Under the pieces are notes generated by a model that worked only from the letters and a program-made list of their open reading frames with translations, was not told the DNA's origin and searched no databases. Made by a program: the position numbers and the translations under genes. A DNA stretch of 64,000 bases from the NCBI RefSeq assembly GCF_004118265.1, contig NZ_SDHW01000003.1, positions 434,001-498,000 on the forward strand. Direction: 5' to 3'. This stretch comes from Lacibacter luteus. Lineage in GTDB: Bacteria > Bacteroidota > Bacteroidia > Chitinophagales > Chitinophagaceae. Below are positions 1 through 64,000 of the stretch, one piece after another (within the stretch, counting starts at the first letter, position 1; each line of letters begins with the position of its first letter).

Positions 1-143
1 TTGAATAATAATTTAAGAAACGGTGCAAGCATGGCCAGCGAAACCATTGAAAAAACAATGGAAAGCAGGATACATAAAAAGTAAAGTACAATCTTGCCGC
101 TATAGCCACGCAGGTATTTGAAAATTCGTTGAAACTGTTTCAT
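1..143 (-). CDS. ABC transporter, N-terminal fragment (partial)
   Basis: This is the first 47 codons of a leftward gene that runs off the window. It begins MKQFQRIFKYLRGYSGK and is followed by a hydrophobic helix at about residues 17-40. This is the pattern of the first transmembrane helix of MsbA-like exporters, in which a six-helix domain precedes an ATPase domain. Only the N-terminus is visible, so the ATPase and the substrate (lipid A core is usual for MsbA) cannot be checked. It is divergent from rbfA, with about 50 bases between the two starts. The family call rests on the start motif and should be held loosely. Confidence 0.55.
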   Translation of the reverse strand, partial: MKQFQRIFKYLRGYSGKIVLYFLCILLSIVFSMVSLAMLAPFLKLLF

Positions 144-195
144 GCTGTTAAACCCCGCAAAGTAACTACTTTTACAGCGTTTAAACGTTGCAGAT

Positions 196-561
196 ATGTT
201 AGAAGGTAAAAGACAAAAACAGATAGCGGGTGTTATTCACGAAGAAATGACAGGCATTTTCCAGAAACTGGGATTGAGTATGATTGATGGCGGATTGGTA
301 TCTATTTCTTCGGTAAAGGTTACGCCCGATTTACTGGAAGCCCGTATTTATTTAAGTGTGTTCCAGGCAAAGGATAATGAAGCGGTGTTGAAAAAAGTGG
401 AAGAGAAAGCATTTGAAATAAAGCGTGATCTTGCTGCTAAAATGAAAAATCAGTTACGCCGTATTCCCGAAATAAAGTATTACCTCGATGATACACTCGA
501 CCATGTATTTAAAATGGAAGAGTTGTTTAAAAAGATTGATGAAGAGAAGAAAAATGAGTGA
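196..561 (+). CDS. rbfA: 30S ribosome-binding factor A
   Basis: RbfA binds the 30S precursor near helix 1 of 16S rRNA and helps its late maturation, especially in the cold. The 121-residue product has the family length and its single KH-like domain. Visible marks are an N-terminal helix (KRQKQIAGVIHEEM), the segment SSVKVTPDLLEARIYLSVF that forms the central strands, and the C-terminal LRRIPEIKYYLDDTLDH, which matches the conserved R-x-P-x-L/I-x-F/Y-x-x-D motif. The start has no Shine-Dalgarno site, as is common in this phylum. The stop codon lies inside a heptamer word array that continues up to the next gene, an ABC-type permease. Confidence 0.93.
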   Translation: MLEGKRQKQIAGVIHEEMTGIFQKLGLSMIDGGLVSISSVKVTPDLLEARIYLSVFQAKDNEAVLKKVEEKAFEIKRDLAAKMKNQLRRIPEIKYYLDDTLDHVFKMEELFKKIDEEKKNE

Positions 562-652
562 TGAATGATCCGTGATGAGTGTGTACCCGAATATTGAAGC
601 GGTACTCATCCTTCCAGATACCTTACTCATTATTCATCATTCATTACTCATT
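553..652. repeat. Inverted heptamer word array between rbfA and permease
   Basis: Four rightward heptamers (ATGAGTG, ATGAATG, ATCCGTG, ATGAGTG at 554-581) face four complementary heptamers (TACTCAT, TATTCAT, CATTCAT, TACTCAT at 624-651). The outer 17 bases of each arm (553-569 and 636-652) pair with only one G-U wobble, and an inner pair GATGA/TCATC is also present. The rbfA stop codon lies in the left arm, and the right arm ends at the TTG start of the permease gene. The whole gap between the genes is therefore repeat. Confidence 0.85.
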
Positions 653-655
653 ACC

Positions 656-1873
656 TTGAACTTCTTATTTGCCTGGCGCTATTTCCGCTCAAAAAAAACT
701 ACCAATGCCATCAATATCATTGCATGGATTACGGTATTGGCAATGGCCGTGGGCACAGCTGCATTGGTGGTGGTGTTGAGCATTTTTAATGGGTTTGAAG
801 GATTGGTAAAAACATTGTACTCTTCTTTTTATCCCGATATACGCATTACTGCAAAGCAACAAAAGATCATGCTGCTTGATGATGCAACAGTTAAAAAAAT
901 AAAACTGCTGCAGAATGTAAAAAGCCTGAGTATGGTGTTGGAAGAAAATGTACACCTGCAAAACGGCGACTACAGAACCAATGCTGTGATTAAGGGTGTT
1001 GATGATGCCTATGTGCAAACAAGTGGCGTAAAGGAAATGATCACATCCGGCCAGTTTGAATTGGGCAGTAACGAAACACCTGCATTGGTGCTGGGTGTTG
1101 GTATTGAAGGCGCCTTGAATTTACGCAGCGATCGTTCGGTTACACCTGTTACGGCTTATTTACCGAAGCGTGGAGTAACATCAACTAATCCGCTGGATGC
1201 CATCAGTACAGTTAACCTGCAACCGACCGGTGCATTTTCCATACAGCAGGATTTCGATAATAAATATGTGCTCACCAATATTGATATTCTTAAAGAAATG
1301 TTGGGCTTAAAGCCAAACGAATACAGTGCTGCCGAACTGAAGTTGAAAGATGTAAAAGCCGAAGCAGAAACCATTGCAGCAATACAAAAACTAGTAGGTA
1401 ATAACTACCTTGTAGAAAACAGGTATCAGCAAAACCGTTCGTTATTTGGTGTAATGCAAATGGAGAAATGGGCCATCTATGGTATCCTTTCACTTATACT
1501 CATCATTGCATCGTTTAATATGATTGGTGCATTAACCATGCTGGTGCTGGAGAAAGAACAAGACATTCAAATACTGCAGGCAATGGGTGGAGGTAAATCG
1601 TTTGTGCAGCGTATTTTTTTAACCGAAGGTGTATTGCTGGCGTTGATCGGCAGTGTTATCGGCATTGTACTGGCGCTTATCTTCTCTTATCTGCAGGTAA
1701 CCTTTAAGCTCATTCCTTTGCAAGGTTCTTTTGTAATTGATTATTACCCAGTGGTAATTTCCATTACCGATATTCTGTTGATCCTAGTTACTGTGTTTGT
1801 AATTGGCTTACTTGCTTCATGGATCCCTTCTGTAAAAGCAGCGAAGCAAAAAGTATCGTTAAGGGCGCAATAA
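656..1873 (+). CDS. LolC/LolE-like ABC transporter permease (FtsX family)
   Basis: This inner-membrane permease belongs to the MacB/LolCE superfamily, which extracts lipoproteins or other envelope substrates using a separate ATPase. The conserved family start is NFLFAWRYFRSKKTTNAINIIAW, so I place the start at a TTG codon rather than at the upstream ATG at 572. The extra 28 codons from that ATG would translate a heptamer repeat. In the resulting 405 residues there is one helix at about 20-45, a periplasmic domain of about 230 residues, then three C-terminal helices with the FtsX signature around EKEQDIQILQAMGG. No ATPase partner gene is adjacent. A 12-bp terminator hairpin follows. Confidence 0.82.
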   Translation: MNFLFAWRYFRSKKTTNAINIIAWITVLAMAVGTAALVVVLSIFNGFEGLVKTLYSSFYPDIRITAKQQKIMLLDDATVKKIKLLQNVKSLSMVLEENVHLQNGDYRTNAVIKGVDDAYVQTSGVKEMITSGQFELGSNETPALVLGVGIEGALNLRSDRSVTPVTAYLPKRGVTSTNPLDAISTVNLQPTGAFSIQQDFDNKYVLTNIDILKEMLGLKPNEYSAAELKLKDVKAEAETIAAIQKLVGNNYLVENRYQQNRSLFGVMQMEKWAIYGILSLILIIASFNMIGALTMLVLEKEQDIQILQAMGGGKSFVQRIFLTEGVLLALIGSVIGIVLALIFSYLQVTFKLIPLQGSFVIDYYPVVISITDILLILVTVFVIGLLASWIPSVKAAKQKVSLRAQ

Positions 1874-1899
1874 GTTTTGCAAAGTCATACTAAAACAAA

Positions 1900-1927
1900 A
1901 AAGCAGAGAATAATCATTCTCTGCTTT
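1900..1927. terminator. Bidirectional intrinsic terminator
   Basis: A perfect 12-bp stem (AAAGCAGAGAAT / ATTCTCTGCTTT) with a 4-base loop lies between the convergent permease and transketolase genes. A-rich sequence on the left gives a U-run for leftward transcripts; the stem itself ends in TTT for rightward ones. Confidence 0.85.
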
Positions 1928-1950
1928 GTATCAAAAAAATATACTTCTGA

Positions 1951-2790
1951 TTAATAATCACCCAGGCTTGTTTCACCTAACTGGGTAAGTGCTTTTGCAA
2001 GCTGCTCATCGTTCGGTGCAATGCCATGCCATTCGTGACTTCCTTCCATAAAATCAACACCTTTACCCATTGCAGTAATCATCAGGTTTACAATCGGCTT
2101 TCCTTTACCCACAAATGTTTTGGCTTTTTCCAAACCTGCAACTACCTGGTCCATATCGTTACCATCTTCAATAACCAGTGTTTCCCAACCGAAAGCTTCA
2201 AACTTCGCTTTCAAATCGCCAAGACTCATTACTTTGGCAGTAGGTCCGTCAATCTGTTGCCCGTTCCAGTCAATAGTAGCAATTAGGTTATCCATTTTAT
2301 GGTGGGCAGCAAACATCACCGCTTCCCAAATCTGGCCTTCCTGTAATTCACCATCACCATGTAAGGTATAAACAACTGTATTTTCTTTATTTAAGCGCTT
2401 GGTATAAGCTGCGCCAATAGCAACACTTAAGCCCTGGCCTAACGAACCTGATGCAACACGTACACCGGGTAAATGTTCATGTGTGGTAGGGTGGCCTTGT
2501 AAACGGGTATTGAGTTTACGGAACGTAGCCAGTTCATTTACCGGAAAGTAACCGCTTCTTGCCAATGTTGCATAAAAGATGGGCGAAATATGGCCATTTG
2601 AAAGAAAGAAAAGATCTTCTCCCGCAGCATCCATATTAAACGACGGGTCGTGTTTCATCACTTTAAAATAAAGGGCCGTTAAAAAGTCGGTACAGCCAAG
2701 TGAACCACCGGGGTGTCCGCTCTGACATCCGTGCACCATACGTACAATATCTCTGCGGAGTTGGGTTGCTATTTCTTTCAGTTCTGCCAT
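1951..2790 (-). CDS. Transketolase, N-terminal (TPP-binding) subunit
   Basis: This is the N-terminal half of a split transketolase, which moves two-carbon ketol units in the non-oxidative pentose phosphate pathway with thiamine diphosphate as cofactor. The 279-residue product has the substrate/TPP segments SGHPGGSLG near the start and SNGHISPIFYATLARSG, and the diphosphate motif GDGELQEGQIWEA with IDWNGQQIDG about 30 residues later. I take MAELKEIATQLRRDI as the start; an in-frame extension upstream has no family similarity. Split halves are usually adjacent, but here the 3' side is a terminator and a convergent gene, and the 5' side is a divergent gene. The C-terminal half must therefore lie elsewhere. 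Confidence 0.88.
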   Translation of the reverse strand: MAELKEIATQLRRDIVRMVHGCQSGHPGGSLGCTDFLTALYFKVMKHDPSFNMDAAGEDLFFLSNGHISPIFYATLARSGYFPVNELATFRKLNTRLQGHPTTHEHLPGVRVASGSLGQGLSVAIGAAYTKRLNKENTVVYTLHGDGELQEGQIWEAVMFAAHHKMDNLIATIDWNGQQIDGPTAKVMSLGDLKAKFEAFGWETLVIEDGNDMDQVVAGLEKAKTFVGKGKPIVNLMITAMGKGVDFMEGSHEWHGIAPNDEQLAKALTQLGETSLGDY

Positions 2791-2934
2791 AGTTTTAAAA
2801 GTTGCGGGCAAAGCTAAAAGAAAAAGCGGTTTAAAGCGTAAAACTTTACAGCCTGCAAAAGATTTTTGCCAAACAGACAAACTAGCGTTTTTACGCAAAA
2901 TGAAACAATGTTTTCCTTTTAGGCTCAGAACATT

Positions 2935-2942
2935 TAGATTTG
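2935..2942 (+). promoter_or_regulatory. Bacteroidota -7 promoter element (TAGATTTG)
   Basis: A perfect TAnnTTTG match lies 24 bases before the ATG of the WecA-like gene. The sequence TTTC sits 19 bases upstream, at the place of the -33 TTTG element. Assignment is by motif only. Confidence 0.5.
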
Positions 2943-2966
2943 CGGTACACTTGAACAATCAACTGC

Positions 2967-4115
2967 ATGGATCACCTGCTCATTGGTTCGGTTATCGCCT
3001 TCCTAATTACGTACTCAGCTATTCCCATTATTATACGGGTTGCAGAGGCTAAGCATCTGTTTGATGTACCGGATGACGACCGGAAATTGCATAAAAATCC
3101 TATCCCTTCGCTAGGGGGTATTGGCATTTTTGCAGGGTTTATTCTGGGTTTTTTAATTGCTGTACCAGCAGGCTTGCCTGAGGTGCAGTATTACGCAGCT
3201 GCTTTTCTGGTTGTTTTCTTTTTGGGGCTGAAAGATGATATTGTGGTCCTCACTCCACTTAAAAAGTTCCTTGGTCAGTTACTCGCAGCATTTATAATTG
3301 TTTACAAAGGCGGAATTGTGATTGATGGGCTTTATGGATTTATGGGGTTTGAAAAAATGCCCTTTATTCTTAGCCTGGCATTTACTTATTTAACCATTAT
3401 TGTAATTACCAATTCATTTAACCTTATTGATGGAGTAGATGGGTTGGCAGGATCGCTTGGTTTATTTACCAGCATTTGCTTTGGTATTTATTTTTATATG
3501 GCGGGATTGCCTTTCTACTCAATGATGGCATTTGCCATGGCGGGCAGTTTGGGTGCGTTCTTAATTTTTAATATTTCGCCGGCAAAAATTTTTATGGGCG
3601 ATACAGGGTCGTTGTTACTTGGTATTGTAAACTCCATACTGGTAATCAAGTTTATTCAGGTTGCTACAGTTCCAACTGCAAAAGTGTATTTGCCTGCAGC
3701 CCCGGCTATCGGGTTTGCAATTCTTTTTGTTCCCTTGTTCGATACTCTTCGCATTTTCGCATATAGAATATTATCCCGACGTTCTCCTTTTAGTCCCGAT
3801 CGTAATCATGTGCATCATCTGCTGCTCGAAAAAGGGCTCAGTCATAAAATGGTTGCCTTTCTTGCAGTGGCATTTAATGTTGTAATTGCCGGGGTAACAG
3901 TGCTTGCACGTGAACTCAATATTACCTTTCTTTTGTTGGGTCTCATCAGCGTTGGTTTTTCTGTTATCAGCCTGCTTATTTATTCTAACAGGGCCAACCG
4001 CAGAAAATTATTTTCGTTGGAGAAGAAAGCCGAAAAAAATAAAGAAACAAGGGTTATACCGTTGGCTAAAGGAGCTGCGGCGCCTGTTCCTGAAAAAACT
4101 GAAGCCGCTAAATAA
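2967..4115 (+). CDS. WecA/TagO-like undecaprenyl-phosphate sugar-1-phosphate transferase
   Basis: This MraY/WecA family membrane enzyme moves a sugar-1-phosphate, usually GlcNAc-1-P, from its UDP form to undecaprenyl phosphate, the first step of O-antigen or other surface-glycan synthesis. Seen in the 382 residues are about eleven hydrophobic helices, the substrate loop DDRKLHKNPIPSLGG, the LGLKDD aspartates, NSFNLIDGVDGLAGSLG, FMGDTGSLLLG, and the late RNHVHHLLLEKG histidine loop typical of WecA rather than MraY. The C-terminus ends in a charged Lys/Glu tail of about 45 residues. It stands alone here with no glycosyltransferases nearby, so the exact polymer cannot be told. Confidence 0.88.
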   Translation: MDHLLIGSVIAFLITYSAIPIIIRVAEAKHLFDVPDDDRKLHKNPIPSLGGIGIFAGFILGFLIAVPAGLPEVQYYAAAFLVVFFLGLKDDIVVLTPLKKFLGQLLAAFIIVYKGGIVIDGLYGFMGFEKMPFILSLAFTYLTIIVITNSFNLIDGVDGLAGSLGLFTSICFGIYFYMAGLPFYSMMAFAMAGSLGAFLIFNISPAKIFMGDTGSLLLGIVNSILVIKFIQVATVPTAKVYLPAAPAIGFAILFVPLFDTLRIFAYRILSRRSPFSPDRNHVHHLLLEKGLSHKMVAFLAVAFNVVIAGVTVLARELNITFLLLGLISVGFSVISLLIYSNRANRRKLFSLEKKAEKNKETRVIPLAKGAAAPVPEKTEAAK

Positions 4116-4160
4116 TTGCTTTTCGTTAGTGATTTTTATACAGCAATTCTTACAATTCTG

Positions 4161-4168
4161 TAGGTTTG
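4161..4168 (+). promoter_or_regulatory. Bacteroidota -7 promoter element (TAGGTTTG) for frr
   Basis: A perfect TAnnTTTG match lies 22 bases before the frr ATG. No TTTG is seen at the usual -33 spacing, so this is a one-element prediction. Confidence 0.45.
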
Positions 4169-4190
4169 CACCTCATTAATTTCTAAACGT

Positions 4191-4754
4191 ATGTCAGAAG
4201 ATCTGTCGTTAATTATGGATGATGCTGATGAGCACATGAAAAAGGCTATTCAGCACCTGGAAGTAGAATTAGTAAAGATTCGTGCAGGAAGAGCAAACCC
4301 AAATATGCTCGATGGTATTGTGGTAGATTATTACGGCTCGCCTACACCAATTGGCCAGGTAGGCAATATTAGTGTTGCCGATGCAAGAACGCTCACCATT
4401 CAGCCATGGGAGAAAAATATGCTGCAGCCGATTGAACGTGCGATCATCAATTCAAATATTGGTTTGGCTCCGCAGAACGATGGTAATATTATTCGTTTGT
4501 TCTTACCGCCATTAACAGAAGAGCGTCGTAAAGAATTAGTGAAACGTGTTAACGCAGAAGGTGAACATACAAAAGTTGCTGTGCGTAACATCCGTCGTGA
4601 TGCTATTGAAGCAATCAAAAAACTGCAGAAAGACGGTTTGAGTGAAGATGCCGCAAAAGATGCAGAAAAAGATATGCAGCTGTTAACCGATAAATTCACT
4701 GCACAGATCGATAAACATCTTGAAGCAAAAGATAAAGAGATCATGGCTGTTTAA
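4191..4754 (+). CDS. frr: Ribosome recycling factor
   Basis: RRF splits the post-termination ribosome together with EF-G. The 187-residue product has the normal length and runs the whole family pattern: VKIRAGRANPNMLDGI in domain I, YYGSPTPIGQVGNISV, RTLTIQPWEKNML, the domain II hinge INSNIGLAPQNDGNIIRLFLPPLTEERRKEL, and the long C-terminal helix with RNIRRDAIEAIKKL. It is monocistronic as far as can be seen, with its own promoter element upstream and a shared terminator downstream. The start is fixed by the match to the family N-terminus. Confidence 0.97.
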   Translation: MSEDLSLIMDDADEHMKKAIQHLEVELVKIRAGRANPNMLDGIVVDYYGSPTPIGQVGNISVADARTLTIQPWEKNMLQPIERAIINSNIGLAPQNDGNIIRLFLPPLTEERRKELVKRVNAEGEHTKVAVRNIRRDAIEAIKKLQKDGLSEDAAKDAEKDMQLLTDKFTAQIDKHLEAKDKEIMAV

Positions 4755-4774
4755 GCAACAGCTTGATAATGATT

Positions 4775-4799
4775 AAAGGGAGCGGTTATCGTTCCCTTT
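4775..4799. terminator. Terminator shared by frr and the convergent EamA gene
   Basis: A 10-bp stem (AAAGGGAGCG / CGTTCCCTTT, one G-U pair) with a 5-base loop is followed by T-rich sequence rightward and preceded by ATTAAA leftward. It sits just past both stop codons. Confidence 0.75.
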
Positions 4800-4800
4800 T

Positions 4801-5670
4801 TTATTGCCTGTTGGTAATGTAAACACCGGAAAGAATGATGAGCAAACCTGCCATTTGTAACAGACCAACTGTTTCGCCAACAAGCAATCCCCAGCCAATT
4901 GCTACAAACGGAATTCCATAGGTAACCATTGTTGAGAACAATGGGCCCGCACGTTTCAGGAGCATGTAAAAAAGGATAGAGGCAATGGCTGTTCCAAATA
5001 TGCCCAATACCGATGCTGCACTTATTGCTCTTATTACCGAAACATCGGATAGTTGATGTTGTGTAAAACCGTTGTAAAGTAATACAGCAAGTGAAGCCGG
5101 AATTAATGATACAAATGCAATGGCAGCAATATCAAGCGAGCCAACATGTTTCAGGTACCGATTCGTCATGTTTACATTTAACCCGTACGATAATGTTGCA
5201 AGAACAATCAATACAGCAAAGAAAACATTGTTACTTGATGCGCCGTTTTTTTGCGAGAGGAACAACAGCAGCATACCGCTGAATCCGATTAACACACCAA
5301 TGATTTTTTGTGCCGCCACTTTCGACTGAAAGAATAGAGCACCAATAAGAATTACAAAAAAAGGCGTAAGCGCATTCAACATACCTGCAAGTGCACTGTC
5401 AATTTGTGTTTCTGCAATGCAAAATAAAATGGCAGGAATAAAGCTGCCGAGTATGCCGGTAAGCACTAATAAGCCAAGATCTTTTTTTTGCATGCGTTGA
5501 AACGATCGTACTGCAAAAGGAAGCAATACCAATCCTGCACTTAACATACGGATGGCTGCAACTTCGTATGCCGATAACTGTTTCAACCCTTCCTTCATTA
5601 AAATGAAAGAGCTGCCCCAGATAAAACAAAGCAATAAAAAAAGAAGCCAGTTAAAAAGTTTTGGATGCAT
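4801..5670 (-). CDS. EamA/DMT-family transporter
   Basis: This is a ten-helix inner-membrane permease of the drug/metabolite transporter superfamily, built of two EamA repeats. The 289-residue product begins with the first repeat (LLFLLLCFIWGSSFILMKEGL) and shows the typical PFFVILIGALFF at the end of repeat one and a matching segment with a glycine-rich loop in repeat two. Members export amino acids, nucleosides or other metabolites; nothing here fixes the substrate. It is divergent from ppk2, with 75 bases between the starts, and ends on a shared terminator with frr. Confidence 0.85.
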   Translation of the reverse strand: MHPKLFNWLLFLLLCFIWGSSFILMKEGLKQLSAYEVAAIRMLSAGLVLLPFAVRSFQRMQKKDLGLLVLTGILGSFIPAILFCIAETQIDSALAGMLNALTPFFVILIGALFFQSKVAAQKIIGVLIGFSGMLLLFLSQKNGASSNNVFFAVLIVLATLSYGLNVNMTNRYLKHVGSLDIAAIAFVSLIPASLAVLLYNGFTQHQLSDVSVIRAISAASVLGIFGTAIASILFYMLLKRAGPLFSTMVTYGIPFVAIGWGLLVGETVGLLQMAGLLIILSGVYITNRQ

Positions 5671-5745
5671 AGCAGAAGCTGCAAAGATGTTGGAAAATTA
5701 TGGATTCATCCCTGCAAGTTTTATATTCGTATAAATGCAGTTATT

Positions 5746-6492
5746 ATGGGCAAAATAAAATTATCATCAATAAGTACCAAGGCGCCAAAGGGTTTAAACA
5801 AAGCAAAACTAAAAGCGAAAACCGAAAAAATTATTGAACAGCTCGATGAACTGCAGAACAGACTTATTGCAGAAAATAAACATTCGCTGCTGGTAATTAT
5901 ACAAGGTATGGATGCAAGCGGTAAAGATGGTTTGTTGCGTGATGTGTTTGGATCGTTGAATCCTTTAGGTGTTTCGGTAAAATCGTACAAAGCACCAACG
6001 CCGGAAGAATTAAGCCATGATTTTTTATGGCGCATCCATCAGCATGCACCTGCAAAAGGCATGATACAGATTTTTAACCGCAGCCATTACGAAGATATCC
6101 TTATTACCCGTGTGCACGGATGGTGCAACGATGAAACGGCGGTAAAACGAATGAAGGCGATCAACGATTTTGAAGAGTTAATTACAGAGCACAACCATAC
6201 ACATATTCTTAAATTCTACCTGCATGTGTCGCCGGAAGAACAACAGGCCCGATTAAAAGAGCGAGTACATGATCCACGCAAAATGTGGAAGTACAACGAA
6301 AAGGATTTTGAGGAAGCCAAATTGTGGAACAAGTACATGAAGTATTACCAGGATTGTTTTCAGCATTGCAACAAAATACCCTGGCAAGTTATTCCTGCCG
6401 ATCAGAACTGGTATAAAGAGTACGTAGTTGCACAGAAAGTTTACGATACATTGAAATCGCTCAACATGCAGTATCCGGGTCTGAAAAAATAA
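5746..6492 (+). CDS. ppk2: Polyphosphate kinase 2 family protein
   Basis: PPK2 enzymes use polyphosphate to phosphorylate nucleotides (AMP to ADP or ADP to ATP, by subclass). The 248-residue single-domain protein has the Walker A variant GMDASGKDG, the PPK2 lid-region motif FNRSHYEDILITRVH, and the ending PWQVIPADQNWYK. The start is the ATG of MGKIKLSS; an earlier in-frame ATG at 5665 would overlap the divergent EamA gene start and add residues unlike the family. The length fits the one-domain class; class II or III (AMP or AMP/ADP use) cannot be decided by eye. A weak promoter match (TATATTCG at 5722) lies just upstream. Confidence 0.9.
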   Translation: MGKIKLSSISTKAPKGLNKAKLKAKTEKIIEQLDELQNRLIAENKHSLLVIIQGMDASGKDGLLRDVFGSLNPLGVSVKSYKAPTPEELSHDFLWRIHQHAPAKGMIQIFNRSHYEDILITRVHGWCNDETAVKRMKAINDFEELITEHNHTHILKFYLHVSPEEQQARLKERVHDPRKMWKYNEKDFEEAKLWNKYMKYYQDCFQHCNKIPWQVIPADQNWYKEYVVAQKVYDTLKSLNMQYPGLKK

Positions 6493-6588
6493 AGTTTGTA
6501 AATGACGTATTTTTTTACAGATTTGTAATACCCGCCACGTTTAGCAATCAATCTGTTTTATTTATTCATCACAATAAAAACCACAATT

Positions 6589-6966
6589 ATGGGAATGCTC
6601 AAAGAATTTAAAGATTTTGCAATGAAAGGCAATGTAGTTGATTTGGCTGTCGGTGTTATTATCGGCGGAGCTTTCGGCAGTATTGTAAGTTCATTGGTTG
6701 AAGATATTATTACACCTGTTTTATTAAAGCCTGCTTTAAAAGCAGCCGGCGCAGCTAATATTGAAACATGGGCACCGGGTGGTGTTTTACTTGGTAAATT
6801 TATTGCAGCTGTAATTTCGTTTATCGTTATTGCATTTGTTCTATTCCTGATAATAAAAGGAATGAATTCTGCAAAGAAAAAAGAAGAGGCGGCTCCGGCT
6901 CCGCCACCTGCAACACCCGAAGATGTTTTGTTGCTGCGTGAAATTAGAGATGCTTTAAAGAAATAA
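6589..6966 (+). CDS. mscL: Large-conductance mechanosensitive channel
   Basis: MscL is a homopentameric inner-membrane channel that opens under membrane tension during hypo-osmotic shock. The 125-residue protein shows the N-terminal amphipathic helix [27 protein letters not shown] leading into the pore helix M1, the loop, and M2 ([23 protein letters not shown]). It ends with a cytoplasmic bundle carrying a Pro/Ala-rich linker and [15 protein letters not shown]. Length and motif order are normal. It lies about 95 bases after ppk2 and ends on a strong terminator, so it is probably its own transcription unit. Confidence 0.96.
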
Positions 6967-6982
6967 TAAAAACTCTTTTTGT

Positions 6983-7016
6983 AAATGGCAGCAAAGAATT
7001 TTCTTTGCTGCCATTT
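6983..7016 (+). terminator. Intrinsic terminator of mscL
   Basis: A perfect 14-bp stem (AAATGGCAGCAAAG / CTTTGCTGCCATTT) with a 6-base loop is followed by TTTTA. It is one of the strongest hairpins in the window. Confidence 0.9.
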
Positions 7017-7068
7017 TTTATTACTGGTATGGCGCAACATTTGCTGTGCTTGCCGCAAACAAATACTT

Positions 7069-8007
7069 ATGATGAAACAAGTAATGCTTACTGCAATTAT
7101 CGCAATTGGTACAGTAACGTCTTTTGCACAGGATGCTGAAGTAAAACGTTTAAAAGATGAATCGAACAAAACCGTTAAGAAAGAACCCGAACAAAAAGAT
7201 GGCTGGACAAAAGGTGGCGTGTTTAATCTTAACCTAAGCCAGGGGGCAAGTCGTAACTGGGCCGCCGGAGCCGAAAAATTTTCATTCTCTGTAAATGCAT
7301 TGGCCAACACATTTGCTTATTACAAAAAAAGAAGAAATGCATGGGATAACAGTTTGAATGTGCAGTATGGTATTGTAAATGCAACCAGCATTGGTACACG
7401 TAAAAACGATGATCGTATTGATCTGCTTTCACGTTACGGTTACCAGCTGGGCGATACAGCTAAAAGCAGATGGTATCTTTCCGGATTAGTGAACTTACGT
7501 ACACAAATGACAACGGGTTACAACTATACAGTTGAACCAAAAGAAAAGAATTCGAACTTTTTTGCACCTGCCTATCTGTTGGTGTCGCCGGGTATCATGT
7601 ACAAGCCCAATGCAACATTCGATATTTTTCTTTCGCCGGTAACAAGTCGTTGGGTTATTGTAAACGAGGCGAATAAAGATATCCGCAGGCTGTTCAATTT
7701 TACCGATACCACAAAAATGGCCATTAACGAAATAGGTGCATTTTTAACTGCCAATTTAAAAAAAGACCTGGCAAAAAATATCAACCTTACCAGCAGGCTC
7801 GATTTGTTCAGCAATTACAAAAACAACCCGCAGAATATTGATGTGTTCTGGACCAACACACTGGGTTTCAAGGTGAACAAATACATTGGCGTGAGTTATA
7901 ATTTCGACCTGATTTACGATCATGATGTGAAAAATGTAAAAACAGGCGGATTGCTGGGCACACAGCTGAAATCGTTGCTGGGAATCGGCTTTACCGCTAC
8001 ATTTTAG
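7069..8007 (+). CDS. DUF3078 domain outer-membrane-like protein
   Basis: This is a Bacteroidota-specific exported protein of unknown function. The signal peptide MMKQVMLTAIIAIGTVTSFAQ fixes the start at 7069 or 7072; the longer open frame would begin inside the mscL terminator. After a Lys/Glu-rich linker the protein shows DGWTKGGVFNLNLSQGASRNWAAG and then alternating hydrophobic/aromatic strands to a C-terminal Phe (GIGFTATF). This is the look of a small outer-membrane beta-barrel and matches DUF3078. About 312 residues. It lies between mscL and scpA with no clear functional link to either. Confidence 0.8.
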   Translation: MMKQVMLTAIIAIGTVTSFAQDAEVKRLKDESNKTVKKEPEQKDGWTKGGVFNLNLSQGASRNWAAGAEKFSFSVNALANTFAYYKKRRNAWDNSLNVQYGIVNATSIGTRKNDDRIDLLSRYGYQLGDTAKSRWYLSGLVNLRTQMTTGYNYTVEPKEKNSNFFAPAYLLVSPGIMYKPNATFDIFLSPVTSRWVIVNEANKDIRRLFNFTDTTKMAINEIGAFLTANLKKDLAKNINLTSRLDLFSNYKNNPQNIDVFWTNTLGFKVNKYIGVSYNFDLIYDHDVKNVKTGGLLGTQLKSLLGIGFTATF

Positions 8008-8022
8008 TACGGTTTAGTTCCC

Positions 8023-8030
8023 TACATTTG
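8023..8030 (+). promoter_or_regulatory. Bacteroidota -7 promoter element (TACATTTG) for scpA
   Basis: A perfect TAnnTTTG match lies 50 bases before the TTG start of scpA and just before a hairpin at 8032-8059, so the hairpin would form the extreme 5' end of the transcript. Confidence 0.5.
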
Positions 8031-8031
8031 C

Positions 8032-8059
8032 AAGTCCCGAGCCACCAGGTTCGGGACTT
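8032..8059 (+). other. Hairpin between DUF3078 gene and scpA
   Basis: A perfect 9-bp stem (AAGTCCCGA / TCGGGACTT) has a 10-base loop. It has no U-run (GTTCG follows), so it is a poor terminator. A hairpin with the same AGTCCCG / CGGGACT core is at 34772-34799, which suggests a repeated element. Confidence 0.7.
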
Positions 8060-8080
8060 GTTCGTTAAAACAGAAATACT

Positions 8081-8950
8081 TTGCAAACAGAATCATACCA
8101 GATAAAACTCCCGCAGTTCGAAGGTCCGTTCGACTTACTGCTCTTCTTTATTGAACGTGATGAGCTGGATATTTACAATATTCCCATTACACGCATCATT
8201 AAAGACTTTATGGATTACATCCATAAAAGTGAGCAGTTGAACATTGAACTGTCGAGTGAATTTATTTTGTTTATCTCCACACTTATGCGCATTAAAGCAA
8301 AAATGCTGTTGCCACGTAAGGAAGTGGATGATCAGGGTAATGAAATTGACCCACGCCAGGAGCTTGTTGACAAAATTCTTGAATATAAAAAGTTCAAAGA
8401 AGCGAGTGTGGAAATGGCCGAAATGGAAGCCATGCGTATGCTGATGGTGAAGCGGGGTAACATTGCCAAAGAACTGGCAAATATTGGCGAAGAAACCGGC
8501 GAAGGCACCGAAATACAAACCATTACCATGTTTAAACTGATGAAGACGTTTGAACGGGTGATGAAGAAACATCACGAGCGCTTTAATAAACCCGTGCATA
8601 CGGTGGTGCAATACAATTACACCATGGAAGGCAGCCGTGAATACATGTTGGATATGGTAAAGACGGAAAAGACCATGCCATTTGAGAAATTGTTTGATGT
8701 GGTAGAGAACCGCATTCACGCCATCTTCTTATTTCTGTCCTTGCTTGAACTTTCGCAACAACGCTATATGACCTTGCTGGTGGGTGAAGGGAAAAACAAT
8801 TTTATTGTTGAGTGGAACGACGACAGACCTGCTGATATCGACAATGATATTTTTGAGCAGAAGACAGAAACAGAAACTTCATCCGAACAGGGGGCAACAG
8901 ATGAAGAGTCGCCACAAACAGAAAACGATAACGAAACAGAAGAGCAATAA
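8081..8950 (+). CDS. scpA: Segregation and condensation protein A
   Basis: ScpA is the kleisin subunit of the SMC-ScpAB condensin complex that compacts and separates chromosomes. The 289-residue product has the N-terminal family motif FEGPFDLLLFFIERDELDIYNIPI, then IEDFMDYI-like and SSEFILFISTLMRIKAKMLLP. The C-terminal winged helix includes FLFLSLLELSQQRYMTLL. The last 40 residues are an acidic Glu/Asp/Thr tail. An in-frame stop lies 15 bases upstream, so the TTG codon is the only usable start and matches the family N-terminus. scpB and smc are not in the window. Confidence 0.93.
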   Translation: MQTESYQIKLPQFEGPFDLLLFFIERDELDIYNIPITRIIKDFMDYIHKSEQLNIELSSEFILFISTLMRIKAKMLLPRKEVDDQGNEIDPRQELVDKILEYKKFKEASVEMAEMEAMRMLMVKRGNIAKELANIGEETGEGTEIQTITMFKLMKTFERVMKKHHERFNKPVHTVVQYNYTMEGSREYMLDMVKTEKTMPFEKLFDVVENRIHAIFLFLSLLELSQQRYMTLLVGEGKNNFIVEWNDDRPADIDNDIFEQKTETETSSEQGATDEESPQTENDNETEEQ

Positions 8951-8951
8951 G

Positions 8952-8981
8952 AAAACGCCGTATCGATTGATGCGGCGTTTT
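8952..8981. terminator. Terminator between scpA and convergent lipoprotein gene
   Basis: A 13-bp stem (AAAACGCCGTATC / GATGCGGCGTTTT, one G-U pair) with a GATT loop is followed by TTGTTTTT. It lies at the end of scpA and directly before the stop of the leftward gene. Confidence 0.88.
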
Positions 8982-8986
8982 TGTTT

Positions 8987-9580
8987 TTAATCGATTTTGT
9001 AAACTTTTAATTCGAAATTATACCCATTCATGATATAATAATCGTTCAGAAATACCATTTCTAAATTTCCTCCCGGGATAATATCTAAAAGCACGTAGTC
9101 TAAATCTTGTAATGGGCTTGTTTTTGTATCTACAACAATTGAGTCAGCACCAGATGCTATGATAAAACAAGTCGATGTCGAGGAGCTATCACTAAAAAAA
9201 CGAATTGTGTATGGTTTGTGATGTTGGGTGCTGAAAGAAAAAATTGAATCTGTTTCAAATTTAAATTTATTCAAAAGCAACTCGTAGTGCTGGCTTGTAT
9301 TAACAACGTAGCCTAATTCGAGAAAACGTTTCGCTAATAGATTATTTGAATCAACATAACCCATGTCAATAGGATTTGAAATCTCCTGTTTTTTTACATA
9401 AGCATCAATTTCTTTTTCATTTTTTATGAATTGTATATCTGCAAAAGTTCGCCTGAACTCGATATCGCCAATTTGGGAGACATGAATATGTCCAATGTTC
9501 GTTGACTTAGGTTCTTTCCGTTTGCTTCTGCAACTGAAGCAATACAGTAAGAGGGAAAGTATCAGAAATGAGTATTTCAT
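8987..9580 (-). CDS. Putative lipoprotein, unknown function
   Basis: I do not recognise this 197-residue protein. It begins with a short hydrophobic segment (MKYSFLILSLLLYCFSC) whose Cys17 could be lipidated, though the residue at -3 is Cys rather than Leu, so the lipobox is weak. The mature part is rich in Ser, Asp and Phe with alternating strand-like stretches and no known motif. It lies convergent to scpA and downstream of dxs on the same strand, but a terminator separates it from dxs, so it is probably transcribed alone. Its base composition is more AT-rich than that of its neighbours. Confidence 0.6.
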   Translation of the reverse strand: MKYSFLILSLLLYCFSCRSKRKEPKSTNIGHIHVSQIGDIEFRRTFADIQFIKNEKEIDAYVKKQEISNPIDMGYVDSNNLLAKRFLELGYVVNTSQHYELLLNKFKFETDSIFSFSTQHHKPYTIRFFSDSSSTSTCFIIASGADSIVVDTKTSPLQDLDYVLLDIIPGGNLEMVFLNDYYIMNGYNFELKVYKID

Positions 9581-9611
9581 TAAATATGGTTACTTAAAGC
9601 TATTAATAAAA

Positions 9612-9640
9612 AAAATCCCACCGCTCTACAGTAGGATTTT
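9612..9640 (-). terminator. Intrinsic terminator of dxs
   Basis: Read leftward, the stem AAAATCCtAC / GTgGGATTTT closes a loop and is followed by a run of eight U. It lies about 20 bases past the dxs stop codon. Confidence 0.75.
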
Positions 9641-9659
9641 ACTTTCTACAAAGAATAAT

Positions 9660-11582
9660 TTATGCTTTTACTGTAACCCGTACACCCATCATCTCTCTCA
9701 CAGTTTTCACAATACCATTTGCATCAATACCAATTTCTTCATACAGTTGTTTAGGCGTACCGTGTTCAACCAAACGATCGGGGATACCCATGATCTTTAC
9801 TTCAGCCTTGTAATTATACTGCGCCATAAATTCCAATACTGCAGAGCCAAAACCACCAACAACAGTTCCGTCTTCAACGGTTACCACTTTATCGAATTTT
9901 GCAAATACTTCATGGAGCATTTCTTCATCGATCGGTTTTGCAAAACGCATATCGTAATGTGCAGGGTTAATGCCATTGTTCTTTAATTCACGAATAGCAC
10001 TTGCGGCAAAATTACCGGGGTGACCAAAAGAAAGAATTGCAATACCATCACCATCTTTCAGCTTACGTCCTTTGCCAATCTCCATTTCTTTCATTTCTGT
10101 TCTCCATTCCGGCATTACACCTTCACCACGTGGATAACGGATAGAAATCGGCAATGTATGTGAATCGAGTTGAGCTGTGTACATCATGTTGCGTAATTCT
10201 GCTTCGTTCATCGGCGCAGCAACGATCATATTGGGGATGCAGCGCATGTATGCAATATCGTAACAACCATGATGTGTTGGCCCATCTTCACCAACCAAGC
10301 CTGCACGGTCTAAACAAAATACAACCGGCAGTTTTTGAATAGCTACATCGTGCACCACCATATCGTATGCACGTTGCATAAAGGATGAATAGATGTTACA
10401 GAATACTTTCATGCCCTGCGTTGCCATACCTGCACTGAGTGTAACAGCGTGTTGCTCGCAAATACCCACATCAAATGCACGGTGGGGCATTTTGTCCATC
10501 ATGAATTTTAACGAAGAGCCACTTGGCATAGCAGGTGTAACACCTACGATCTTTTCATTTTTTTCTGCCAGCTCAATCATCGTATGTCCAAATACATCCT
10601 GATATTTGGGAGGCTGTGGCGTATCGAATTTCTTTTTATGAATTTCGCCGGTTACCTTATCAAACAAACCTGGCGCATGCCATTTGGTTTGATCTTTTTC
10701 AGCTAATTCATAACCCTTTCCTTTTACGGTTACAATGTGCAGCAATTTAGGTCCGGGAATATTCTTCAGATCTTTCAACGTATCAACCAGCTTGGTAATG
10801 TTGTGACCATCAATAGGACCAAAGTAGCGAAGCTTTAATGCTTCAAACAAATTGCTGTTCTTGTTTACAAAACCTTTAATGCTGTGCTCCAGCTTGCTCG
10901 CCATTTCACGGCTGAAGGTTTTGCCAACAGGCAGTTTGCCCAAGGCATTCCACACTTCATCCTTGATTTTGTTATACGTTGGCGAAGTAGTAATATCTGT
11001 TAAGTATTCTTTTAATGCACCAACGTTGGGGTCGATGCTCATACAGTTGTCGTTAAGAATAATCAGCACATCGCTGTCTGCAACACCTGCATGGTTCATG
11101 GCTTCAAAAGCAAGACCGGCAGTCATAGCACCATCGCCAATTACCGCAATGGATTTACGGTTTTCGCCTTTTAGCTTAGCAGCCATTGCCATACCCAATG
11201 CTCCGGAAATAGAAGTGGAGGAGTGACCAACACCAAACGTATCGAACTCACTTTCGCTCCGCTTTGGGAATCCGCTCAAACCATTGTATTTACGGTTGGT
11301 ATGAAAATTATCTCTGCGGCCTGTAAGAATTTTATGACCGTAAGCCTGGTGACCCACATCCCAAACCAGCTGGTCGTATGGTGTATTGTACACGTAATGA
11401 AGGGCTGTAGAAAGCTCTACCACACCCAAACTTGCACCGAAGTGGCCACCGTGCACACTCACCACATCAATAATGTATTGCCTTAACTCGTCGCAAACCT
11501 GCGGTAATTGATCCATGGGCAGCTTTTTAAGATCGGCCGGGGAATCAATTTTGCTCAACAATGAACCGGGTTTAATTTCCAT
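9660..11582 (-). CDS. dxs: 1-deoxy-D-xylulose-5-phosphate synthase
   Basis: DXS joins pyruvate and glyceraldehyde 3-phosphate, with thiamine diphosphate, as the first step of the MEP isoprenoid pathway. The 640-residue protein has the family length. Domain I carries SVHGGHFGASLG, DVGHQAYGHKILTGR, and the TPP motif GDGAMTAG at 149-156 with NDN at 177-179. Domain II carries FDVGICEQHAVTLSAG with the catalytic Glu and LDRAGLVGEDGPTHHGCYD; domain III (about 500-630) is the transketolase C-terminal fold. The start MEIKPGSLL is preceded by a weak promoter match (TACCTTTA). The polyprenyl product would feed the GGGP synthase and undecaprenyl users found elsewhere in this window. Confidence 0.97.
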   Translation of the reverse strand: MEIKPGSLLSKIDSPADLKKLPMDQLPQVCDELRQYIIDVVSVHGGHFGASLGVVELSTALHYVYNTPYDQLVWDVGHQAYGHKILTGRRDNFHTNRKYNGLSGFPKRSESEFDTFGVGHSSTSISGALGMAMAAKLKGENRKSIAVIGDGAMTAGLAFEAMNHAGVADSDVLIILNDNCMSIDPNVGALKEYLTDITTSPTYNKIKDEVWNALGKLPVGKTFSREMASKLEHSIKGFVNKNSNLFEALKLRYFGPIDGHNITKLVDTLKDLKNIPGPKLLHIVTVKGKGYELAEKDQTKWHAPGLFDKVTGEIHKKKFDTPQPPKYQDVFGHTMIELAEKNEKIVGVTPAMPSGSSLKFMMDKMPHRAFDVGICEQHAVTLSAGMATQGMKVFCNIYSSFMQRAYDMVVHDVAIQKLPVVFCLDRAGLVGEDGPTHHGCYDIAYMRCIPNMIVAAPMNEAELRNMMYTAQLDSHTLPISIRYPRGEGVMPEWRTEMKEMEIGKGRKLKDGDGIAILSFGHPGNFAASAIRELKNNGINPAHYDMRFAKPIDEEMLHEVFAKFDKVVTVEDGTVVGGFGSAVLEFMAQYNYKAEVKIMGIPDRLVEHGTPKQLYEEIGIDANGIVKTVREMMGVRVTVKA

Positions 11583-11764
11583 ATTTTCCAGAATAATTAA
11601 GTAAAGGTAAAAAACTTACGGGCAATAGCAGCACCCGGATTTGATTAACAGCGAAAGTAAAAAATGGTTGAAGCGAACCTCAAAACTTCAGCAGAAAATC
11701 AACCATTTACCCAAATAATTAGCCCTTTGTACCTTTCGGGGGTTTAATCACTTATCTTAAAGGT

Positions 11765-11772
11765 TAGATTTG
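11765..11772 (+). promoter_or_regulatory. Bacteroidota -7 promoter element (TAGATTTG), near-leaderless
   Basis: A perfect TAnnTTTG match ends 7 bases before the ATG of the sensor kinase. With the usual spacing to the start site the transcript would begin within a few bases of the ATG. A TTTA lies at the -33 position. Confidence 0.55.
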
Positions 11773-11779
11773 TACACAC

Positions 11780-12835
11780 ATGCGTGTTTCTTTAAGTAAA
11801 ATAGGAGCTTATTGGTGGTGCCAGGCGGCAGGCTGGGGCGGTAACATGCTCATGAATTTCTTTTTTGCCTGGACCTACAACAGAGATATAACCTTACCTT
11901 TTTTTCTGCGGTCGCTGATCATTGCTGTTTTGGGTGTAGTAATCACGCACTTTATGCGGTGGGTAATTATGAAGCTCAATCTGCTGCAAAAGCCTATTGA
12001 ACGGCAGGTTATTTATTTTCTGTTGCTTACGGTTTTGTTTTCGATGATTCTTCCGTTTCTTTCCTTATCGCTTTTTAACCTGTTTAATTTGTTTACACCC
12101 GAACAACGTGTGTACAGTTTTACACGTTTGTTTTTAGGTTCGGCCGCTAACTCGTTTGTAACATTGTTGGTTTGGAATCTTATTTATTTCATTTACCATT
12201 ATGTTGAGCGCTTTCGTATGCAGCAGCTCGATGCATTGCAAATGCAAAGTGTGGTGAAAGAACTGGAGTTGAAAACCATTAAAGCACATATTAACCCGCA
12301 TTTCATTTTTAATTCACTTAACGGCATCCGTGCTTTGGTTGATGAAGATCCTGCACGTGCACGTACAGCTATTACAGAGTTGAGCAATATTCTGCGTAAC
12401 AGTATGCAGGCCGATAAGCAGGAAACGGTTCCGTTTGAAAAAGAACTGGCAATTGTTAAAGATTATCTTGCTTTGGAGCAAATGCGTTTTGAAGAAAGGC
12501 TGGTTGTTAATTTTGATATTGAAGAGGATACACTCGATCAACCCATACCACCAATGATGTTACAAACGCTGGTGGAAAATGCAATTAAACACGGCATCAG
12601 TAAAAATATTTCGGGAGGTGAAATAAAGATCATTTCCCGTTTTGTAAAAGATCAGCATGAATTGGTGATCCGCAATACAGGACGATTGAATGGTGAGGTA
12701 AATGCAGATGGTTTTGGTATTTCCAGTACACAAAGCAGGTTAAAACTGATGTTTGGCGATAATGCAGGCTTTTCAATAAGCGATGTAAACGGAAATGAAG
12801 TTGAGGCAAAAGTAACCATGCCCGCTTCGGCATAA
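11780..12835 (+). CDS. LytS-type sensor histidine kinase
   Basis: This membrane histidine kinase is of the His_kinase (PF06580) type. The 351 residues begin with about four transmembrane helices (roughly 12-32, 42-62, 76-102, 120-142), followed by a short coiled linker. The phospho-acceptor box KAHINPHFIFNSLNGIRAL has the likely phosphohistidine at 174. The ATPase domain has the N-box LVENAIKHGIS at about 265-274 and a G-box GFGISSTQSRLKLMFG near 310. There is no extracellular sensor domain, so the membrane part probably senses the signal. The gene for its LytTR partner begins 36 bases downstream, making a clear two-component operon. The target genes are unknown. Confidence 0.92.
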   Translation: MRVSLSKIGAYWWCQAAGWGGNMLMNFFFAWTYNRDITLPFFLRSLIIAVLGVVITHFMRWVIMKLNLLQKPIERQVIYFLLLTVLFSMILPFLSLSLFNLFNLFTPEQRVYSFTRLFLGSAANSFVTLLVWNLIYFIYHYVERFRMQQLDALQMQSVVKELELKTIKAHINPHFIFNSLNGIRALVDEDPARARTAITELSNILRNSMQADKQETVPFEKELAIVKDYLALEQMRFEERLVVNFDIEEDTLDQPIPPMMLQTLVENAIKHGISKNISGGEIKIISRFVKDQHELVIRNTGRLNGEVNADGFGISSTQSRLKLMFGDNAGFSISDVNGNEVEAKVTMPASA

Positions 12836-12871
12836 TAATTTAAAACACCCTTATCATATAAAAAGACAGAT

Positions 12872-13612
12872 ATGAACAAAAAAGCAATTATTATTGACGA
12901 CGAACGCTTAGCCCGTAATGAACTGAAAAAACTGTTATCAGATTTTCCGGATATTGAAGTGATTGATGAAGCATCGAACGTAGATGAAGGTTTGCAGAAA
13001 ATTGAAGCACTCAATCCCGATCTTATTTTCCTCGACATACAAATGCCCGGCAAAACAGGTTTCGATCTGTTGAGCGAACTCGAACGGACACCCGAAGTGA
13101 TTTTTACCACTGCTTACGATGAATATGCATTACGTGCATTTGAAGTGAATGCATTGGATTATTTGTTGAAGCCGATTGAACCCAAGCGTTTGGCAGATGC
13201 ATTGCATAAACTCGACGAAGAAGAAAAAGAACATACTGGTGGCGATGGCGAACCGATTCATGTAAACCGCAGCATGCTTGGCGAAAACGACCAGGTTTTT
13301 GTAAAGGATGGTGAACGTTGCTGGTTTGTGAAGTTGAGTGATATCCGTTTGTTTGAAAGTGTGGGTAACTATGCGAAAGTATATTTTGGACCAAACAAAC
13401 CACTCATCTTAAAATCGCTGAATGCATTGGAAGAACGTTTGGATGAAAAAATGTTTTTCCGTGCAAACCGTAAACATATTGTAAACCTCCGCATGATTGA
13501 AAAAGTTGAACCTTATTTCAACGGAGGTCTGCTGCTCGAAATTCATGGTGGCGATAAAATAGAAGTAAGCCGCAGGCAAGCGGTGAAGTTTAAAGAAATG
13601 ATGAGCTTATAA
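12872..13612 (+). CDS. LytTR-family response regulator
   Basis: This cytoplasmic response regulator has a receiver domain (1-120) and a LytTR DNA-binding domain (about 145-246). The receiver shows acidic D9-D10-E11 (IIIDDERLAR), the phospho-acceptor D55 in LIFLDIQMPGKTG, T80 (IFTTAYDEYA) and K100 (DYLLKPIEP). The LytTR part has IRLFESVGNYAKVYF, FRANRKHIVNLRMI and EVSRRQAVKFKEMM. It is encoded directly after its histidine kinase. LytTR regulators bind imperfect direct repeats upstream of targets; none was identified here. The M28 peptidase gene starts 23 bases later and may be co-transcribed. Confidence 0.94.
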   Translation: MNKKAIIIDDERLARNELKKLLSDFPDIEVIDEASNVDEGLQKIEALNPDLIFLDIQMPGKTGFDLLSELERTPEVIFTTAYDEYALRAFEVNALDYLLKPIEPKRLADALHKLDEEEKEHTGGDGEPIHVNRSMLGENDQVFVKDGERCWFVKLSDIRLFESVGNYAKVYFGPNKPLILKSLNALEERLDEKMFFRANRKHIVNLRMIEKVEPYFNGGLLLEIHGGDKIEVSRRQAVKFKEMMSL

Positions 13613-13635
13613 AGTAAACCGATCATTAAAATAAA

Positions 13636-14922
13636 ATGAAGAAATTAAACCTGACGTGGTTACTGCTTTTTGTAACCACGTTTTTATTAGCCCAGACAAA
13701 AGCCGATCAAACCATTAATGCCAAAGAAGTAGAACGTATTGAAGGTGTACTTGCTTCGGACGAAATGAAAGGCCGCAGAATTTATTCGCCCGAGTTAGAC
13801 AAAGCTGCAGATTTTATTGCTGCTGAATTTAAAGCAGCAGGTTTGCAAACATGGAACAACAGCGGCACATACCGCCAGGAGTTTTCGATGATAACGCCAC
13901 GTTTTAAAGGATTAACATGCAGCTTCGATCAACAACCTGTAGACGGAAAGAATGTGGTTGTAATAACTACAACTGCAAGCTTTTCAATGAATGAAAAATC
14001 AGGTTACGAAAAAGTGAAATTGGGTGCAGGGTTAAATCTGTTTGGTGAAGCACAGAAATACATCCGCTCAGATAAAAATTATTTAGTGCTTGTTGATACT
14101 TCGTACAGCAAAAACTTTGGACGGCTTACCGGCTTTAAGCGTGGAATGTTTCCAATGAAGAACAATGTAGTGTTTGTATTAACAACAACAGATCCGGCAG
14201 CGTATACCATCGAAGCTCAACACGAAATTGTTGAACAGAAACTGGCCAATGTTGTTGGCGTATTGCCGGGCAAAAGCAAAAAGAATGAGTATGTAATTTT
14301 CTCCGGACATTACGATCATATCGGTATCGGTAAGCCTGTTGATGGCGATTCTGTTTTTAATGGTGCGAATGATGATGCTGCAGGTACAACAGCCGTGATC
14401 TTGCTTGCAAAATATTACAAGGCATTAAACAATAATGAACGTACCATCATCTTTGCTGCGTTTACTGCAGAAGAATCGGGTGGATATGGTGCACAGTATT
14501 TTTCCCGCCAGTTCGATCCTGCACAGGTAGCTGCCATGTTTAATATTGAAATGATCGGTACCGAAAGTAAGTGGGGTAAGAACTCGGCCTACATTACCGG
14601 TTACGAAAAAACAGATATGGGTGCTATTATGCAAAAGAACCTGGAAGGAACAGGGTTTACTTTTTACCCCGATCCTTACACCGACCAGAATTTATTCTAT
14701 CGTTCCGATAATGCAACACTGGCACGTTTAGGTGTTCCTGCGCATACCATTTCAACTTCCAAAATGGATAGTGAACCAAATTACCACAAAGTATCAGACG
14801 AAGTAGAAACGCTGGATTTAGATAATATGACCATGATTATAAAGTCGATTGCATTAAGTGCAAGAAGTATTGTTGCCGGAAAAGATTCGCCAACGAGAGT
14901 GAAAGTGGATGAGTTGAGGTAA
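13636..14922 (+). CDS. M28-family metallopeptidase (exported)
   Basis: This is a secreted or periplasmic zinc aminopeptidase-like enzyme. A signal peptide (about 1-20, ending FLLAQ) is followed by a PA-like insert and the M28 catalytic domain. Zinc ligands and catalytic residues are visible in order: SGHYDHIG (His225), NGANDDAAG (Asp246), FTAEESGG (Glu279/Glu280), NIEMIGT (Glu305) and the late histidine in PAHTIST. 428 residues is usual for Bacteroidota members. It follows the LytTR regulator by 23 bases without a terminator, so the three genes may form one operon, but a role in signalling is only a guess from position. Confidence 0.9.
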   Translation: MKKLNLTWLLLFVTTFLLAQTKADQTINAKEVERIEGVLASDEMKGRRIYSPELDKAADFIAAEFKAAGLQTWNNSGTYRQEFSMITPRFKGLTCSFDQQPVDGKNVVVITTTASFSMNEKSGYEKVKLGAGLNLFGEAQKYIRSDKNYLVLVDTSYSKNFGRLTGFKRGMFPMKNNVVFVLTTTDPAAYTIEAQHEIVEQKLANVVGVLPGKSKKNEYVIFSGHYDHIGIGKPVDGDSVFNGANDDAAGTTAVILLAKYYKALNNNERTIIFAAFTAEESGGYGAQYFSRQFDPAQVAAMFNIEMIGTESKWGKNSAYITGYEKTDMGAIMQKNLEGTGFTFYPDPYTDQNLFYRSDNATLARLGVPAHTISTSKMDSEPNYHKVSDEVETLDLDNMTMIIKSIALSARSIVAGKDSPTRVKVDELR

Positions 14923-14945
14923 CAGATTATTGTCCTAAAGGGAAT

Positions 14946-14972
14946 AAAAAAAGGAGCATTGCTCCTTTTTTT
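14946..14972. terminator. Bidirectional terminator
   Basis: The stem AAAAAAAGGAGC / GCTCCTTTTTTT with a 3-base loop gives U-runs in both directions between the convergent M28 peptidase and exported-protein genes. Confidence 0.92.
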
Positions 14973-14993
14973 ATTTAATGTTGATGCTTGAAT

Positions 14994-16553
14994 TTAGTTC
15001 AACTTTTCAAAATGCAGATCAATCTTTTTATCCTTTCTGTAATAATCCAGAATCAACACCTGGCCTTGTCGAGCAGGTAAAACAATTGATCTTGTAGCGT
15101 CTGATTTTGTTTGAATTTTATCCTGTGTTAGCTTACCGTCGCTGTATGTTATAGAATTGAAAGTGGTTCCTTTATAATCTTTACCTCGTTCAAAATCGCT
15201 ATAACAAATAGAAAATGAGCTATGGTCTTTGTTTACCTGCGTATAAGCGTAGTCAAAACCACTGTAATAATATTTGATTTGTTTGCCAAGCATTTGCGTG
15301 CTTACAAATTCTGAACCACCTAAGAGTTGAATATCATTGTCACTCTTCTTGTAGATTGAAGCTTCTTTAACTGTAAAATCTGGATCAAATTTAATCACAA
15401 GCATATCTGTTACTTTCAACTTAACCATACTGACACCTGAGCTTCCACTTCCTGAAGCCCCTGCAAGAATTGTTGAGGCAATTCCAAGTCCGCTTGCTGC
15501 TTTTTTATAACCTTCACCGATTGCATAAATGCTGCCATCTTCTGTTTGAATCATATTATGAAGAAACATGTATCCAAAGTCATCAATTTTACCACTTCCA
15601 CTTGTGCCAAGATGTTTACCAAGATCAAGCGCCCAGGTAGAATATTTTTCACTCAGCGTTTTTCCTGTTTCATCAATACCAACAAACGCAAAACCTTTTG
15701 ATTTATCTTTCATTACATTTCCACCTTTGTCAAAAAACTCTCCGTAGAGATAGGCTTTACCATCATTCAATACAGACATGCTGATAGGGTAAAAATTATA
15801 TTTTCCTTCGTTGGTAGATTTTTGAAACAAGAGTTTCCCGTTTTCTAGTGATAAACCCAGTATGAATGATTCCGGGTTGCGGTCAAACCTGCTTGAATAT
15901 TTAAGCATTTCTACATACACTACATTTTTATGCGTGCCCAGGTAATCACCCACAAACATTTTACCGTCCATAGCCGGAACATAAGTCCATTGTTTTTTTG
16001 CATCAGTACCTACGTAGCTGATCTGAAACGTAAAATCCTTATTGTCACGACTGGGAACATTTGAAATAAACCCTTTTCCTTCTACAGGATATAACCCTTT
16101 AAAGTTATTGTCCTCATCATCTAACAAATAGTTCATCCTTAAGTATGCCTCGTCTTTTTTCGAAATGCTTTTTGTGTAAGAGAATTTCTTTGTACCATCG
16201 GCTCCATAAACCTGGTAGTCAAGAATGTTATCGTCAGAATTATAAAACAAGAACACAAGATCAGTTCCGTTAAAAGATGATTCAATAATGCTGACGTTTT
16301 TTGAATCCTGGAATTTCAGCTCTTTTAACTTGTTCAGGCTTTGATCCATGATTTGTAAAGTGTATTCATTTGTTTTACGGTCGATCTTGTCGCTCACGTA
16401 AAAAAAGTAATAGCCTTTCACTTCACTACCTTCCTTAATAGCATCAGAATTGCGCAGTACGCTTGATTTCTGGATATTGGCAATACTTAATTTTTGTGCC
16501 TTTGCGGCTGTAAAAAAGCCCATAAGCATCAGGAAAACTGCTAGTTGTTTCAT
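14994..16553 (-). CDS. Exported protein of unknown function, 519 aa
   Basis: I do not recognise a functional family. A clean signal peptide (about 1-19, ending FFTAAKAQ) leads into a 500-residue mature protein with many repeated beta-strand patterns of the type YVYGADGTKKFSY and GKLLFQKSTNEGKY. These suggest a beta-propeller or a stack of short sheets. A Gly/Ala/Ser-rich segment at about 355-380 (LAGASGSGSSGVS) interrupts the pattern and may be a flexible or membrane-contacting loop. There is no sorting domain at the C-terminus. The gene starts 15 bases after the M48 peptidase stop, so the two are very probably co-transcribed and may act together in the envelope. Confidence 0.75.
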   Translation of the reverse strand: MKQLAVFLMLMGFFTAAKAQKLSIANIQKSSVLRNSDAIKEGSEVKGYYFFYVSDKIDRKTNEYTLQIMDQSLNKLKELKFQDSKNVSIIESSFNGTDLVFLFYNSDDNILDYQVYGADGTKKFSYTKSISKKDEAYLRMNYLLDDEDNNFKGLYPVEGKGFISNVPSRDNKDFTFQISYVGTDAKKQWTYVPAMDGKMFVGDYLGTHKNVVYVEMLKYSSRFDRNPESFILGLSLENGKLLFQKSTNEGKYNFYPISMSVLNDGKAYLYGEFFDKGGNVMKDKSKGFAFVGIDETGKTLSEKYSTWALDLGKHLGTSGSGKIDDFGYMFLHNMIQTEDGSIYAIGEGYKKAASGLGIASTILAGASGSGSSGVSMVKLKVTDMLVIKFDPDFTVKEASIYKKSDNDIQLLGGSEFVSTQMLGKQIKYYYSGFDYAYTQVNKDHSSFSICYSDFERGKDYKGTTFNSITYSDGKLTQDKIQTKSDATRSIVLPARQGQVLILDYYRKDKKIDLHFEKLN

Positions 16554-16568
16554 TTCTGTGGTTTTGTT

Positions 16569-17948
16569 TTAATGTTGATTGTTGTTTTTTTCAGCTATGT
16601 TTATTTGTTCAGCTACCGGCTGAAATTCTTTTATTGGTAAGAGGTAACGGTTACAAAATGCAATTGTTACTTGTGCCATTTCATCAAGGCGTATGCGATT
16701 GAGCATTCGCAAAAGTTCATTATAGTCTTTTGAATAGAAATTATTCTCTGTATCGATCAACAAACCTGCTTTGTGATTTTTTTGTTGCTCATATAATTTA
16801 TTCAGATCTCTTGCAATTAAGTATGCCGCAAGATTCGTTTGGTTTTGTTGTTGTAATAAAAGCAGGTTGTAATAAATATTTCGACTAACATTACCTGATT
16901 GATAGGTGTGTTCGATCATTTCAAGCAGTAACTCTTCTTTTAGTTTACGGAAATAGAATTCATCAATCAGGAAATCTTTGCCGGTATTTTGCGAAGCGAC
17001 AGAGTCTTTCAATGCAGCAATCCGAACAGAACAATCAGGATGTGTTTTAAATGAATCAATTTCTTTTGCCCTTTCTGCAACTGAGGGCTCATTTATTTTG
17101 CTGAATATAGCTGACTCTTCCTGAATCCATTTCTTCTTAAACGGATAATTTTCGAAGTTGAATACCGTTTGCACAGTAAGCTTAGGGAAACCAGTTGCTT
17201 TATCAACCGTGTCGAGCAATTGCAATAATGACACAATGCCACTTGCGTTATATCCGGTATTCTTAAAAAAAGTGAACGCTTGCATATCAGCTTCCGTTTC
17301 CTTGGTACGGCTATGCTGCCTGCTGTTAAAAATTAAATTCCGGCTGAGTTTTTCAAGTTCTTTGTTTACACCAAACTCTTGTTTAGAAAGTTCCTTAAGT
17401 TTTTTTTGAAATTCAGGACTGTTGGTTATTGTAATGTACTGATCGACCGATTTTAATGTGTGCGATTTATAATAATGCGCCAGCTCATGACATAAGACAA
17501 AAGCAAGTTCAGCTTCATTACGCATATGAATAACAAGCCCTGCATTAATTGCAATGGAGCCGTCTCCCATACTGTATGCATTTGGCCACCAATCACGGGT
17601 AAAAAACAAGCGTAACTCGTCGGCCTTTAAAACAGGATTTGCTTTAATGATTCTGTTTAGTATTTGTTGGAGGTATTCATAAGGTTGTTGTGCAGTGATG
17701 GCGCTTTTGCCGGAAATTATTTTTTCAATTTGCTCAAAATGCAGCGTATAGATCTCTTCATAATCTTTTTTTAATGAAGGATTAACTTTACTGAGCCATT
17801 GTGCCTTTACATTTTTTACAGATTGAATCCAATTCTTTTTCAGAATTGTATCGTCCTTTTGAAACTGGTAAAATGGATTTTGTTGCGCCACTGCCCCAAA
17901 GAAAAATAGCAGGCAGCAATATGTAAGGATAGGGGATTTCAGGCGCAT
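16569..17948 (-). CDS. M48-family zinc metalloprotease (exported)
   Basis: This is a periplasmic or surface metallopeptidase of the M48 (HtpX/BepA-like) class. The start is set at MRLKSPILTYCC, giving a signal peptide of about 21 residues. The zinc-binding HELAH lies at 154-158 (FVLCHELAHYYKSH) and the third ligand in KETEADMQAFTFF about 75 residues later. The C-terminal half (about 300-459) is helical and may be TPR-like, as in BepA-type quality-control proteases. It lies between the GGGP synthase gene and the 519-residue exported protein in one leftward run. Confidence 0.87.
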   Translation of the reverse strand: MRLKSPILTYCCLLFFFGAVAQQNPFYQFQKDDTILKKNWIQSVKNVKAQWLSKVNPSLKKDYEEIYTLHFEQIEKIISGKSAITAQQPYEYLQQILNRIIKANPVLKADELRLFFTRDWWPNAYSMGDGSIAINAGLVIHMRNEAELAFVLCHELAHYYKSHTLKSVDQYITITNSPEFQKKLKELSKQEFGVNKELEKLSRNLIFNSRQHSRTKETEADMQAFTFFKNTGYNASGIVSLLQLLDTVDKATGFPKLTVQTVFNFENYPFKKKWIQEESAIFSKINEPSVAERAKEIDSFKTHPDCSVRIAALKDSVASQNTGKDFLIDEFYFRKLKEELLLEMIEHTYQSGNVSRNIYYNLLLLQQQNQTNLAAYLIARDLNKLYEQQKNHKAGLLIDTENNFYSKDYNELLRMLNRIRLDEMAQVTIAFCNRYLLPIKEFQPVAEQINIAEKNNNQH

Positions 17949-18035
17949 AATGATTAATTCAGGGTTGCGATTATTTTTTACAGCTGCAAAATGCATAGCA
18001 TTAATGCGGGTAAAAATAATAAAGAAGCGGAGAAA

Positions 18036-18791
18036 TTATGCTTTAACCGGCACACTATGTATAGCTGCTGCCATTTCCTTTATAAGTGTGGCGTTTTTCT
18101 CTATAGCATTGCCAATAACAATTACATCGGCACCTGCTTTACAGTTGCGATATGCTTTTTCTGGATCGGTAATACCGCCGCCAATAATAAGAGGAGCTTC
18201 AATTTGTTGAGCCACTGCCTGTATCATGCTTTCGCTGATGGCACGTTTGGCACCACTGCCGGCATCCATATAAATTACTTTCATGCCCAGCATTTCGCCG
18301 GCCATTGCAGTACACATGGCAATTTCATTTTTATCGGAAGGGAGAGGAGTGGCATTACTGATGTACGACACGGTAGTAGGAGCGCCACCATCAACCACCA
18401 TATAACCGGTAGAAATTATTTCGAGACCGCTTTGCTTAACAAAAGGAGCAGAAATTACATGCTGACCAATTAACAACTCCGGATTGCGACCCGATATTAA
18501 CGAGAGGTACAATAAACCATCGGCATATTTGCTGATCTGTGAAGGACTGCCCGGGAAAAGAATAACCGGAATATCGCAGCTTGCTTTTAGTTGTTGCACC
18601 ACTTCATCTAACCGGTTCGAAATAACAAGGCTTCCACCCACAAAAAAATAATCGACACCAGCATCCACAGAAAGTTTCACCAGTTGTTCAACGGCCAACG
18701 GATTTACTTTATCGGGATCAATTAAAACAGCAAACGATTTTTGTCCTTTCTGCTTTTTTTCCAGTAACTGCGTATAGAGGTATTGATTCAT
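18036..18791 (-). CDS. Geranylgeranylglyceryl/heptaprenylglyceryl phosphate synthase
   Basis: This GGGPS/PcrB-family enzyme is a TIM barrel that joins a polyprenyl diphosphate to sn-glycerol-1-phosphate, forming an ether lipid precursor best known from archaea. The 251 residues carry the family marks FAVLIDPDKVNP at strand 1, DYFFVGGSLV, VILFPGSPSQIS, YMDAGSGAKRAIS, LIIGGGITDPEKA and ADVIVIGNAIEK, the last two forming the phosphate-binding loops. Bacteroidota homologues are known to make GGGP, but the product's purpose is unsettled. It heads the leftward block that continues into the M48 peptidase, 88 bases away. Confidence 0.93.
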   Translation of the reverse strand: MNQYLYTQLLEKKQKGQKSFAVLIDPDKVNPLAVEQLVKLSVDAGVDYFFVGGSLVISNRLDEVVQQLKASCDIPVILFPGSPSQISKYADGLLYLSLISGRNPELLIGQHVISAPFVKQSGLEIISTGYMVVDGGAPTTVSYISNATPLPSDKNEIAMCTAMAGEMLGMKVIYMDAGSGAKRAISESMIQAVAQQIEAPLIIGGGITDPEKAYRNCKAGADVIVIGNAIEKNATLIKEMAAAIHSVPVKA

Positions 18792-19049
18792 TAATGCTCA
18801 GCTATAGGTGCAAAAATGCAAAAAAATGTTCAGCTTTTTCAGAAACCCTTCTATTTATCTGTATGGGTTTAAATGCGCCTGTTATACCGGCCTGATTGCC
18901 GGCTTAAAAATCTGCGCTTACAGCAAAGCGTTAGTTTAACTTTCGGTTAATAACGCCCTGTAATGCAGCAAAAACAAGGCTATGGGATTTATTTGCTAAC
19001 CGCAAAGACTTTTTTCTGCTCATTTTAAAAAAGGGTGGTTGAAAACTCA

Positions 19050-19111
19050 ATATCCACACCGAAAATCACGCCCATATTGAGTTTGAGCCGATTTCCACAA
19101 GCTGTGCATAT
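19050..19111. promoter_or_regulatory. Three DnaA-box-like nonamers upstream of nrdJ
   Basis: ATATCCACA (19050-19058), ATTTCCACA (19091-19099) and, on the minus strand, ATATGCACA (19103-19111) each match TTWTNCACA at eight of nine positions, differing only at the first base. They lie just upstream of the predicted nrdJ promoter. Near-matches occur by chance, so the support is the clustering within 62 bases. Confidence 0.35.
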
Positions 19112-19118
19112 TTACCCC

Positions 19119-19149
19119 TTTGTCTGTATTACTTGAAAAAATATTTTCG
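19119..19149 (+). promoter_or_regulatory. Predicted nrdJ promoter (TTTG-N19-TATTTTCG)
   Basis: A TTTG at 19119-19122 and TATTTTCG at 19142-19149 are separated by 19 bases, the spacing of the Bacteroidota -33/-7 promoter; the -7 element has one mismatch to TAnnTTTG. The predicted leader to the ATG is about 55 bases. Confidence 0.5.
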
Positions 19150-19209
19150 TATTCTGTCGTTTAGCGATTTCTTAACCCAACTACTAACCCACAAAACTTA
19201 CAGTTCATT

Positions 19210-22200
19210 ATGGCCAGCAAAAAGAAAATGGAACAGGGGCTTCAGTTTAGCCGCCGGTTTACAAAAGAAGGTGTTTCGCCCTTCGATTTGTTTGAGTATG
19301 ACTACCGTACATCTGTGATTCGTAATCCGACAGGTGAGGTGGTTTTTGAAATGAACAATGTTGAGGTTCCCAAACACTGGAGTCAGATAGCAACCGATAT
19401 CCTGGCACAGAAATATTTCCGTAAGGCAGGTGTGCCGCAGCCGGATGGAACATTGGGTAGAGAAACATCATCGAAACAAGTAGCGCATCGTATGGCGAAT
19501 TGCTGGCGTGTGTGGGGCGAACGCTACGGATATTTTGCAAGCGAAAATGATGCACAGGTTTTTTACGAAGAACTTGTGTACAGCATATTGAACCAGGTTT
19601 GCGTACCTAACAGTCCGCAATGGTTTAACAGTGGTTTGTACGAAAGCTATGGCATTAAAGGAAAGCCGCAGGGCCACTACTTTGTTGATGCCAACGATGG
19701 ACAGTTAAAGAAATCAACTTCGGCATACGAACGTCCTCAGCCACATGCCTGCTTTATCCTCAGCGTTAGCGATGATTTGGTGAACGATGGTGGTATTATG
19801 GATTTGTGGGTGCGTGAAGCAAGGATCTTTAAATATGGTTCGGGTGTAGGTACCAACTTTTCTACCATTCGTGGCGAAGGCGAAAAACTGAGCGGCGGTG
19901 GTACATCAAGTGGTTTAATGAGCTTCCTCAAAATTGGCGACCGTGCTGCAGGTGCTATTAAAAGCGGTGGTACTACACGTCGTGCAGCGAAAATGGTTTG
20001 TCTCGATTTAGATCATCCAGAGATCATGGACTTCATCAACTGGAAAGTGGAAGAAGAAAAGAAAGTAGGTGCATTGATCAATGCAGGTTACAGCCACGAT
20101 TACGAAGGTGAAGCATACCGCACAGTAAGCGGACAAAACTCGAACAACTCTGTTCGTATACCCAACGAATTTTTCGAAAAATTAGAAAAAGGCGAAGACT
20201 GGGAATTGAAAGCACGTACCGATGGTCGTACCATGAAAAAAATTCCTTCGCAGGAAGTATGGAACCAGATTGCTTACGCTGCATGGCGTTGTGCTGACCC
20301 CGGTACACAGTATGATACAACCATTAACGAATGGCACACATCTCCCAAAGGCGGACGCATCAATGCAAGTAACCCTTGCAGCGAATACATGTTCTTAGAT
20401 AATACAGCATGTAATCTTGCTTCTGTAAATCTTCGTCGTTTGTTCGATGAGGCAACACAAACATTCGATGTGGAAGGCTTTGAATACATCTGCCGTTTGT
20501 GGACAGTTGTATTGGAAGTTTCTGTATTGATGGCGCAATTCCCTTCGAAAGATGTTGCACAATTATCTTACGACTATCGTACACTTGGGTTGGGCTATGC
20601 CAACCTTGGTTCGATGTTGATGGTAATGGGTATTCCTTACGATAGTGAAGAAGCACGTGGTATTGCCGGTGCATTAACTGCTATCATGACGGGGATCTCT
20701 TACAAAACATCTGCAGAAATGGCTTCGTTCCTTGGTGCATTTCCACGTTACGAAGAAAATGCAGAAGATATGTTGCGTGTAATGCGTAACCACCGTGCTG
20801 CTGCTTACGATGCAGAGGAAGCATATGTTGGTTTAAGCATTAAACCACAAGGTATCAAAGCACAGTATTGCCCTGATTATTTACTGAAGAGTGCCTGCAA
20901 AAGCTGGGACGATGCTGTAGCACAAGGTGAAAAATATGGTTACCGTAATGCACAAACAACTGTAATTGCTCCAACAGGAACAATTGGGTTAGTAATGGAT
21001 TGCGATACTACCGGTGTTGAACCCGACTTTGCATTGGTGAAGTTTAAAAAACTGAGTGGTGGTGGTTATTTCAAAATCATTAACCAGTCTGTACCAACTG
21101 CATTGGTAAAACTCGGTTACAGCGAAAAAGAAATTGATGCAATTGTAAAATATGCTGTTGGTGCGGCTTCATTAAATGGTGCACCGCACATCAACCCACA
21201 ATCGTTAAGCGAAAAAGGATTTATTGCAGAAGAAATTAAAAAGCTGGATGCTGCAATGCTTTCTGCTTTTGAAATCGGGTTTGTATTCAACAAATTCACA
21301 TTAGGTGAAGAATGTTTACAACGCCTTGGCTTTACTCCCGAGCAGTACAACGATTTTGAATGGAGCTTACTCGAAGCACTCGGCTTTACAGATGAGCAGG
21401 TTGAAGAAGCAAACGATTACATCTGTGGTACAATGACGATGGAAGGTGCTCCTTTCTTAAAACTGGAACACTATCCTGTATTTGATTGTGCAAACAAATG
21501 CGGTAAAAAAGGCGAACGTTACATTCACCACAGCGGCCACATTCGTATGATGGCGGCTGCACAACCATTCTTAAGCGGTGCAATTTCTAAAACCATCAAC
21601 CTGCCCAACGAAGCAAAGGTTGAAGAAATTGCAGAAGCGTATTACGAAAGCTGGAAGCTTGGTTTGAAAGCTTGTGCATTGTATCGTGACGGATCGAAGC
21701 TGAGCCAACCTTTAAGTACAAAAAGCGATAAGAAGAAAAAAGATTCAACAACGGTAGCCGCAGAAGAAACAGCTCCTGCAGTGATGGATGGTCCTGTTAT
21801 TGTTGACATGGCCAAACTTACAGTTGAAGAGTTGCTGGAAGAGCTGAACAAACGTGTACAGGCATCGCCCGATACAAAACTGAAACGTCAACTGGCACGC
21901 ATTGTTGAACGCAGAACTTTACCTGCTAAACGCCGTGGCTTTACACAAAAAGCAAAGATCAACGGCCAGGCTATTTTCTTACGCACAGGCGAATACAACG
22001 ATGGAACTCTTGGTGAAATCTTTGTTGATCTTGCAAAAGAAGGCAGCACTTTGCGTAGTTTGATGAACAGCTTTGCAATTGCTATTTCTGTTGGCCTGCA
22101 ATACGGTGTTCCGTTAGAAGAGTTTGCAGAGAAATTTGTGTTTACCAAGTTTGAACCAAGCGGTATGGTAGACCATCCGAATATTAAAACAACAACTTCA

Positions 22201-22587
22201 ATTGTTGACTTTGTGTTCCGTTGTTTGGCATACGAATACTTAGGCCGTACAGACCTGGTACATGTTTTAGATAAACCGGATATTGATAATACCGGTACTG
22301 ATGACTGGGATGATATTCCTACCGGTCTTGAGTATGAAAAAAAAACACCGGAATTAAGTGATGTTCGTGTTGTAGCTGCAGCACCAAGCACAGCACCGGT
22401 ACAAAAAGCACAACGTGTGGCAACAACTCAGCCATCAAAAGTTGAAACAGGATTGGATGCAATGAATCTTGCAGCGAAGAGCATGCAAAGTGATGCACCG
22501 GCTTGTAACACTTGTGGACACATCACCATCAGAAGCGGTACTTGTTACAAGTGCTTAAACTGTGGTAACAGTATGGGTTGCAGTTAA
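19210..22587 (+). CDS. nrdJ: Adenosylcobalamin-dependent (class II) ribonucleotide reductase
   Basis: This enzyme reduces ribonucleotides to deoxyribonucleotides using a thiyl radical made from adenosylcobalamin, without oxygen. The 1125-residue product has the barrel Cys in PHACFILS (about 180), the partner Cys in NPCSEYMFLDNTACNLASVNL (about 390), and the phosphate-binding APTGTIGLVMDCDTTGVEPD. A long C-terminal part includes KRRGFTQKAKINGQAIFLRTGEY and ends with a CxxC...CxxC...C module (CNTCG, CYKCLNCG, MGCS) that likely passes electrons. A Lys/Ala/Thr-rich linker lies at about 840-870. Supply of B12 (synthesis or uptake) is not encoded nearby. A strong terminator follows. Confidence 0.96.
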   Translation: MASKKKMEQGLQFSRRFTKEGVSPFDLFEYDYRTSVIRNPTGEVVFEMNNVEVPKHWSQIATDILAQKYFRKAGVPQPDGTLGRETSSKQVAHRMANCWRVWGERYGYFASENDAQVFYEELVYSILNQVCVPNSPQWFNSGLYESYGIKGKPQGHYFVDANDGQLKKSTSAYERPQPHACFILSVSDDLVNDGGIMDLWVREARIFKYGSGVGTNFSTIRGEGEKLSGGGTSSGLMSFLKIGDRAAGAIKSGGTTRRAAKMVCLDLDHPEIMDFINWKVEEEKKVGALINAGYSHDYEGEAYRTVSGQNSNNSVRIPNEFFEKLEKGEDWELKARTDGRTMKKIPSQEVWNQIAYAAWRCADPGTQYDTTINEWHTSPKGGRINASNPCSEYMFLDNTACNLASVNLRRLFDEATQTFDVEGFEYICRLWTVVLEVSVLMAQFPSKDVAQLSYDYRTLGLGYANLGSMLMVMGIPYDSEEARGIAGALTAIMTGISYKTSAEMASFLGAFPRYEENAEDMLRVMRNHRAAAYDAEEAYVGLSIKPQGIKAQYCPDYLLKSACKSWDDAVAQGEKYGYRNAQTTVIAPTGTIGLVMDCDTTGVEPDFALVKFKKLSGGGYFKIINQSVPTALVKLGYSEKEIDAIVKYAVGAASLNGAPHINPQSLSEKGFIAEEIKKLDAAMLSAFEIGFVFNKFTLGEECLQRLGFTPEQYNDFEWSLLEALGFTDEQVEEANDYICGTMTMEGAPFLKLEHYPVFDCANKCGKKGERYIHHSGHIRMMAAAQPFLSGAISKTINLPNEAKVEEIAEAYYESWKLGLKACALYRDGSKLSQPLSTKSDKKKKDSTTVAAEETAPAVMDGPVIVDMAKLTVEELLEELNKRVQASPDTKLKRQLARIVERRTLPAKRRGFTQKAKINGQAIFLRTGEYNDGTLGEIFVDLAKEGSTLRSLMNSFAIAISVGLQYGVPLEEFAEKFVFTKFEPSGMVDHPNIKTTTSIVDFVFRCLAYEYLGRTDLVHVLDKPDIDNTGTDDWDDIPTGLEYEKKTPELSDVRVVAAAPSTAPVQKAQRVATTQPSKVETGLDAMNLAAKSMQSDAPACNTCGHITIRSGTCYKCLNCGNSMGCS

Positions 22588-22595
22588 TGATAAAA

Positions 22596-22636
22596 TAATT
22601 AAGGCCTTTCACGGAAAGGGTGAAAGGCCTTAATTA
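22596..22636 (+). terminator. Intrinsic terminator of nrdJ
   Basis: A perfect 17-bp stem (TAATTAAGGCCTTTCAC and its complement) with a 7-base loop lies 8 bases after the stop codon. It is the longest perfect stem in the window. Confidence 0.85.
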
Positions 22637-23272
22637 AAACTTAGAAATAAAATAATAAAAAACCCCGCCTTTAATGGCAGGGTCAATGTCTTGTCGGATT
22701 CAATTCGCACTTGGTTGCCGGCAAAGAAAACAAGATGAACAATTGATCAGATCAATCGGTTTGGTGAAAAGTCTCATTAGCTGAGTAAGAAACCTTACAT
22801 CTTGTCTTGAAATGGGGACTTACATTCATTTATGTAAGATCTCCATTTTTGTTTAGTGAAAGTAGTGATCTCAACCATTATAAACAAGTTCTTTTTTTCG
22901 ATAAGAAATTAGAATTCACAATTTATTCAGACCTATTTTTTTGACAAAGTAAAAAGCGATTATTGCATATCTAAAACGGTAGTTTTTCTAAAAGTTGGAT
23001 TATTGATGTATGATTGAAGTATCCGTTTTCTCAATAACTAATCTCAACAGAGGTTCCTATAATAAACGCTCCGGTTCCCCGGAGCGTTTCTGTTTTCAGT
23101 TGCTGAAATAAAATCAGTAGATGCTGAAAAAATAAGGAGTAATTCTACAACGTATAATTTCTATTTGCAGTTGTTTTATGAGAGAATACTCTTATTTGTA
23201 AAAAGATATTGAATAGGCTGTTGGCCGAAGCATTGCAAACAAGTATTTTTAAACCGAAACAAATCCGTACCA
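22637..23272. other. 636-base non-coding stretch with several hairpins
   Basis: No protein gene is visible. Three further hairpins occur: ACCC-GCC / GGC-GGGT at 22662-22683, a 15-bp imperfect stem ending in TTTTT at 22811-22850, and a perfect 11-bp stem AAACGCTCCGG / CCGGAGCGTTT at 23064-23089. Several terminator-like structures in a row with no gene between them suggest one or more small RNAs. No tRNA, tmRNA or known riboswitch core was recognised. Confidence 0.5.
23064..23089 (+). terminator. Terminator-like hairpin in gene-free DNA
   Basis: A perfect 11-bp GC-rich stem with a TTCC loop is followed by TCTGTTTTC. No gene ends here, so it may terminate a non-coding transcript starting near 22940, or be a second stop for read-through from nrdJ. 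Confidence 0.6.
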
Positions 23273-23398
23273 ATGAAGAAAGCAATCGTCTATTCGGTAT
23301 TGCTGTTAAGTATCGTTTATCTGAGCAGCTGTAGCAGAACACTTACACCCTATGAAGCCGCAAACGGAACGTATCGCAAGTGTATGCGTGTAAGATAA
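23273..23398 (+). CDS. Small lipoprotein, 41 aa
   Basis: A short complete frame encodes a typical lipoprotein: MKKAIVYSVLLLSIVYLSSC with lipobox LSSC (Cys20), then a 21-residue mature peptide containing TPYEAANGTYRKCMRVR. A perfect terminator hairpin begins 2 bases after the stop codon, which supports it as a real transcription unit. The codon use and start context fit its neighbours. I recall similar tiny Bacteroidota lipoproteins with a Glu-Ala-Ala and a Lys-Cys near the end, but can name no function. It would sit in the outer or inner membrane, with one additional cysteine exposed. Confidence 0.7.
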   Translation: MKKAIVYSVLLLSIVYLSSCSRTLTPYEAANGTYRKCMRVR

Positions 23399-23399
23399 T

Positions 23400-23435
23400 A
23401 AAAAGAAGCCCCCGCAATTGCGGGGGCTTCTTTTT
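23400..23435. terminator. Bidirectional terminator
   Basis: A perfect 16-bp stem AAAAAGAAGCCCCCGC / GCGGGGGCTTCTTTTT with an AATT loop lies between the small lipoprotein and the convergent 809-residue lipoprotein gene. U-runs exist in both directions. Confidence 0.95.
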
Positions 23436-23447
23436 GAGAATGCTTTT

Positions 23448-25877
23448 TTAGTTTGTTACATAATCTTTTAAATACACACAGGAGTTAAATACCTCGTTAT
23501 AGGTTTTTGTTTGTTTGTAGTTTTTGATCAGCTCCGGAAAATATTTATTCCGTTGTATGTCTTTCGCATACTGCTCATTTGCTTTTTCGTATTGATCGTA
23601 ATCGGGATAGGCATTATAGTCGGGCACTATCATTTGCTTTTGCGAACATTTTGCAGCCATAAATAAACATCTTGCCTGGAAGCTTTTATCTGCAGTTAAT
23701 TCTTTTGCCTTTAAATAATATTGCTCTGCTGCAAAAACACCATAATACTCTTTTTTCCAGGCCTCTTTTTGCGTTAAGCCGGTAAGTCCGTCGTTACCAC
23801 TCCAGCCATATTCCTGCAGCAACCAGCTGTTGCCCCAGTAGCTTGCTTGATACAATCCGTTTGCCAACTGATAAAATGCTTTTGCCTTTTGTTCGTTTGT
23901 TCCGGTTGTACTTTGCTGCACCAGCCCATTCATTTTTTGAACGTACTGCAACTTGTTGTAAACAACAGTGTCCTGTTTGGTAGGTGCATGTGTATCGTAC
24001 AACAGATCGGCAAAAGGGTTTGCAGCAAGGTAGGTTTTGTAAGGGTCTTTTTTATAATAACTGCTGCTAACCTGTTTCAGCCATCGTTCGGCATTGTTCC
24101 AGTTTTGCTCACGCAGGTAAGCAGTGCCGGCAACATCGGCTACTTCATCTTTTGTATAGCTGTTGTTATCGACCATAAATTTTTCCCAGGCTGTTTTTGC
24201 GGAGGAAGTAACGAGCTGGTATAATGTTTCAATCTCTTTTCCTTTTAGTTTAGTGCGCAGATACGATAACGAGCTGTAACTCCAGTAACCATAATCTTCG
24301 TATCCATCGTATTTCACATACATGATCTTATCTGCACAACCCAATGCCAATGCTGCTTTATGTGGTTCGTTTTGTTTTTCGTATTGCACTGCAATAATTT
24401 CCGAAAACAGATTGCGGTAGAATTTCTTCCATTCTTCATCCTGTTTTGCTTTTGTTTCCAGCCATTGAACGGAAGGTAAAATGCCTGCTTCAAATGCAGC
24501 GTCAAGCTTTCCTTTTTGATTGATTTGTACCAACAGGTTGGTGAGCATCCATTGATCTTTTACTTTATCTGTAAGTGGCAATTGTTTTGCCGATTGCAGA
24601 TAAGTAGTTGCCTGTTTTAAATCTTTACTCATGTAGGCGATATATGCCGCAGCAACTTCAAACAAAGCTTTATTTGTAACAGCAGCATTGCCTGCAACAT
24701 TATGGCAGAACTTCATCATTTGTTTTGCCTGCTGTTCGCTTGCAGCATAAAGGCTATCGTAGTTTGGTTTATCAGCATCCCATCCAAACAAACTCCACGA
24801 GTACATGATCTTTTCGCCTTTCAGTTTTTGTATAGATGGATGCAGGTATTTTTCTTCCAGCTTATTTACTTCACGGGTTGTAAGCAGCTCAAGCATTGGA
24901 GACGAAGGATCGAGCTGATAAATACTTTGCAGGTGCAGCAGATCATCGGCTGTGCTGTTCAATGCATAAACAGCAATAACATTTGCTTTCTCTTTATTTG
25001 TTTTGCAGTACTTCAACACGGCTTCTTTTGAAATACCAGGCTCATCTTCGTTGTTTTCGGTACTGAATATAAAACTGATGTAATTACTTCTTCGTTTAAC
25101 AGCATTATCGGCACAGAGTTGAGCAAAGCGGTAAGCAGCTTCTTCCCTTTTGCCTGTACGCAATAATGCACCTGCATACAATGCCTGCGATAAACTATGC
25201 AATTCACTTTTGGTAGTATTGGTTGCTATGTAGCTGTTGTAATAACTGATGCAGTTTTTGTATTGTTCTGTATAATGTGCAAGCCTTGTAACCTGGTAGC
25301 CATAACGTAGTTTAATGAAATCGGTTTTAGCAGCAGTCCATAATTGAATACCGCTTTTAATTAAGCGTTGCATTTTTACACTGTCCCGTGTAAGATCTTC
25401 CCAGGGGTTTTCATCGCCTGTAACAAAAGGCTCTACTTGTTTTGCATACAGTAAATAACCCAACGCTTCAAGGTCTTTCGATTGCATGAACCATTTAGTA
25501 ATGCTGTTTCGTTTTACTGAATCGGCAACGGTAAGCGGTTGTTTCTTTTCAAGATGATTATAGATTGCTGCAAGTTGTTTGTAACTGTACTTCAATACAA
25601 AATCCTGCACCTCTTTTTGAGAAGCTGTATTACCTGTGTAGGCAACCCACTCGGCGCTTGTTACTTCTTTAGTTGAGAGTGGTTCAGCTTCATCATATAA
25701 AAAACGATAACCTGTATAATAAAATGGACGATAGGTTTCATCGGTCTGCAGCTTTTGCGAAAAGAAACTTGTATAGTAATCATATGGGTCTTCGCTTGGT
25801 CCGCAACCAATTAAATTTTGCGGAAAGCAAAGAATGCTACTGCTGATGAAAACGGCTATACAAAGCTTCCAGTTCAT
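23448..25877 (-). CDS. Large putative lipoprotein with helical repeats, unknown function
   Basis: I do not recognise a named family. The start is placed at MNWKLCIAVFISS, where a signal peptide ends in a good lipobox (LIGC, Cys25), giving 809 residues; the longer frame upstream has no signal. After a motif GPSEDPYDYYTSFF the protein is mostly amphipathic helices with repeated Ala/Tyr/Leu/Gln patterns, such as ALYAGALLRTGKREEAAYRFAQL and FYQLANGLYQASYWGNSW, which look like divergent TPR units. Its first 41 bases overlap the end of the upstream lipoprotein gene in another frame, so the two are translationally linked. TPR lipoproteins often act as scaffolds at the outer membrane; that role is inference. 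Confidence 0.78.
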   Translation of the reverse strand: MNWKLCIAVFISSSILCFPQNLIGCGPSEDPYDYYTSFFSQKLQTDETYRPFYYTGYRFLYDEAEPLSTKEVTSAEWVAYTGNTASQKEVQDFVLKYSYKQLAAIYNHLEKKQPLTVADSVKRNSITKWFMQSKDLEALGYLLYAKQVEPFVTGDENPWEDLTRDSVKMQRLIKSGIQLWTAAKTDFIKLRYGYQVTRLAHYTEQYKNCISYYNSYIATNTTKSELHSLSQALYAGALLRTGKREEAAYRFAQLCADNAVKRRSNYISFIFSTENNEDEPGISKEAVLKYCKTNKEKANVIAVYALNSTADDLLHLQSIYQLDPSSPMLELLTTREVNKLEEKYLHPSIQKLKGEKIMYSWSLFGWDADKPNYDSLYAASEQQAKQMMKFCHNVAGNAAVTNKALFEVAAAYIAYMSKDLKQATTYLQSAKQLPLTDKVKDQWMLTNLLVQINQKGKLDAAFEAGILPSVQWLETKAKQDEEWKKFYRNLFSEIIAVQYEKQNEPHKAALALGCADKIMYVKYDGYEDYGYWSYSSLSYLRTKLKGKEIETLYQLVTSSAKTAWEKFMVDNNSYTKDEVADVAGTAYLREQNWNNAERWLKQVSSSYYKKDPYKTYLAANPFADLLYDTHAPTKQDTVVYNKLQYVQKMNGLVQQSTTGTNEQKAKAFYQLANGLYQASYWGNSWLLQEYGWSGNDGLTGLTQKEAWKKEYYGVFAAEQYYLKAKELTADKSFQARCLFMAAKCSQKQMIVPDYNAYPDYDQYEKANEQYAKDIQRNKYFPELIKNYKQTKTYNEVFNSCVYLKDYVTN

Positions 25878-26916
25878 GTGTTGGGTGTTTAGATAAAAGT
25901 AATGGATCGAGATGATATAATAAGATGCGTGTTTGTTGGTTGATGGACGAAAGATGCTTTGAAACATAACCGGCTGTTTCTTTAATAGCGGCACTGCTGC
26001 TTTCTTCATAACGCAATACATCGCCTTTGTAGAATTGAATGTTGCTGATGCTTGTATCAACCAAAAAACGATACCGGTTATTCTGTTTAGTGCAAATGCT
26101 GCTGCTTAAAGTTGACGGGTCAACAGTTTGTACGATTCCTTTAAATTGATTGTTGCGGAACAATACCGACCATTCGAATAAAGGCAGCGCCACATCTAAC
26201 TTTAAAGGATAACTGCTTAAACCGCTGAGATACTTTTTTAACTCCTCCACTTCAATAATGGAATTGCCGGTAGCCGGATTTTTAAGATTGCCCATATTGT
26301 AACACATCAGCAAACCTTTATCAACAGGAGGTATACCTGTTCGGCTGCTGAATTTCACCTGGTGCAAACGTATTGTTGCAGACAGTAAACTGTTTTTAAA
26401 AAGTACGGATGATTGCATCTGGCTCTTTATCTGTTGCAGCAGAAAAAAATAGGCAGCCTTTGTTGCTTGTGTCCAGTCGCAATCGATCTGGAGTTCGCTG
26501 TAATGTTCGGTTGTAAGTTGCTTGCTGATGTTGGTTAGAAGTACAGTAATGTTTTTAGCCAATGAGCGAAGTGCAGCCGAGTCGCTTTGCTGCAATGTTT
26601 CATTAGTAATAAAAACAACAGGCACAATTGCAATGTTTTTATTTTTTAGCTGTACTAATGTTAAGCTGTCTGCTGTTAACCTTGCTACCGGTGCGGAACC
26701 ATTACCATCGCTTGCAACTGTAACATCAAAATATTTTACATACAGTTGCTGCACCTGTAATTGTTGCAAGCTGTTTAACTCAGTGCTGCCGAGTAGCAGT
26801 TTGCTTTTCCAATAATAAAAGCCACGTTCAACAAAACGTTGCGGTTGCTGCCTGCAACTGCTTATAAAAATTAATAAGCAGATAACAGGAATGCAGTAGC
26901 GGCAAACCCGTTTCAT
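25837..26916 (-). CDS. Putative lipoprotein with TIM-barrel glycosidase-like pattern
   Basis: This is an unknown 359-residue lipoprotein: signal MKRVCRYCIPVICLLIFISSC with lipobox ISSC at Cys21. The mature part alternates strands and helices in a way that suggests a TIM barrel. Examples are LYVKYFDV, IAIVPVVFITNETL, LQIDCDWTQ (Asp145 and Asp147), LLSATIRLHQVK, GLLMCYNMGN (about 202-210) and KLDVALPLFEWSVLF. An acidic strand-4 motif followed by a Met-x-Tyr-type strand resembles GH18-like and related glycosidases, but I cannot show a catalytic glutamate, so the activity is unproven. It overlaps the next gene by 41 bases and is divergent from the PhoD-like phosphatase. Confidence 0.72.
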   Translation of the reverse strand: MKRVCRYCIPVICLLIFISSCRQQPQRFVERGFYYWKSKLLLGSTELNSLQQLQVQQLYVKYFDVTVASDGNGSAPVARLTADSLTLVQLKNKNIAIVPVVFITNETLQQSDSAALRSLAKNITVLLTNISKQLTTEHYSELQIDCDWTQATKAAYFFLLQQIKSQMQSSVLFKNSLLSATIRLHQVKFSSRTGIPPVDKGLLMCYNMGNLKNPATGNSIIEVEELKKYLSGLSSYPLKLDVALPLFEWSVLFRNNQFKGIVQTVDPSTLSSSICTKQNNRYRFLVDTSISNIQFYKGDVLRYEESSSAAIKETAGYVSKHLSSINQQTRILLYHLDPLLLSKHPTHELEALYSRFHQQ

Positions 26917-26979
26917 CCAAACATTTGTTACATTGCAGCGTTCCAATAAATTAAAATTATGTGCGAAAATAGGAGAAGC

Positions 26980-28329
26980 ATGTTTCGTTTGGCATACCTG
27001 CCTGTACTGATTTTTATTGCTGTTACTGCAAAGGCTCAGTTGGTAAGCGGCCCCATGCTTGGCCCGGTTGAATTACGCACCGCTAAATTATGGATAGAAG
27101 TAGTACCCGGCAGCAGTGCCGATTTTTGGTATTGGAAAAAAGGAGAGTTAGCAACAGCAAAACGTGTTATTAAAGAAACAAGCGTCGATCAATGGTTTGG
27201 CCCTTTACAGTTTGATGCGGTAGATCTTGAACCAAACACAACTTACGAGTATCGGTTTCGTATTAACAATACCGGTAACATCAAACCAATGAAATCGGAC
27301 GGCACGTTCACTACAAAAGAACTCTGGCAATGGCGTAAACCCGCTCCCGACTTTGCGTTCTTAACAGGATCCTGTGCGTACATCAACGAACCTCCTGTTG
27401 ACAGACCCGGCAAACCTTACGGCGGCGACTCGTCTATTTTTGAAACAATGGCGAAAGAAAAAGCAGCCTTTATGTTTTGGATGGGCGATAACTGGTACAC
27501 TCGTGAAGTAGATTACTACGACGCATGGGGTTTATGGAACCGTGCAAGCGATAACAGGGCTGCACCGGTAATGCAGAAATTCTGGAAATCAACTTCGCAT
27601 TATGCCATGTGGGATGATCATGATTATGGCCCTAATGATATTGGTGTAAACTACATTCTGAAAAATATTTCCCGTGAAGTATTTATGAACTATTGGTTAA
27701 ATCCCAGCTATGGGTTTAACGATAAAGGTATTTACACCACGATCAGTTATGGCGATGTTGATATTTTTATTATGGATGATCGTTGGTGGAGAAGTGCTGA
27801 TAATATGAAGGACTCTGTAAACGGAAAACCAAACCCCGATAAACAAATGTGGGGTAAGCAGCAGATAGATTGGTTGAAGAATTCCTTACTCTACAGTAAA
27901 GCAACGTTTAAGATTATTGCAAACGGAAGCCAGGTGCTTAATCCTGCATCGCCTTTTGATAAATTATTGAACTGCCCGGTTGAATATTATGATGTAATGG
28001 GTTTTCTTGAAGACAATAAAATTCCCGGTGTATTGTTCATGAGTGGCGACCGGCATCATAGCGAAGTAATAAAAGTAAACAGAGCATCTGCATATCCTTT
28101 GTACGATATCACCATTTCTCCATTAACAGCGGGCACACATACATTCAGCGGACCGGAAAAAAACAATCCGTATCGTGTAATTGGTATTGATGAAAAGCAG
28201 AATTATGGTAAGCTTAGCTTTACCGGCGAAAAGGGTAAACGAAAACTTACAGTTGAATTTTTTGGTGTAAAAGGAGAAAAACTGGGAGAGTGGAGTGTAA
28301 ACGAGAGCGATCTGAAGTATAACCGGTAA
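26980..28329 (+). CDS. PhoD-like metallophosphatase (exported)
   Basis: This secreted calcineurin-like phosphatase belongs to the alkaline phosphatase D superfamily. A signal peptide MFRLAYLPVLIFIAVTAKAQ begins at the ATG 4 bases after an AGGAG ribosome-binding site, so I prefer it to the ATG at 26959. A fibronectin-like N-domain (about 25-110) precedes the catalytic part. Metal ligands show in GSCAYINE, WMGDNWYTRE, YAMWDDHDYGPND, IMDDRWWR and MSGDRHHSEV. The 449-residue length fits Bacteroidota members. Natural substrates are phosphodiesters or phosphomonoesters; none can be chosen from sequence. Confidence 0.9.
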   Translation: MFRLAYLPVLIFIAVTAKAQLVSGPMLGPVELRTAKLWIEVVPGSSADFWYWKKGELATAKRVIKETSVDQWFGPLQFDAVDLEPNTTYEYRFRINNTGNIKPMKSDGTFTTKELWQWRKPAPDFAFLTGSCAYINEPPVDRPGKPYGGDSSIFETMAKEKAAFMFWMGDNWYTREVDYYDAWGLWNRASDNRAAPVMQKFWKSTSHYAMWDDHDYGPNDIGVNYILKNISREVFMNYWLNPSYGFNDKGIYTTISYGDVDIFIMDDRWWRSADNMKDSVNGKPNPDKQMWGKQQIDWLKNSLLYSKATFKIIANGSQVLNPASPFDKLLNCPVEYYDVMGFLEDNKIPGVLFMSGDRHHSEVIKVNRASAYPLYDITISPLTAGTHTFSGPEKNNPYRVIGIDEKQNYGKLSFTGEKGKRKLTVEFFGVKGEKLGEWSVNESDLKYNR

Positions 28330-28357
28330 ATTTGCAGGCTTATTAAACAGAACAGGC

Positions 28358-28837
28358 ATGAACATTTCTTTTACATATAACCGCAGCAAAGTAATACAGG
28401 CACTACGGTATCATTTTATTTCCAAAAAGGAAATTCGTTTGCTCATCATTTTTGTAAACGTGTTTGCTTTATTTGCAGCTGCCATGTTCTTCTGGAAAAA
28501 AATCACACCGGTTGCATTTTTACTCAGCTCTTTTTTGTGGTTTGCATTAATGATCTCTTTTTGGTTTATTCTGCCACTTACCGTGTATAACAGAGCCAAA
28601 ACGTTTAAAGATGCTTTTAATCTTACTTTTTTGGATACCTACATGCATATCGAGAACAACAACGGAAGTAAGAACTGGAATTACAACTCATTTAAATACT
28701 TTATTGAAACGCCTAATTTCTTTCATCTGTATATCGACGACCGGTCGTTCTTCCTCATTCCAAAAGATGCTTTTGTTAACGACGACGATACGCACAATGC
28801 CCGTGTTTTGTTGCGGGATAAGATAGGGCAGAAGTAG
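28358..28837 (+). CDS. YcxB-like membrane protein
   Basis: This 159-residue protein has an N-terminal strand (ISFTYNRSKVIQALRYH), two adjacent transmembrane helices at about 27-45 and 52-72, and a soluble C-terminal part of about 85 residues. The C-terminal part shows HIENNNGSKNWNYNSFKYFIET and DRSFFLIPKDAF, the marks of the YcxB-like domain. The function of that family is unknown. It follows the phosphatase gene by 28 bases and is probably co-transcribed with it. Confidence 0.75.
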   Translation: MNISFTYNRSKVIQALRYHFISKKEIRLLIIFVNVFALFAAAMFFWKKITPVAFLLSSFLWFALMISFWFILPLTVYNRAKTFKDAFNLTFLDTYMHIENNNGSKNWNYNSFKYFIETPNFFHLYIDDRSFFLIPKDAFVNDDDTHNARVLLRDKIGQK

Positions 28838-29172
28838 TTTTTGAACTTAACTCAATTTTTTTTCCTTCAATAAACCGGAATATTATTATTCAGTACTTAC
28901 TGTAAATCAAATTTTTAGGGTTTTCACATAGGGATATTACGAGTTTTTTGCATCGGAAAAATCCGAAAAAGTATTGCATTCGTAAATCCTACGTATTATG
29001 TTTGTGGTGAGTTAAGTAGATACCCCTAGAAAACAAAACAATCATCCGTCTGTGAAAAAGTACAAGTTCCCTCGCTTTCTTCAACAGTAATTCACGGCAC
29101 TTATTGGTTTATTTTTTGGGGTTTGATCACAAATCAAATTCTGCTTTTCTACCCGTACCTAAAAGAGATTGT
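28838..29172. other. Non-coding region with promoter
   Basis: No gene is seen in these 335 bases. The AT-rich left part after the YcxB-like gene has no clear terminator. A promoter-like pair lies at 28973-29004, leaving a long predicted leader of about 160 bases before the T9SS cargo gene, in which I see no recognisable riboswitch. Confidence 0.5.
28973..29004 (+). promoter_or_regulatory. Predicted promoter (ATTG-N20-TATGTTTG)
   Basis: The -7 element TATGTTTG at 28997-29004 is a perfect TAnnTTTG match. ATTG lies 20 bases upstream. It would drive the T9SS cargo gene at 29173. Confidence 0.5.
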
Positions 29173-30903
29173 ATGAAAACAGTTGTACTCGTTTGCACGC
29201 TTTTTCCTGTAGTTTTTTTTACACAGGCGCAAAGCTCAAAAGATTTACCGGCTCCTGTGGCCAATCTTCAAACCCTTGCAGCAGGGAGTTATGTTATTCC
29301 AATGGATAATACACTGCAACTTAATTCCTCGGGTTATTTTAATTTAAAAAGTTACGGTCTTATTATGCACTTACTGAACAATGCTGTAAAAGTTAAGTGG
29401 GCAATTAAAGCAGGTAAGACAAAAGATGGTACCGACTTTTCAGGAACTGCAACAAGGTTATTGCCAACTACAACAGCAATCCCTTCTGTTTATAATTTTC
29501 TTGCAGGCCCGTTTGTAATTGCAGCTGCGGACACAACAGGAGTGGCTGCAAAAATTCAATCGTTTTACACAAGCAATGGACTTACTGGTACAGACAGACC
29601 TGCCGTTTATAAATTAACATTGGCATCTTCAAATGTCGACATCCGTTATGATCTTACAGGTTTTATTCCTAAAGGAGTTATATTAAATGATGGTGCAAAT
29701 ACTGCTGTACACACAGGGTACATGACAAAGTGTGCAATACCATCAGCAAACTATGCTATTGGATCTGCAACCGATCTTGTTAGTAAATGCTATACGTTTG
29801 CAAGCGAACCTCATATTGATGCAACATCAATGAACAGTACTTATGCAAATGCTGTTCGCATATTCACCAGCTATGGCGGCAATTTTTTAGCACAATGTGA
29901 AGCTGTTTTGAGTTATGAAAACAGCACATCGGGTCATTTTCACACAACCAATGGCATATCAAAAGTAAATACAGCTATTGCAGCTTCTTCTACAGTTTAT
30001 CCTAATCCCGATCTTGCATATTCGCAGTACCAGGCGGAGTTTGATATTGCACAAAGTGGAAGTGTACGTAACTGGGTACTCGCTTCGGGCAGCTCCTATC
30101 AGAACAATGCACATGTTCATGCATCTGGCGGCACAGTGGCATCGCCAACACCTGTAGGCGCAAGTGTTGCTAAAAGAAACAGTTCAACACAAGCAGGCGG
30201 ACTTATTTTTTATATCGGTAATCATGAATTTACATCCACAACAAGCTATAGTTCCATTAATGGAATCCGAATGTACATGAATGCCTTTCTTACGCCAACT
30301 ACATTAGGACGTACTTGTACAATGGGCAGTTATTTAATGGCGGTGTTAACATTGCAACTCAACGAATTTTCGGTACAGCAAAAAAACGAATATGCTGAAT
30401 TAAACTGGTCTGTTCCGGAAAATTCTACAGCGAGTCAATTCATTATTGAACGCAGTACCGATGCCGTCAATTTCCGGGAGGCCGGTATTGTGTTTTCAAA
30501 AACGGGGATGAACGAGAACGTAATGTATAAGTTTAAAGACCTGGTTAGAAAAGCGAATACTTCAAATCTGTATTACCGGATTCGTTCTGAAGATGAGAAA
30601 GGAAAGTATGAGTATTCGGAAGTTCGTGTTTTAAAAATCGAGTCAACGAATAGTTCTACAGCTGTTACAACTTATCCTAATCCCGTTGTAAATAAGGTTT
30701 CTGTTTCATTACCTGTTGCATGGCAGGGTAAGGAAATCAGTTATGAAGTAATTGATATGAACGGGAAAACAACCGCCTCTTTTAATGGCGCTGTAAACAG
30801 TGTTTTGCAGGAACTGAGCATTGGGCATTTAAAAGCCGGGTATTATTATCTCCGCATACAGTGCAATGGAGAAACCATCAACAAGCAAATACTCAAAAAG
30901 TAA
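29173..30903 (+). CDS. T9SS type A sorting domain-containing secreted protein
   Basis: This cargo protein of the type IX secretion system has 576 residues. The signal peptide (MKTVVLVCTLFPVVFFTQAQ) sets the start; the longer frame adds 23 residues with no role. The large middle part (about 40-410) is of unknown fold, rich in Ser/Thr/Ala and likely beta-structured. Next comes a fibronectin-like module (AELNWSVPENSTASQFIIERS) and then the sorting domain (TYPNPVVNKVSVSLP ... GYYYLRIQCNGETINKQILKK), which is removed or linked to the surface after export. The same fibronectin-like module appears in two proteins at 40.3-42.8 kb. Its own function is unknown. Confidence 0.88.
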   Translation: MKTVVLVCTLFPVVFFTQAQSSKDLPAPVANLQTLAAGSYVIPMDNTLQLNSSGYFNLKSYGLIMHLLNNAVKVKWAIKAGKTKDGTDFSGTATRLLPTTTAIPSVYNFLAGPFVIAAADTTGVAAKIQSFYTSNGLTGTDRPAVYKLTLASSNVDIRYDLTGFIPKGVILNDGANTAVHTGYMTKCAIPSANYAIGSATDLVSKCYTFASEPHIDATSMNSTYANAVRIFTSYGGNFLAQCEAVLSYENSTSGHFHTTNGISKVNTAIAASSTVYPNPDLAYSQYQAEFDIAQSGSVRNWVLASGSSYQNNAHVHASGGTVASPTPVGASVAKRNSSTQAGGLIFYIGNHEFTSTTSYSSINGIRMYMNAFLTPTTLGRTCTMGSYLMAVLTLQLNEFSVQQKNEYAELNWSVPENSTASQFIIERSTDAVNFREAGIVFSKTGMNENVMYKFKDLVRKANTSNLYYRIRSEDEKGKYEYSEVRVLKIESTNSSTAVTTYPNPVVNKVSVSLPVAWQGKEISYEVIDMNGKTTASFNGAVNSVLQELSIGHLKAGYYYLRIQCNGETINKQILKK

Positions 30904-30927
30904 TCTACGGGCCATTTATAAACAAAA

Positions 30928-30949
30928 TCCGGGTCTTTCAAGGCCCGGA
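30928..30949 (+). terminator. Intrinsic terminator of the T9SS cargo gene
   Basis: An 8-bp stem TCCGGGTC / GGCCCGGA (one G-U pair) with a 6-base loop is followed by AATTTTTT, 25 bases after the stop codon. Confidence 0.8.
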
Positions 30950-30967
30950 AATTTTTTATGTATTAAA

Positions 30968-30999
30968 TTTGGTTTATAAAATAAATCAGTTTATGTTTG
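30968..30999 (+). promoter_or_regulatory. Promoter of the TonB-dependent receptor gene (TTTG-N20-TATGTTTG)
   Basis: Both elements are perfect matches to the Bacteroidota promoter: TTTG at 30968-30971 and TATGTTTG at 30992-30999. The ATG is at 31017, so the leader would be only about 10-13 bases. Confidence 0.65.
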
Positions 31000-31016
31000 T
31001 GTCTTATTTATAAGAA

Positions 31017-33266
31017 ATGAAGACCTTAACCTTACTCATCAGCCTTATCATCACTTTCCAGAGTTGGAGCCAAACCAATATCAGTGGAACTGTTCTTGAC
31101 AATAAAAAGAAACCTGTGCCGGGTGCATCTATCGCCATTAAAGACTCGTACGATGGTGCAACTGCCGATTCGTTGGGGCGGTTTAAGTTCAAAGCATTTG
31201 ATAAAAGCAACCAGGTATTGGTGATTACTGCAATCGGGTTTAAACCGCTTGAGATTCCTGTTGAATTAAAAGGTGGAGAACTTACTATTCCCGTTCTGTT
31301 AAAAGAAGAAATAACCGAAATGAGTGCAGTAGTAATTACAGCAGGATCGTTTGAAGCAAGCGATCGCAAACGTGCAGCTGCAGTGCTTTCTTCCATTGAT
31401 ATTGTTACAACAGCCAGTGCTAATGGCGACGTTACAGGTGCGTTGAAAACATTACCCGGTGCACAACAGGTAGGTGAGAGTGAAGGCTTATTTGTTCGTG
31501 GCGGTACTGCTGCCGAAACAAAAACATTTATTGATGGTACGTTGGTGAACAATTTCTTTTTCAGCAGTGTGCCGGGCATTGCACAACGTGGACGTTTTTC
31601 GCCGTTCATTTTTAAGGGAACAGTTTTCAGCACGGGTGGTTACAGCGCTTTGTATGGTCAGGCTTTATCTTCTGCATTGATACTGGAGTCAATTGATTTG
31701 CCCGAACAATCATCGGCCAGTTTAAACGTATCGGTAATTGGTGTGGGAGCAGGTTTTCAAAAACTCAATAAACAAAAATCTGCATCTTGGGGTATTAACT
31801 ACGGTTATACAAATCTTACTGCAGCATTTGCCGTAATTAAACAGCAGCAGGATTACAGTAAAGCACCAACTGCTCATAATATCGATGCCAACTTCCGTAT
31901 TAAAACATCGAAGAATGGTATGTTGAAGTACTATGGTTTTTATCTCACAAACAGTTTGGGCTTTCGTCAAAACAGCCTCGATTCAATGGGGTATAAAGAT
32001 CGGTTTGGGTTAACCAATGGCAACATGTACCATAACCTTAGCTGGAAAGAGAATTTAAAGAATAAGTGGAAGTTGAATGCCGGTGTTTCTGTTTCTACCA
32101 ATAAAGATGATATTGCTTTTGGTATGCAGGATGCAAATAAGAACGATGTGTTGCTCACCGGTTTGGAATACAAACAGTTTGATGTAAACAATAAAGGTTT
32201 TTATGCCAATGCACGATTGGTGTTGGAAAAGAAATTCAGAGGATTGAATACACTTCGTTTTGGATCAGAGTTCAATCACAGCGACGATAAAAATAAGTTC
32301 ACAGCATACAATGGAATGATCTTTAAATCACGTTTGATTGAGAATGTATATTCTTTGTTTGCAGAACAGGATGTGTACCTCACCAACAAACTTGCAGCAA
32401 AACTGGGAGCAAGAGCCGAGCATTCTGCTTACTTAAATAAAACGAATCTTGCACCACGTGCATCGCTTGCATACAAACTGGGTAAAGAAAGCCAGGCTTC
32501 ATTGGCATATGGCATCTTTTATCAAAATCCTGAACTGCGTTACCAACCTGCTGTTAACCCGTTAACGTTTATGAAAGCAACACATTACATTGCACAGTTT
32601 CAGAAAACAACAAGTGCCACCACATTTCGTGTAGAAGCATTTTACAAGCAGTACGATAACCTTATTAAAACACAAAGCATAAACGGTCGTGAAGTTGGCA
32701 GCAGTAACAAAGGCTTTGGTGAAGCAAGTGGCTTCGAATTGTTCTGGAGAGATAAAAAGAATGTAAAGAATCTTGATTACTGGATCTCGTATTCTTTTCT
32801 CGATACCAAACGTGATTTCTTAAACTTTCCTACAGCCATTACACCAAATTTTGCGGCAAAACATACGGCTTCATTGGTAATGAAAAAATTTGTTACAAAG
32901 TTGAAGACTAATTTCAATTTATCGTACAACTATGCAAGCGGAAGGCCGTATTACAATATCCAGTACGATGGTAATACCAACAAAACATTCTTTGCAGATA
33001 AGGGACGTATTCCCGATTATCACAACGTAAGTTTTGCATTGAACTATCTGCCTTCGATTGGTAAAACCAATGCAAAAACATTTGCAGTGTATGTGCTGAG
33101 TGTAAGCAACATCTTTAATATAAAACAGGTGTACGGTTATAATTATTCCGGTAATGGAATGCGCAAAACAGAACTGGTGCCACCATCCCGCATGTTTATT
33201 TTCATTGGTGCATTTATCAGTTTTGGAGTAGACAGAAGTGAAGATGCGATCAACAATAATCTTTAA
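31017..33266 (+). CDS. TonB-dependent outer-membrane receptor
   Basis: This outer-membrane beta-barrel imports large substrates with energy from TonB-ExbBD. The 749 residues begin with a signal peptide (about 1-19, ending SWSQ). A carboxypeptidase-regulatory-like domain follows (about 20-100, ISGTVLDNKKKPVPGASIAIKD), then the plug (about 120-230, with GLFVRGGTAAETKTFIDGTLVNN) and a barrel to an end rich in aromatic strands (FIFIGAFISFGV). No SusD partner follows; instead there are small membrane genes, so a role in glycan uptake is not supported and a siderophore, metal or peptide substrate is as likely. Confidence 0.93.
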   Translation: MKTLTLLISLIITFQSWSQTNISGTVLDNKKKPVPGASIAIKDSYDGATADSLGRFKFKAFDKSNQVLVITAIGFKPLEIPVELKGGELTIPVLLKEEITEMSAVVITAGSFEASDRKRAAAVLSSIDIVTTASANGDVTGALKTLPGAQQVGESEGLFVRGGTAAETKTFIDGTLVNNFFFSSVPGIAQRGRFSPFIFKGTVFSTGGYSALYGQALSSALILESIDLPEQSSASLNVSVIGVGAGFQKLNKQKSASWGINYGYTNLTAAFAVIKQQQDYSKAPTAHNIDANFRIKTSKNGMLKYYGFYLTNSLGFRQNSLDSMGYKDRFGLTNGNMYHNLSWKENLKNKWKLNAGVSVSTNKDDIAFGMQDANKNDVLLTGLEYKQFDVNNKGFYANARLVLEKKFRGLNTLRFGSEFNHSDDKNKFTAYNGMIFKSRLIENVYSLFAEQDVYLTNKLAAKLGARAEHSAYLNKTNLAPRASLAYKLGKESQASLAYGIFYQNPELRYQPAVNPLTFMKATHYIAQFQKTTSATTFRVEAFYKQYDNLIKTQSINGREVGSSNKGFGEASGFELFWRDKKNVKNLDYWISYSFLDTKRDFLNFPTAITPNFAAKHTASLVMKKFVTKLKTNFNLSYNYASGRPYYNIQYDGNTNKTFFADKGRIPDYHNVSFALNYLPSIGKTNAKTFAVYVLSVSNIFNIKQVYGYNYSGNGMRKTELVPPSRMFIFIGAFISFGVDRSEDAINNNL

Positions 33267-33276
33267 TACAAACGAT

Positions 33277-33768
33277 ATGATGTACCTGTTGTTTAAAATA
33301 ATTCACCTGCTGGCCGTTGTAGCCTTTTTGGGAAACATCGTTATTGGATTGTTCTGGATGAAGTGGGCTTATCGAACTGCAAATACCGGTTATCTGCAGC
33401 ATACAGTAAACGGTATAATTGCAGCTGATAGAATCTTTACGCTTCCCGGTGTTGTTGTAATTACAATTGCGGGCATCATGGCTGCAGTAAAAGGAGGCAT
33501 TCCTATGTTGAGCACCGGTTGGATATTCTGGTCGATCGTTTTGTTTACCTTATCAGGAATCATCTTTATGGCAAAGGTTGGGCCGTTGCAAACCAAAATG
33601 AAAAACTACCTCACACAAAGCATCAGTAACAATAGTTACACAAACGATGAGTTTAAAAAACTGATGAAGCAATGGGAGTTCTGGGGCTTGTTATCGGTGC
33701 TGACACCATTGCTTGCATTTTTATTTATGATTTTAAAATGGCCATTGTTAAGTCCTTTGGCTGCATAA
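33277..33768 (+). CDS. DUF2269-like integral membrane protein
   Basis: This 163-residue protein has four predicted helices (about 5-25, 45-67, 77-98, 135-158) and a short basic loop. The start MMYLLFKIIHLLAVVAFLGNIVIG resembles the DUF2269 family of predicted membrane proteins, whose function is unknown. It begins 10 bases after the receptor gene stop, so the two are co-transcribed. Two adjacent ATG codons (33277, 33280) are possible starts. Confidence 0.7.
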   Translation: MMYLLFKIIHLLAVVAFLGNIVIGLFWMKWAYRTANTGYLQHTVNGIIAADRIFTLPGVVVITIAGIMAAVKGGIPMLSTGWIFWSIVLFTLSGIIFMAKVGPLQTKMKNYLTQSISNNSYTNDEFKKLMKQWEFWGLLSVLTPLLAFLFMILKWPLLSPLAA

Positions 33769-33801
33769 AATAAATTTCATTACCATTCAACTTTATCTAA
33801 C

Positions 33802-34101
33802 ATGAGTAACTTTCAACGCATCTCCGATGCAAACGACGACAAAGACAAAAAACTGTGGGAGCTTGCACAAAAGCGGGTTGCCTTCAAACGTCATCTTGTA
33901 ACCTATGTAATTGTAAATGCATTTTTATGGGCAATGTGGGCTATCAATGGCCCCTCTAATTATCATGGTCGCATACCCTGGCCTTTATGGTCAACGATCG
34001 GTTGGGGAATAGGGCTGGCCTTTCATTTTGCCGGCGCTTATATTACTACGGGCGAAAACAGTGTAGAGCGGGAATATGATAAACTGAAAAACAAACAATA
34101 A
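33802..34101 (+). CDS. 2TM domain-containing protein
   Basis: This 99-residue protein of the 2TM family has a charged N-terminus (about 1-30, DKDKKLWELAQKRVAFKRHL), two transmembrane helices (about 33-48 and 62-80), and a basic/acidic tail. These domains occur across Bacteroidota beside LytTR kinases or alone, and may anchor or sense; none is proven. It is the third gene of the receptor-led run, 33 bases after its neighbour. Confidence 0.8.
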   Translation: MSNFQRISDANDDKDKKLWELAQKRVAFKRHLVTYVIVNAFLWAMWAINGPSNYHGRIPWPLWSTIGWGIGLAFHFAGAYITTGENSVEREYDKLKNKQ

Positions 34102-34125
34102 ACTTTCATCATCAAAACAAAACAC

Positions 34126-34764
34126 ATGAAGAAGATACTTCTTGCGATCCTTTTTGTAAACATCGTTTTTGCTGTAAGTGCACAAAGCGAACGCTATACC
34201 GGTGCTATGGCAAAAAATCTGCAGGCAATGGGCGAAGCAAAAACTGCCGATGCTATGCTCGATGTGGTAAATGCATTTGAACGTATTGGCAATGCAGAAA
34301 AAACACAATGGTTACCTTATTACTATGCAGCAGTTGCACAGGTGTGGCATGCGTTTATGGTAAACGATCCCAAACAAAACGATGTGCTGGGCGATAAAGC
34401 AACTGCGTTTCTTGCCAAAGCAGAAGAGCTGGAAAAAAACAATTCGGAAATAGCGTTGGTAAAAGCAATGATCGCTACTGTAAAAATGATGGTTGACCCG
34501 ATGAGCCGTTACATGCAGTACGGTGCAATCATTGCAGAGAACACCGCATTATCGAAAAAGCTTGATCCGAACAACCCACGCCCTTATATGTGGGAGGCAC
34601 AAGGCATCAGTCGTACTCCAGAACAATTTGGTGGTGGTTGTGGAAATGCAAAACCGGTGTTTGAAGAAGCAACCAAACGATTCGAAACATTTAAACCTGC
34701 ATCAGTACTTCATCCTAATTGGGGTAAAGAGCAAAATGCCCAGGCATACGCTGCGTGTAAATAA
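34126..34764 (+). CDS. Exported helical-repeat protein, unknown function
   Basis: This 212-residue exported protein has the signal peptide MKKILLAILFVNIVFAVSAQ. The mature part is almost wholly helical, with Ala-rich segments such as TAFLAKAEELEKNNSEIALVKAMIA resembling TPR units. A conserved-looking FGGGCGNAKPVFEEA near the end contains the only mature cysteine other than a C-terminal AACK. I recall similar Bacteroidota proteins annotated only as hypothetical. It closes the run that begins with the TonB-dependent receptor, and a hairpin follows. Confidence 0.75.
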   Translation: MKKILLAILFVNIVFAVSAQSERYTGAMAKNLQAMGEAKTADAMLDVVNAFERIGNAEKTQWLPYYYAAVAQVWHAFMVNDPKQNDVLGDKATAFLAKAEELEKNNSEIALVKAMIATVKMMVDPMSRYMQYGAIIAENTALSKKLDPNNPRPYMWEAQGISRTPEQFGGGCGNAKPVFEEATKRFETFKPASVLHPNWGKEQNAQAYAACK

Positions 34765-34771
34765 TGTGTAT

Positions 34772-34799
34772 TAGTCCCGGAGGTTACACTTCGGGACTA
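34772..34799 (+). terminator. Hairpin after the receptor-led gene run
   Basis: An 8-bp stem TAGTCCCG / CGGGACTA with a 12-base loop is followed by TCTTATTTTTG. Its core matches the hairpin at 8032-8059. It may be the terminator of this run. Confidence 0.6.
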
Positions 34800-34828
34800 T
34801 CTTATTTTTGAAGTTTAAACAACAGTAC

Positions 34829-35416
34829 ATGGAGCAACAAGACTTTTCAGCAAAAGACAGTCTGCAACTGATCGAATCCATGATCAGCAAAGCACAAAAC
34901 CGTTTTAACGAAAACGGTCATCTGTATTTATTATGGGGCTGGGTGGTTTTGCTTTGCAGTATTGTAAGTTTTGTTTCCATTTACTTTTTCTCAAATTTTA
35001 AAAACCTGATGTTCATCTGGATGCTTACGATTCCAACAGTCGTTTACCAGATGATCTATCTTGCCCGTAAAAAAAAGAGTGAAGGAGTACGTACCTACAC
35101 CGATGAGATCACCAATTTTGTTTGGGTTGTATTTGTAGTAATGGGTTTTCTTGTTGGCATCATCATCGGCAGGAGTGGTCACCCGGAATTGTTTAATCCG
35201 CTTATACTGATGCTTTATGGAATGCCCACTTTTTTATCGGGTGTAATTTTAAAGTTTATGCCGTTACGTTTAGGCGCCATCAGTTGCTGGGTACTTGCAC
35301 TGTGTTCTGTTTTTATTCCATATGAGTTTTCTTTTTTATTATTGGCATTGGCAGTAATAACAACCTGGATCGTTCCGGGTTATTTACTTCGTTTACGTTT
35401 TAAAACCCAGTCTTGA
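34829..35416 (+). CDS. Membrane protein A of a tandem paralogous pair
   Basis: This 195-residue membrane protein of unknown function begins MEQQDFSAKDSLQLIESMISKAQ, an amphipathic cytoplasmic helix, followed by five to six transmembrane helices. It is clearly homologous to the next gene: SLQLIxxMISxAxNxF at the start, LWGxVxxxCSIVxF in the first helix, and YGxPTxxxG, ISCWVLALCS and TTWIVPGYLLR near the end. The two are 4 bases apart and are followed by a winged-helix regulator, so the three genes act as one unit. The N-terminal helix shared by both could be a docking site. Confidence 0.8.
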   Translation: MEQQDFSAKDSLQLIESMISKAQNRFNENGHLYLLWGWVVLLCSIVSFVSIYFFSNFKNLMFIWMLTIPTVVYQMIYLARKKKSEGVRTYTDEITNFVWVVFVVMGFLVGIIIGRSGHPELFNPLILMLYGMPTFLSGVILKFMPLRLGAISCWVLALCSVFIPYEFSFLLLALAVITTWIVPGYLLRLRFKTQS

Positions 35417-35420
35417 TTTT

Positions 35421-36080
35421 ATGGAAGAGAAACAATTAACAGAACAGGAAAGCCTGCAGCTGATTCAGCAAATGATCAGCCGTGCAAAAAACAATTTTGT
35501 TGATACCGGCATTGGCCCTATTCTCTGGGGTGCTGTTATCAGCTTTTGCAGCATCGTTCAGTTTCTGATCATCCATTTTCAATGGCACTTGCCGTTTGAT
35601 GTGTGGATACTTGCATTGGCAGCCATTATTCCCCAAATATTTATTTCTGTGCGTGAACGTAGAGAACGTAAAGCAAAAGGCTGGGATGATGATATTATGA
35701 GTTATGTATGGCTATGCTTTGGTATTGGCGTGTTCATCGTCAACTTTTTGAACAATGTGGCAGCCGATGCAGTTAATCCATTGCTGAACGATTACCGTGA
35801 GATAACAGGCAAAGAAAATATTCCCAATTTCTGGACATACGGGTCTTCTTATTTATTGTTTGTGTACGGTTACCCAACCATTGTTACGGGTGCTGCACGA
35901 AAGTTTAAATTGATGACAGTTGGTGGAATTGTTTGTTGGGTAAGTGCATTAATAAGTGCGTTCACCATTACCAAGTTCGACTTTCTGCTGATGGCTGTTT
36001 CTGCTGCTTTGGCCTGGTTGATACCCGGCATTGTGTTACGATCAAACTATTTGAAGGGAAAGAACGAACAGCATGTTTAA
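35421..36080 (+). CDS. Membrane protein B of a tandem paralogous pair
   Basis: This is the second copy of the family, 219 residues, starting MEEKQLTEQESLQLIQQMISRAK. The five to six helices align with those of the upstream gene, but a longer outer loop of about 25 residues (NNVAADAVNPLLNDYREITGKEN) separates the third and fourth helices. The stop codon overlaps the start of the winged-helix gene by 8 bases, which suggests coupled translation. No known transporter or enzyme motif is present. Confidence 0.8.
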   Translation: MEEKQLTEQESLQLIQQMISRAKNNFVDTGIGPILWGAVISFCSIVQFLIIHFQWHLPFDVWILALAAIIPQIFISVRERRERKAKGWDDDIMSYVWLCFGIGVFIVNFLNNVAADAVNPLLNDYREITGKENIPNFWTYGSSYLLFVYGYPTIVTGAARKFKLMTVGGIVCWVSALISAFTITKFDFLLMAVSAALAWLIPGIVLRSNYLKGKNEQHV

Positions 36081-36357
36081 AGATCTTGATCCCATATTAC
36101 ATTCGCAATTACGGCTTGCCGTTATGAGCCTGCTTATTGGTGTAAAGGAAGCGGAGTTTACATTCATTAAAGAAAAAACCGGTTCTACAGCAGGTAACCT
36201 CAGTGTGCAGATAAGCAAACTGAAGGACGCCGGTTATGTTGATGTGCTGAAGCAATTTAAAGACAACTATCCGCAAACGATCTGCAAAATTACTCCGCAA
36301 GGTGTTACCGCTTTTGAAACCTATGTAAAAGCCTTGCAAACTTATTTGCCTAAATAA
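36073..36357 (+). CDS. Winged-helix transcriptional regulator
   Basis: This 94-residue DNA-binding protein is of the small winged-helix (HTH_34-like, MarR/ArsR superfamily) class. The recognition region reads FIKEKTGSTAGNLSVQISKLKDAGYVDV, with the wing in TICKITPQGVTAFETYV. It has no ligand or metal site, so it may respond to a partner. It overlaps the upstream membrane protein gene by 8 bases and probably controls this operon or takes a signal from its two membrane proteins. An ABC transporter operon starts 57 bases downstream and is a possible target. Confidence 0.85.
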   Translation: MFKDLDPILHSQLRLAVMSLLIGVKEAEFTFIKEKTGSTAGNLSVQISKLKDAGYVDVLKQFKDNYPQTICKITPQGVTAFETYVKALQTYLPK

Positions 36358-36414
36358 GTTTTCGGTTTTATCTACCCTTATCTTTACTTACGTATTGTTA
36401 CAGCAGTAATAATT

Positions 36415-37350
36415 ATGGAAGCAATTATTAAGGTTAGCCATCTTACAAAAACATTTCGTGAATTAACCGCAGTTAACGATCTCTCCTTTACCGTACAAAA
36501 AGGCGATGTATATGGTTTCCTCGGGCAAAATGGTGCAGGTAAATCAACCAGCATCCGCATGCTTTTAACTTTAATACAACCTACCAGTGGCAGCATTGAA
36601 GTTTTTGGTTACAATCTGCAACATCACCGAAAAGAAATCCTGCGCAATACGGGTGCAGTTATTGAACGGCCCGATCTTTACAAATATTTATCGGCTTACG
36701 AAACGCTTCAGTTGTTTGCAGCCATGAGCAGTGTTAAACTCACAAGGCAGCAGTATATGGATCAGCTGGAGCTTGTAGGTTTGGCGCAACGTGCCAACAG
36801 CAAAGTGCGTACGTTTTCGCAGGGTATGAAACAGCGCTTAGGCATTGCCGTTGCATTGGTACATAATCCTGAGCTGATTGTATTGGATGAACCAACGAAT
36901 GGTCTCGATCCGCAGGGTATTGCCGATATGCGTAATTTAATTTTGATGCTGCGGGAAAAGATGAAGAAAACGGTGTTGGTGTCGTCGCATTTGTTGAGCG
37001 AAGTGGAGCAGATCGCTAACCGTATGCTCATTATTGATAAAGGAAAAAAGCTGGTGGAAGGAACAGTGAGCGAATTATTTCACCCGGATGATACGGTGGT
37101 ATTGATCGAAACAACCAATCAGCCGGCCTGCGAAGAATTGCTGCGCAACAGTAACTATGCAACACAGTTAATAGGTATTGATGCAGCCGGTATTGAGTTG
37201 AAGTTGCGGAAAGAAGAAGTGCCCGTGTTAACAAAGATGTTGATCGAAAACAACATCAGCATTCTGGGTATTCATGCATGCCACTCACTGGAAGATTATT
37301 TTTTAAAGATCACAACAGCCAATCAACATGTGGAGCCTTTTAAAAATTGA
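36415..37350 (+). CDS. ABC transporter ATP-binding protein
   Basis: This is the ATPase of an ABC-2 type exporter. In 311 residues it shows Walker A (GQNGAGKST, about 40-48), Q-loop region, signature FSQGMKQRLG, Walker B LIVLDEPTNGLDPQG and the switch histidine in VSSHLLSE. The C-terminal 90 residues form the extra domain seen in CcmA/NatA-like exporters. It overlaps the permease gene by 23 bases. No substrate can be fixed, though the downstream LolA-like gene suggests an envelope task. Confidence 0.94.
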   Translation: MEAIIKVSHLTKTFRELTAVNDLSFTVQKGDVYGFLGQNGAGKSTSIRMLLTLIQPTSGSIEVFGYNLQHHRKEILRNTGAVIERPDLYKYLSAYETLQLFAAMSSVKLTRQQYMDQLELVGLAQRANSKVRTFSQGMKQRLGIAVALVHNPELIVLDEPTNGLDPQGIADMRNLILMLREKMKKTVLVSSHLLSEVEQIANRMLIIDKGKKLVEGTVSELFHPDDTVVLIETTNQPACEELLRNSNYATQLIGIDAAGIELKLRKEEVPVLTKMLIENNISILGIHACHSLEDYFLKITTANQHVEPFKN

Positions 37351-38203
37351 ATTGTTTAAAGTGTTTAAACGTCCACGTACTTACATTGCGTTTATTGCAG
37401 TGTGGGCAATTGTGTCGTTAATTCAACTGGCAATTTATGTTGACGGGCCAAAGTACATGGATTTTGTTTTGCGTGATGTGAAAGAAAGTTTTGATGTAAT
37501 TGGTGATCCGCTCAATGGTTATTTTGTTTGCTTTGTTATTTTACAAACCTTGTTGATACATGTGCCGTTGCTGGTAGCATTGGTAAGTGCCGATATGGTT
37601 GCAGGCGAAGCAAACATGGGCACGTTGCGTTTACTCATCAGTAAACCGGTAAGCCGTACAAAATTATTGCTGAGTAAATTTTTTGCATCGGCAATTTATG
37701 CCATCATACTGCTGATATGGATTGCCATCCTTGGTTTGTTTTTATCAATGGTAGTTTTTGGAACAGACGGATTGATCAATGCCAAGAGTTATGAGATAAT
37801 TATTCTTAATGGTAATGATGTTTTCTGGCGCTATCTCTGTGCATTTGGTTTCGCAGCGCTGGCTTTAATCACTGTTTCATCGCTCGGTTTTTTCTTTTCC
37901 ATATTTGCCGAAAACTCATTAGGACCAATTGTTGCAACCATGAGTGTGATTATTGTGTTTACAATTTTAACAACGCTAGATATTCCGTTGTTTCAAAGTG
38001 TAAAGGATTTTTTCTTTACCACGCACATGATTGGCTGGAAAGGGTTTTTTGAAATGAAGACGGATGCAGAAGGAATGTCGATACCGGGCACCATCCGTAA
38101 CCTGCCGGCTGTATTACGAAGTGCAGGCATCCTTTTACTGCACATTCTCATCTTTACAGGGTCGGCTATTTTTATTTTTAACCGTAAAGACGTGTTAAGT
38201 TAA
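37328..38203 (+). CDS. ABC-2 type transporter permease
   Basis: This inner-membrane permease of 291 residues has six predicted helices. It begins LKIELFKVFKRPRTYIAFIAVWAIVSLIQ, then has a helix at about 58-80, the conserved coupling stretch AGEANMGTLRLLISKPVSRTKLLLSKFFA, and four more helices to the end. It partners with the ATPase it overlaps. ABC-2 permeases with this N-terminal Lys-rich motif are widespread in Bacteroidota with unknown cargo. Confidence 0.9.
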   Translation: MWSLLKIELFKVFKRPRTYIAFIAVWAIVSLIQLAIYVDGPKYMDFVLRDVKESFDVIGDPLNGYFVCFVILQTLLIHVPLLVALVSADMVAGEANMGTLRLLISKPVSRTKLLLSKFFASAIYAIILLIWIAILGLFLSMVVFGTDGLINAKSYEIIILNGNDVFWRYLCAFGFAALALITVSSLGFFFSIFAENSLGPIVATMSVIIVFTILTTLDIPLFQSVKDFFFTTHMIGWKGFFEMKTDAEGMSIPGTIRNLPAVLRSAGILLLHILIFTGSAIFIFNRKDVLS

Positions 38204-38221
38204 TAGTTAAACACAATCTGC

Positions 38222-38947
38222 ATGACAATATTCAGCAAACATAAAAACAAGGCGAACGTATTACCGGTTATGCTGGTTCTTACCTCTTACTTCTTACTTC
38301 TTACCTCATTCAACAAAGAGCTTACTGCCGATGAACTGGTGAAGAAAGTAAAAGCAAAAATGGATAAGGTGAACGATTATGTAGCTACCGGCAAAATGAA
38401 AACCGATGTGGTATTTATTAAAGCCCCTGTTGCAAACATAAAATCGTATTACAAAAAGCCGAACAGGTTTGCCATTAAACGGGATGGGGGAGTATCGTTA
38501 TTACCCAAAGGCGGTGTAAGTGTAAACGTAAGTTCGTTGTTGTTAACCGATGAGTACACGGCTATTGATGCCGGTAAAACAACGCTGGGTACAACTGCAG
38601 TACGCATCATTAAATTATTGCCGTTGAGTGAGAAGAGTGATGTGGTATTAACTACAATGTATATTGATGAAGCTAATCTGCTTATTCGTAAAGCAAGTAC
38701 CACTACAAAAGAAAACGGCACCTACGATATGGAAATGCAGTTTGGTAAATATGCCGATTGGGGCTTACCCGACAAAGTGGTCTTTTCTTTTAACACGAAA
38801 GATTATAAACTGCCTAAAGGAATTACATTGGAGTACGACGATGGCAGCAAAAAGCCCGAACTGCCTAAAAACAAAAAAGGAAAAGTTGAAATAACTTACA
38901 GTTCGTATGTAATAAACAAAGGCGTTACCGATGCTATGTTGAAATAG
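38222..38947 (+). CDS. LolA-like outer-membrane lipoprotein-sorting protein
   Basis: This periplasmic protein of the LolA/LolB-like fold carries lipids or lipoprotein tails in a hydrophobic half-barrel. The 241 residues have a basic N-terminus, a hydrophobic stretch (VLPVMLVLTSYFLLLTSF), then the family opening LTADELVKKVKAKMDKVNDYVATGKM. Strands with NIKSYYKKPNRFAIKRDGG and a late acidic/Lys region (DDGSKKPELPKNKKGK) follow. The hydrophobic part is encoded by a heptamer repeat (38280-38307), so the signal peptide itself is made of repeat DNA. It starts 18 bases after the ABC permease stop. The two could form a lipid-export system, by inference. Confidence 0.8.
   Translation: MTIFSKHKNKANVLPVMLVLTSYFLLLTSFNKELTADELVKKVKAKMDKVNDYVATGKMKTDVVFIKAPVANIKSYYKKPNRFAIKRDGGVSLLPKGGVSVNVSSLLLTDEYTAIDAGKTTLGTTAVRIIKLLPLSEKSDVVLTTMYIDEANLLIRKASTTTKENGTYDMEMQFGKYADWGLPDKVVFSFNTKDYKLPKGITLEYDDGSKKPELPKNKKGKVEITYSSYVINKGVTDAMLK
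38261..38307 (+). repeat. Heptamer array inside the LolA-like coding region
   Basis: Four exact-phase heptamers TTACCTC, TTACTTC, TTACTTC, TTACCTC fill 38280-38307, preceded by TTACCGG and TTATGCT at 38261-38274 with a 5-base offset. The array encodes the hydrophobic core of the signal peptide. Seven is not a multiple of three, so a change of one unit would shift the reading frame. Confidence 0.85.
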
Positions 38948-38952
38948 AAAAG

Positions 38953-39026
38953 TTGCCGGTTACAGGTTACCGGTTCCTTGTCTCTTGTTCCTTGAGCCTT
39001 GTATTTTGTTTTTTGGATTTTCCTCC
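38953..39026. repeat. Heptamer word array between LolA-like gene and pdxA
   Basis: Successive heptamers are TTGCCGG, TTACAGG, TTACCGG, then (after TTCC) TTGTCTC, TTGTTCC, TTGAGCC, TTGTATT, TTGTTTT, TTGGATT, TTCCTCC. Ten units share the opening TT. The array starts 5 bases after one stop codon and ends 3 bases before the other, so it is the whole gap between two convergent genes. Confidence 0.85.
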
Positions 39027-39029
39027 CTG

Positions 39030-40121
39030 TTATTCTTCCGTAAGCTTTTCATCTACAGCTCTTGCCAGCATTGCAGCACTCATTTTACGCATTGGGTTTT
39101 TGCGTGCATCTGCATAACCAAGCCGGCTGCGGAATATATCGATAGCAGTAAACAATGCAGCTCTTGTACTCGACTCGTCTGCTTTTCCTTTTCCTGCAAT
39201 ATCAAACGCAGTTCCATGATCGGGGCTGGTGCGGATGCCGCTTAAACCTGCGGTGTAGTTTACACCTTCGCCAATGGCGAGCGATTTAAAAGGTATTAAG
39301 CCCTGGTCGTGGTACATCGCCAACACTGCATCAAATTTTTCGTATTGTCCTCTTGCGAAAAATGCATCGGAACTATATGGGCCAAAACAAAACACATCGT
39401 TCTGTTTTGCTTCTTTAATTGCTGGTTGAATTATTTCTGCTTCTTCTTTACCAATCAATCCTTCATCGCCTGCATGCGGGTTTAAACCCAGCACTGCAAT
39501 TTTTGGTTTTGTAATGCCGAAATCTTTTTTCAGCGACTGGTTCATGATCTTCAGCTTACTTACAATACCCTGTTTGGTAATATGCGCAGCAACTTCTGCA
39601 ACAGGTATGTGTTCGGTAACCAATGCAACTTTAATATTATCGGCCACCATAAACATCACCACATCGTTTGCTTCAAAGGCAGCTTTTAAATAAGGCGTAT
39701 GCCCTGTGTATGGAAAGCTTTCGGACTGTACATTTTTTTTATGAATTGGAGCAGTAACCAATGCATCAATGTTTCCATCTTTCAAAGCCTGTACAGCATC
39801 GCTCAACGATTTAATGGCATAAGCTCCGCCTTCGTTGTTTATCTGGCCGGGTTGAATGTTTACTTCTTCTTCCCAACTGCTGAACACATTTACCGTTTTT
39901 TGGCTCAGACGTTCAAAATCTTTTATTGCCTGATAGCTGAAGTTACCTTCTGTTGCCAGTTTTTTATAAAAGTTAATGCTCTTGTTCGATGCAAATACAA
40001 CCGGTATGCACAGGTCGGTAATGCGGCTGTCGTTAAGCGCTTTAATGGTTACTTCGAGGCCAATTCCGTTTAAATCGCCGGAGGTAAATCCGATAACCGG
40101 TTTTTGTTCAGCTTGGTTCAT
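39030..40121 (-). CDS. pdxA: 4-hydroxythreonine-4-phosphate dehydrogenase
   Basis: PdxA oxidises 4-phosphohydroxy-L-threonine with NAD in the DXP-dependent vitamin B6 pathway, whose other branch uses the product of dxs found at 9.7 kb. The 363 residues carry FTSGDLNGIGLEV at the start, LVTAPIHKKNVQ, YTGHTPYLKAAF (first metal His), VLGLNPHAGDEG, MYHDQGLIPFKSLA (second) and IRTSPDHGTAFDIAGKG (third). Length and motif order are normal. A perfect promoter element lies just upstream. Other pdx genes are not in the window. Confidence 0.95.
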   Translation of the reverse strand: MNQAEQKPVIGFTSGDLNGIGLEVTIKALNDSRITDLCIPVVFASNKSINFYKKLATEGNFSYQAIKDFERLSQKTVNVFSSWEEEVNIQPGQINNEGGAYAIKSLSDAVQALKDGNIDALVTAPIHKKNVQSESFPYTGHTPYLKAAFEANDVVMFMVADNIKVALVTEHIPVAEVAAHITKQGIVSKLKIMNQSLKKDFGITKPKIAVLGLNPHAGDEGLIGKEEAEIIQPAIKEAKQNDVFCFGPYSSDAFFARGQYEKFDAVLAMYHDQGLIPFKSLAIGEGVNYTAGLSGIRTSPDHGTAFDIAGKGKADESSTRAALFTAIDIFRSRLGYADARKNPMRKMSAAMLARAVDEKLTEE

Positions 40122-40138
40122 GGTTTAAAAATTACCAG

Positions 40139-40146
40139 CAAATGTA
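40139..40146 (-). promoter_or_regulatory. Bacteroidota -7 promoter element (TACATTTG) for pdxA
   Basis: On the minus strand a perfect TAnnTTTG match ends 17 bases before the pdxA ATG. No TTTG at -33 is seen. Confidence 0.5.
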
Positions 40147-40348
40147 CTGGTTTGTTTATTTACTGTTATTACGTAAGCATTTGAATGTCATTGATGCATT
40201 TTTTCCCATACAGGGAATTATCTATTGCTGTTGCGGAAATTACGGCATTTCAATGGTAAAAAAAGATTGCGTAATAAGTGGAAATTCATGACCGAAAATT
40301 ATGAGTTGCGTTTGAGGGACTGTATTTTGCATTCAAATCTTGATCCCC

Positions 40349-40750
40349 ATGAAAGCAATAATCATTGGCACAGCGCTAATGCTGTCTTCAGCACTTTCTA
40401 CAGAGGCCTCTAATGGCGTATCATCTGGCAAAACTGTAATGGTTAAGCCAGTTGCAGCACAACAGGAAATTGGTTATTTCCGTATTCACAGAATGGCAAA
40501 CGATGTTTCGCTCAGCTGGGTAGTTTCAAATCCTGCCGAAGTTGAATGCTTTAGCATTGAACGTTCCTTTGATGGTGTTAATTTCTACGAAATTGATGCT
40601 GTTGGATGTGATGGCGCAGCCACTCAAAAATACAGAGATAATAGCGTGTTTCCGGGTTATCTGTACTACCGTATTAAAGTAAAAAACGCCGATGGAACAT
40701 CGGTTACTTCTGCAACTGAAATGATTCGCATCGTTAGTCGCAGAGGTTAA
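40349..40750 (+). CDS. Small exported protein, one fibronectin-like module
   Basis: This 133-residue exported protein has the signal peptide MKAIIIGTALMLSSALSTEA. The rest is a single module, YFRIHRMANDVSLSWVVSN...ECFSIERSFDGVNFYEI...YLYYRIKVKNADG, matching the fibronectin-like module that precedes the sorting domain in the T9SS proteins at 29.2 kb and in the next gene. No sorting domain is present, so it should stay in the periplasm or leave by another way. The start is the ATG; an in-frame TTG lies 9 bases earlier. A terminator separates it from the next gene. Confidence 0.75.
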   Translation: MKAIIIGTALMLSSALSTEASNGVSSGKTVMVKPVAAQQEIGYFRIHRMANDVSLSWVVSNPAEVECFSIERSFDGVNFYEIDAVGCDGAATQKYRDNSVFPGYLYYRIKVKNADGTSVTSATEMIRIVSRRG

Positions 40751-40757
40751 AAAATCT

Positions 40758-40786
40758 AAAGCTGCACAACATCGTTGTGCAGCTTT
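40758..40786 (+). terminator. Intrinsic terminator
   Basis: A perfect 13-bp stem AAAGCTGCACAAC / GTTGTGCAGCTTT with a 3-base loop is followed by TCTTTC, 7 bases after the stop codon. Confidence 0.9.
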
Positions 40787-40811
40787 TCTTTCATTTTTTA
40801 ATCCATTCTCT

Positions 40812-42776
40812 ATGAAACAACTTCTACTCAGCTTGTTTCTTTTGTTGATAATCGGGAGCAAAAATCTTTCTGCTCAAATTACATCGCCCCAAATCAAAGC
40901 CGGTTTCGGGATAGATGCGGAATTGCGCAGCAACTTTTTCAACGGTTTTCTGCAGGTTGGTAACGATGACTGGTTTAGCCAGAACGTTGTTACAGGATCC
41001 GGTGTTGGTGAGTTCATCATCGATACAACAGGAGCTGCTTATATCGTTTCCCGTTATGCATCAACCCCATCTACACGTATGCTTCCGTTCTTCAGAAATA
41101 TGCGTTTCCCGCAATTTTCTGTTGTAAACGGACGGTTGTTGATAGATGCCGTTTTTATCCGTGATCATCATGGCGATGATTCTACGGTTTTTGCTTCCGG
41201 TAGTAATAAAAACGGAATGAACCCGAATACATGGACGACTCCGGTGTCGCAAGGTATCCCCGATAAAAACGATATCCTCGATATGTTTATGCATGTTCGC
41301 AGAGAGGGTACCACCACAGCCGATTCGCTTTGGTTATTTGGTGGTGTATCGATCGATAATACTACGGGTAACCGTTATTTCGATTTTGAAATGTATCAAA
41401 CAGATATTTATTACGATAAACCTTCACTCAAGTTTTATGGTTATGGTCCGGACGATGGACATACTTCCTGGCAGTTTGATGCTTCGGGAAATATTACCCG
41501 TACAGGCGATATTATTTTAACCGCAGAATATGGTAGCTCTAACCTTTCATTTATTGAAGCAAGGATATGGGTACATAAAGATGCGTTATTATCTACTCCT
41601 AATGCATTTAACTGGAGTGGGTCTTTTGATGGTGCAGGTTCTGGAGCAACTTATGGTTATGCCGGTATTACGCCCAAAACTGCGGGCAATTTTTACTCCG
41701 GCTTGCAAAGTAGTAATGGTACATGGGCAGGGCCGTTCAGTCTTGTACTGCAAAACAACTCTGTTACTACTACATATGCTGCAAAACAGTTTATGGAGTT
41801 TTCGGTAAACTTAAGCAAGCTTGGTCTTGATCCGCTGGTTACATCAAATGATATTTGTGGCCTGCCATTCAGAAGAATTCTTGTAAAGTCGAGAGCATCT
41901 ACATCATTTACGGCAGAATTAAAAGACTTTGTTGGTCCGTTTAGTTTTTTCCGTGCACCAAGAGCTGATGTAGCAACCGATTTTCCGTCGTTATGCCCTG
42001 GCGGTGCAGCGGATATTTGGGTAACCAATGCGCTTGCAACTTCGCAATATACATGGTTTACCACCAATGGTAATATTGTTGGTTCAAATGTAGGCGATCG
42101 CATCAATGTCGATCAGCCGGGTACCTATGTAGTATCGCAGGTGTTGATGGATAGTTGTGGTAGTACCTATGCAACAGATACCATTCAGCTTACCATGCAA
42201 AATTTTTGCGAAGTACTTACAACAAAACCTTATAATCTTAATGCCCGTTTGCAAAACAAAACGGCGTGGGTAAACTGGAATACTTCAAGCGAAGAAGGAG
42301 TTGCTTATTATGAATTACAACGGAGTTACAATGGCAGGAATTATTATACCGTTGGTAACCGTATACCGCCACGAAGCGGAGGTGCATATCTTGAATTAGA
42401 TGATTTGCAACAATGCGACCAAACGCAGGTTTTTTACAGGGTAAAATATGTTGCCTCATCGGGCGGAAAGATTTATTACACCAATGCTGTTCGCCTGTAT
42501 CTACGTCGTAACAATAATTATACACTTACAGTTGCACCTAATCCTGTTCACGAACAGTTTAGAATAAGCTTTACTGCCGATCGTATGGAAAGTGCAGAAA
42601 TAACCATCACCAACAGTAGTGGGGCACTGGTACACCGTACAATTGAACAAATTAAACCGGGCACCAACGAATGGCAAATAACCAATACTGCCAGTTGGAG
42701 CAACGGACAATATATTGTTCAGGTAAAACTGGGTAACGAGGTTTTCCGAAAACGCTTAATTGTTTCGCATCAATAA
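40812..42776 (+). CDS. T9SS type A sorting domain-containing secreted protein
   Basis: This surface or secreted protein has 654 residues. A signal peptide (about 1-21, ending KNLSAQ) precedes a large N-domain (about 25-390) with many aromatic and Asp-rich strands (FDFEMYQTDIYYDKPSLKFYG), which could be a beta-jelly-roll. Then comes an Ig/PKD-like domain (about 393-465, SLCPGGAADIWVTNA ... GTYVVSQVLMDSCGS), the fibronectin-like module (AWVNWNTSSEEGVAYYELQRSYNG) and the sorting domain (VAPNPVHEQFRISF ... GQYIVQVKLGNEVFRKRLIVSHQ). Domain order is typical of Bacteroidota adhesins or matrix proteins; no enzymatic motif was seen. Confidence 0.88.
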   Translation: MKQLLLSLFLLLIIGSKNLSAQITSPQIKAGFGIDAELRSNFFNGFLQVGNDDWFSQNVVTGSGVGEFIIDTTGAAYIVSRYASTPSTRMLPFFRNMRFPQFSVVNGRLLIDAVFIRDHHGDDSTVFASGSNKNGMNPNTWTTPVSQGIPDKNDILDMFMHVRREGTTTADSLWLFGGVSIDNTTGNRYFDFEMYQTDIYYDKPSLKFYGYGPDDGHTSWQFDASGNITRTGDIILTAEYGSSNLSFIEARIWVHKDALLSTPNAFNWSGSFDGAGSGATYGYAGITPKTAGNFYSGLQSSNGTWAGPFSLVLQNNSVTTTYAAKQFMEFSVNLSKLGLDPLVTSNDICGLPFRRILVKSRASTSFTAELKDFVGPFSFFRAPRADVATDFPSLCPGGAADIWVTNALATSQYTWFTTNGNIVGSNVGDRINVDQPGTYVVSQVLMDSCGSTYATDTIQLTMQNFCEVLTTKPYNLNARLQNKTAWVNWNTSSEEGVAYYELQRSYNGRNYYTVGNRIPPRSGGAYLELDDLQQCDQTQVFYRVKYVASSGGKIYYTNAVRLYLRRNNNYTLTVAPNPVHEQFRISFTADRMESAEITITNSSGALVHRTIEQIKPGTNEWQITNTASWSNGQYIVQVKLGNEVFRKRLIVSHQ

Positions 42777-42785
42777 ATCAAAAAA

Positions 42786-42804
42786 GCCCTCCTCTACGGG
42801 GGGC
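42786..42804 (+). terminator. Intrinsic terminator of the T9SS protein gene
   Basis: A 7-bp stem GCCCTCC / GGGGGGC (one T-G pair) with a TCTAC loop is followed by ATTTTTTTT, 9 bases after the stop codon. Confidence 0.85.
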
Positions 42805-42817
42805 ATTTTTTTTCTGC

Positions 42818-42825
42818 TACTTTTG
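42818..42825 (+). promoter_or_regulatory. Bacteroidota -7 promoter element (TACTTTTG), leaderless rsmA
   Basis: A perfect TAnnTTTG match ends 4 bases before the GTG start of rsmA, so transcription would begin at or next to the start codon. The -33 region overlaps the preceding terminator and has no TTTG. Confidence 0.5.
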
Positions 42826-42829
42826 CAGT

Positions 42830-43585
42830 GTGCAGTACACATTAAAGAAATCTCTTGGTCAGCATTTTTTAAAAGATGAAAGCATTTGCCAGCGAATAGT
42901 AGATGCTGTTTTGGAAGAACATCCGCAACGGTTGGTAGAAGTTGGTCCGGGGGCCGGCGCAATCACCAAATACTTTTTAAAGGAGTCTTCAATTGATTTT
43001 AAAGCGGTAGAACTGGATGATGAAAAGATCAGCTATCTCGAACATACATTTCCTGTAATAGCCGGCAAGCTTATTCACAAAAGTTTTCTGGATGCTGATA
43101 TACCGTTCAATGACCGTTTTATGGTTGTTGGAAATTTCCCCTACAACATATCTTCTCAAATTCTTTTTAAAGTACTTGACTGGAAAGAGCAGGTAGATTG
43201 TGTGGTGGGCATGTTTCAGAAAGAAGTTGCCCAACGTGTAGCATCCAAACCCGGTAATAAAGCGTATGGTATAATAAGTGTGTTGGTACAGGCTTATTTT
43301 GATGTAGAGTATTTGTTTGATGTGGATGAAAACGCATTTAATCCGCCACCAAAAGTTAAAAGTGGTGTTATTAAACTAAAGCCGGCGAAAACAACTCCGC
43401 AAATGGCAAGCGAAGAAAAATTTAAGCTACTTGTTAAAACAGCGTTTAACCAACGAAGAAAAATGTTGCGTAACGGTGTTCGTGGCATATTTCCTGCAGA
43501 GTTTTTAAGCAACGAAATTTTTAATAAACGTGCCGAGCAATTATCTGTAGAAGATTTTGCAACGCTTACGTTTCAGATGAAATAA
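42830..43585 (+). CDS. rsmA: 16S rRNA (adenine1518-N6/adenine1519-N6)-dimethyltransferase
   Basis: RsmA (KsgA) dimethylates two adjacent adenines near the 3' end of 16S rRNA and checks 30S assembly. The 251 residues start at a GTG codon and open with YTLKKSLGQHFLKDESI. The SAM site is VEVGPGAGAITKYFL and the catalytic motif is NFPYNISSQILFK (the N-L/F-P-Y type). The C-terminal domain has FNQRRKMLRNGV. The start is fixed by family similarity. It sits directly after a terminator with a promoter element almost touching the GTG. It is followed by a dehydrogenase gene 27 bases later. Confidence 0.96.
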   Translation: MQYTLKKSLGQHFLKDESICQRIVDAVLEEHPQRLVEVGPGAGAITKYFLKESSIDFKAVELDDEKISYLEHTFPVIAGKLIHKSFLDADIPFNDRFMVVGNFPYNISSQILFKVLDWKEQVDCVVGMFQKEVAQRVASKPGNKAYGIISVLVQAYFDVEYLFDVDENAFNPPPKVKSGVIKLKPAKTTPQMASEEKFKLLVKTAFNQRRKMLRNGVRGIFPAEFLSNEIFNKRAEQLSVEDFATLTFQMK

Positions 43586-43612
43586 GATCGATCAACAACA
43601 ATTTATTTACCG

Positions 43613-44536
43613 GTGAAAGTTATTATTACAGCAAAATGTCATCCCTATCTGCAAACAAAGCTTGAAGAAGGAGGTTACGAAGTGCATTATGCACCGGCGA
43701 TTACATACGAAGAATTAACCGAACAAATTAAAGATGCAGCCGGGCTTGTCGTTTCAACCCGTGTGCGTATTGATGCTGCATTGCTGGCACAAACAACAAA
43801 GCTTATGTGGATCGGCCGCCTGGGCAGTGGTTTGGAACTGATCGATCTGCCTTTTGCAGAAAGCAAAGCTGTTAAAGTGTACAGCAGCCCCGAAGGTAAT
43901 TGCGATGCTGTAGGTGAACATGCATTGGCGATGTTGCTGAATTTAATGAACAACATTAACAGCAGTTTTGAAGAAATAAAACAACACATTTGGCTGCGTG
44001 ATGAAAACAGGGGAGTAGAACTCAATGGCCGCACTGTTGGCATTATTGGTTTCGGGCATACAGGCAGAGCATTTGCAAAAAAACTCCGGGGCTTTGATGT
44101 AAATATTCTTGCGCACGATAAGTACCAGTACGAGTTTGGTGGCGAACAGGTAAAAGAAGCTTCGCTTGAACAGGTGTTGCGTTACAGCGATGTTATTAGT
44201 TTGCATTTACCGTTAACAGCAGAAACACATCATTATGCAGGAAATGATTTTTTTGCGGCTGCCAAACAAAAACCTTTCTTTTTAAATACTTCCCGTGGGC
44301 GGGTACATGATACAGCTGCTGTTATTGAGGCATTAAAAAATGGATCGATTGCTGGTGCAGGATTGGATGTGCAGGAAAACGAAAAATTAAATACGTATAC
44401 AAGCGAAGAGTTGCAGCAGCTCGATTGGTTGGCAGCGCAACCCAATGTTGTGCTTACGCCGCATATTGCAGGTTACACACACGAAGCTTTTTATAAAATG
44501 AGTAAAGTACTCGCCGATAAATTAGGATTGCAGTAA
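43613..44536 (+). CDS. D-2-hydroxyacid dehydrogenase, NAD-dependent
   Basis: This cytoplasmic oxidoreductase is of the phosphoglycerate/hydroxypyruvate dehydrogenase family, 307 residues, beginning at a GTG codon. The NAD fold shows [21 protein letters not shown] with the acidic D of LAHDKYQ. Catalytic residues are the Arg in the region [11 protein letters not shown] / [10 protein letters not shown], a Glu in [10 protein letters not shown] and the His in [13 protein letters not shown]. No ACT domain is present, so it is unlikely to be a feedback-regulated SerA. The substrate cannot be fixed. It ends exactly where the convergent DUF2911 gene ends, with no base between. Confidence 0.9.
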
Positions 44537-45082
44537 TCAGTGCTGTATTGTAACAGGAATTTCGATGCGCATTTTTTCCCAGGCAATTGCAAGCTTATCT
44601 TCTTCAATAAAATATTGCAGGCGTTCGGTAACAGCATTGCTTTGAATGGGTTTTACTTTTACCCGAACAATATCATCTTTCGCATTATACTCATCGGTTA
44701 AATGCTGCTGGTAATTTTTGTTGAGGATAAATATCCATTCGCCATTTGAAGGAATGGTAAAGATGGCATACGTACCTGCGGCTATTTTTTTGCCTGCAAT
44801 AACAAAAGGTTTATCTATTTCAATATTAGTAGCAGCATGCGCACCGGTAACCCATACTTCATCCATGGGCACTACACCGCCCCAAATAATACGTCCACGT
44901 ACACCCGGCGAGTAGTAGTTGATGCGGATGTTGGCATTGCCTATTTTACCAACGGCCGCACATTTAATACTCTTTTTTGTGGTATCCTTTTTTGCGTTGG
45001 GGTTATAATTGATCTCGTTGGTTTGAGCAATTGTAAGTTTTGTACATGCTGCAAGCAATAAAAGAGTAAGAATGTATTTCAT
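44537..45082 (-). CDS. DUF2911 domain exported protein
   Basis: This exported Bacteroidota protein of unknown function has 181 residues. A signal peptide MKYILTLLLLAACTKLTIAQ is followed by the DUF2911 pattern: INYYSPGVRGRIIWGGVVPMDEVWVTGAHAATNIEID, AGTYAIFTIPSNGEWIFILNK and a C-terminal strand. An alternative ATG lies 3 bases upstream. It lies 39 bases downstream of the orphan histidine kinase on the same strand, so it may be co-transcribed with it. No terminator lies between it and the convergent dehydrogenase. Confidence 0.85.
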   Translation of the reverse strand: MKYILTLLLLAACTKLTIAQTNEINYNPNAKKDTTKKSIKCAAVGKIGNANIRINYYSPGVRGRIIWGGVVPMDEVWVTGAHAATNIEIDKPFVIAGKKIAAGTYAIFTIPSNGEWIFILNKNYQQHLTDEYNAKDDIVRVKVKPIQSNAVTERLQYFIEEDKLAIAWEKMRIEIPVTIQH

Positions 45083-45121
45083 CATTATACTTTCAATAAA
45101 AGCACTAATATACGTTAACAA

Positions 45122-48100
45122 CTAAAGAGGAATGGATATTTCTAATGTATAACCTTCGCCGGGTGATGTGGTAACAGTAGAAGTTCCTTTAAACAAGCCA
45201 AGACGTCCGTTTATGTTCTGCAGGCCAATACCATTAATCTTATTACCGGCCGTCATGCCCACACCGTTATCAGCAATTTTCATAATAAAATGATTGTTTA
45301 CGGTTGCTATTTCAAAAAGTACAGATGTAGCTTTCGCATATTTTACAATATTGGTGCATTGTTCCTGCGCAATTCTGTAAATATTAATTTTAACATCGCT
45401 GTTAAGCAGCTCTTCTTTAAAATGGTCGTTGATAAATTCAACGTTTGCAGATGCAGGTTCAAGCATGTTGCCTGCAAGTTGTTTTAATTGTACTAACAGA
45501 CTTTCTTTTTCAAGGTTTGGTGCAACGAATAAATGCGCTATTTTTCTGTTCTCATTAATTACATCGTTCAGGTTATTCATTGCAGTTGTAATGATCTGTT
45601 CGGTTCTTTCCGGGCTTTTCTTAACCATCGACAGTATAAGATTCGTGCTTACCAATATCTGGTTTACGTTGTCGTGTAATTCCTGGCCTATTGCATGCCT
45701 TTCTTTTTCCTGAGCCTTTAACATAGCATGGGTTATTTTTCGCTGCTCTTCAATCTGCATCCGCAATCGCTCCTGTTCAATGCGTCTTAGTTCCGATATA
45801 TCTTTTCCGGTAATACAAACACCGGTTACTTCACTATTATTTATTACAGGATTAAATGTATAGTTGATCCACATAGGGGCCTTGCCCGGTTCTTCATGCA
45901 TCCGGTCGAATTCAATGTGCTCACCTTTTAAAACTTTAGCAATTACAAGGCGCAGGTGTTTTTTACGATCTGCTTCAATAAAGTCGAAAATGTTTTTATT
46001 AACGATCTCTTCGTCTTCAATATTAAAAATAATGCTGTGGGTAGCTGTTTTATTCAGTGCTTTTATAGTTCCGTTTACATCGAGCAATACAAAGCCCTCC
46101 GACGTATTTTCGAAAATAGTTTTAAGGTTTTCTTCTGATTCAATTACTCTTCTTCTGCTCTCGTTTTGTTTGGTAATATCTCTTGCTATCGATGAAGCAC
46201 CGGTAATAATACCGTTACTGTCATGTATTGGGGAAATACTTAACGAAACATCAATCACAGCTCCATCTTTATGTATGCGTTGTGTTTCGTAATGTTTATA
46301 TACTTCTCCATCGGCAACTTTTCGTATTACAAGATCTTCTTCCTGTTTCAACGGATCTGGAATTAGTTCTCTTATATTCTTTCCGATGATCTCCTGTTCT
46401 GTATACCCAAAAATATACTCAGCTCCTTTGTTCCAGCTTGTAATATTGCCTTCGGGTGATTGACTGACGATTGCATCGTCTGATGAATTAATGATGGAAG
46501 TAAAAAGTATCCGTTTTTCTTCGGCAACCTTTCGGTCGGTAATATCAACAGAAAGGATAAAGATGCCTTCGGGAATCGGTTGAATACTCAGTTCAAACCA
46601 ATACTTTGTTTTGTCGGGGAATTCAAACTCAGATTCAAGATGCGTTGCTTTACGGGTACTAAAACATTTTTCAAGCTCCCTGTATAATGCTGTTTGTTCT
46701 ACACCGGGATATAATTCCGGTATTGTGCGTCCATCGAGGAGTTCTTCTTTTGTATACTTACTTTGTTTAACAAGGGCATTGTTTACATAAATGTAGCGCC
46801 AGTCGAAACCAATCAGCTGTGCACCTTCAAGCATATTGTCGAGTGTGTGGCGAAACTGTTCCTCGCTTGCAATTAATTTCTGTTCAGAAATTTTTCGCAT
46901 GGTTACGTCTCTGAAATTGGCCACAACTGCATTGATGCCATCTACATGTAAAAGGTTGGTTAATGTGCCCTCACACCAGTAATAATATCCTTTAGCATGT
47001 TGCACTCTGCTAATAAATTCCACAGGCGTGCCGGGATGATTCAGCGCCTCGGCAAACTTACCCTGTATCACCGGGAGGTCTTCCGGATGTGCAAGACCGA
47101 TCGCATATTCATCACTTGTATGTCCGGTAATACGATAGCCTGTAGGGCTACGGTAAATAAGGTTTGAGCGTTCATCGGTCATAGCAATCCCCTCAGCACT
47201 ATGTTCAATCAGTAGCCGAAAACGTTTTTCACTTTTAATTAATTCATCTGTACGTATCTTAATCTTTTGTTCAAGATCGTCATTGATTTTTCGTAATTGT
47301 TCCTCGAGTGTTTTTCGTAAGCTGATGTCTTTTATAACGAAGAGTAAAGAGGTAATTTCACCAGCTTCATTTCGTACAGCATTGGCAGTTACATCGCCAG
47401 TAAACGAACTTCCATCTTTACGGAAATACTCTTCTTCTCCTTTCCACCCGCCAGTTTCAAATACTTCCTGTTCAATGTGTAAAATCTTTTCAGGCGAAAA
47501 CCTGATCATACCTAATTCAATTGCTGTTTTGCCAATTGCTTCTTCTTTTGAGTAGCCCAATGTTTTTTCCGATCCTTCATTCCAGCTGATGATCCGTTTA
47601 TCAAGTCCACGAGACATGATGGCATCCGAAGAATGTTCTACCATGTTGGCAAGGTGTTGTACCTGTGCGCTAAGTTCTTTTTGCAGAGTAATATCAAAGT
47701 TAACCGATACATAGCCCGTAATTACACCTTTTGCATCCTTAATTGTAGTAGACGATGATCGTACAAAAATTATTTTACCCGATTTTGTAACACGTTTTAA
47801 TTCTCCCGACCAGTAATCATTTTTTGCAATCTCTTTAAGAGCAACAGCTATTTCTTCTTCGCTTATGTGGGTTTGCAAAAGGGTATTAACATCTTTTCCG
47901 AGTGCTTCCAAACTGCTGTACTCAAATAGTTTTTCTGCACCTTTATTCCAGCTTGTAATTCTTCTGTCTGCATCTATTATATAAATAGCATCGTGTGCTT
48001 CATTGATTTGTCTTGTTAATAGTTCAAGGTGTTTTTGCGTTTTTCTTCTGTTTTTAATATCGTTGTAGATATTGTAAAGAAAAAAGAATGAGAGGATTAA

Positions 48101-48682
48101 AACCCCGAGCAAAACACTGTATAAAATAAAATTTAGTTGAAAGAGCCGGGTATTTGTTGCCGATTTTTTTAGCTGCAGCATGGCAATCTCTGTTGCTTCC
48201 AATTTGTTGCAAAGCGAATCAATTTTATCCGTATAAAATTTTCCTTTTCCGCTTTCAACAAGTTTAATGGCTGCCGGCAAACCTGCTTTTACCCTTGTTT
48301 CAACCATCTGCTGCGAAAAGCTAATGCGTTCTTTTATGTAATAGCTGATAGAATCTAGCTGTTGCCGGTTGTTATTATCTGTATTAAGCAACTGTTGGAG
48401 TAAGGCAAGTTCTTTTTTAAAGTCATTTTCAGATTTGTACAACGGATCCAGAAACTCTTTTTTACCTGTAATAACAAAACCTCTCGAACCGGTTTCGTTT
48501 TCATAGGCAAGCAGTACCAATTTCTGAATATGAAATAATACCTGTTCTGTATGCGAAACAGATAAAGATGCTTCTTTAACATTCTTCGATTGCCTTACCG
48601 TTACGTATAACACAATTGCAAGGCTTGCAAAAAGCAAGATTGCAGCAAGCGACAAGGTTTTATTAACCGATATTTTTATCAT
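45122..48682 (-). CDS. Multi-PAS membrane sensor histidine kinase
   Basis: This is a very large sensor kinase of 1186 residues. One helix at about 8-29, a CHASE3-like periplasmic domain (about 30-178, with NETGSRGFVITGKKEFLDP) and a second helix at about 182-204 come first. Six PAS units follow, at roughly 222-340, 345-465, 485-600, 605-715, 725-845 and 855-965, each with a SWN/LxxxN core. A NarL-type HisKA_3 domain (ERHAIGQELHDNVNQILVST) carries the likely phosphohistidine, and the ATPase domain shows VGMTAGNKINGIGLQNINGRL. No response regulator gene lies nearby, so it is an orphan. A promoter element TAAGTTTG lies on its strand about 47 bases upstream. Confidence 0.92.
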   Translation of the reverse strand: MIKISVNKTLSLAAILLFASLAIVLYVTVRQSKNVKEASLSVSHTEQVLFHIQKLVLLAYENETGSRGFVITGKKEFLDPLYKSENDFKKELALLQQLLNTDNNNRQQLDSISYYIKERISFSQQMVETRVKAGLPAAIKLVESGKGKFYTDKIDSLCNKLEATEIAMLQLKKSATNTRLFQLNFILYSVLLGVLILSFFFLYNIYNDIKNRRKTQKHLELLTRQINEAHDAIYIIDADRRITSWNKGAEKLFEYSSLEALGKDVNTLLQTHISEEEIAVALKEIAKNDYWSGELKRVTKSGKIIFVRSSSTTIKDAKGVITGYVSVNFDITLQKELSAQVQHLANMVEHSSDAIMSRGLDKRIISWNEGSEKTLGYSKEEAIGKTAIELGMIRFSPEKILHIEQEVFETGGWKGEEEYFRKDGSSFTGDVTANAVRNEAGEITSLLFVIKDISLRKTLEEQLRKINDDLEQKIKIRTDELIKSEKRFRLLIEHSAEGIAMTDERSNLIYRSPTGYRITGHTSDEYAIGLAHPEDLPVIQGKFAEALNHPGTPVEFISRVQHAKGYYYWCEGTLTNLLHVDGINAVVANFRDVTMRKISEQKLIASEEQFRHTLDNMLEGAQLIGFDWRYIYVNNALVKQSKYTKEELLDGRTIPELYPGVEQTALYRELEKCFSTRKATHLESEFEFPDKTKYWFELSIQPIPEGIFILSVDITDRKVAEEKRILFTSIINSSDDAIVSQSPEGNITSWNKGAEYIFGYTEQEIIGKNIRELIPDPLKQEEDLVIRKVADGEVYKHYETQRIHKDGAVIDVSLSISPIHDSNGIITGASSIARDITKQNESRRRVIESEENLKTIFENTSEGFVLLDVNGTIKALNKTATHSIIFNIEDEEIVNKNIFDFIEADRKKHLRLVIAKVLKGEHIEFDRMHEEPGKAPMWINYTFNPVINNSEVTGVCITGKDISELRRIEQERLRMQIEEQRKITHAMLKAQEKERHAIGQELHDNVNQILVSTNLILSMVKKSPERTEQIITTAMNNLNDVINENRKIAHLFVAPNLEKESLLVQLKQLAGNMLEPASANVEFINDHFKEELLNSDVKINIYRIAQEQCTNIVKYAKATSVLFEIATVNNHFIMKIADNGVGMTAGNKINGIGLQNINGRLGLFKGTSTVTTSPGEGYTLEISIPL

Positions 48683-49088
48683 AGTTACAACTGGCAGAAT
48701 GTGATCAATCTTCTGTCTTAAGTAGGCTCAAACTTATAGTTGCTTTAAAGGTTACCGCCGGAATTTCTTGAGTTTGGAATGCAGAAACTCAGGAAAAATT
48801 AAAAATCAGGCGTATTGGTTGTATTTAACAAAGAAATACTGATTTTAAATTTAGCAATTTTTATATGTAAATAAAAAGAGAAGAGGAATAAAAAATGAAG
48901 GCAGGTTGCATTTTGCAGCACTTCTTTTCTGATTTGCTTCTGTTTTTCTCAGTTGATAATCAAGAGGGGGTAGAAAATGCGGGGCAGGCGTATACATGTA
49001 AGTAAAGCAGTCTCTTTTAAAAAGTCAAACCCCAATTATCAGTACTTAAACGAAGCCAAACAACTGTTTTTGGTTTCCAAAAAAACTT
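48683..49088. other. Non-coding region between orphan kinase and greA promoter
   Basis: These 406 bases hold the kinase promoter element (minus strand, 48729-48736) and AT-rich DNA. A 36-codon open frame at 48895-49005 (MKAGCILQHFFSDLL...) has no clear support. Otherwise nothing is seen. Confidence 0.5.
48729..48736 (-). promoter_or_regulatory. Bacteroidota -7 promoter element (TAAGTTTG) for the multi-PAS kinase
   Basis: A perfect TAnnTTTG match on the minus strand lies about 46 bases before the kinase ATG. No -33 TTTG is evident. Confidence 0.4.
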
Positions 49089-49096
49089 TACTTTTG
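49089..49096 (+). promoter_or_regulatory. Predicted greA promoter -7 element (TACTTTTG)
   Basis: A perfect TAnnTTTG match lies 15 bases before a terminator hairpin and 132 bases before the greA ATG. GTTT at about -33 is a partial match. Confidence 0.5.
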
Positions 49097-49109
49097 TACT
49101 TAACAAAAC

Positions 49110-49149
49110 AGCAACGCTTCAAACTATCTTGAGGCGTTGTTATTTTTTT
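49110..49149 (+). terminator. Terminator-like hairpin in the greA leader
   Basis: The stem ACAACGCTTCAA-type pairing (49110-49122 with 49129-49141; 11 bp core plus two more, two G-U pairs) has a 6-base loop and is followed by TTTTTTT at 49143-49149. It lies after the predicted promoter and before the gene, where a normal gene terminator would not be expected. Confidence 0.75.
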
Positions 49150-49228
49150 GTACTACTACGCCGAAAATAAAGAGAATAAAATTTGTTGGCTATGTAGTAT
49201 AAGTATAACCACAAAGCAAGGAGGATTT

Positions 49229-49699
49229 ATGAGCGTACAATATGTTACGAAAGAAACACTGGAAAAACTGCAAGCCGAACTGCAACATATGCGTGGAGTG
49301 GAACGCCCTGCAGCGTCGAGAGCAATTGCCGAAGCACGTGAAAAAGGCGATTTAAAAGAGAATGCAGAATATGATGCTGCAAAGGAAGCGCAGGGTTTGC
49401 TCGAAGCAAAGATCAGCCAGTTAGAAGGCGTTATTGCCAATGCCCGTATTGTAGATGAAAGCACTATCGATACAAGTCGTGTGGCTATCTTAACAAAAGT
49501 GACCATTACCAATATTGCAACTAATAAAAAGATCACCTACCAGATTGTTAGTGAAAAGGAAGCCGATCTGAAAGCTGGAAAAATTTCGGTTTCATCGCCT
49601 ATTGGCAAAGGTTTACTTGGTAAAGAAGTGGGCGATGTGGCCGAAGTACAGGTGCCTGCAGGTATGGTGAAGTTCAGAATTGAAGAAATTACTGTGTAA
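49229..49699 (+). CDS. greA: Transcription elongation factor GreA
   Basis: GreA enters the RNA polymerase secondary channel and triggers cleavage of backtracked RNA. The 156-residue product starts MSVQYVTKETLEKL behind a strong AAGGAGG ribosome-binding site 4 bases before the ATG, which is rare in this window and fixes the start. The N-terminal coiled coil holds AREKGDLKENAEYDAAKEAQG with the conserved acidic tip DLKENAEY. The C-terminal FKBP-like domain ends in VQVPAGMVKFRIEEI. It leads a run with a HIT protein and a small membrane protein. A terminator-like hairpin sits in its leader. Confidence 0.95.
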   Translation: MSVQYVTKETLEKLQAELQHMRGVERPAASRAIAEAREKGDLKENAEYDAAKEAQGLLEAKISQLEGVIANARIVDESTIDTSRVAILTKVTITNIATNKKITYQIVSEKEADLKAGKISVSSPIGKGLLGKEVGDVAEVQVPAGMVKFRIEEITV

Positions 49700-49732
49700 G
49701 GTTGAAGGTTTAAGGCGAAAGCTGTAGGGTTA
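49698..49732 (+). repeat. Heptamer word array after greA
   Basis: AAGGTTG, AAGGTTT, AAGGCGA, AAGCTGT and AGGGTTA follow in perfect phase, the first overlapping the greA stop codon. A partial opposed arm, CTGTCAG-CTTGAAA, follows at 49742-49755. Confidence 0.8.
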
Positions 49733-49787
49733 GTTACGCAACTGTCAGCTTGAAACAAACAATCGGCATTTAATAAACGAAAACAGT

Positions 49788-50189
49788 ATGAGCAGCATTT
49801 TTTCAAAAATCATTGCAGGCGATATTCCTTCGTATAAAATTGCAGAGAACGAACAGTTTTATGCATTCCTCGATATTTTTCCGTTGGTAGAAGGACATAC
49901 TTTGGTTGTGCCAAAAAAAGAAACGGATAAGTTGTTTGATGTTAGCGATGAGGAATTAGCAGCTTTGCTTGTATTTGCCAAACCAATTGCCAAAGCAATG
50001 GAAGCAGTTTTTCCCTGCGACAGAGTTGGCATTTCGGTTGTTGGCCTGGAAGTACCACATGCACATGTACACCTGGTGCCGATTAACAGTGCAGATGATC
50101 TTAATTTTACACGGCCGAAATTAAAGTTGACGGCTGAGCAAATGCAGGCAACACAACAAAAAATACTCGACCAACTAAATCAACAGTAA
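49788..50189 (+). CDS. HIT-family nucleotide-binding hydrolase
   Basis: This 133-residue member of the histidine triad family is most like HinT-type purine nucleoside phosphoramidases. It begins SIFSKIIAGDIPSYKIAENE, has FPLVEGHTLVVPKKE, and carries the triad VPHAHVHLVPIN near 101-110. A single domain of normal length. It follows greA by 88 bases and is very probably co-transcribed with it. The cellular substrate of such proteins in Bacteroidota is not settled. Confidence 0.92.
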   Translation: MSSIFSKIIAGDIPSYKIAENEQFYAFLDIFPLVEGHTLVVPKKETDKLFDVSDEELAALLVFAKPIAKAMEAVFPCDRVGISVVGLEVPHAHVHLVPINSADDLNFTRPKLKLTAEQMQATQQKILDQLNQQ

Positions 50190-50191
50190 GC

Positions 50192-50584
50192 ATGAACGAA
50201 GTTCAATACGATAAATACGGTTATAAGAAGAAGGGTGGTAAACGAAATCCCCGTCCTCAATTAGTTACAGTTTTTTGTGTCTTGCTGTTTGCCTGGGGCT
50301 TGTGGGAAATCGCATCGTCCTATACAGGCAATACAGCTTTAAACAAAAGTGGTGTAGATACATTGTATCCCGCTGTAAATGCGCTGATGATGGTGTTCTC
50401 ATTTGTGGCATTAAGCGGAGTGTGGAGTATGGAAAAATGGGGGCCGATCAGCTTTGTTATTGTTGTGGCATTAAAAATTGTTGTTGATTTATTATTCGGA
50501 CATTTCAACCCGATCTATTTTGTTGGTTTTATCCCTGCAGCATTATTCCTGCTGAACATGAAAAAAATGCGGCGCACAGATTAG
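50192..50584 (+). CDS. Small four-helix membrane protein, unknown function
   Basis: I do not recognise the family. The 130 residues start with a basic cytoplasmic tail (YDKYGYKKKGGKRNPRPQ) and then show four helices at about 22-40, 60-77, 83-102 and 105-122, ending in KKMRRTD. The gene begins 2 bases after the HIT gene stop, so translation of the two is likely linked. No motif suggests transport or catalysis. Confidence 0.7.
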   Translation: MNEVQYDKYGYKKKGGKRNPRPQLVTVFCVLLFAWGLWEIASSYTGNTALNKSGVDTLYPAVNALMMVFSFVALSGVWSMEKWGPISFVIVVALKIVVDLLFGHFNPIYFVGFIPAALFLLNMKKMRRTD

Positions 50585-50619
50585 ATAGCTGATGTAGTCA
50601 AGCTCTCTGCTTTATTGAT

Positions 50620-51186
50620 TCATTTCTTTTTTACACGTGCAGGATTTTGTTTTACAAAATCTTCCCAGTTTTTTACTTTTCCCAATCCCTTCAACAAAGG
50701 TTTGCTTGTTTGAAAGTGATGGCATAAAGCAACCGACAGTGCATCGGTAGCATCAAAGTATTTTGGTTTGGCTTTAAACTGTAAATGCTGTTGCAGCATT
50801 TGCCAAACCTGCTCTTTATCGGCATTACCATTACCGGTTACCGATTGTTTTACTTTTTTGGGAGAGTATTCTGTAACTGATAAACCAGAACTCATCGCTG
50901 TAGCAATGGCAACGCCTTGTGCCCGCCCCAGCTTCAGCATACTCTGCACGTTTTTTCCAAAAAAGGGCGCTTCAATCGCAAAGTCGGTAGGGTGGTGATG
51001 TTCGATGATCTCTTTTACTTTTTCGTGAATCAATTGCAGGCGCAGATAAATGTCTTTGTGCTTTGCCAGCTTCAGCACATCCATTTCAATTAAATGCAGT
51101 TTTTGCTGCTGTATACCAATAAGTCCGTAACCCATTACTACAGTACCCGGATCGATACCCAATATGATTTTAGAAAAACTTTGCAA
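50620..51186 (-). CDS. ruvC: Crossover junction endodeoxyribonuclease RuvC
   Basis: RuvC cuts Holliday junctions made by recombination, working with RuvAB. The 188 residues show KIILGIDPGTVVMGYGLI with the first catalytic Asp, FAIEAPFFGKNVQS with the Glu, and DATDALSVALCHH with the final Asp pair. The family N-terminus is reached just before KIILGID, and I choose a TTG codon about 6 residues upstream; an ATG further up would add a hydrophobic tail not seen in the family. With this start it overlaps the divergent membrane protein gene by 23 bases. ruvA and ruvB are not in the window. Confidence 0.93.
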   Translation of the reverse strand: MQSFSKIILGIDPGTVVMGYGLIGIQQQKLHLIEMDVLKLAKHKDIYLRLQLIHEKVKEIIEHHHPTDFAIEAPFFGKNVQSMLKLGRAQGVAIATAMSSGLSVTEYSPKKVKQSVTGNGNADKEQVWQMLQQHLQFKAKPKYFDATDALSVALCHHFQTSKPLLKGLGKVKNWEDFVKQNPARVKKK

Positions 51187-52210
51187 GGAGCAGATTATTT
51201 TTGACCAAAATAAACAGAAACTGAACAGGAACTTCAAAATCATTGTCAATTACTTTCTTGGCCCCGTACTTTTTGTGTGGATCAGCGTTTCGCTGTATAA
51301 CCAGGTAAAACAACAGCCTGATCTGCCCAATGCATGGCTACAGGTAAAACAGGCTTTTTACGGAGCAAACAGCTGGATGCTGTGGTTAGGAATTTTATTG
51401 ATGCCTGTTAACTGGGGATTGGAAGCATATAAATGGTACTTGCTGGTAAATAAGTTACAGCCATTTTCATTCAGCAAAGCATACGAGTCGGTATTGAGTG
51501 GTTTGTCGCTTGCCATGAATACACCCAACCGTGTGGGTGAGTATGGTGGCCGTATTGTTTACCTGCAACCACAAAACCGTTTAAAAGGGGTTGCACTTAC
51601 ATTGGTAAGCAGTGTGGGCCAGCTTTTGATCACTTTAGTTTGCGGGTTAGTGGCCTTGTTGCTCATGCGTAAACAAATTCAACTGGTACAGCTTGACGGT
51701 AATCATTTATCGGGCATATTGCTTCAGGTATTTTTATGGTCGGTGTTGTTTTTTATTGGTATTACCGCACTCTTTTTTTTCCGGATGCAGTTACTGGCGA
51801 AGATGCTGCAATGGATTCCATGGTTGAAAGAAAAGTTAGCGTTTGCAACTGTACTCGATTACTTAAATAACAAGACTTATTACAGCATATTATTTTATTC
51901 TTTTTTACGTTTTGTTGTTTTTGCCTTGCAATACGTTTTAATATGGCAGGCATTACGGGTAAATTTGCCCTGGTGGGAAGGTTTTTGGAGCATTGCATTA
52001 ATTTTCCTGGTAATGGCTATTGTACCGAGCTTTGCCATTGCTGATGTGGGCATCCGTGGTAAAGTGGCCATTGCAATTATAGGTGTGTTTAGCGCCAATA
52101 CATTGGCAATACTTGCAGGCAGCGTGTTGGTGTGGTTATTGAACCTTGTGTTGCCCGCCCTGGTAGGTAGTTTGTTGCTGCTGTCGATAAAAATATTTAA
52201 GGAACGATGA
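51164..52210 (+). CDS. Flippase-like (LPG synthase TM region) membrane protein
   Basis: This integral membrane protein of the UPF0104/AglD/MprF N-domain family has 348 residues and about eight helices. Hallmarks are the first helix IIVNYFLGPVLFVWISVSLYNQV, LEAYKWYLLVNKLQPFSFSKAYESVLSGLSLAMNTPNRVGEYGGR (the conserved NRxGE-type segment), and the late VPSFAIADVGIRGKVAI. Relatives move or modify lipid-linked groups. The ATG is the only usable start and overlaps the 5' end of ruvC on the other strand. No other lipid-modifying gene is adjacent. Confidence 0.86.
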   Translation: MILEKLCKEQIIFDQNKQKLNRNFKIIVNYFLGPVLFVWISVSLYNQVKQQPDLPNAWLQVKQAFYGANSWMLWLGILLMPVNWGLEAYKWYLLVNKLQPFSFSKAYESVLSGLSLAMNTPNRVGEYGGRIVYLQPQNRLKGVALTLVSSVGQLLITLVCGLVALLLMRKQIQLVQLDGNHLSGILLQVFLWSVLFFIGITALFFFRMQLLAKMLQWIPWLKEKLAFATVLDYLNNKTYYSILFYSFLRFVVFALQYVLIWQALRVNLPWWEGFWSIALIFLVMAIVPSFAIADVGIRGKVAIAIIGVFSANTLAILAGSVLVWLLNLVLPALVGSLLLLSIKIFKER

Positions 52211-52297
52211 AACCATCTGTGCAAAAGCATTGTCTATATACAAAATCTGCCGGGAGGATCCGGCCAAGTGGAATTGAAAAGCATTAAAACCTGTGGC

Positions 52298-53101
52298 ATG
52301 AAGAGCATTGTAGTATTGTTAAGTTTTTTATTACTGTCGTTTACAAACCAGCCAACCGTAACAGGCGACGAATTTTGTGGAAATATCCGTAATACAGCCT
52401 GGCACGCAGGCGAATCAATAAACTATCATGTGTATTACACGCTTGCAGGAATTTATGTTTATGGCGGCGAAGCAAATTTCAATATCTACAATGAACGTTA
52501 CAATGGTAAGCCCGTTTATCATTTAGTGGGCGATGGTAAAACAAACTCCTTTTTTGATGGATTCTTTAAAGTGCGGGATAAATACGAAAGTTATATTGAC
52601 ACCGCTACTTTGCAACCATACAAGTTTGTACGTAATATGCTTGAAGGTGATTTTAAAAAATTTGAAACCGTAACGTTTAATCAGCAGGCAAACACAGCCA
52701 CATCGCAGGGCGGAACATTTAAAACACCTGAATGTATACAGGATGTATTAAGTGCCATATACTATTCACGTAATATCGACTTTAATAAATACAAACCCGG
52801 CGATCGCATACCTTTCAATATGTTTATTGATGATAAGACGTATGGGTTATACATACGCTATCTCGGTAAAGAAAAAATAAAAACCAAGTACGGAAAGTTT
52901 AATGCCATTAAGTTTAAGCCTCTTTTAATTGAGGGTACCATTTTTAAAGGTGGTGAAAAAATGACGGTGTGGGTAAGTGATGATGCCAACCGTATTCCTG
53001 TACGTATTGAAAGCCCCATTTCTGTAGGTAGTGTAAAAGTGGATATGATGGGTTACAAGAATACACGGTATAAATTAACCGGCCTCATCAGTACGAAATA
53101 G
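52298..53101 (+). CDS. DUF3108 exported protein
   Basis: This exported or periplasmic Bacteroidota protein has 267 residues with signal peptide MKSIVVLLSFLLLSFTNQP. The DUF3108 pattern runs WHAGESINYHVYYTLAGIYVYGGEANFNI, KVRDKYESYIDTATLQPYKFVRNMLEGDFKKFE, FNMFIDDKTYGLYIRYLGKE and VSDDANRIPVRIESPISVGSVKVDM. The fold is thought to be a LolA-like half-barrel, but no function is established. A GTG 30 bases upstream is a less likely start. It is followed by a REP-like hairpin. Confidence 0.83.
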   Translation: MKSIVVLLSFLLLSFTNQPTVTGDEFCGNIRNTAWHAGESINYHVYYTLAGIYVYGGEANFNIYNERYNGKPVYHLVGDGKTNSFFDGFFKVRDKYESYIDTATLQPYKFVRNMLEGDFKKFETVTFNQQANTATSQGGTFKTPECIQDVLSAIYYSRNIDFNKYKPGDRIPFNMFIDDKTYGLYIRYLGKEKIKTKYGKFNAIKFKPLLIEGTIFKGGEKMTVWVSDDANRIPVRIESPISVGSVKVDMMGYKNTRYKLTGLISTK

Positions 53102-53130
53102 TTAGAGGTAAGGTACAATAGTGAGAGTGA

Positions 53131-53167
53131 GTCCTGAGCGAACCCGATAGCTACCGGGTCGAAGGAC
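53131..53167. repeat. REP-like nested hairpin
   Basis: GTCCT / AGGAC arms enclose an inner palindrome ACCCG-A-TAGCTA-C-CGGGT. It lies between the convergent DUF3108 and MBL-fold genes and may also serve as their terminator, though no U-run follows. I recall similar TTCGCTCAGGAC-type elements in other Bacteroidota genomes. Confidence 0.7.
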
Positions 53168-53177
53168 GGTTCTGTAA

Positions 53178-54038
53178 CTATACTTCTTCCAAACGAAAAC
53201 TCTCCTTCATTCTTATTCCTTTCTCTGTTTGATGCACCGTACAGCATTCGATCTTCGGATCGTGTTCAAAGAACAGGATATAATCATTCTCCACAGCTTC
53301 GGTTAAGAACGCTTTCTTCTCACTCAACGTTGTAAGCGGAAACATATCATACGCCATTACATACGGAATAGGAATATGTGCAGCTGCAGGAAGCAAGTCG
53401 GCCATGTACACAATCGTTTTACCCTTGTAGTTGATCTGCGGCAGCATCATACTTTCGGTATGACCACTTACAAAACGAACAGAGATATTTTCGTTAAACA
53501 CCGAAGATGATAGCTGGTGGAACTTCCGTTCGCCCGGAACAATAAATTTCAACTGACCGCTTTCTTCTATCGGCAGAATGTTTTCTTTGAGGAAAGATGC
53601 TTTTTCCCTGTCGTTTGGTTGTGTAGCCCATTTCCAATGTGCTTCATTACTCCAGTAAGTTGCGTTCTTAAATGCAGTTACCAATTTGCCATCAACCAGA
53701 TCAACAGCTCCACCACAATGATCGAAATGTAAGTGGGTAAGAATTACATCAGTTATATCATCTTTACTGAAACCATGTTTTGCCAATGATTTCTCCAGTG
53801 TGTCATCGCCATGCAAATAATAATGGCTCCAGAATTTTTCATCCTGTTTGGTACCGTTACCTGTATCAACCAATATCAACCGATCTCCATCTTGTATTAA
53901 TAAACAACGCAAGGCCCAGCTGCACAGATTATTTTCATCAGCAGGGTTTAGTTTGTTCCACATACTTTTTGGCACCACACCAAACATAGCACCGCCATCT
54001 AATTTAAAATAACCGGTATCGATCGTATAAAGTTTCAT
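53178..54038 (-). CDS. MBL-fold metallo-hydrolase
   Basis: This zinc-dependent hydrolase of the metallo-beta-lactamase superfamily, 286 residues, resembles AiiA-like lactonases. The metal motif THLHFDHCGG lies about 100 residues in, a second His in SGHTESMMLPQ, an Asp in YMADLLP, and the last His in LFFEHDPKIE. The N-terminus (YTIDTGYFKLDGGAMFGVVPKSMW) is typical of this subgroup. Its start overlaps the stop of the MFS gene by 4 bases (ATGA), so the two are translationally coupled. The substrate is unknown. Confidence 0.9.
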   Translation of the reverse strand: MKLYTIDTGYFKLDGGAMFGVVPKSMWNKLNPADENNLCSWALRCLLIQDGDRLILVDTGNGTKQDEKFWSHYYLHGDDTLEKSLAKHGFSKDDITDVILTHLHFDHCGGAVDLVDGKLVTAFKNATYWSNEAHWKWATQPNDREKASFLKENILPIEESGQLKFIVPGERKFHQLSSSVFNENISVRFVSGHTESMMLPQINYKGKTIVYMADLLPAAAHIPIPYVMAYDMFPLTTLSEKKAFLTEAVENDYILFFEHDPKIECCTVHQTEKGIRMKESFRLEEV

Positions 54039-55330
54039 GACAATGCAGTTTGTTCTTTACGTTGTGTACGCAAGGTATGCCAAAGAAATACAAGACCCAG
54101 TACAAAGAATATGATGAGTACCAGTATGGAGTTACGCATATTCTTCGTAATGCCTTCAATAAAACCAAAAGAGAACAGACCGATAACAATGGCAAACTTT
54201 TCTGTTACATCATAAAAGCTAAAGAACGAAGTAGTATCTTTTGTTGCAGGCATCAGCTTGGCGTATGTTGCACGGCTCAATGCCTGTATGCCACCCATTA
54301 CCAAACCAACAAACGAAGCAACAATATAAAAATGCATTTCAGTCTGAATATAATAACCACCAACACATGCACATATCCACAACAACACGGTAAAAATGAG
54401 TACCTGTATATTACCAAACCTTCCGGAAAGTCTCGACATTAGCAACGCACCAAGAATTGCAACAAGCTGTAGCAGCACAGCTGTAATGATCAGCTTTACA
54501 TTTTCAAGGTTCAGAACCTTAATGCCGAAATCAATGGCAACGAGCAACACTGTTTGCACACCCATGCTGTAGAAGAAAAAAGCTGTTAAGAAACGTTTCA
54601 GCACAGGCATATTCGCAACCTGTTTCCACACCAATCGTAATTCATGAAAACCATTTACCAGCACATGCTTTTTTAATTTACGTTCGGTTTTGTTGCTTTG
54701 GTTGGGTAAACGGCTGAAGGGAATTTGTGCAAACACAACCCACCAAACACCAACCAACAGGAACGTGATCTTTAAAGGAAGTGCAGGATTTTCTTTCATT
54801 ACTACCACCAATGCAAAGCCCACCATCTGCAACAAAACACTGCCGATATAACCCATAGTAAAACCTTTTGCACTGATGCGGTCCATATCTTCTTCGGCTG
54901 CTATTTCCGGTAAGTAAGAGTTGTAAAACACCTGCGAACCATAAAACCCAATACCTGCAAACATGAAACAAACAAGCCCGAGTGTTACATGATCTTTATC
55001 AAAAAAGAACATGGTAGAACAACTGATGGCGCCGAGGTAACAAAAGAACCGCATGAAGTTTTTCTTATTGCCTTTATAATCGGCAATAGAAGAAAGAATA
55101 GGTGATAACAATGCAATGAGCAGGAAACCAAAGGCTAACACATAATCCTTCAACTCTGTGTTTACAAATGTTCTTCCGAGAAAAGTGATACCGTCAGGGA
55201 AGTTTTTTATACCTGTTACGGCTGCATAGTAGGCCGGAAAAAAAGTAGTGGTAATAACAAGATTGTAAACACTGTTGGCCCAATCGTACATGGCCCAACC
55301 GTTTACTATTTTTTTAGAAGCAGTCTGCAT
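54035..55330 (-). CDS. MFS transporter, Atg22/UMF1-like
   Basis: This major facilitator superfamily permease has 431 residues and twelve helices, starting KKIVNGWAMYDWANSVYNLVITTTFFPAYY, the recognised opening of the UMF1 (vacuole effluxer Atg22-like) family. SIADYKGNKKNFMRFFCYLG in the loop between helices 2 and 3 and VMGGIQALSRATYAKLMP in the second half are also typical. Its bacterial substrates are unknown. It shares an ATGA junction with the MBL hydrolase gene, so transport and hydrolysis of one compound is a reasonable guess but not shown. Confidence 0.88.
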   Translation of the reverse strand: MQTASKKIVNGWAMYDWANSVYNLVITTTFFPAYYAAVTGIKNFPDGITFLGRTFVNTELKDYVLAFGFLLIALLSPILSSIADYKGNKKNFMRFFCYLGAISCSTMFFFDKDHVTLGLVCFMFAGIGFYGSQVFYNSYLPEIAAEEDMDRISAKGFTMGYIGSVLLQMVGFALVVVMKENPALPLKITFLLVGVWWVVFAQIPFSRLPNQSNKTERKLKKHVLVNGFHELRLVWKQVANMPVLKRFLTAFFFYSMGVQTVLLVAIDFGIKVLNLENVKLIITAVLLQLVAILGALLMSRLSGRFGNIQVLIFTVLLWICACVGGYYIQTEMHFYIVASFVGLVMGGIQALSRATYAKLMPATKDTTSFFSFYDVTEKFAIVIGLFSFGFIEGITKNMRNSILVLIIFFVLGLVFLWHTLRTQRKEQTALS

Positions 55331-55394
55331 AAGATGGTTTTAAGTGGAGCAGGTATAACCCTGTTCTATGAAAATAGCACAATAAACCGAAATG

Positions 55395-56216
55395 TTATTT
55401 CAGGTAACCGGTCATGAACAGGATGAGGAGAATGATACCCGCAATAATTCTGTACCAACCAAACAAACGGAACCCATGCTTCTGCAGAAAGCCGATAAAG
55501 AATTTAATGGCCAGCATCGCTACAACAAAGGCCACCACATTACCAATAATGAAGGCCTGGGTATTTTGTGTTGATGAAAGAATAAGATCGTAGCCTTTCA
55601 TTTCAACACCATTCTCGTTCCAGTCTTTTAAGAATAATGAATAACCGGTAGCAGCTGCCATGGTCGGCACAGCAAGAAAGAACGAGAATTCAGCAGCCAA
55701 TGAACGTGTAAGCTTTTGCTGCATACCACCAATTATGCTGGCTGCACTGCGGCTTACCCCGGGTATCATGGCAACACATTGCCACAAACCAATGATGAAT
55801 GCTTTGCCAAAGGAGATATCTTTTTCTTCGCTGATGGTATGTTGCTTGAAAATATTATCAATGAACAGTAAAACAACACCGCCTATCAACAATGTAATGG
55901 AAACAGTCAGCGGACTTTCAAGTAATGCATCTATCTGATCGCTGAAGAGTTTGCCCAGCACCAGTGCCGGTATTACAGCAACAATGAGCTTTGCATAAAA
56001 TTGCCAGTTCTGAACCTGTATAAATTTTTTCCAGTATAAAACAACAACACTGAGGATAGCTCCCAGCTGTATAGCAACAGTAAACAGTTTGGTAAAATTG
56101 GTTGGGGGTACATTCATCAAACGCTCGGCAAGGATCATGTGGCCGGTAGAAGAAACAGGAAGATATTCAGTTAAACCTTCTACGATTGCGATGATGATGG
56201 ATTCAATTGTATTCAC
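55395..56216 (-). CDS. uppP: Undecaprenyl-diphosphate phosphatase
   Basis: UppP (BacA) removes a phosphate from undecaprenyl diphosphate to recycle the lipid carrier for peptidoglycan and surface glycans, and its level affects bacitracin resistance. The 273 residues begin at GTG with NTIESIIIAIVEGLTEYLPVSSTGHMILAERL (the first signature, with the catalytic Glu), and later GLWQCVAMIPGVSRSAASIIGG with the second Arg/Ser motif. Eight helices are visible. An upstream ATG would read into repeat DNA. It follows the DUF3098 gene in the order ftsX-DUF3098-uppP, which I recognise from other Bacteroidota. Confidence 0.95.
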   Translation of the reverse strand: MNTIESIIIAIVEGLTEYLPVSSTGHMILAERLMNVPPTNFTKLFTVAIQLGAILSVVVLYWKKFIQVQNWQFYAKLIVAVIPALVLGKLFSDQIDALLESPLTVSITLLIGGVVLLFIDNIFKQHTISEEKDISFGKAFIIGLWQCVAMIPGVSRSAASIIGGMQQKLTRSLAAEFSFFLAVPTMAAATGYSLFLKDWNENGVEMKGYDLILSSTQNTQAFIIGNVVAFVVAMLAIKFFIGFLQKHGFRLFGWYRIIAGIILLILFMTGYLK

Positions 56217-56225
56217 GAAGAGAAA

Positions 56226-56323
56226 TTTGAGAAGTTGAAAATTTGAGAATTTGAAAATGAAAAAAGCCAATTCAAAAATTCGAAATCAATTTTCAAATTT
56301 TCAAATTGGCTCATCTTCAAATT
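56226..56323. repeat. Inverted octamer word array between DUF3098 gene and uppP
   Basis: Left arm octamers are TTTGAGAA, GTTGAAAA, TTTGAGAA, TTTGAAAA (56226-56257); right arm octamers are TTTTCAAA, TTTTCAAA, TTGGCTCA, TCTTCAAA (56290-56321). An inner 8-bp stem AGCCAATT (56265-56272) / AATTGGCT (56304-56311) pairs the arms. The array spans nearly the whole intergenic gap. Confidence 0.85.
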
Positions 56324-56330
56324 ATATAGC

Positions 56331-56567
56331 TTACTCTTTTGGTTTTTTCATAATGGCGTAGATCTCCAGGATCAAACCACCAATAATCAAAATGGGAGCA
56401 AGTGTAATACGACGGAAGCTGTACACTTCCTCTTTATTGAACACATTGGGGTCGGCACTTTTGCCACCGATCATTAACAGGAAACCGGCAAGCATTACCA
56501 CGCCGCCAATCAACATCCACTTATAGTTTTCTTTTGTAAAAATGCCTGCAATTTTTTTCTGGCTCAT
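56331..56567 (-). CDS. DUF3098 small membrane protein
   Basis: This 78-residue protein has two transmembrane helices (about 15-33 and 51-69), MSQKKIAGIFTKENYKWMLIGGVVMLAG as its opening, and FNKEEVYSFRRITLAPILIIGGLI. It matches DUF3098, a Bacteroidota-specific family always seen, to my knowledge, near ftsX or uppP. A longer frame from 56627 would read the heptamer array and is rejected. It may help link division (FtsX) and lipid-carrier recycling (UppP), but this is only a guess from position. Confidence 0.88.
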   Translation of the reverse strand: MSQKKIAGIFTKENYKWMLIGGVVMLAGFLLMIGGKSADPNVFNKEEVYSFRRITLAPILIIGGLILEIYAIMKKPKE

Positions 56568-56617
56568 AGTCTCGTTTTGAGGGGTGCAATATAAGGATTT
56601 TGGGGTAGTTGATGGAT

Positions 56618-56687
56618 CATGGTTCATAGTTCATGGAAAAAACAAAGGCGGTCTTTCTATGAACCATGAACTATTAACTATGAACTA
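56618..56687. repeat. Inverted heptamer word array between ftsX and DUF3098 gene
   Basis: The left arm reads CATGGTT, CATAGTT, CATGG; the right arm CTATGAA, CCATGAA, CTATTAA, CTATGAA, CTA. A perfect 13-base pairing joins 56617-56629 with 56657-56669. The last partial word (CTA, 56685-56687) is the ftsX stop codon read on the other strand. Confidence 0.85.
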
Positions 56688-57563
56688 ATACAATTCATCC
56701 AACTTCATCCGCAAATACTTCATTACGCTGCGGTGTGTGCTGTACAACGAAATACCTACACCAATTACAATGATGGAGCCAAAGAGAATGAGATAGATCT
56801 TCGGATCACGAAGCGCTTTCATATCCGGAATATAACTTTCGGCCCAGGTAATAACTGCCCATATAGCTGCAATGGCAATGCCTGCGCTGATGAGACCGTT
56901 CACAATAGCCCGCACATTCATTGGTTTTACAATAAACCCACGGGTAGCGCCCACCATCTGCATGGTTTTAATCAAAAAACGGTTGCTGAACATGGCCAGG
57001 CGAATGGTTGTGTCAATCGACACAATAACGATGGCGCTGAGTAAAATTGCCACCACCAGCAAGGCCAATCCAATCTTCCTGGCCCTGTCGTTAAGCGATG
57101 TTACAAGGTCTTTGGGGTATTGTATTTCGCTGATAACACCGGGGAATTTGCTGTTGAGGTCGGCTGTAATTTTATCCAGGCTGTCTTTTTGCACATAATC
57201 GGCTTTGGCAAAAAAGTCGATGCTTTCGGGCAGGGGATTCTCATCGAGAATCTTATCCCAGCTTTCGTTGCCGTCTTTATTATAAATTTCTTTGGCCATT
57301 TCTTTATTTACATAGGCCGAAGATTTTACATAGGGCTGCGCCGCTACGTAGGTTGTTAAACTGTCGATCGATTTTTTGTTGGTGGTGCTCAGCCATGCAT
57401 GAAACTGGATGTTTTCACGCAGGGTGTTACCCACTTTTTGAAAATTTAAGAAGATCCATCCTAAAATACCGAGAATGAAGAGCACCAGGGCCACACCAAT
57501 GATACTGTAGAGGTAAGATGGTTTGGAACGTTTCATCGATGCTTTGTTCGGTTGTTGCGCCAT
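56685..57563 (-). CDS. ftsX: Cell division protein FtsX
   Basis: FtsX with the ATPase FtsE forms a membrane complex that activates septal peptidoglycan hydrolases. The 292 residues show a basic N-terminal tail (about 1-20), one helix (about 21-42), a periplasmic domain with FHAWLSTTNKKSIDSLTTYV, then three helices at about 165-190, 212-238 and 255-277 with RLAMFSNRFLIKTMQMVGATRGFIVKPM, the FtsX signature. ftsE is not adjacent. It leads the leftward ftsX-DUF3098-uppP run; both gaps in this run are filled by word arrays. Confidence 0.92.
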   Translation of the reverse strand: MAQQPNKASMKRSKPSYLYSIIGVALVLFILGILGWIFLNFQKVGNTLRENIQFHAWLSTTNKKSIDSLTTYVAAQPYVKSSAYVNKEMAKEIYNKDGNESWDKILDENPLPESIDFFAKADYVQKDSLDKITADLNSKFPGVISEIQYPKDLVTSLNDRARKIGLALLVVAILLSAIVIVSIDTTIRLAMFSNRFLIKTMQMVGATRGFIVKPMNVRAIVNGLISAGIAIAAIWAVITWAESYIPDMKALRDPKIYLILFGSIIVIGVGISLYSTHRSVMKYLRMKLDELY

Positions 57564-57935
57564 GCCGTAAAATTTTGTAAGTTCTTGAAAATGAAAAATC
57601 CCGCCCTACACAGGATACGGGCAAATTTAGCAGAAATCTCCTGCACAAGCCCCGTAATCCTTAATTTTGTTGCCCGTAAAACGGGTGCTTTCTGTACTTA
57701 TTTTACGGGTGGTGCAGAAATGCTGCATAAAGAAGTTTTTTTAAGTCTTCTTTCACAGCTTTGGGCATCGTTCCTTGCGTCGCACACTTCGGGTGCAATG
57801 CAAGGCTCAGCAAACAGATTACACAAAGTTCACCAAGACCGGCACAAAGTACACAGAGCTTTGCGTTCTTTGAGAATTCCTTTGTGTACTTCGTGAAACA
57901 AAAAATCGATTATCACAAACTAACCGCAACGGTAC
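57564..57935. repeat. 372-base gap between ftsX and leuS, a cluster of repeats
   Basis: No gene is seen. In order it holds CCCGTAAAA / TTTTACGGG arms (57673-57681, 57701-57709), an AAAGAAG / CTTCTTT pair near 57730-57752, a nested hairpin CCTTGC-GCAC / GTGC-GCAAGG (57773-57805), and a 9-base word array with opposed arms (57822-57897). The leuS promoter must lie here, but no clear TAnnTTTG was found. Confidence 0.7.
57822..57897. repeat. Inverted 9-base word array upstream of leuS
   Basis: Left words are CACAAAGTT, CACCAAGAC, then CACAAAGTA, CACAGAGCT; right words are CTTTGAGAA, CTTTGTGTA, CTTCGTGAA. Fourteen of 16 bases of 57843-57858 pair with 57880-57895. Confidence 0.8.
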
Positions 57936-60704
57936 ATGGAATACAAGTTCAGAGATATTGAGAAGAAATGGCAGCAGCAATGGATCAATACAAATGCCTA
58001 CAGGGTTTCGAACGTAAGTGAGAAGCCAAAGTTTTATGTGTTGGATATGTTTCCTTACCCAAGTGGGGCAGGTTTGCATGTGGGGCATCCGCTTGGGTAT
58101 ATTGCCAGCGATATTTACAGTCGCTTCAAACGCCTGAAAGGGTTTAATGTATTACACCCGATGGGTTACGATGCATTTGGTTTACCTGCTGAACAGTATG
58201 CCATTGAACATGGTGTGCATCCTGCGGTTAGTACCGATCAGAATATTGCCAACTTCCGCCGACAGTTAGATAATATCGGTTTCTGTTACGATTGGGAACG
58301 TGAAGTGCGTACCTGCGATCCCGGTTATTATAAATGGACACAATGGATATTCTTGCAACTCTTCAATAGTTTTTACAACCGTAAAACAAACAAAGCTGAA
58401 AAGATCGATGTGTTGATTGCATCGTTTGAAGCAGAAGGTTCTGCCACTCACGGCTATCGGCTCACGACTGCAGGCTTTACTGCTGATGAATGGAAAGGCT
58501 ATGATGATGCAACAAAGCAAAGCATACTCATGGATTATCGCCTGGCTTATTGCGGTTATGGCGAAGTGAATTGGTGCGAAGCATTAGGAACTGTATTGGC
58601 GAATGATGAAGTAGTGAATGGCGTAAGCGAACGTGGTGGACATCCGGTAGTGAAAAAGAAATTGCGTCAATGGTATTTGCGCATTACAGAATATGCCGAT
58701 CGTTTACTCGAAGGATTGGAACGCATTGAATTCAGCGAAAGCATGAAGGAAATGCAAACAAACTGGATCGGGAAGAGTAGTGGAGCGGAAATTGATTTTG
58801 CAATTAAAGGGAATGAACAAAAGTTAAGAGTATATACGACCCGGCCCGATACCATCTTCGGTGTTGACTTTATGGTAATTGCTCCAGAGTTGGATTTGGT
58901 TGACCAGATTAAATCTGCTGAACAAACAGCTGCAGTTGATGAATATATTGCTTATGTAAAAAGCCGCAGTGAACGTGAACGCCAGGCAGAGAAAAAGATC
59001 AGTGGTGTGTTTACAGGTGCGTATGCAGTGAATCCGTTTGATGGGAGAGAAATTCCCATCTGGATTTCTGAATATGTATTGGCGGGTTATGGTACAGGTG
59101 CTATCATGGCGGTGCCTTGCGGCGATGAACGTGATTTCAAATTTGCACAGCATTTTACTATTCCCATCACCAACATCATTGGTAAACATTTCAATGGTGA
59201 AGAAGCCAACGCAACCAAGGATGCTGTTTTAGAGAAGAGCGGTTTCCTGAATGGCATGCCGATGCGTGAAGCAAGTGAGATCGTAATTAATAAACTGGAG
59301 GAGTTAGGAATTGGGTTGAGGAAAGTAAATTTCAGAATGCGTGATGCAGCGTTTAGTCGCCAGCGTTACTGGGGCGAACCATTCCCGATTCAATGGAAAG
59401 GCGGCACTGCTTATCCATTAAGCTCAACGGAGTTGCCATTGCTGTTACCCGAAGTTGATAGTTATAGTCCCGGTCCGGAAGGCGAAGGTCCGTTGGCAAA
59501 TATTCCTGAATGGGTAGCAAAAGAACTGGAAACGAACACCATGCCCGGTTACGCAGGCAGCAGTTGGTATTTCTTACGATATATGGATCCGAAGAATGAA
59601 ACTGCCTTCTGTGATCGTAGCGTAAGTGATTATTGGGGACAGGTTGATCTGTACATTGGTGGTACAGAACATGCAGTTGGTCATTTGTTGTACAGCCGTA
59701 TGTGGACGAAAGCTTTGTACGATCTTGGATTTATTGGTCATGATGAGCCATTTAAGAAGTTGGTGAACCAGGGGATGATTCAAGGTTCATCACGTTTTGT
59801 GTATCGTATCAATGGCACCAACACATTTGTATCAAAAGGTTTATTGAAGAGTGAAGAAGAATATGAAGGAAGGAAATTAGATAAACTGCATGTGGATGTA
59901 AATTTTGTGGATGGCTATGAATTAGATGTGGAAGCCTTTAAGAAGTGGCGGAATAATGAACATGCAGGTGCTGAATTTATTTTCGAAAGTGATAAATATA
60001 TCTGTGGCTCTGAAGTTGAGAAAATGAGTAAGAGCAAGTTCAATACGGTTAACCCCGATGATCTTGTAAATAAATATGGAGCCGATACATTCCGTATGTA
60101 TGAAATGTTCTTAGGTCCTGTTGAAATAAGCAAGCCTTGGGATACAAAAGGTATTGAAGGTGTTCATCGCTTCCTTAAAAAACTCTGGCGTTTGTTTTAC
60201 GATGATCTGAAAGGTCAAATGTGGAATAACGATAAAGCAACTGATGCAGAATTGAAAGTGTTGCACAAAACCATCAAGAAAATTGAAGATGATACCGAAC
60301 GTTTCAGCTTCAACACCGGTGTAAGTACCTTCATGATTGCTGTAAACGAACTCAGCGATCTGAAATGCAACAAGAAAGAAATTCTTGAACAGCTGCTTAT
60401 TCTCTTAACACCATATGCGCCGCATGTAAGTGAAGAGTTGTGGAGTTTGTTGGGCAACAGTGGTTCTGTGCTTGATGCATCCTTCCCGAAATTTGAAGCG
60501 AAGTATGTAACCGAATCAACCAAAGATTATCCTGTTGCCATTAACGGTAAAACAAGAACAGAGTTGACGCTCGATCTCGCCATTACACAAGCCGAAGTAG
60601 AACAGATCGTGTTGAGCAATGAAATTGTGTTGAAATGGCTCGATGGCAAACAACCAAAGAAGATCATTTATGTAAAAAACAAAATGATCAATGTGGTGAT
60701 ATAA
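57936..60704 (+). CDS. leuS: Leucyl-tRNA synthetase
   Basis: LeuRS is the class I synthetase that charges tRNA-Leu and edits mischarged products. The 922 residues carry the HIGH equivalent HVGHPLGY near residue 48, the long CP1 editing domain (about 220-420, with YTTRPDTIFGVDFMVIAPE and MAVPCGDERDFKFA), an RQRYWGEPFPI-like strand, and KMSKS at about 695 (EKMSKSKFNTVNPDDLV). The C-terminal tRNA-binding domain ends in KKIIYVKNKMINVVI. A segment at about 140-180 (NRKTNKAEKIDVLIASF...) is an insertion common in Bacteroidota LeuRS. The start MEYKFRDIEKKWQ is fixed by the family. Confidence 0.97.
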   Translation: MEYKFRDIEKKWQQQWINTNAYRVSNVSEKPKFYVLDMFPYPSGAGLHVGHPLGYIASDIYSRFKRLKGFNVLHPMGYDAFGLPAEQYAIEHGVHPAVSTDQNIANFRRQLDNIGFCYDWEREVRTCDPGYYKWTQWIFLQLFNSFYNRKTNKAEKIDVLIASFEAEGSATHGYRLTTAGFTADEWKGYDDATKQSILMDYRLAYCGYGEVNWCEALGTVLANDEVVNGVSERGGHPVVKKKLRQWYLRITEYADRLLEGLERIEFSESMKEMQTNWIGKSSGAEIDFAIKGNEQKLRVYTTRPDTIFGVDFMVIAPELDLVDQIKSAEQTAAVDEYIAYVKSRSERERQAEKKISGVFTGAYAVNPFDGREIPIWISEYVLAGYGTGAIMAVPCGDERDFKFAQHFTIPITNIIGKHFNGEEANATKDAVLEKSGFLNGMPMREASEIVINKLEELGIGLRKVNFRMRDAAFSRQRYWGEPFPIQWKGGTAYPLSSTELPLLLPEVDSYSPGPEGEGPLANIPEWVAKELETNTMPGYAGSSWYFLRYMDPKNETAFCDRSVSDYWGQVDLYIGGTEHAVGHLLYSRMWTKALYDLGFIGHDEPFKKLVNQGMIQGSSRFVYRINGTNTFVSKGLLKSEEEYEGRKLDKLHVDVNFVDGYELDVEAFKKWRNNEHAGAEFIFESDKYICGSEVEKMSKSKFNTVNPDDLVNKYGADTFRMYEMFLGPVEISKPWDTKGIEGVHRFLKKLWRLFYDDLKGQMWNNDKATDAELKVLHKTIKKIEDDTERFSFNTGVSTFMIAVNELSDLKCNKKEILEQLLILLTPYAPHVSEELWSLLGNSGSVLDASFPKFEAKYVTESTKDYPVAINGKTRTELTLDLAITQAEVEQIVLSNEIVLKWLDGKQPKKIIYVKNKMINVVI

Positions 60705-60755
60705 TTTATGCGATGGGTTAACCGCCGCTTTATCCTTAAAATTTCAAAACAAACA

Positions 60756-61175
60756 ATGAAAAAATTAGTAGTGATCGCAGCTGTTGTTTTTGCTGCATGT
60801 AATTCGAAACCCGAAACAAATCAGCCTTATGTAGAAGAACGTGCAACAGTCAGCACAGAGCCGGTAAAAGAATATTCGTTTACCGATGCAGATAGTGCAA
60901 AATTTAAAGTGCAGTTGTTCGAACAAAAAAAATCACTCAATTACGAAGTGAAGTTTTCGTACAAGGAAGCTGCCAGCGAAAAAATCATCACGCTGCCAAA
61001 CATGGGCATTATGCCAAAGCCTGAGCTGAAAAAAGGTGCGAACGATCTGTCCTGCATCATTGGTTTTTACGATGCCGATAGCATTTTTATGGAATACCGT
61101 CTTGTAAATGTTGAGAAAGGATTATTGGGTTACAAACACCTGAAAGAATACCAGGTAGAGCAACCAAAGAAATAG
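60756..61175 (+). CDS. Putative lipoprotein, unknown function
   Basis: This 139-residue lipoprotein has the signal MKKLVVIAAVVFAAC with lipobox FAAC at Cys15. The mature part has a Pro/Thr/Glu-rich linker (about 20-42), then a small domain with KFKVQLFEQKKSLNYEVKFSYKEAASEK and MEYRLVNVEKGLLGYKHLKEY, which look like strands of a single sheet. No known motif. It starts 51 bases after leuS (an in-frame ATG 4 bases after leuS is rejected because it lacks the signal), so it may be co-transcribed. A strong terminator follows. Confidence 0.7.
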   Translation: MKKLVVIAAVVFAACNSKPETNQPYVEERATVSTEPVKEYSFTDADSAKFKVQLFEQKKSLNYEVKFSYKEAASEKIITLPNMGIMPKPELKKGANDLSCIIGFYDADSIFMEYRLVNVEKGLLGYKHLKEYQVEQPKK

Positions 61176-61197
61176 TACAACCTGTACAGTAATAGTG

Positions 61198-61234
61198 AAG
61201 GTTGATGAATGGTTTTTCGCCATTCATCAACCTT
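61198..61234 (+). terminator. Intrinsic terminator
   Basis: A perfect 15-bp stem AAGGTTGATGAATGG / CCATTCATCAACCTT with a 7-base loop is followed by TCTTCATTTTG, 22 bases after the lipoprotein stop codon. Confidence 0.88.
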
Positions 61235-61288
61235 TCTTCATTTTGGGATAAAAGAGTTTGTATTTTCCAACGATAAAAATCATCAAGC

Positions 61289-64000
61289 ATGAAGCAATTG
61301 TTTTCATTTTTATTCTTTAGCCTTATCAGTAGTATTGCTTTTGCTCAAAGCAACACTCACTTTCTTTCAAACCCCACACTTTCACCCGACGGGCAAACGG
61401 TTGTGTTTGCATTTGAAGGTGATCTGTGGAAAGCCAATGTCAACGATGGACAGGCTACCCGCATCACCGCCATGCAAGGTTATGAAACATCGCCACGTAT
61501 TTCACCCGATGGTAAGTGGATCGCTTTTACCGGAAGGCAGTATGGTAATGCCGATGTGTTTGTGATACCTGCTAACGGCGGCGATGTAAAACAGATCACG
61601 TTTCACAGTGGTAACGACGATGTAACAAGCTGGAGCTGGGATAGTAAAACGATCTATTTCAACAGTGGCCGTATGGGACAGATCGCAGGTTTTAAAGTAG
61701 CTGCATCTGGTGGTACACCGCAACGTGTGTTTGGCAGTAATTTTTTTCAGTACGATCATAATTTAATGGAGCATCCCACAACAGGTGAGATCTTTTTCAA
61801 CGATACCTGGGAAAGTGCGAATCAAATTCAACGGAAACGATACAAAGGACCTTTCAATCCCGATATACAATCGTACAATTTCAAAACCAAACAGCATAAG
61901 AAGTACACAACATGGGAAGGAAAAGATTTTGCTGCAACGATTGATAAAAGCGGAAACGTATTTTATATCTCCGACGAAAACAATGGCGAGTACAATCTCT
62001 ACACATTGGATAACGGAAAGAAAAAAGCACTCACCCGTTTCTCTTCTTCTATTAAAACACCGCAGGTAAATGCCAATGGTGGTAAAGTAGTGTTTGAAAA
62101 AGATTACCAGTTGTGGTTATACGATGTAAAGACAGATAAAGAAAGCAAACTGAATATTTCGATTGTGCGTAACAACGTGTTGCCAAAAGAAAAAGATTAT
62201 GAAGTGCGTGGCAATATTTCTGCTTTTGATGTATCGCCCGATGCAAAAAAATATGCGTTTGTGGTAAGAGGCGAATTGTTTGTAAGTGATGTGGATGGAA
62301 AATTTGTGCAGGAGATCAAACGTGGATCAGCAGAACGTGTGCGTGAAGTGCGTTGGATGAGCGATAACAAAACCATTGTGTTTACGCAAACAGCCGATGG
62401 TTATACCAACCTGTTTACTGTTCGTGCCGATAGCAGTGCAACTCCTAAACAACTCACCAGCGATAAACAGAACAATCGCAGCTTAGTAGTAAATAGAAAA
62501 CGCAACATGCTTGTGTACTTAAGTGGGCGTAACGAGGTGCGCCTGCTTGATCTGAAAACACTGCAAAGCAAAACCATTGTGAAGGATGAACTCTGGGCAT
62601 TTCAAAACAGCGATCCCGGTTTTTCGCCCAACGATGAATATGTTGTGTTTACTGCACGCCGGAATTTTGAAGAAGATATTTTAGTCCATCACATCAAGAG
62701 TAATAAAACCATCAATCTTACCAACAGTGGTGTAACAGAGAACAGCCCGATCTGGTCACCCGATGGTAAGTATATCTACTTTGTTTCGCAACGTTTGAAA
62801 CCATCGTATCCGTTTGGAATGGCGAATGCAAAAGTGTATCGTGTAGCATTGGAAAAAATGGATGAGCCTTATCGCCTGGATAAGTACAACGAACTATTCA
62901 AAGAAGAAAAGAAAGATGCAAAACCAACTAATGCTGATTCCGGTAAAGTGATCACAATTGATACAGATCTGATCATGGAACGCCTCGAGCAGGTTGGTCC
63001 GTCCTTTGGTGCACAATACCTCATCAACGTATTTCAAAAAGGAGAGAAGACAACAGTATTATATGTCAGCAATCATAGTGAAGGAAGATTTTCTACATGG
63101 AAAACAGTATTGGAACCTTTTGAATCAACCAAGACGGAAAAGATTATCGGTGGCGATGTTGGTGGATTTGATGTGCTTGAAGTGAACGATAAATATTTTG
63201 CACTGGGTAATGGTGTTATTCACAAATTGAACCTTGATGCAAACCGTGCTGATCCTGTGAATATCAGTTACACCTTCCGCCGTAACCTACAGGAAGAATT
63301 TAACCAGATGTTTTATGAAGCATGGGCCGGCATGGAAGAAGGTTATTACGATGAAACTTTCCACGGCTTGAACTGGAAGAAAACAAAAGAGTATTATCAA
63401 CAGTTCCTTCCTTTCCTGAACAATCGTGCCGATTTGCGTACACTGCTCAACGATATGTTGGGTGAACTCAACTCATCACACCAAGGCTTTGGAACATTTG
63501 GTGATGATGAAAACATTGCATTAACAAGTGCCACGATGGAAACAGGTATCATCTTCGAAAATGATGAGCCGTACAAAGTGAAATACATTGTAAAACGTTC
63601 GGCAGCCGATCGTAAGAACATCGATATTAAACCGGGTGATGTATTGCTGAAAGTGAATGATGAAACAGTTGATGCAAACAAAGATCGCAACGCTTACTTC
63701 ACACTTCCATCACGTGACCGAGAACTGAAGCTTACATTTAAACGTGGTGCTGAAACGGTGAATGTAAAAATTCATCCGCAGTCAACATTGTTTAGTAATC
63801 TCTACGATGAATGGGTTGATAACAACCAGAAACGTGTTGATGAAAAAAGTAAAGGACGCATTGCTTATGGTTATATGAAGAACATGGGCACAGGCGAACT
63901 GGAACAGTTCATTAATGATATGACACAGGAACTGTCAACAAAAGATGCACTCATTTTCGACCTTCGGTATAACACCGGCGGTAATGTGCACGATGAAGTG
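61289..64000 (+). CDS. Tricorn-like S41 peptidase with beta-propeller (partial)
   Basis: The gene is open to the end of the window (904 codons visible). A signal peptide MKQLFSFLFFSLISSIAFAQ is followed by WD40/PD40-like propeller blades with repeated SPDGxxVxFxxxGDLW and SPDGKWIAFTGR motifs up to about residue 560. Next are a tricorn core part with EAWAGMEEGYYDETFHGLNW and LNDMLGELNSSHQGF, a PDZ-like part (DIKPGDVLLKVNDETVDAN) and the start of the S41 fold (DALIFDLRYNTGGNVHDEV). The catalytic serine motif lies beyond the window. Bacteroidota carry many of these exported peptidases; the mature substrate is unknown. Confidence 0.92.
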   Translation, partial: MKQLFSFLFFSLISSIAFAQSNTHFLSNPTLSPDGQTVVFAFEGDLWKANVNDGQATRITAMQGYETSPRISPDGKWIAFTGRQYGNADVFVIPANGGDVKQITFHSGNDDVTSWSWDSKTIYFNSGRMGQIAGFKVAASGGTPQRVFGSNFFQYDHNLMEHPTTGEIFFNDTWESANQIQRKRYKGPFNPDIQSYNFKTKQHKKYTTWEGKDFAATIDKSGNVFYISDENNGEYNLYTLDNGKKKALTRFSSSIKTPQVNANGGKVVFEKDYQLWLYDVKTDKESKLNISIVRNNVLPKEKDYEVRGNISAFDVSPDAKKYAFVVRGELFVSDVDGKFVQEIKRGSAERVREVRWMSDNKTIVFTQTADGYTNLFTVRADSSATPKQLTSDKQNNRSLVVNRKRNMLVYLSGRNEVRLLDLKTLQSKTIVKDELWAFQNSDPGFSPNDEYVVFTARRNFEEDILVHHIKSNKTINLTNSGVTENSPIWSPDGKYIYFVSQRLKPSYPFGMANAKVYRVALEKMDEPYRLDKYNELFKEEKKDAKPTNADSGKVITIDTDLIMERLEQVGPSFGAQYLINVFQKGEKTTVLYVSNHSEGRFSTWKTVLEPFESTKTEKIIGGDVGGFDVLEVNDKYFALGNGVIHKLNLDANRADPVNISYTFRRNLQEEFNQMFYEAWAGMEEGYYDETFHGLNWKKTKEYYQQFLPFLNNRADLRTLLNDMLGELNSSHQGFGTFGDDENIALTSATMETGIIFENDEPYKVKYIVKRSAADRKNIDIKPGDVLLKVNDETVDANKDRNAYFTLPSRDRELKLTFKRGAETVNVKIHPQSTLFSNLYDEWVDNNQKRVDEKSKGRIAYGYMKNMGTGELEQFINDMTQELSTKDALIFDLRYNTGGNVHDEV

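Follow-up and report, generated by a model that had tools for sequence, protein, structure and literature searches.

A conserved overlapping gene pair of Bacteroidota: a predicted GH18-type barrel and a TPR-like solenoid that probably act on an envelope sugar polymer

Introduction

What do two genes that share their ends in different reading frames make, and do their products work together? The question is raised by a 64,000-nucleotide stretch of the Lacibacter luteus genome, referred to here as the window, where a preliminary description had picked out two leftward genes overlapping by 41 bases. The two products, here called A and B, probably work as a unit of two components, binding or trimming an envelope sugar polymer. 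A more specific reading is preferred tentatively, at somewhat less than even confidence: an envelope module of two proteins, in which a GH18-fold glycan hydrolase or glycan binder (A) is scaffolded by a TPR solenoid (B).

The gene pair in the window

Gene A (25837..26916, minus strand) encodes a 359-aa lipoprotein with the lipobox ISS-C21 and a predicted GH18-type TIM barrel. Gene B (23448..25877, minus strand) begins with an ATG at 25877 and encodes 809 aa, comprising a signal sequence with the lipobox LIG-C25, the segment GPSEDPYDYYTSFF (residues 26-39) and a predicted, almost all-helical TPR-like solenoid. The coordinates confirm the leftward arrangement and the overlap, which occupies 41 bases (25837..25877, minus strand) and joins the end of A to the start of B in different frames. 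Each protein has a single match in the window's own genome. Other genomes encode conserved counterparts of both proteins, so the observation reflects more than chance.

Neither A nor B of the window reached the cut-off of any family in Pfam or NCBIfam, and PADLOC returned nothing convincing. Matches to CDC24_OB3 (0.011) and JetA (0.0035) were taken as chance. Scanning the relatives of both proteins against NCBIfam gave scattered weak matches only, and a sequence search of the PDB gave nothing credible for either. In a plasmid search the window's A was unmatched, and one relative each of A and B produced matches at chance level only.

A search for a third conserved neighbor found no gene that consistently accompanies the two. 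In the clustered regions A fills 150 places and B 146, while the next cluster is present in only 19 of 157 loci. The larger neighbor clusters resemble, by eye, housekeeping genes in local synteny. Local synteny also accounts for a divergent PhoD-like gene and, beyond B, a ribonucleotide-reductase-like gene, both named by eye; neighbor clusters contain the reductase at 11 of 157 loci, the PhoD-like gene at 5 of 77 regions.

Conservation of the overlap

The overlap was compared across 122 loci, defined as those with exactly one A, exactly one B and a measurable distance; other loci were left out, ten were skipped and some contigs are counted twice. In 114 of these 122 pairs the ATG of B precedes the end of A by 32-71 bases, with an overlap of 35 bases in 57 loci, 38 in 20 and 41, the length seen in the window, in 16. 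One frame relation is common to 116 of the 122. Long overlaps are rarer than short ones, and among long overlaps the phase of the A-B type is the commoner one in general (PMC10666635), so the constant frame is less telling than the constant length. The same source describes an enrichment of complex subunits among gene pairs spaced at -8 to +10, a range that excludes overlaps of 35 bases (PMC10666635). The order is reversed to B-A in three loci (L103, L125 and L129).

Co-occurrence and linkage

How closely are the two genes tied to one another? Among 59 relatives, A was found in 14, and the 13 genomes with a B all belong to those 14. Within the window's genus A is found in 5 of 14 genomes, and the module is therefore accessory in that genus. 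At the family level (294 genomes) A was detected in 80 and B in 71, and every B-positive genome (71/71) is also A-positive. Profile re-search raised the number of A-positive family genomes with a B to 77 of 80: B was found adjoining A in five of the nine A-only genomes (G103, G134, G143, G149 and G225, the last cut by a contig end) and was likewise recovered in G319. B is reduced to a 72-residue remnant in G092. No B was found in G175, where A is intact, or in G227, where A is a 66-residue stretch; G054, with a divergent, intact A, also gave no B.

At the phylum level 38 of 296 genomes gave a match to A; two or more of these matches are fragmentary (G017 and G546 among them). Twenty regions drawn from 18 of these 38 genomes were examined, and A and B are adjacent in 17 of them, including one with an interrupted A (L171) and one with B split over two frames (L178). 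Two further regions, L166 (G472, at a contig end) and L173 (G494), have B elsewhere in the same genome, and for L183 (G546), which carries a truncated A, no B was found. The interruption of A in L171 (G476) is genuine. In-frame TAG or TAA codons occur in some other A matches; in L059, L066, L067 and L070 A simply stops there.

A scan of public bacterial genomes returned at least 593 stretches related to A, of which the best 80 were analyzed. Their titles are nearly all Bacteroidota, and the genera among these 80 include Chitinophaga, Pedobacter, Sphingobacterium, Mucilaginibacter, Niabella, Arcicella and Larkinella. Together with one IMG/VR contig they form a set of 81, in which A and B are adjacent in 77 and joined in a single ORF of 1151 residues in one (L228). 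The automatic call accounts for 75 of the adjacent pairs; L225 and L227 (A match at 6001-6990, B-labeled frame at 6677-9508) were added on inspection. In L231 two ABC-transporter-like genes (named by eye) separate A from a B located 4.7 kb downstream of it, and L211 and L259 have no B near A. The genomes of L211, L259 and L231 all contain full B genes. Altogether, 12 genomes were re-searched for a missing or distant B, and seven proved to contain a full one.

Unlinked pairs also occur, and a B missing beside A usually lies at another place in the same genome. In one genus the three genomes with matches (G014, G136 and G258) carry both genes, and there the A and the B closest to those of the window lie at unlinked places; these copies are each other's nearest relatives, for A and for B alike. 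Distances between A proteins correlate with distances between B proteins (r 0.82 for 60 pairs, reached by 0 of 2000 permutations), as expected of any linked genes. The neighborhood survey thus bears out the fixed partnership proposed in the preliminary description: homologues of the two genes are usually found together.

Might the two genes nonetheless be merely co-expressed from one operon, serving the same stress or growth phase, while their products neither touch nor act jointly? The B-A order in three loci and the unlinked loci indicate that the overlap is dispensable, a few genomes retain A without B, and contact between the proteins is something that we infer. Against simple co-expression stand the persistence of both genes at unlinked places in several lineages and the one single-ORF fusion, and we consider it improbable.

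Protein A: fold and pocket

The AlphaFold2 model of A, built with 49 relatives, is a confident beta/alpha barrel (pLDDT 95, pTM 0.90). Foldseek placed Bacillus SleL first (E 3.3e-11), followed by GH18 chitinases, with the C-terminal domain of PgaB (4p7n) at rank 42 (E 2.4e-5); VIA-align gave Z 18.6-19.5 over 274-301 residues among the 50 matches listed. Structure prediction and fold search therefore agree on a glycosidase-type barrel, as had been guessed from the sequence, and the search that could have returned no barrel did return one.

The nearly invariant residues of A are positioned in or after the strands of this barrel: Y34 and W36 on the first, D64 on the second, Q143, D145, D147, W148 and T149 on the fourth, T181 and R183 on the fifth, and M204 and Y206 on the sixth; E304 is nearly invariant too. 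The DCDW codons, read from the sequence (26473..26484, minus strand; residues 145-148), correspond to the end of the fourth strand. In an alignment of 136 A sequences, from which long fused frames were excluded, the acidic pocket hardly varies (D145 136/136, D147 135/136, R183 135/136, Y206 136/136, E304 134/136). Residue 147 is D or N in 136/136, and position 149 holds T in 132 of the sequences, S in the other four.

GH18 enzymes carry a DxDxE motif at the end of the fourth strand. GH18 domains taken from relatives have the corresponding DxxDxDxE in 28 of 39 non-empty cases, with a pattern that allows N or H at the aspartates. The catalytic glutamate of GH18 is absent from all 136 aligned A sequences under either strand register. 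Weak printed profile alignments set D147 of A opposite this glutamate, and lining up both tryptophans instead sets T149 there. Alignment of A with the GH18 domains by hhalign gave E 0.003, 5.1e-5 and 0.001 across the three set-ups used, with no unrelated-profile control; the best alignments in a further run had E 7.3e-5 to 0.003. The GH18 model itself (PF00704) was not matched by the window's A and is absent from the best 25 of 28 families for the 49 relatives at E ≤ 10.

Because the catalytic glutamate is missing, A may cut nothing. A would then be a chitinase-like lectin with T149 at the former glutamate position, used by B as an anchor or sensor. The absence of a glutamate at the GH18 acid position in either register fits this reading, as do the pseudo-chitinases, YKL-39 among them, that match A structurally. 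On the other hand, the conservation of the pocket across the phylum appears higher than would be expected of a lectin site, and the weak profile alignments set D147, not T149, opposite the glutamate. Moreover, the GH18-like barrel of PgaB has no equivalent of the second catalytic residue, a glutamate, yet cleaves dPNAG (PMC5933820). For this last reason we consider an active enzyme slightly more likely than a lectin, the lectin being possible but doubtful.

A small number of relatives point to a domain of unknown function. DUF3142 (PF11340) is matched by 11 of the 49 A relatives at E ≤ 10, the best match (L097; 2.9e-5, 24.7 bits) falling short of the 30 bits set as the curated gathering cut-off; the A of the window gives no match. 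When 20 relatives were scanned at E ≤ 0.5, three matched DUF3142, two of them below 0.001. Run against 198 genomes of the phylum and 14 control genomes, PF11340 gave zero matches at E 0.001; at E ≤ 10 it gave sub-cut-off matches in two of the 14 control genomes and none in one Ignavibacteriales genome. These scans thus did not extend to DUF3142 proper. A gene list in one paper enters a cluster numbered after DUF3142 as 'hypothetical protein', which serves as a lead only (PMC10040529).

Protein B: a helical solenoid

AlphaFold2 predicts an almost all-helical solenoid for B (pLDDT 90, pTM 0.84), in support of the earlier suggestion of an 809-residue helical-repeat protein. Foldseek returned generic helical repeats, with a best PDB E of 1.3e-3 and TM-scores below 0.3 among the 50 matches listed. 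No Pfam model, TPR models included, was matched by the window's B. Among its relatives, TPR_2 is matched by 18 of 44 at E ≤ 1, and the best TPR match is to TPR_16 (4.5e-8). The statement that neither protein matches a family holds for the window's own A and B but is weakened by their relatives, some of which match DUF3142, below its cut-off, or TPR_2, at E ≤ 1.

Four residues, C25, W77, E341 and C800, are invariant in all 44 B sequences; Y141, K146, E149, W159 and R191 are further conserved residues of B. Cleavage of the signal sequence is expected at C25. Since 21 of the 44 sequences have no lipobox, this cysteine may have a role beyond lipidation, such as forming a disulfide.

Lipoprotein signals and location

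A cysteine is aligned at the lipidation position in 48 of 49 A sequences; the lipobox preceding it is strict in 10 of the 48, loose in 24, absent in 12 and too short to be judged in two, the failures being due in part to probable wrong start codons. For B the lipobox is strict in 14 of 44 sequences, loose in nine and absent even in loose form from 21, which means that lipidation of B need not be universal.

Surface lipoproteins of Bacteroidota carry an acidic export signal (LES) right after the cysteine (PMC5080379). Over the eight residues that follow the cysteine, A has on average 1.8 K/R and 0.5 D/E (48 sequences), and B 0.05 basic residues and 2.4 D/E. Given its basic tail, unlike the acidic export signals, A is probably a lipoprotein facing the periplasm, as far as its sequence indicates; the orientation of B could go either way. 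The cell-surface placement that had been suggested for the pair thus finds no support, in view of the basic tail of A and of the many B relatives without a lipobox.

A possible envelope glycan module

The mechanism that we infer for the pair would proceed as follows. From its position facing the periplasm, A would bind, and would more probably cut than simply hold, an amino-sugar glycan, with peptidoglycan, a chitin-like polymer or a PNAG-like polymer as candidate substrates. For catalysis A would use the aspartate pair D145-x-D147 in place of the D-x-E of GH18. B would contact A, hold it and set its position or activity, and the overlap would couple the translation of the two proteins.

Several observations run against such a module. 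In the clustered regions the genes next to the pair include no recurrent exopolysaccharide synthase, porin or other gene for the envelope. A is found in some genomes without any B, the signal sequence of B is inconsistent, and the lipobox of A fails in the 12 of 48 sequences noted above.

An alternative is that A and B are accessories of a pathway for a polysaccharide or a lipid-linked sugar whose genes lie at another place, either in the manner of PgaB/PgaA or together with GT-C glycosyltransferases. In one genome A is the rear part of a fusion whose front is a multi-pass membrane segment, GT-C-like as judged by eye, and a PMT/ArnT-like gene (assigned by eye from one example) lies two genes away in nine loci. 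The membrane part of the fusion, however, has no Pfam match at E ≤ 1 and no relative among the neighbors examined, the nine loci resemble local synteny, and the clustered regions show no pathway gene shared repeatedly between genera. An accessory role of this type therefore seems quite unlikely.

The preferred reading, a module of barrel and solenoid, can also be taken further. With D-x-D in place of the catalytic D-x-E pair and an invariant Arg/Tyr/Glu pocket, A might found a new glycoside hydrolase family and, with B, constitute a Bacteroidota-wide machine that remodels an envelope or capsule glycan; we hold this extended proposal to be speculative and on the whole unlikely.

Comparison with known systems

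Use of glycans is a known trait of Bacteroidota. An active A would represent a further catalytic solution on the GH18 fold; an inactive A would be a dedicated glycan binder. Either way, Bacteroidota would gain an envelope module for which no study was found. The literature covered, with subscription papers mostly outside its scope, yielded no description of the A/B pair, of its breadth or of the altered catalytic signature, and no assigned function; at the outset the pair had been called a candidate undescribed system. Both folds are known, as is the arrangement of a barrel with a TPR protein.

A has the same whole barrel fold as the GH18 enzymes (SleL and the chitinases) and the chi-lectins (YKL-39). 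With GH18 it also shares a D-x-D where the fourth strand ends, and its M-x-Y-N resembles the M-x-Y-D on the sixth strand of GH18. It differs from GH18 in the uniformly missing catalytic glutamate, in the lack of a PF00704 match among the families listed and in its weak profile-profile scores. To DUF3142 the likeness consists of weak matches in some relatives, all of them below the 30-bit cut-off. B shares its alpha solenoid with TPR-repeat proteins, although the window's own B matches no Pfam model.

The closest parallels in arrangement are the biofilm polysaccharide export systems, where the TPR domain of PgaA is bound by PgaB, and PelA with PelB behaves likewise (PMC5933820). A has no predicted deacetylase domain, B has no predicted outer-membrane porin and no synthase recurs nearby, so A and B are not members of the Pga or Pel systems. 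With GH153, the family of the PgaB barrel, in which D474 is the catalytic aspartate for dPNAG cleavage, A is compared by its fold match to 4p7n alone. What A and B share with PgaB/PgaA and PelA/PelB is the pairing of a barrel with a TPR-type scaffold, and A, like PgaB, is a GH18-like barrel without the glutamate.

Variant arrangements of the A-B pair

Gene A, encoding the lipoprotein with a predicted GH18-type barrel, and gene B, encoding the predicted TPR-like solenoid, are joined in a single 1151-residue frame in Sphingobacterium multivorum NCTC11343 (L228:5950-9402). Four other Sphingobacterium loci (L222, L233, L234 and L240) carry the usual separate, overlapping pair. The single frame is either a genuine gene fusion or an artefact of sequencing. 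A different fusion is found in genome G506 (L164:8928-11549 and L156:1420-3930), where a multi-pass membrane segment of approximately 480 residues precedes A in the same frame and B follows, overlapping. This segment has no match in Pfam; judged by eye, it resembles glycosyltransferases of the GT-C fold class.

Only 72 residues of B are left in genome G092 (L097:8865-9083), where the 41-base overlap with A is still in place. The remnant includes both the original start and the original end of B, so the greater part of the gene has been lost. Genome G472 contains a tandem run of three B matches (contig C11:4-7039; loci L308, L315 and L317), with the A gene located on a different contig. An A relative with B adjoining is also encoded on a contig from a viral collection (IMGVR_UViG_3300021256_004135), possibly bacterial DNA.

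Among relatives of Lacibacter luteus, three genomes (G001, G003 and G010; loci L272, L273 and L276) encode GH18-like domains within frames of 1135-1160 residues, bearing AGINIDFE, AGVNIDFE or QGVNIDFE in place of the GH18 catalytic motif DGxDxDxE.
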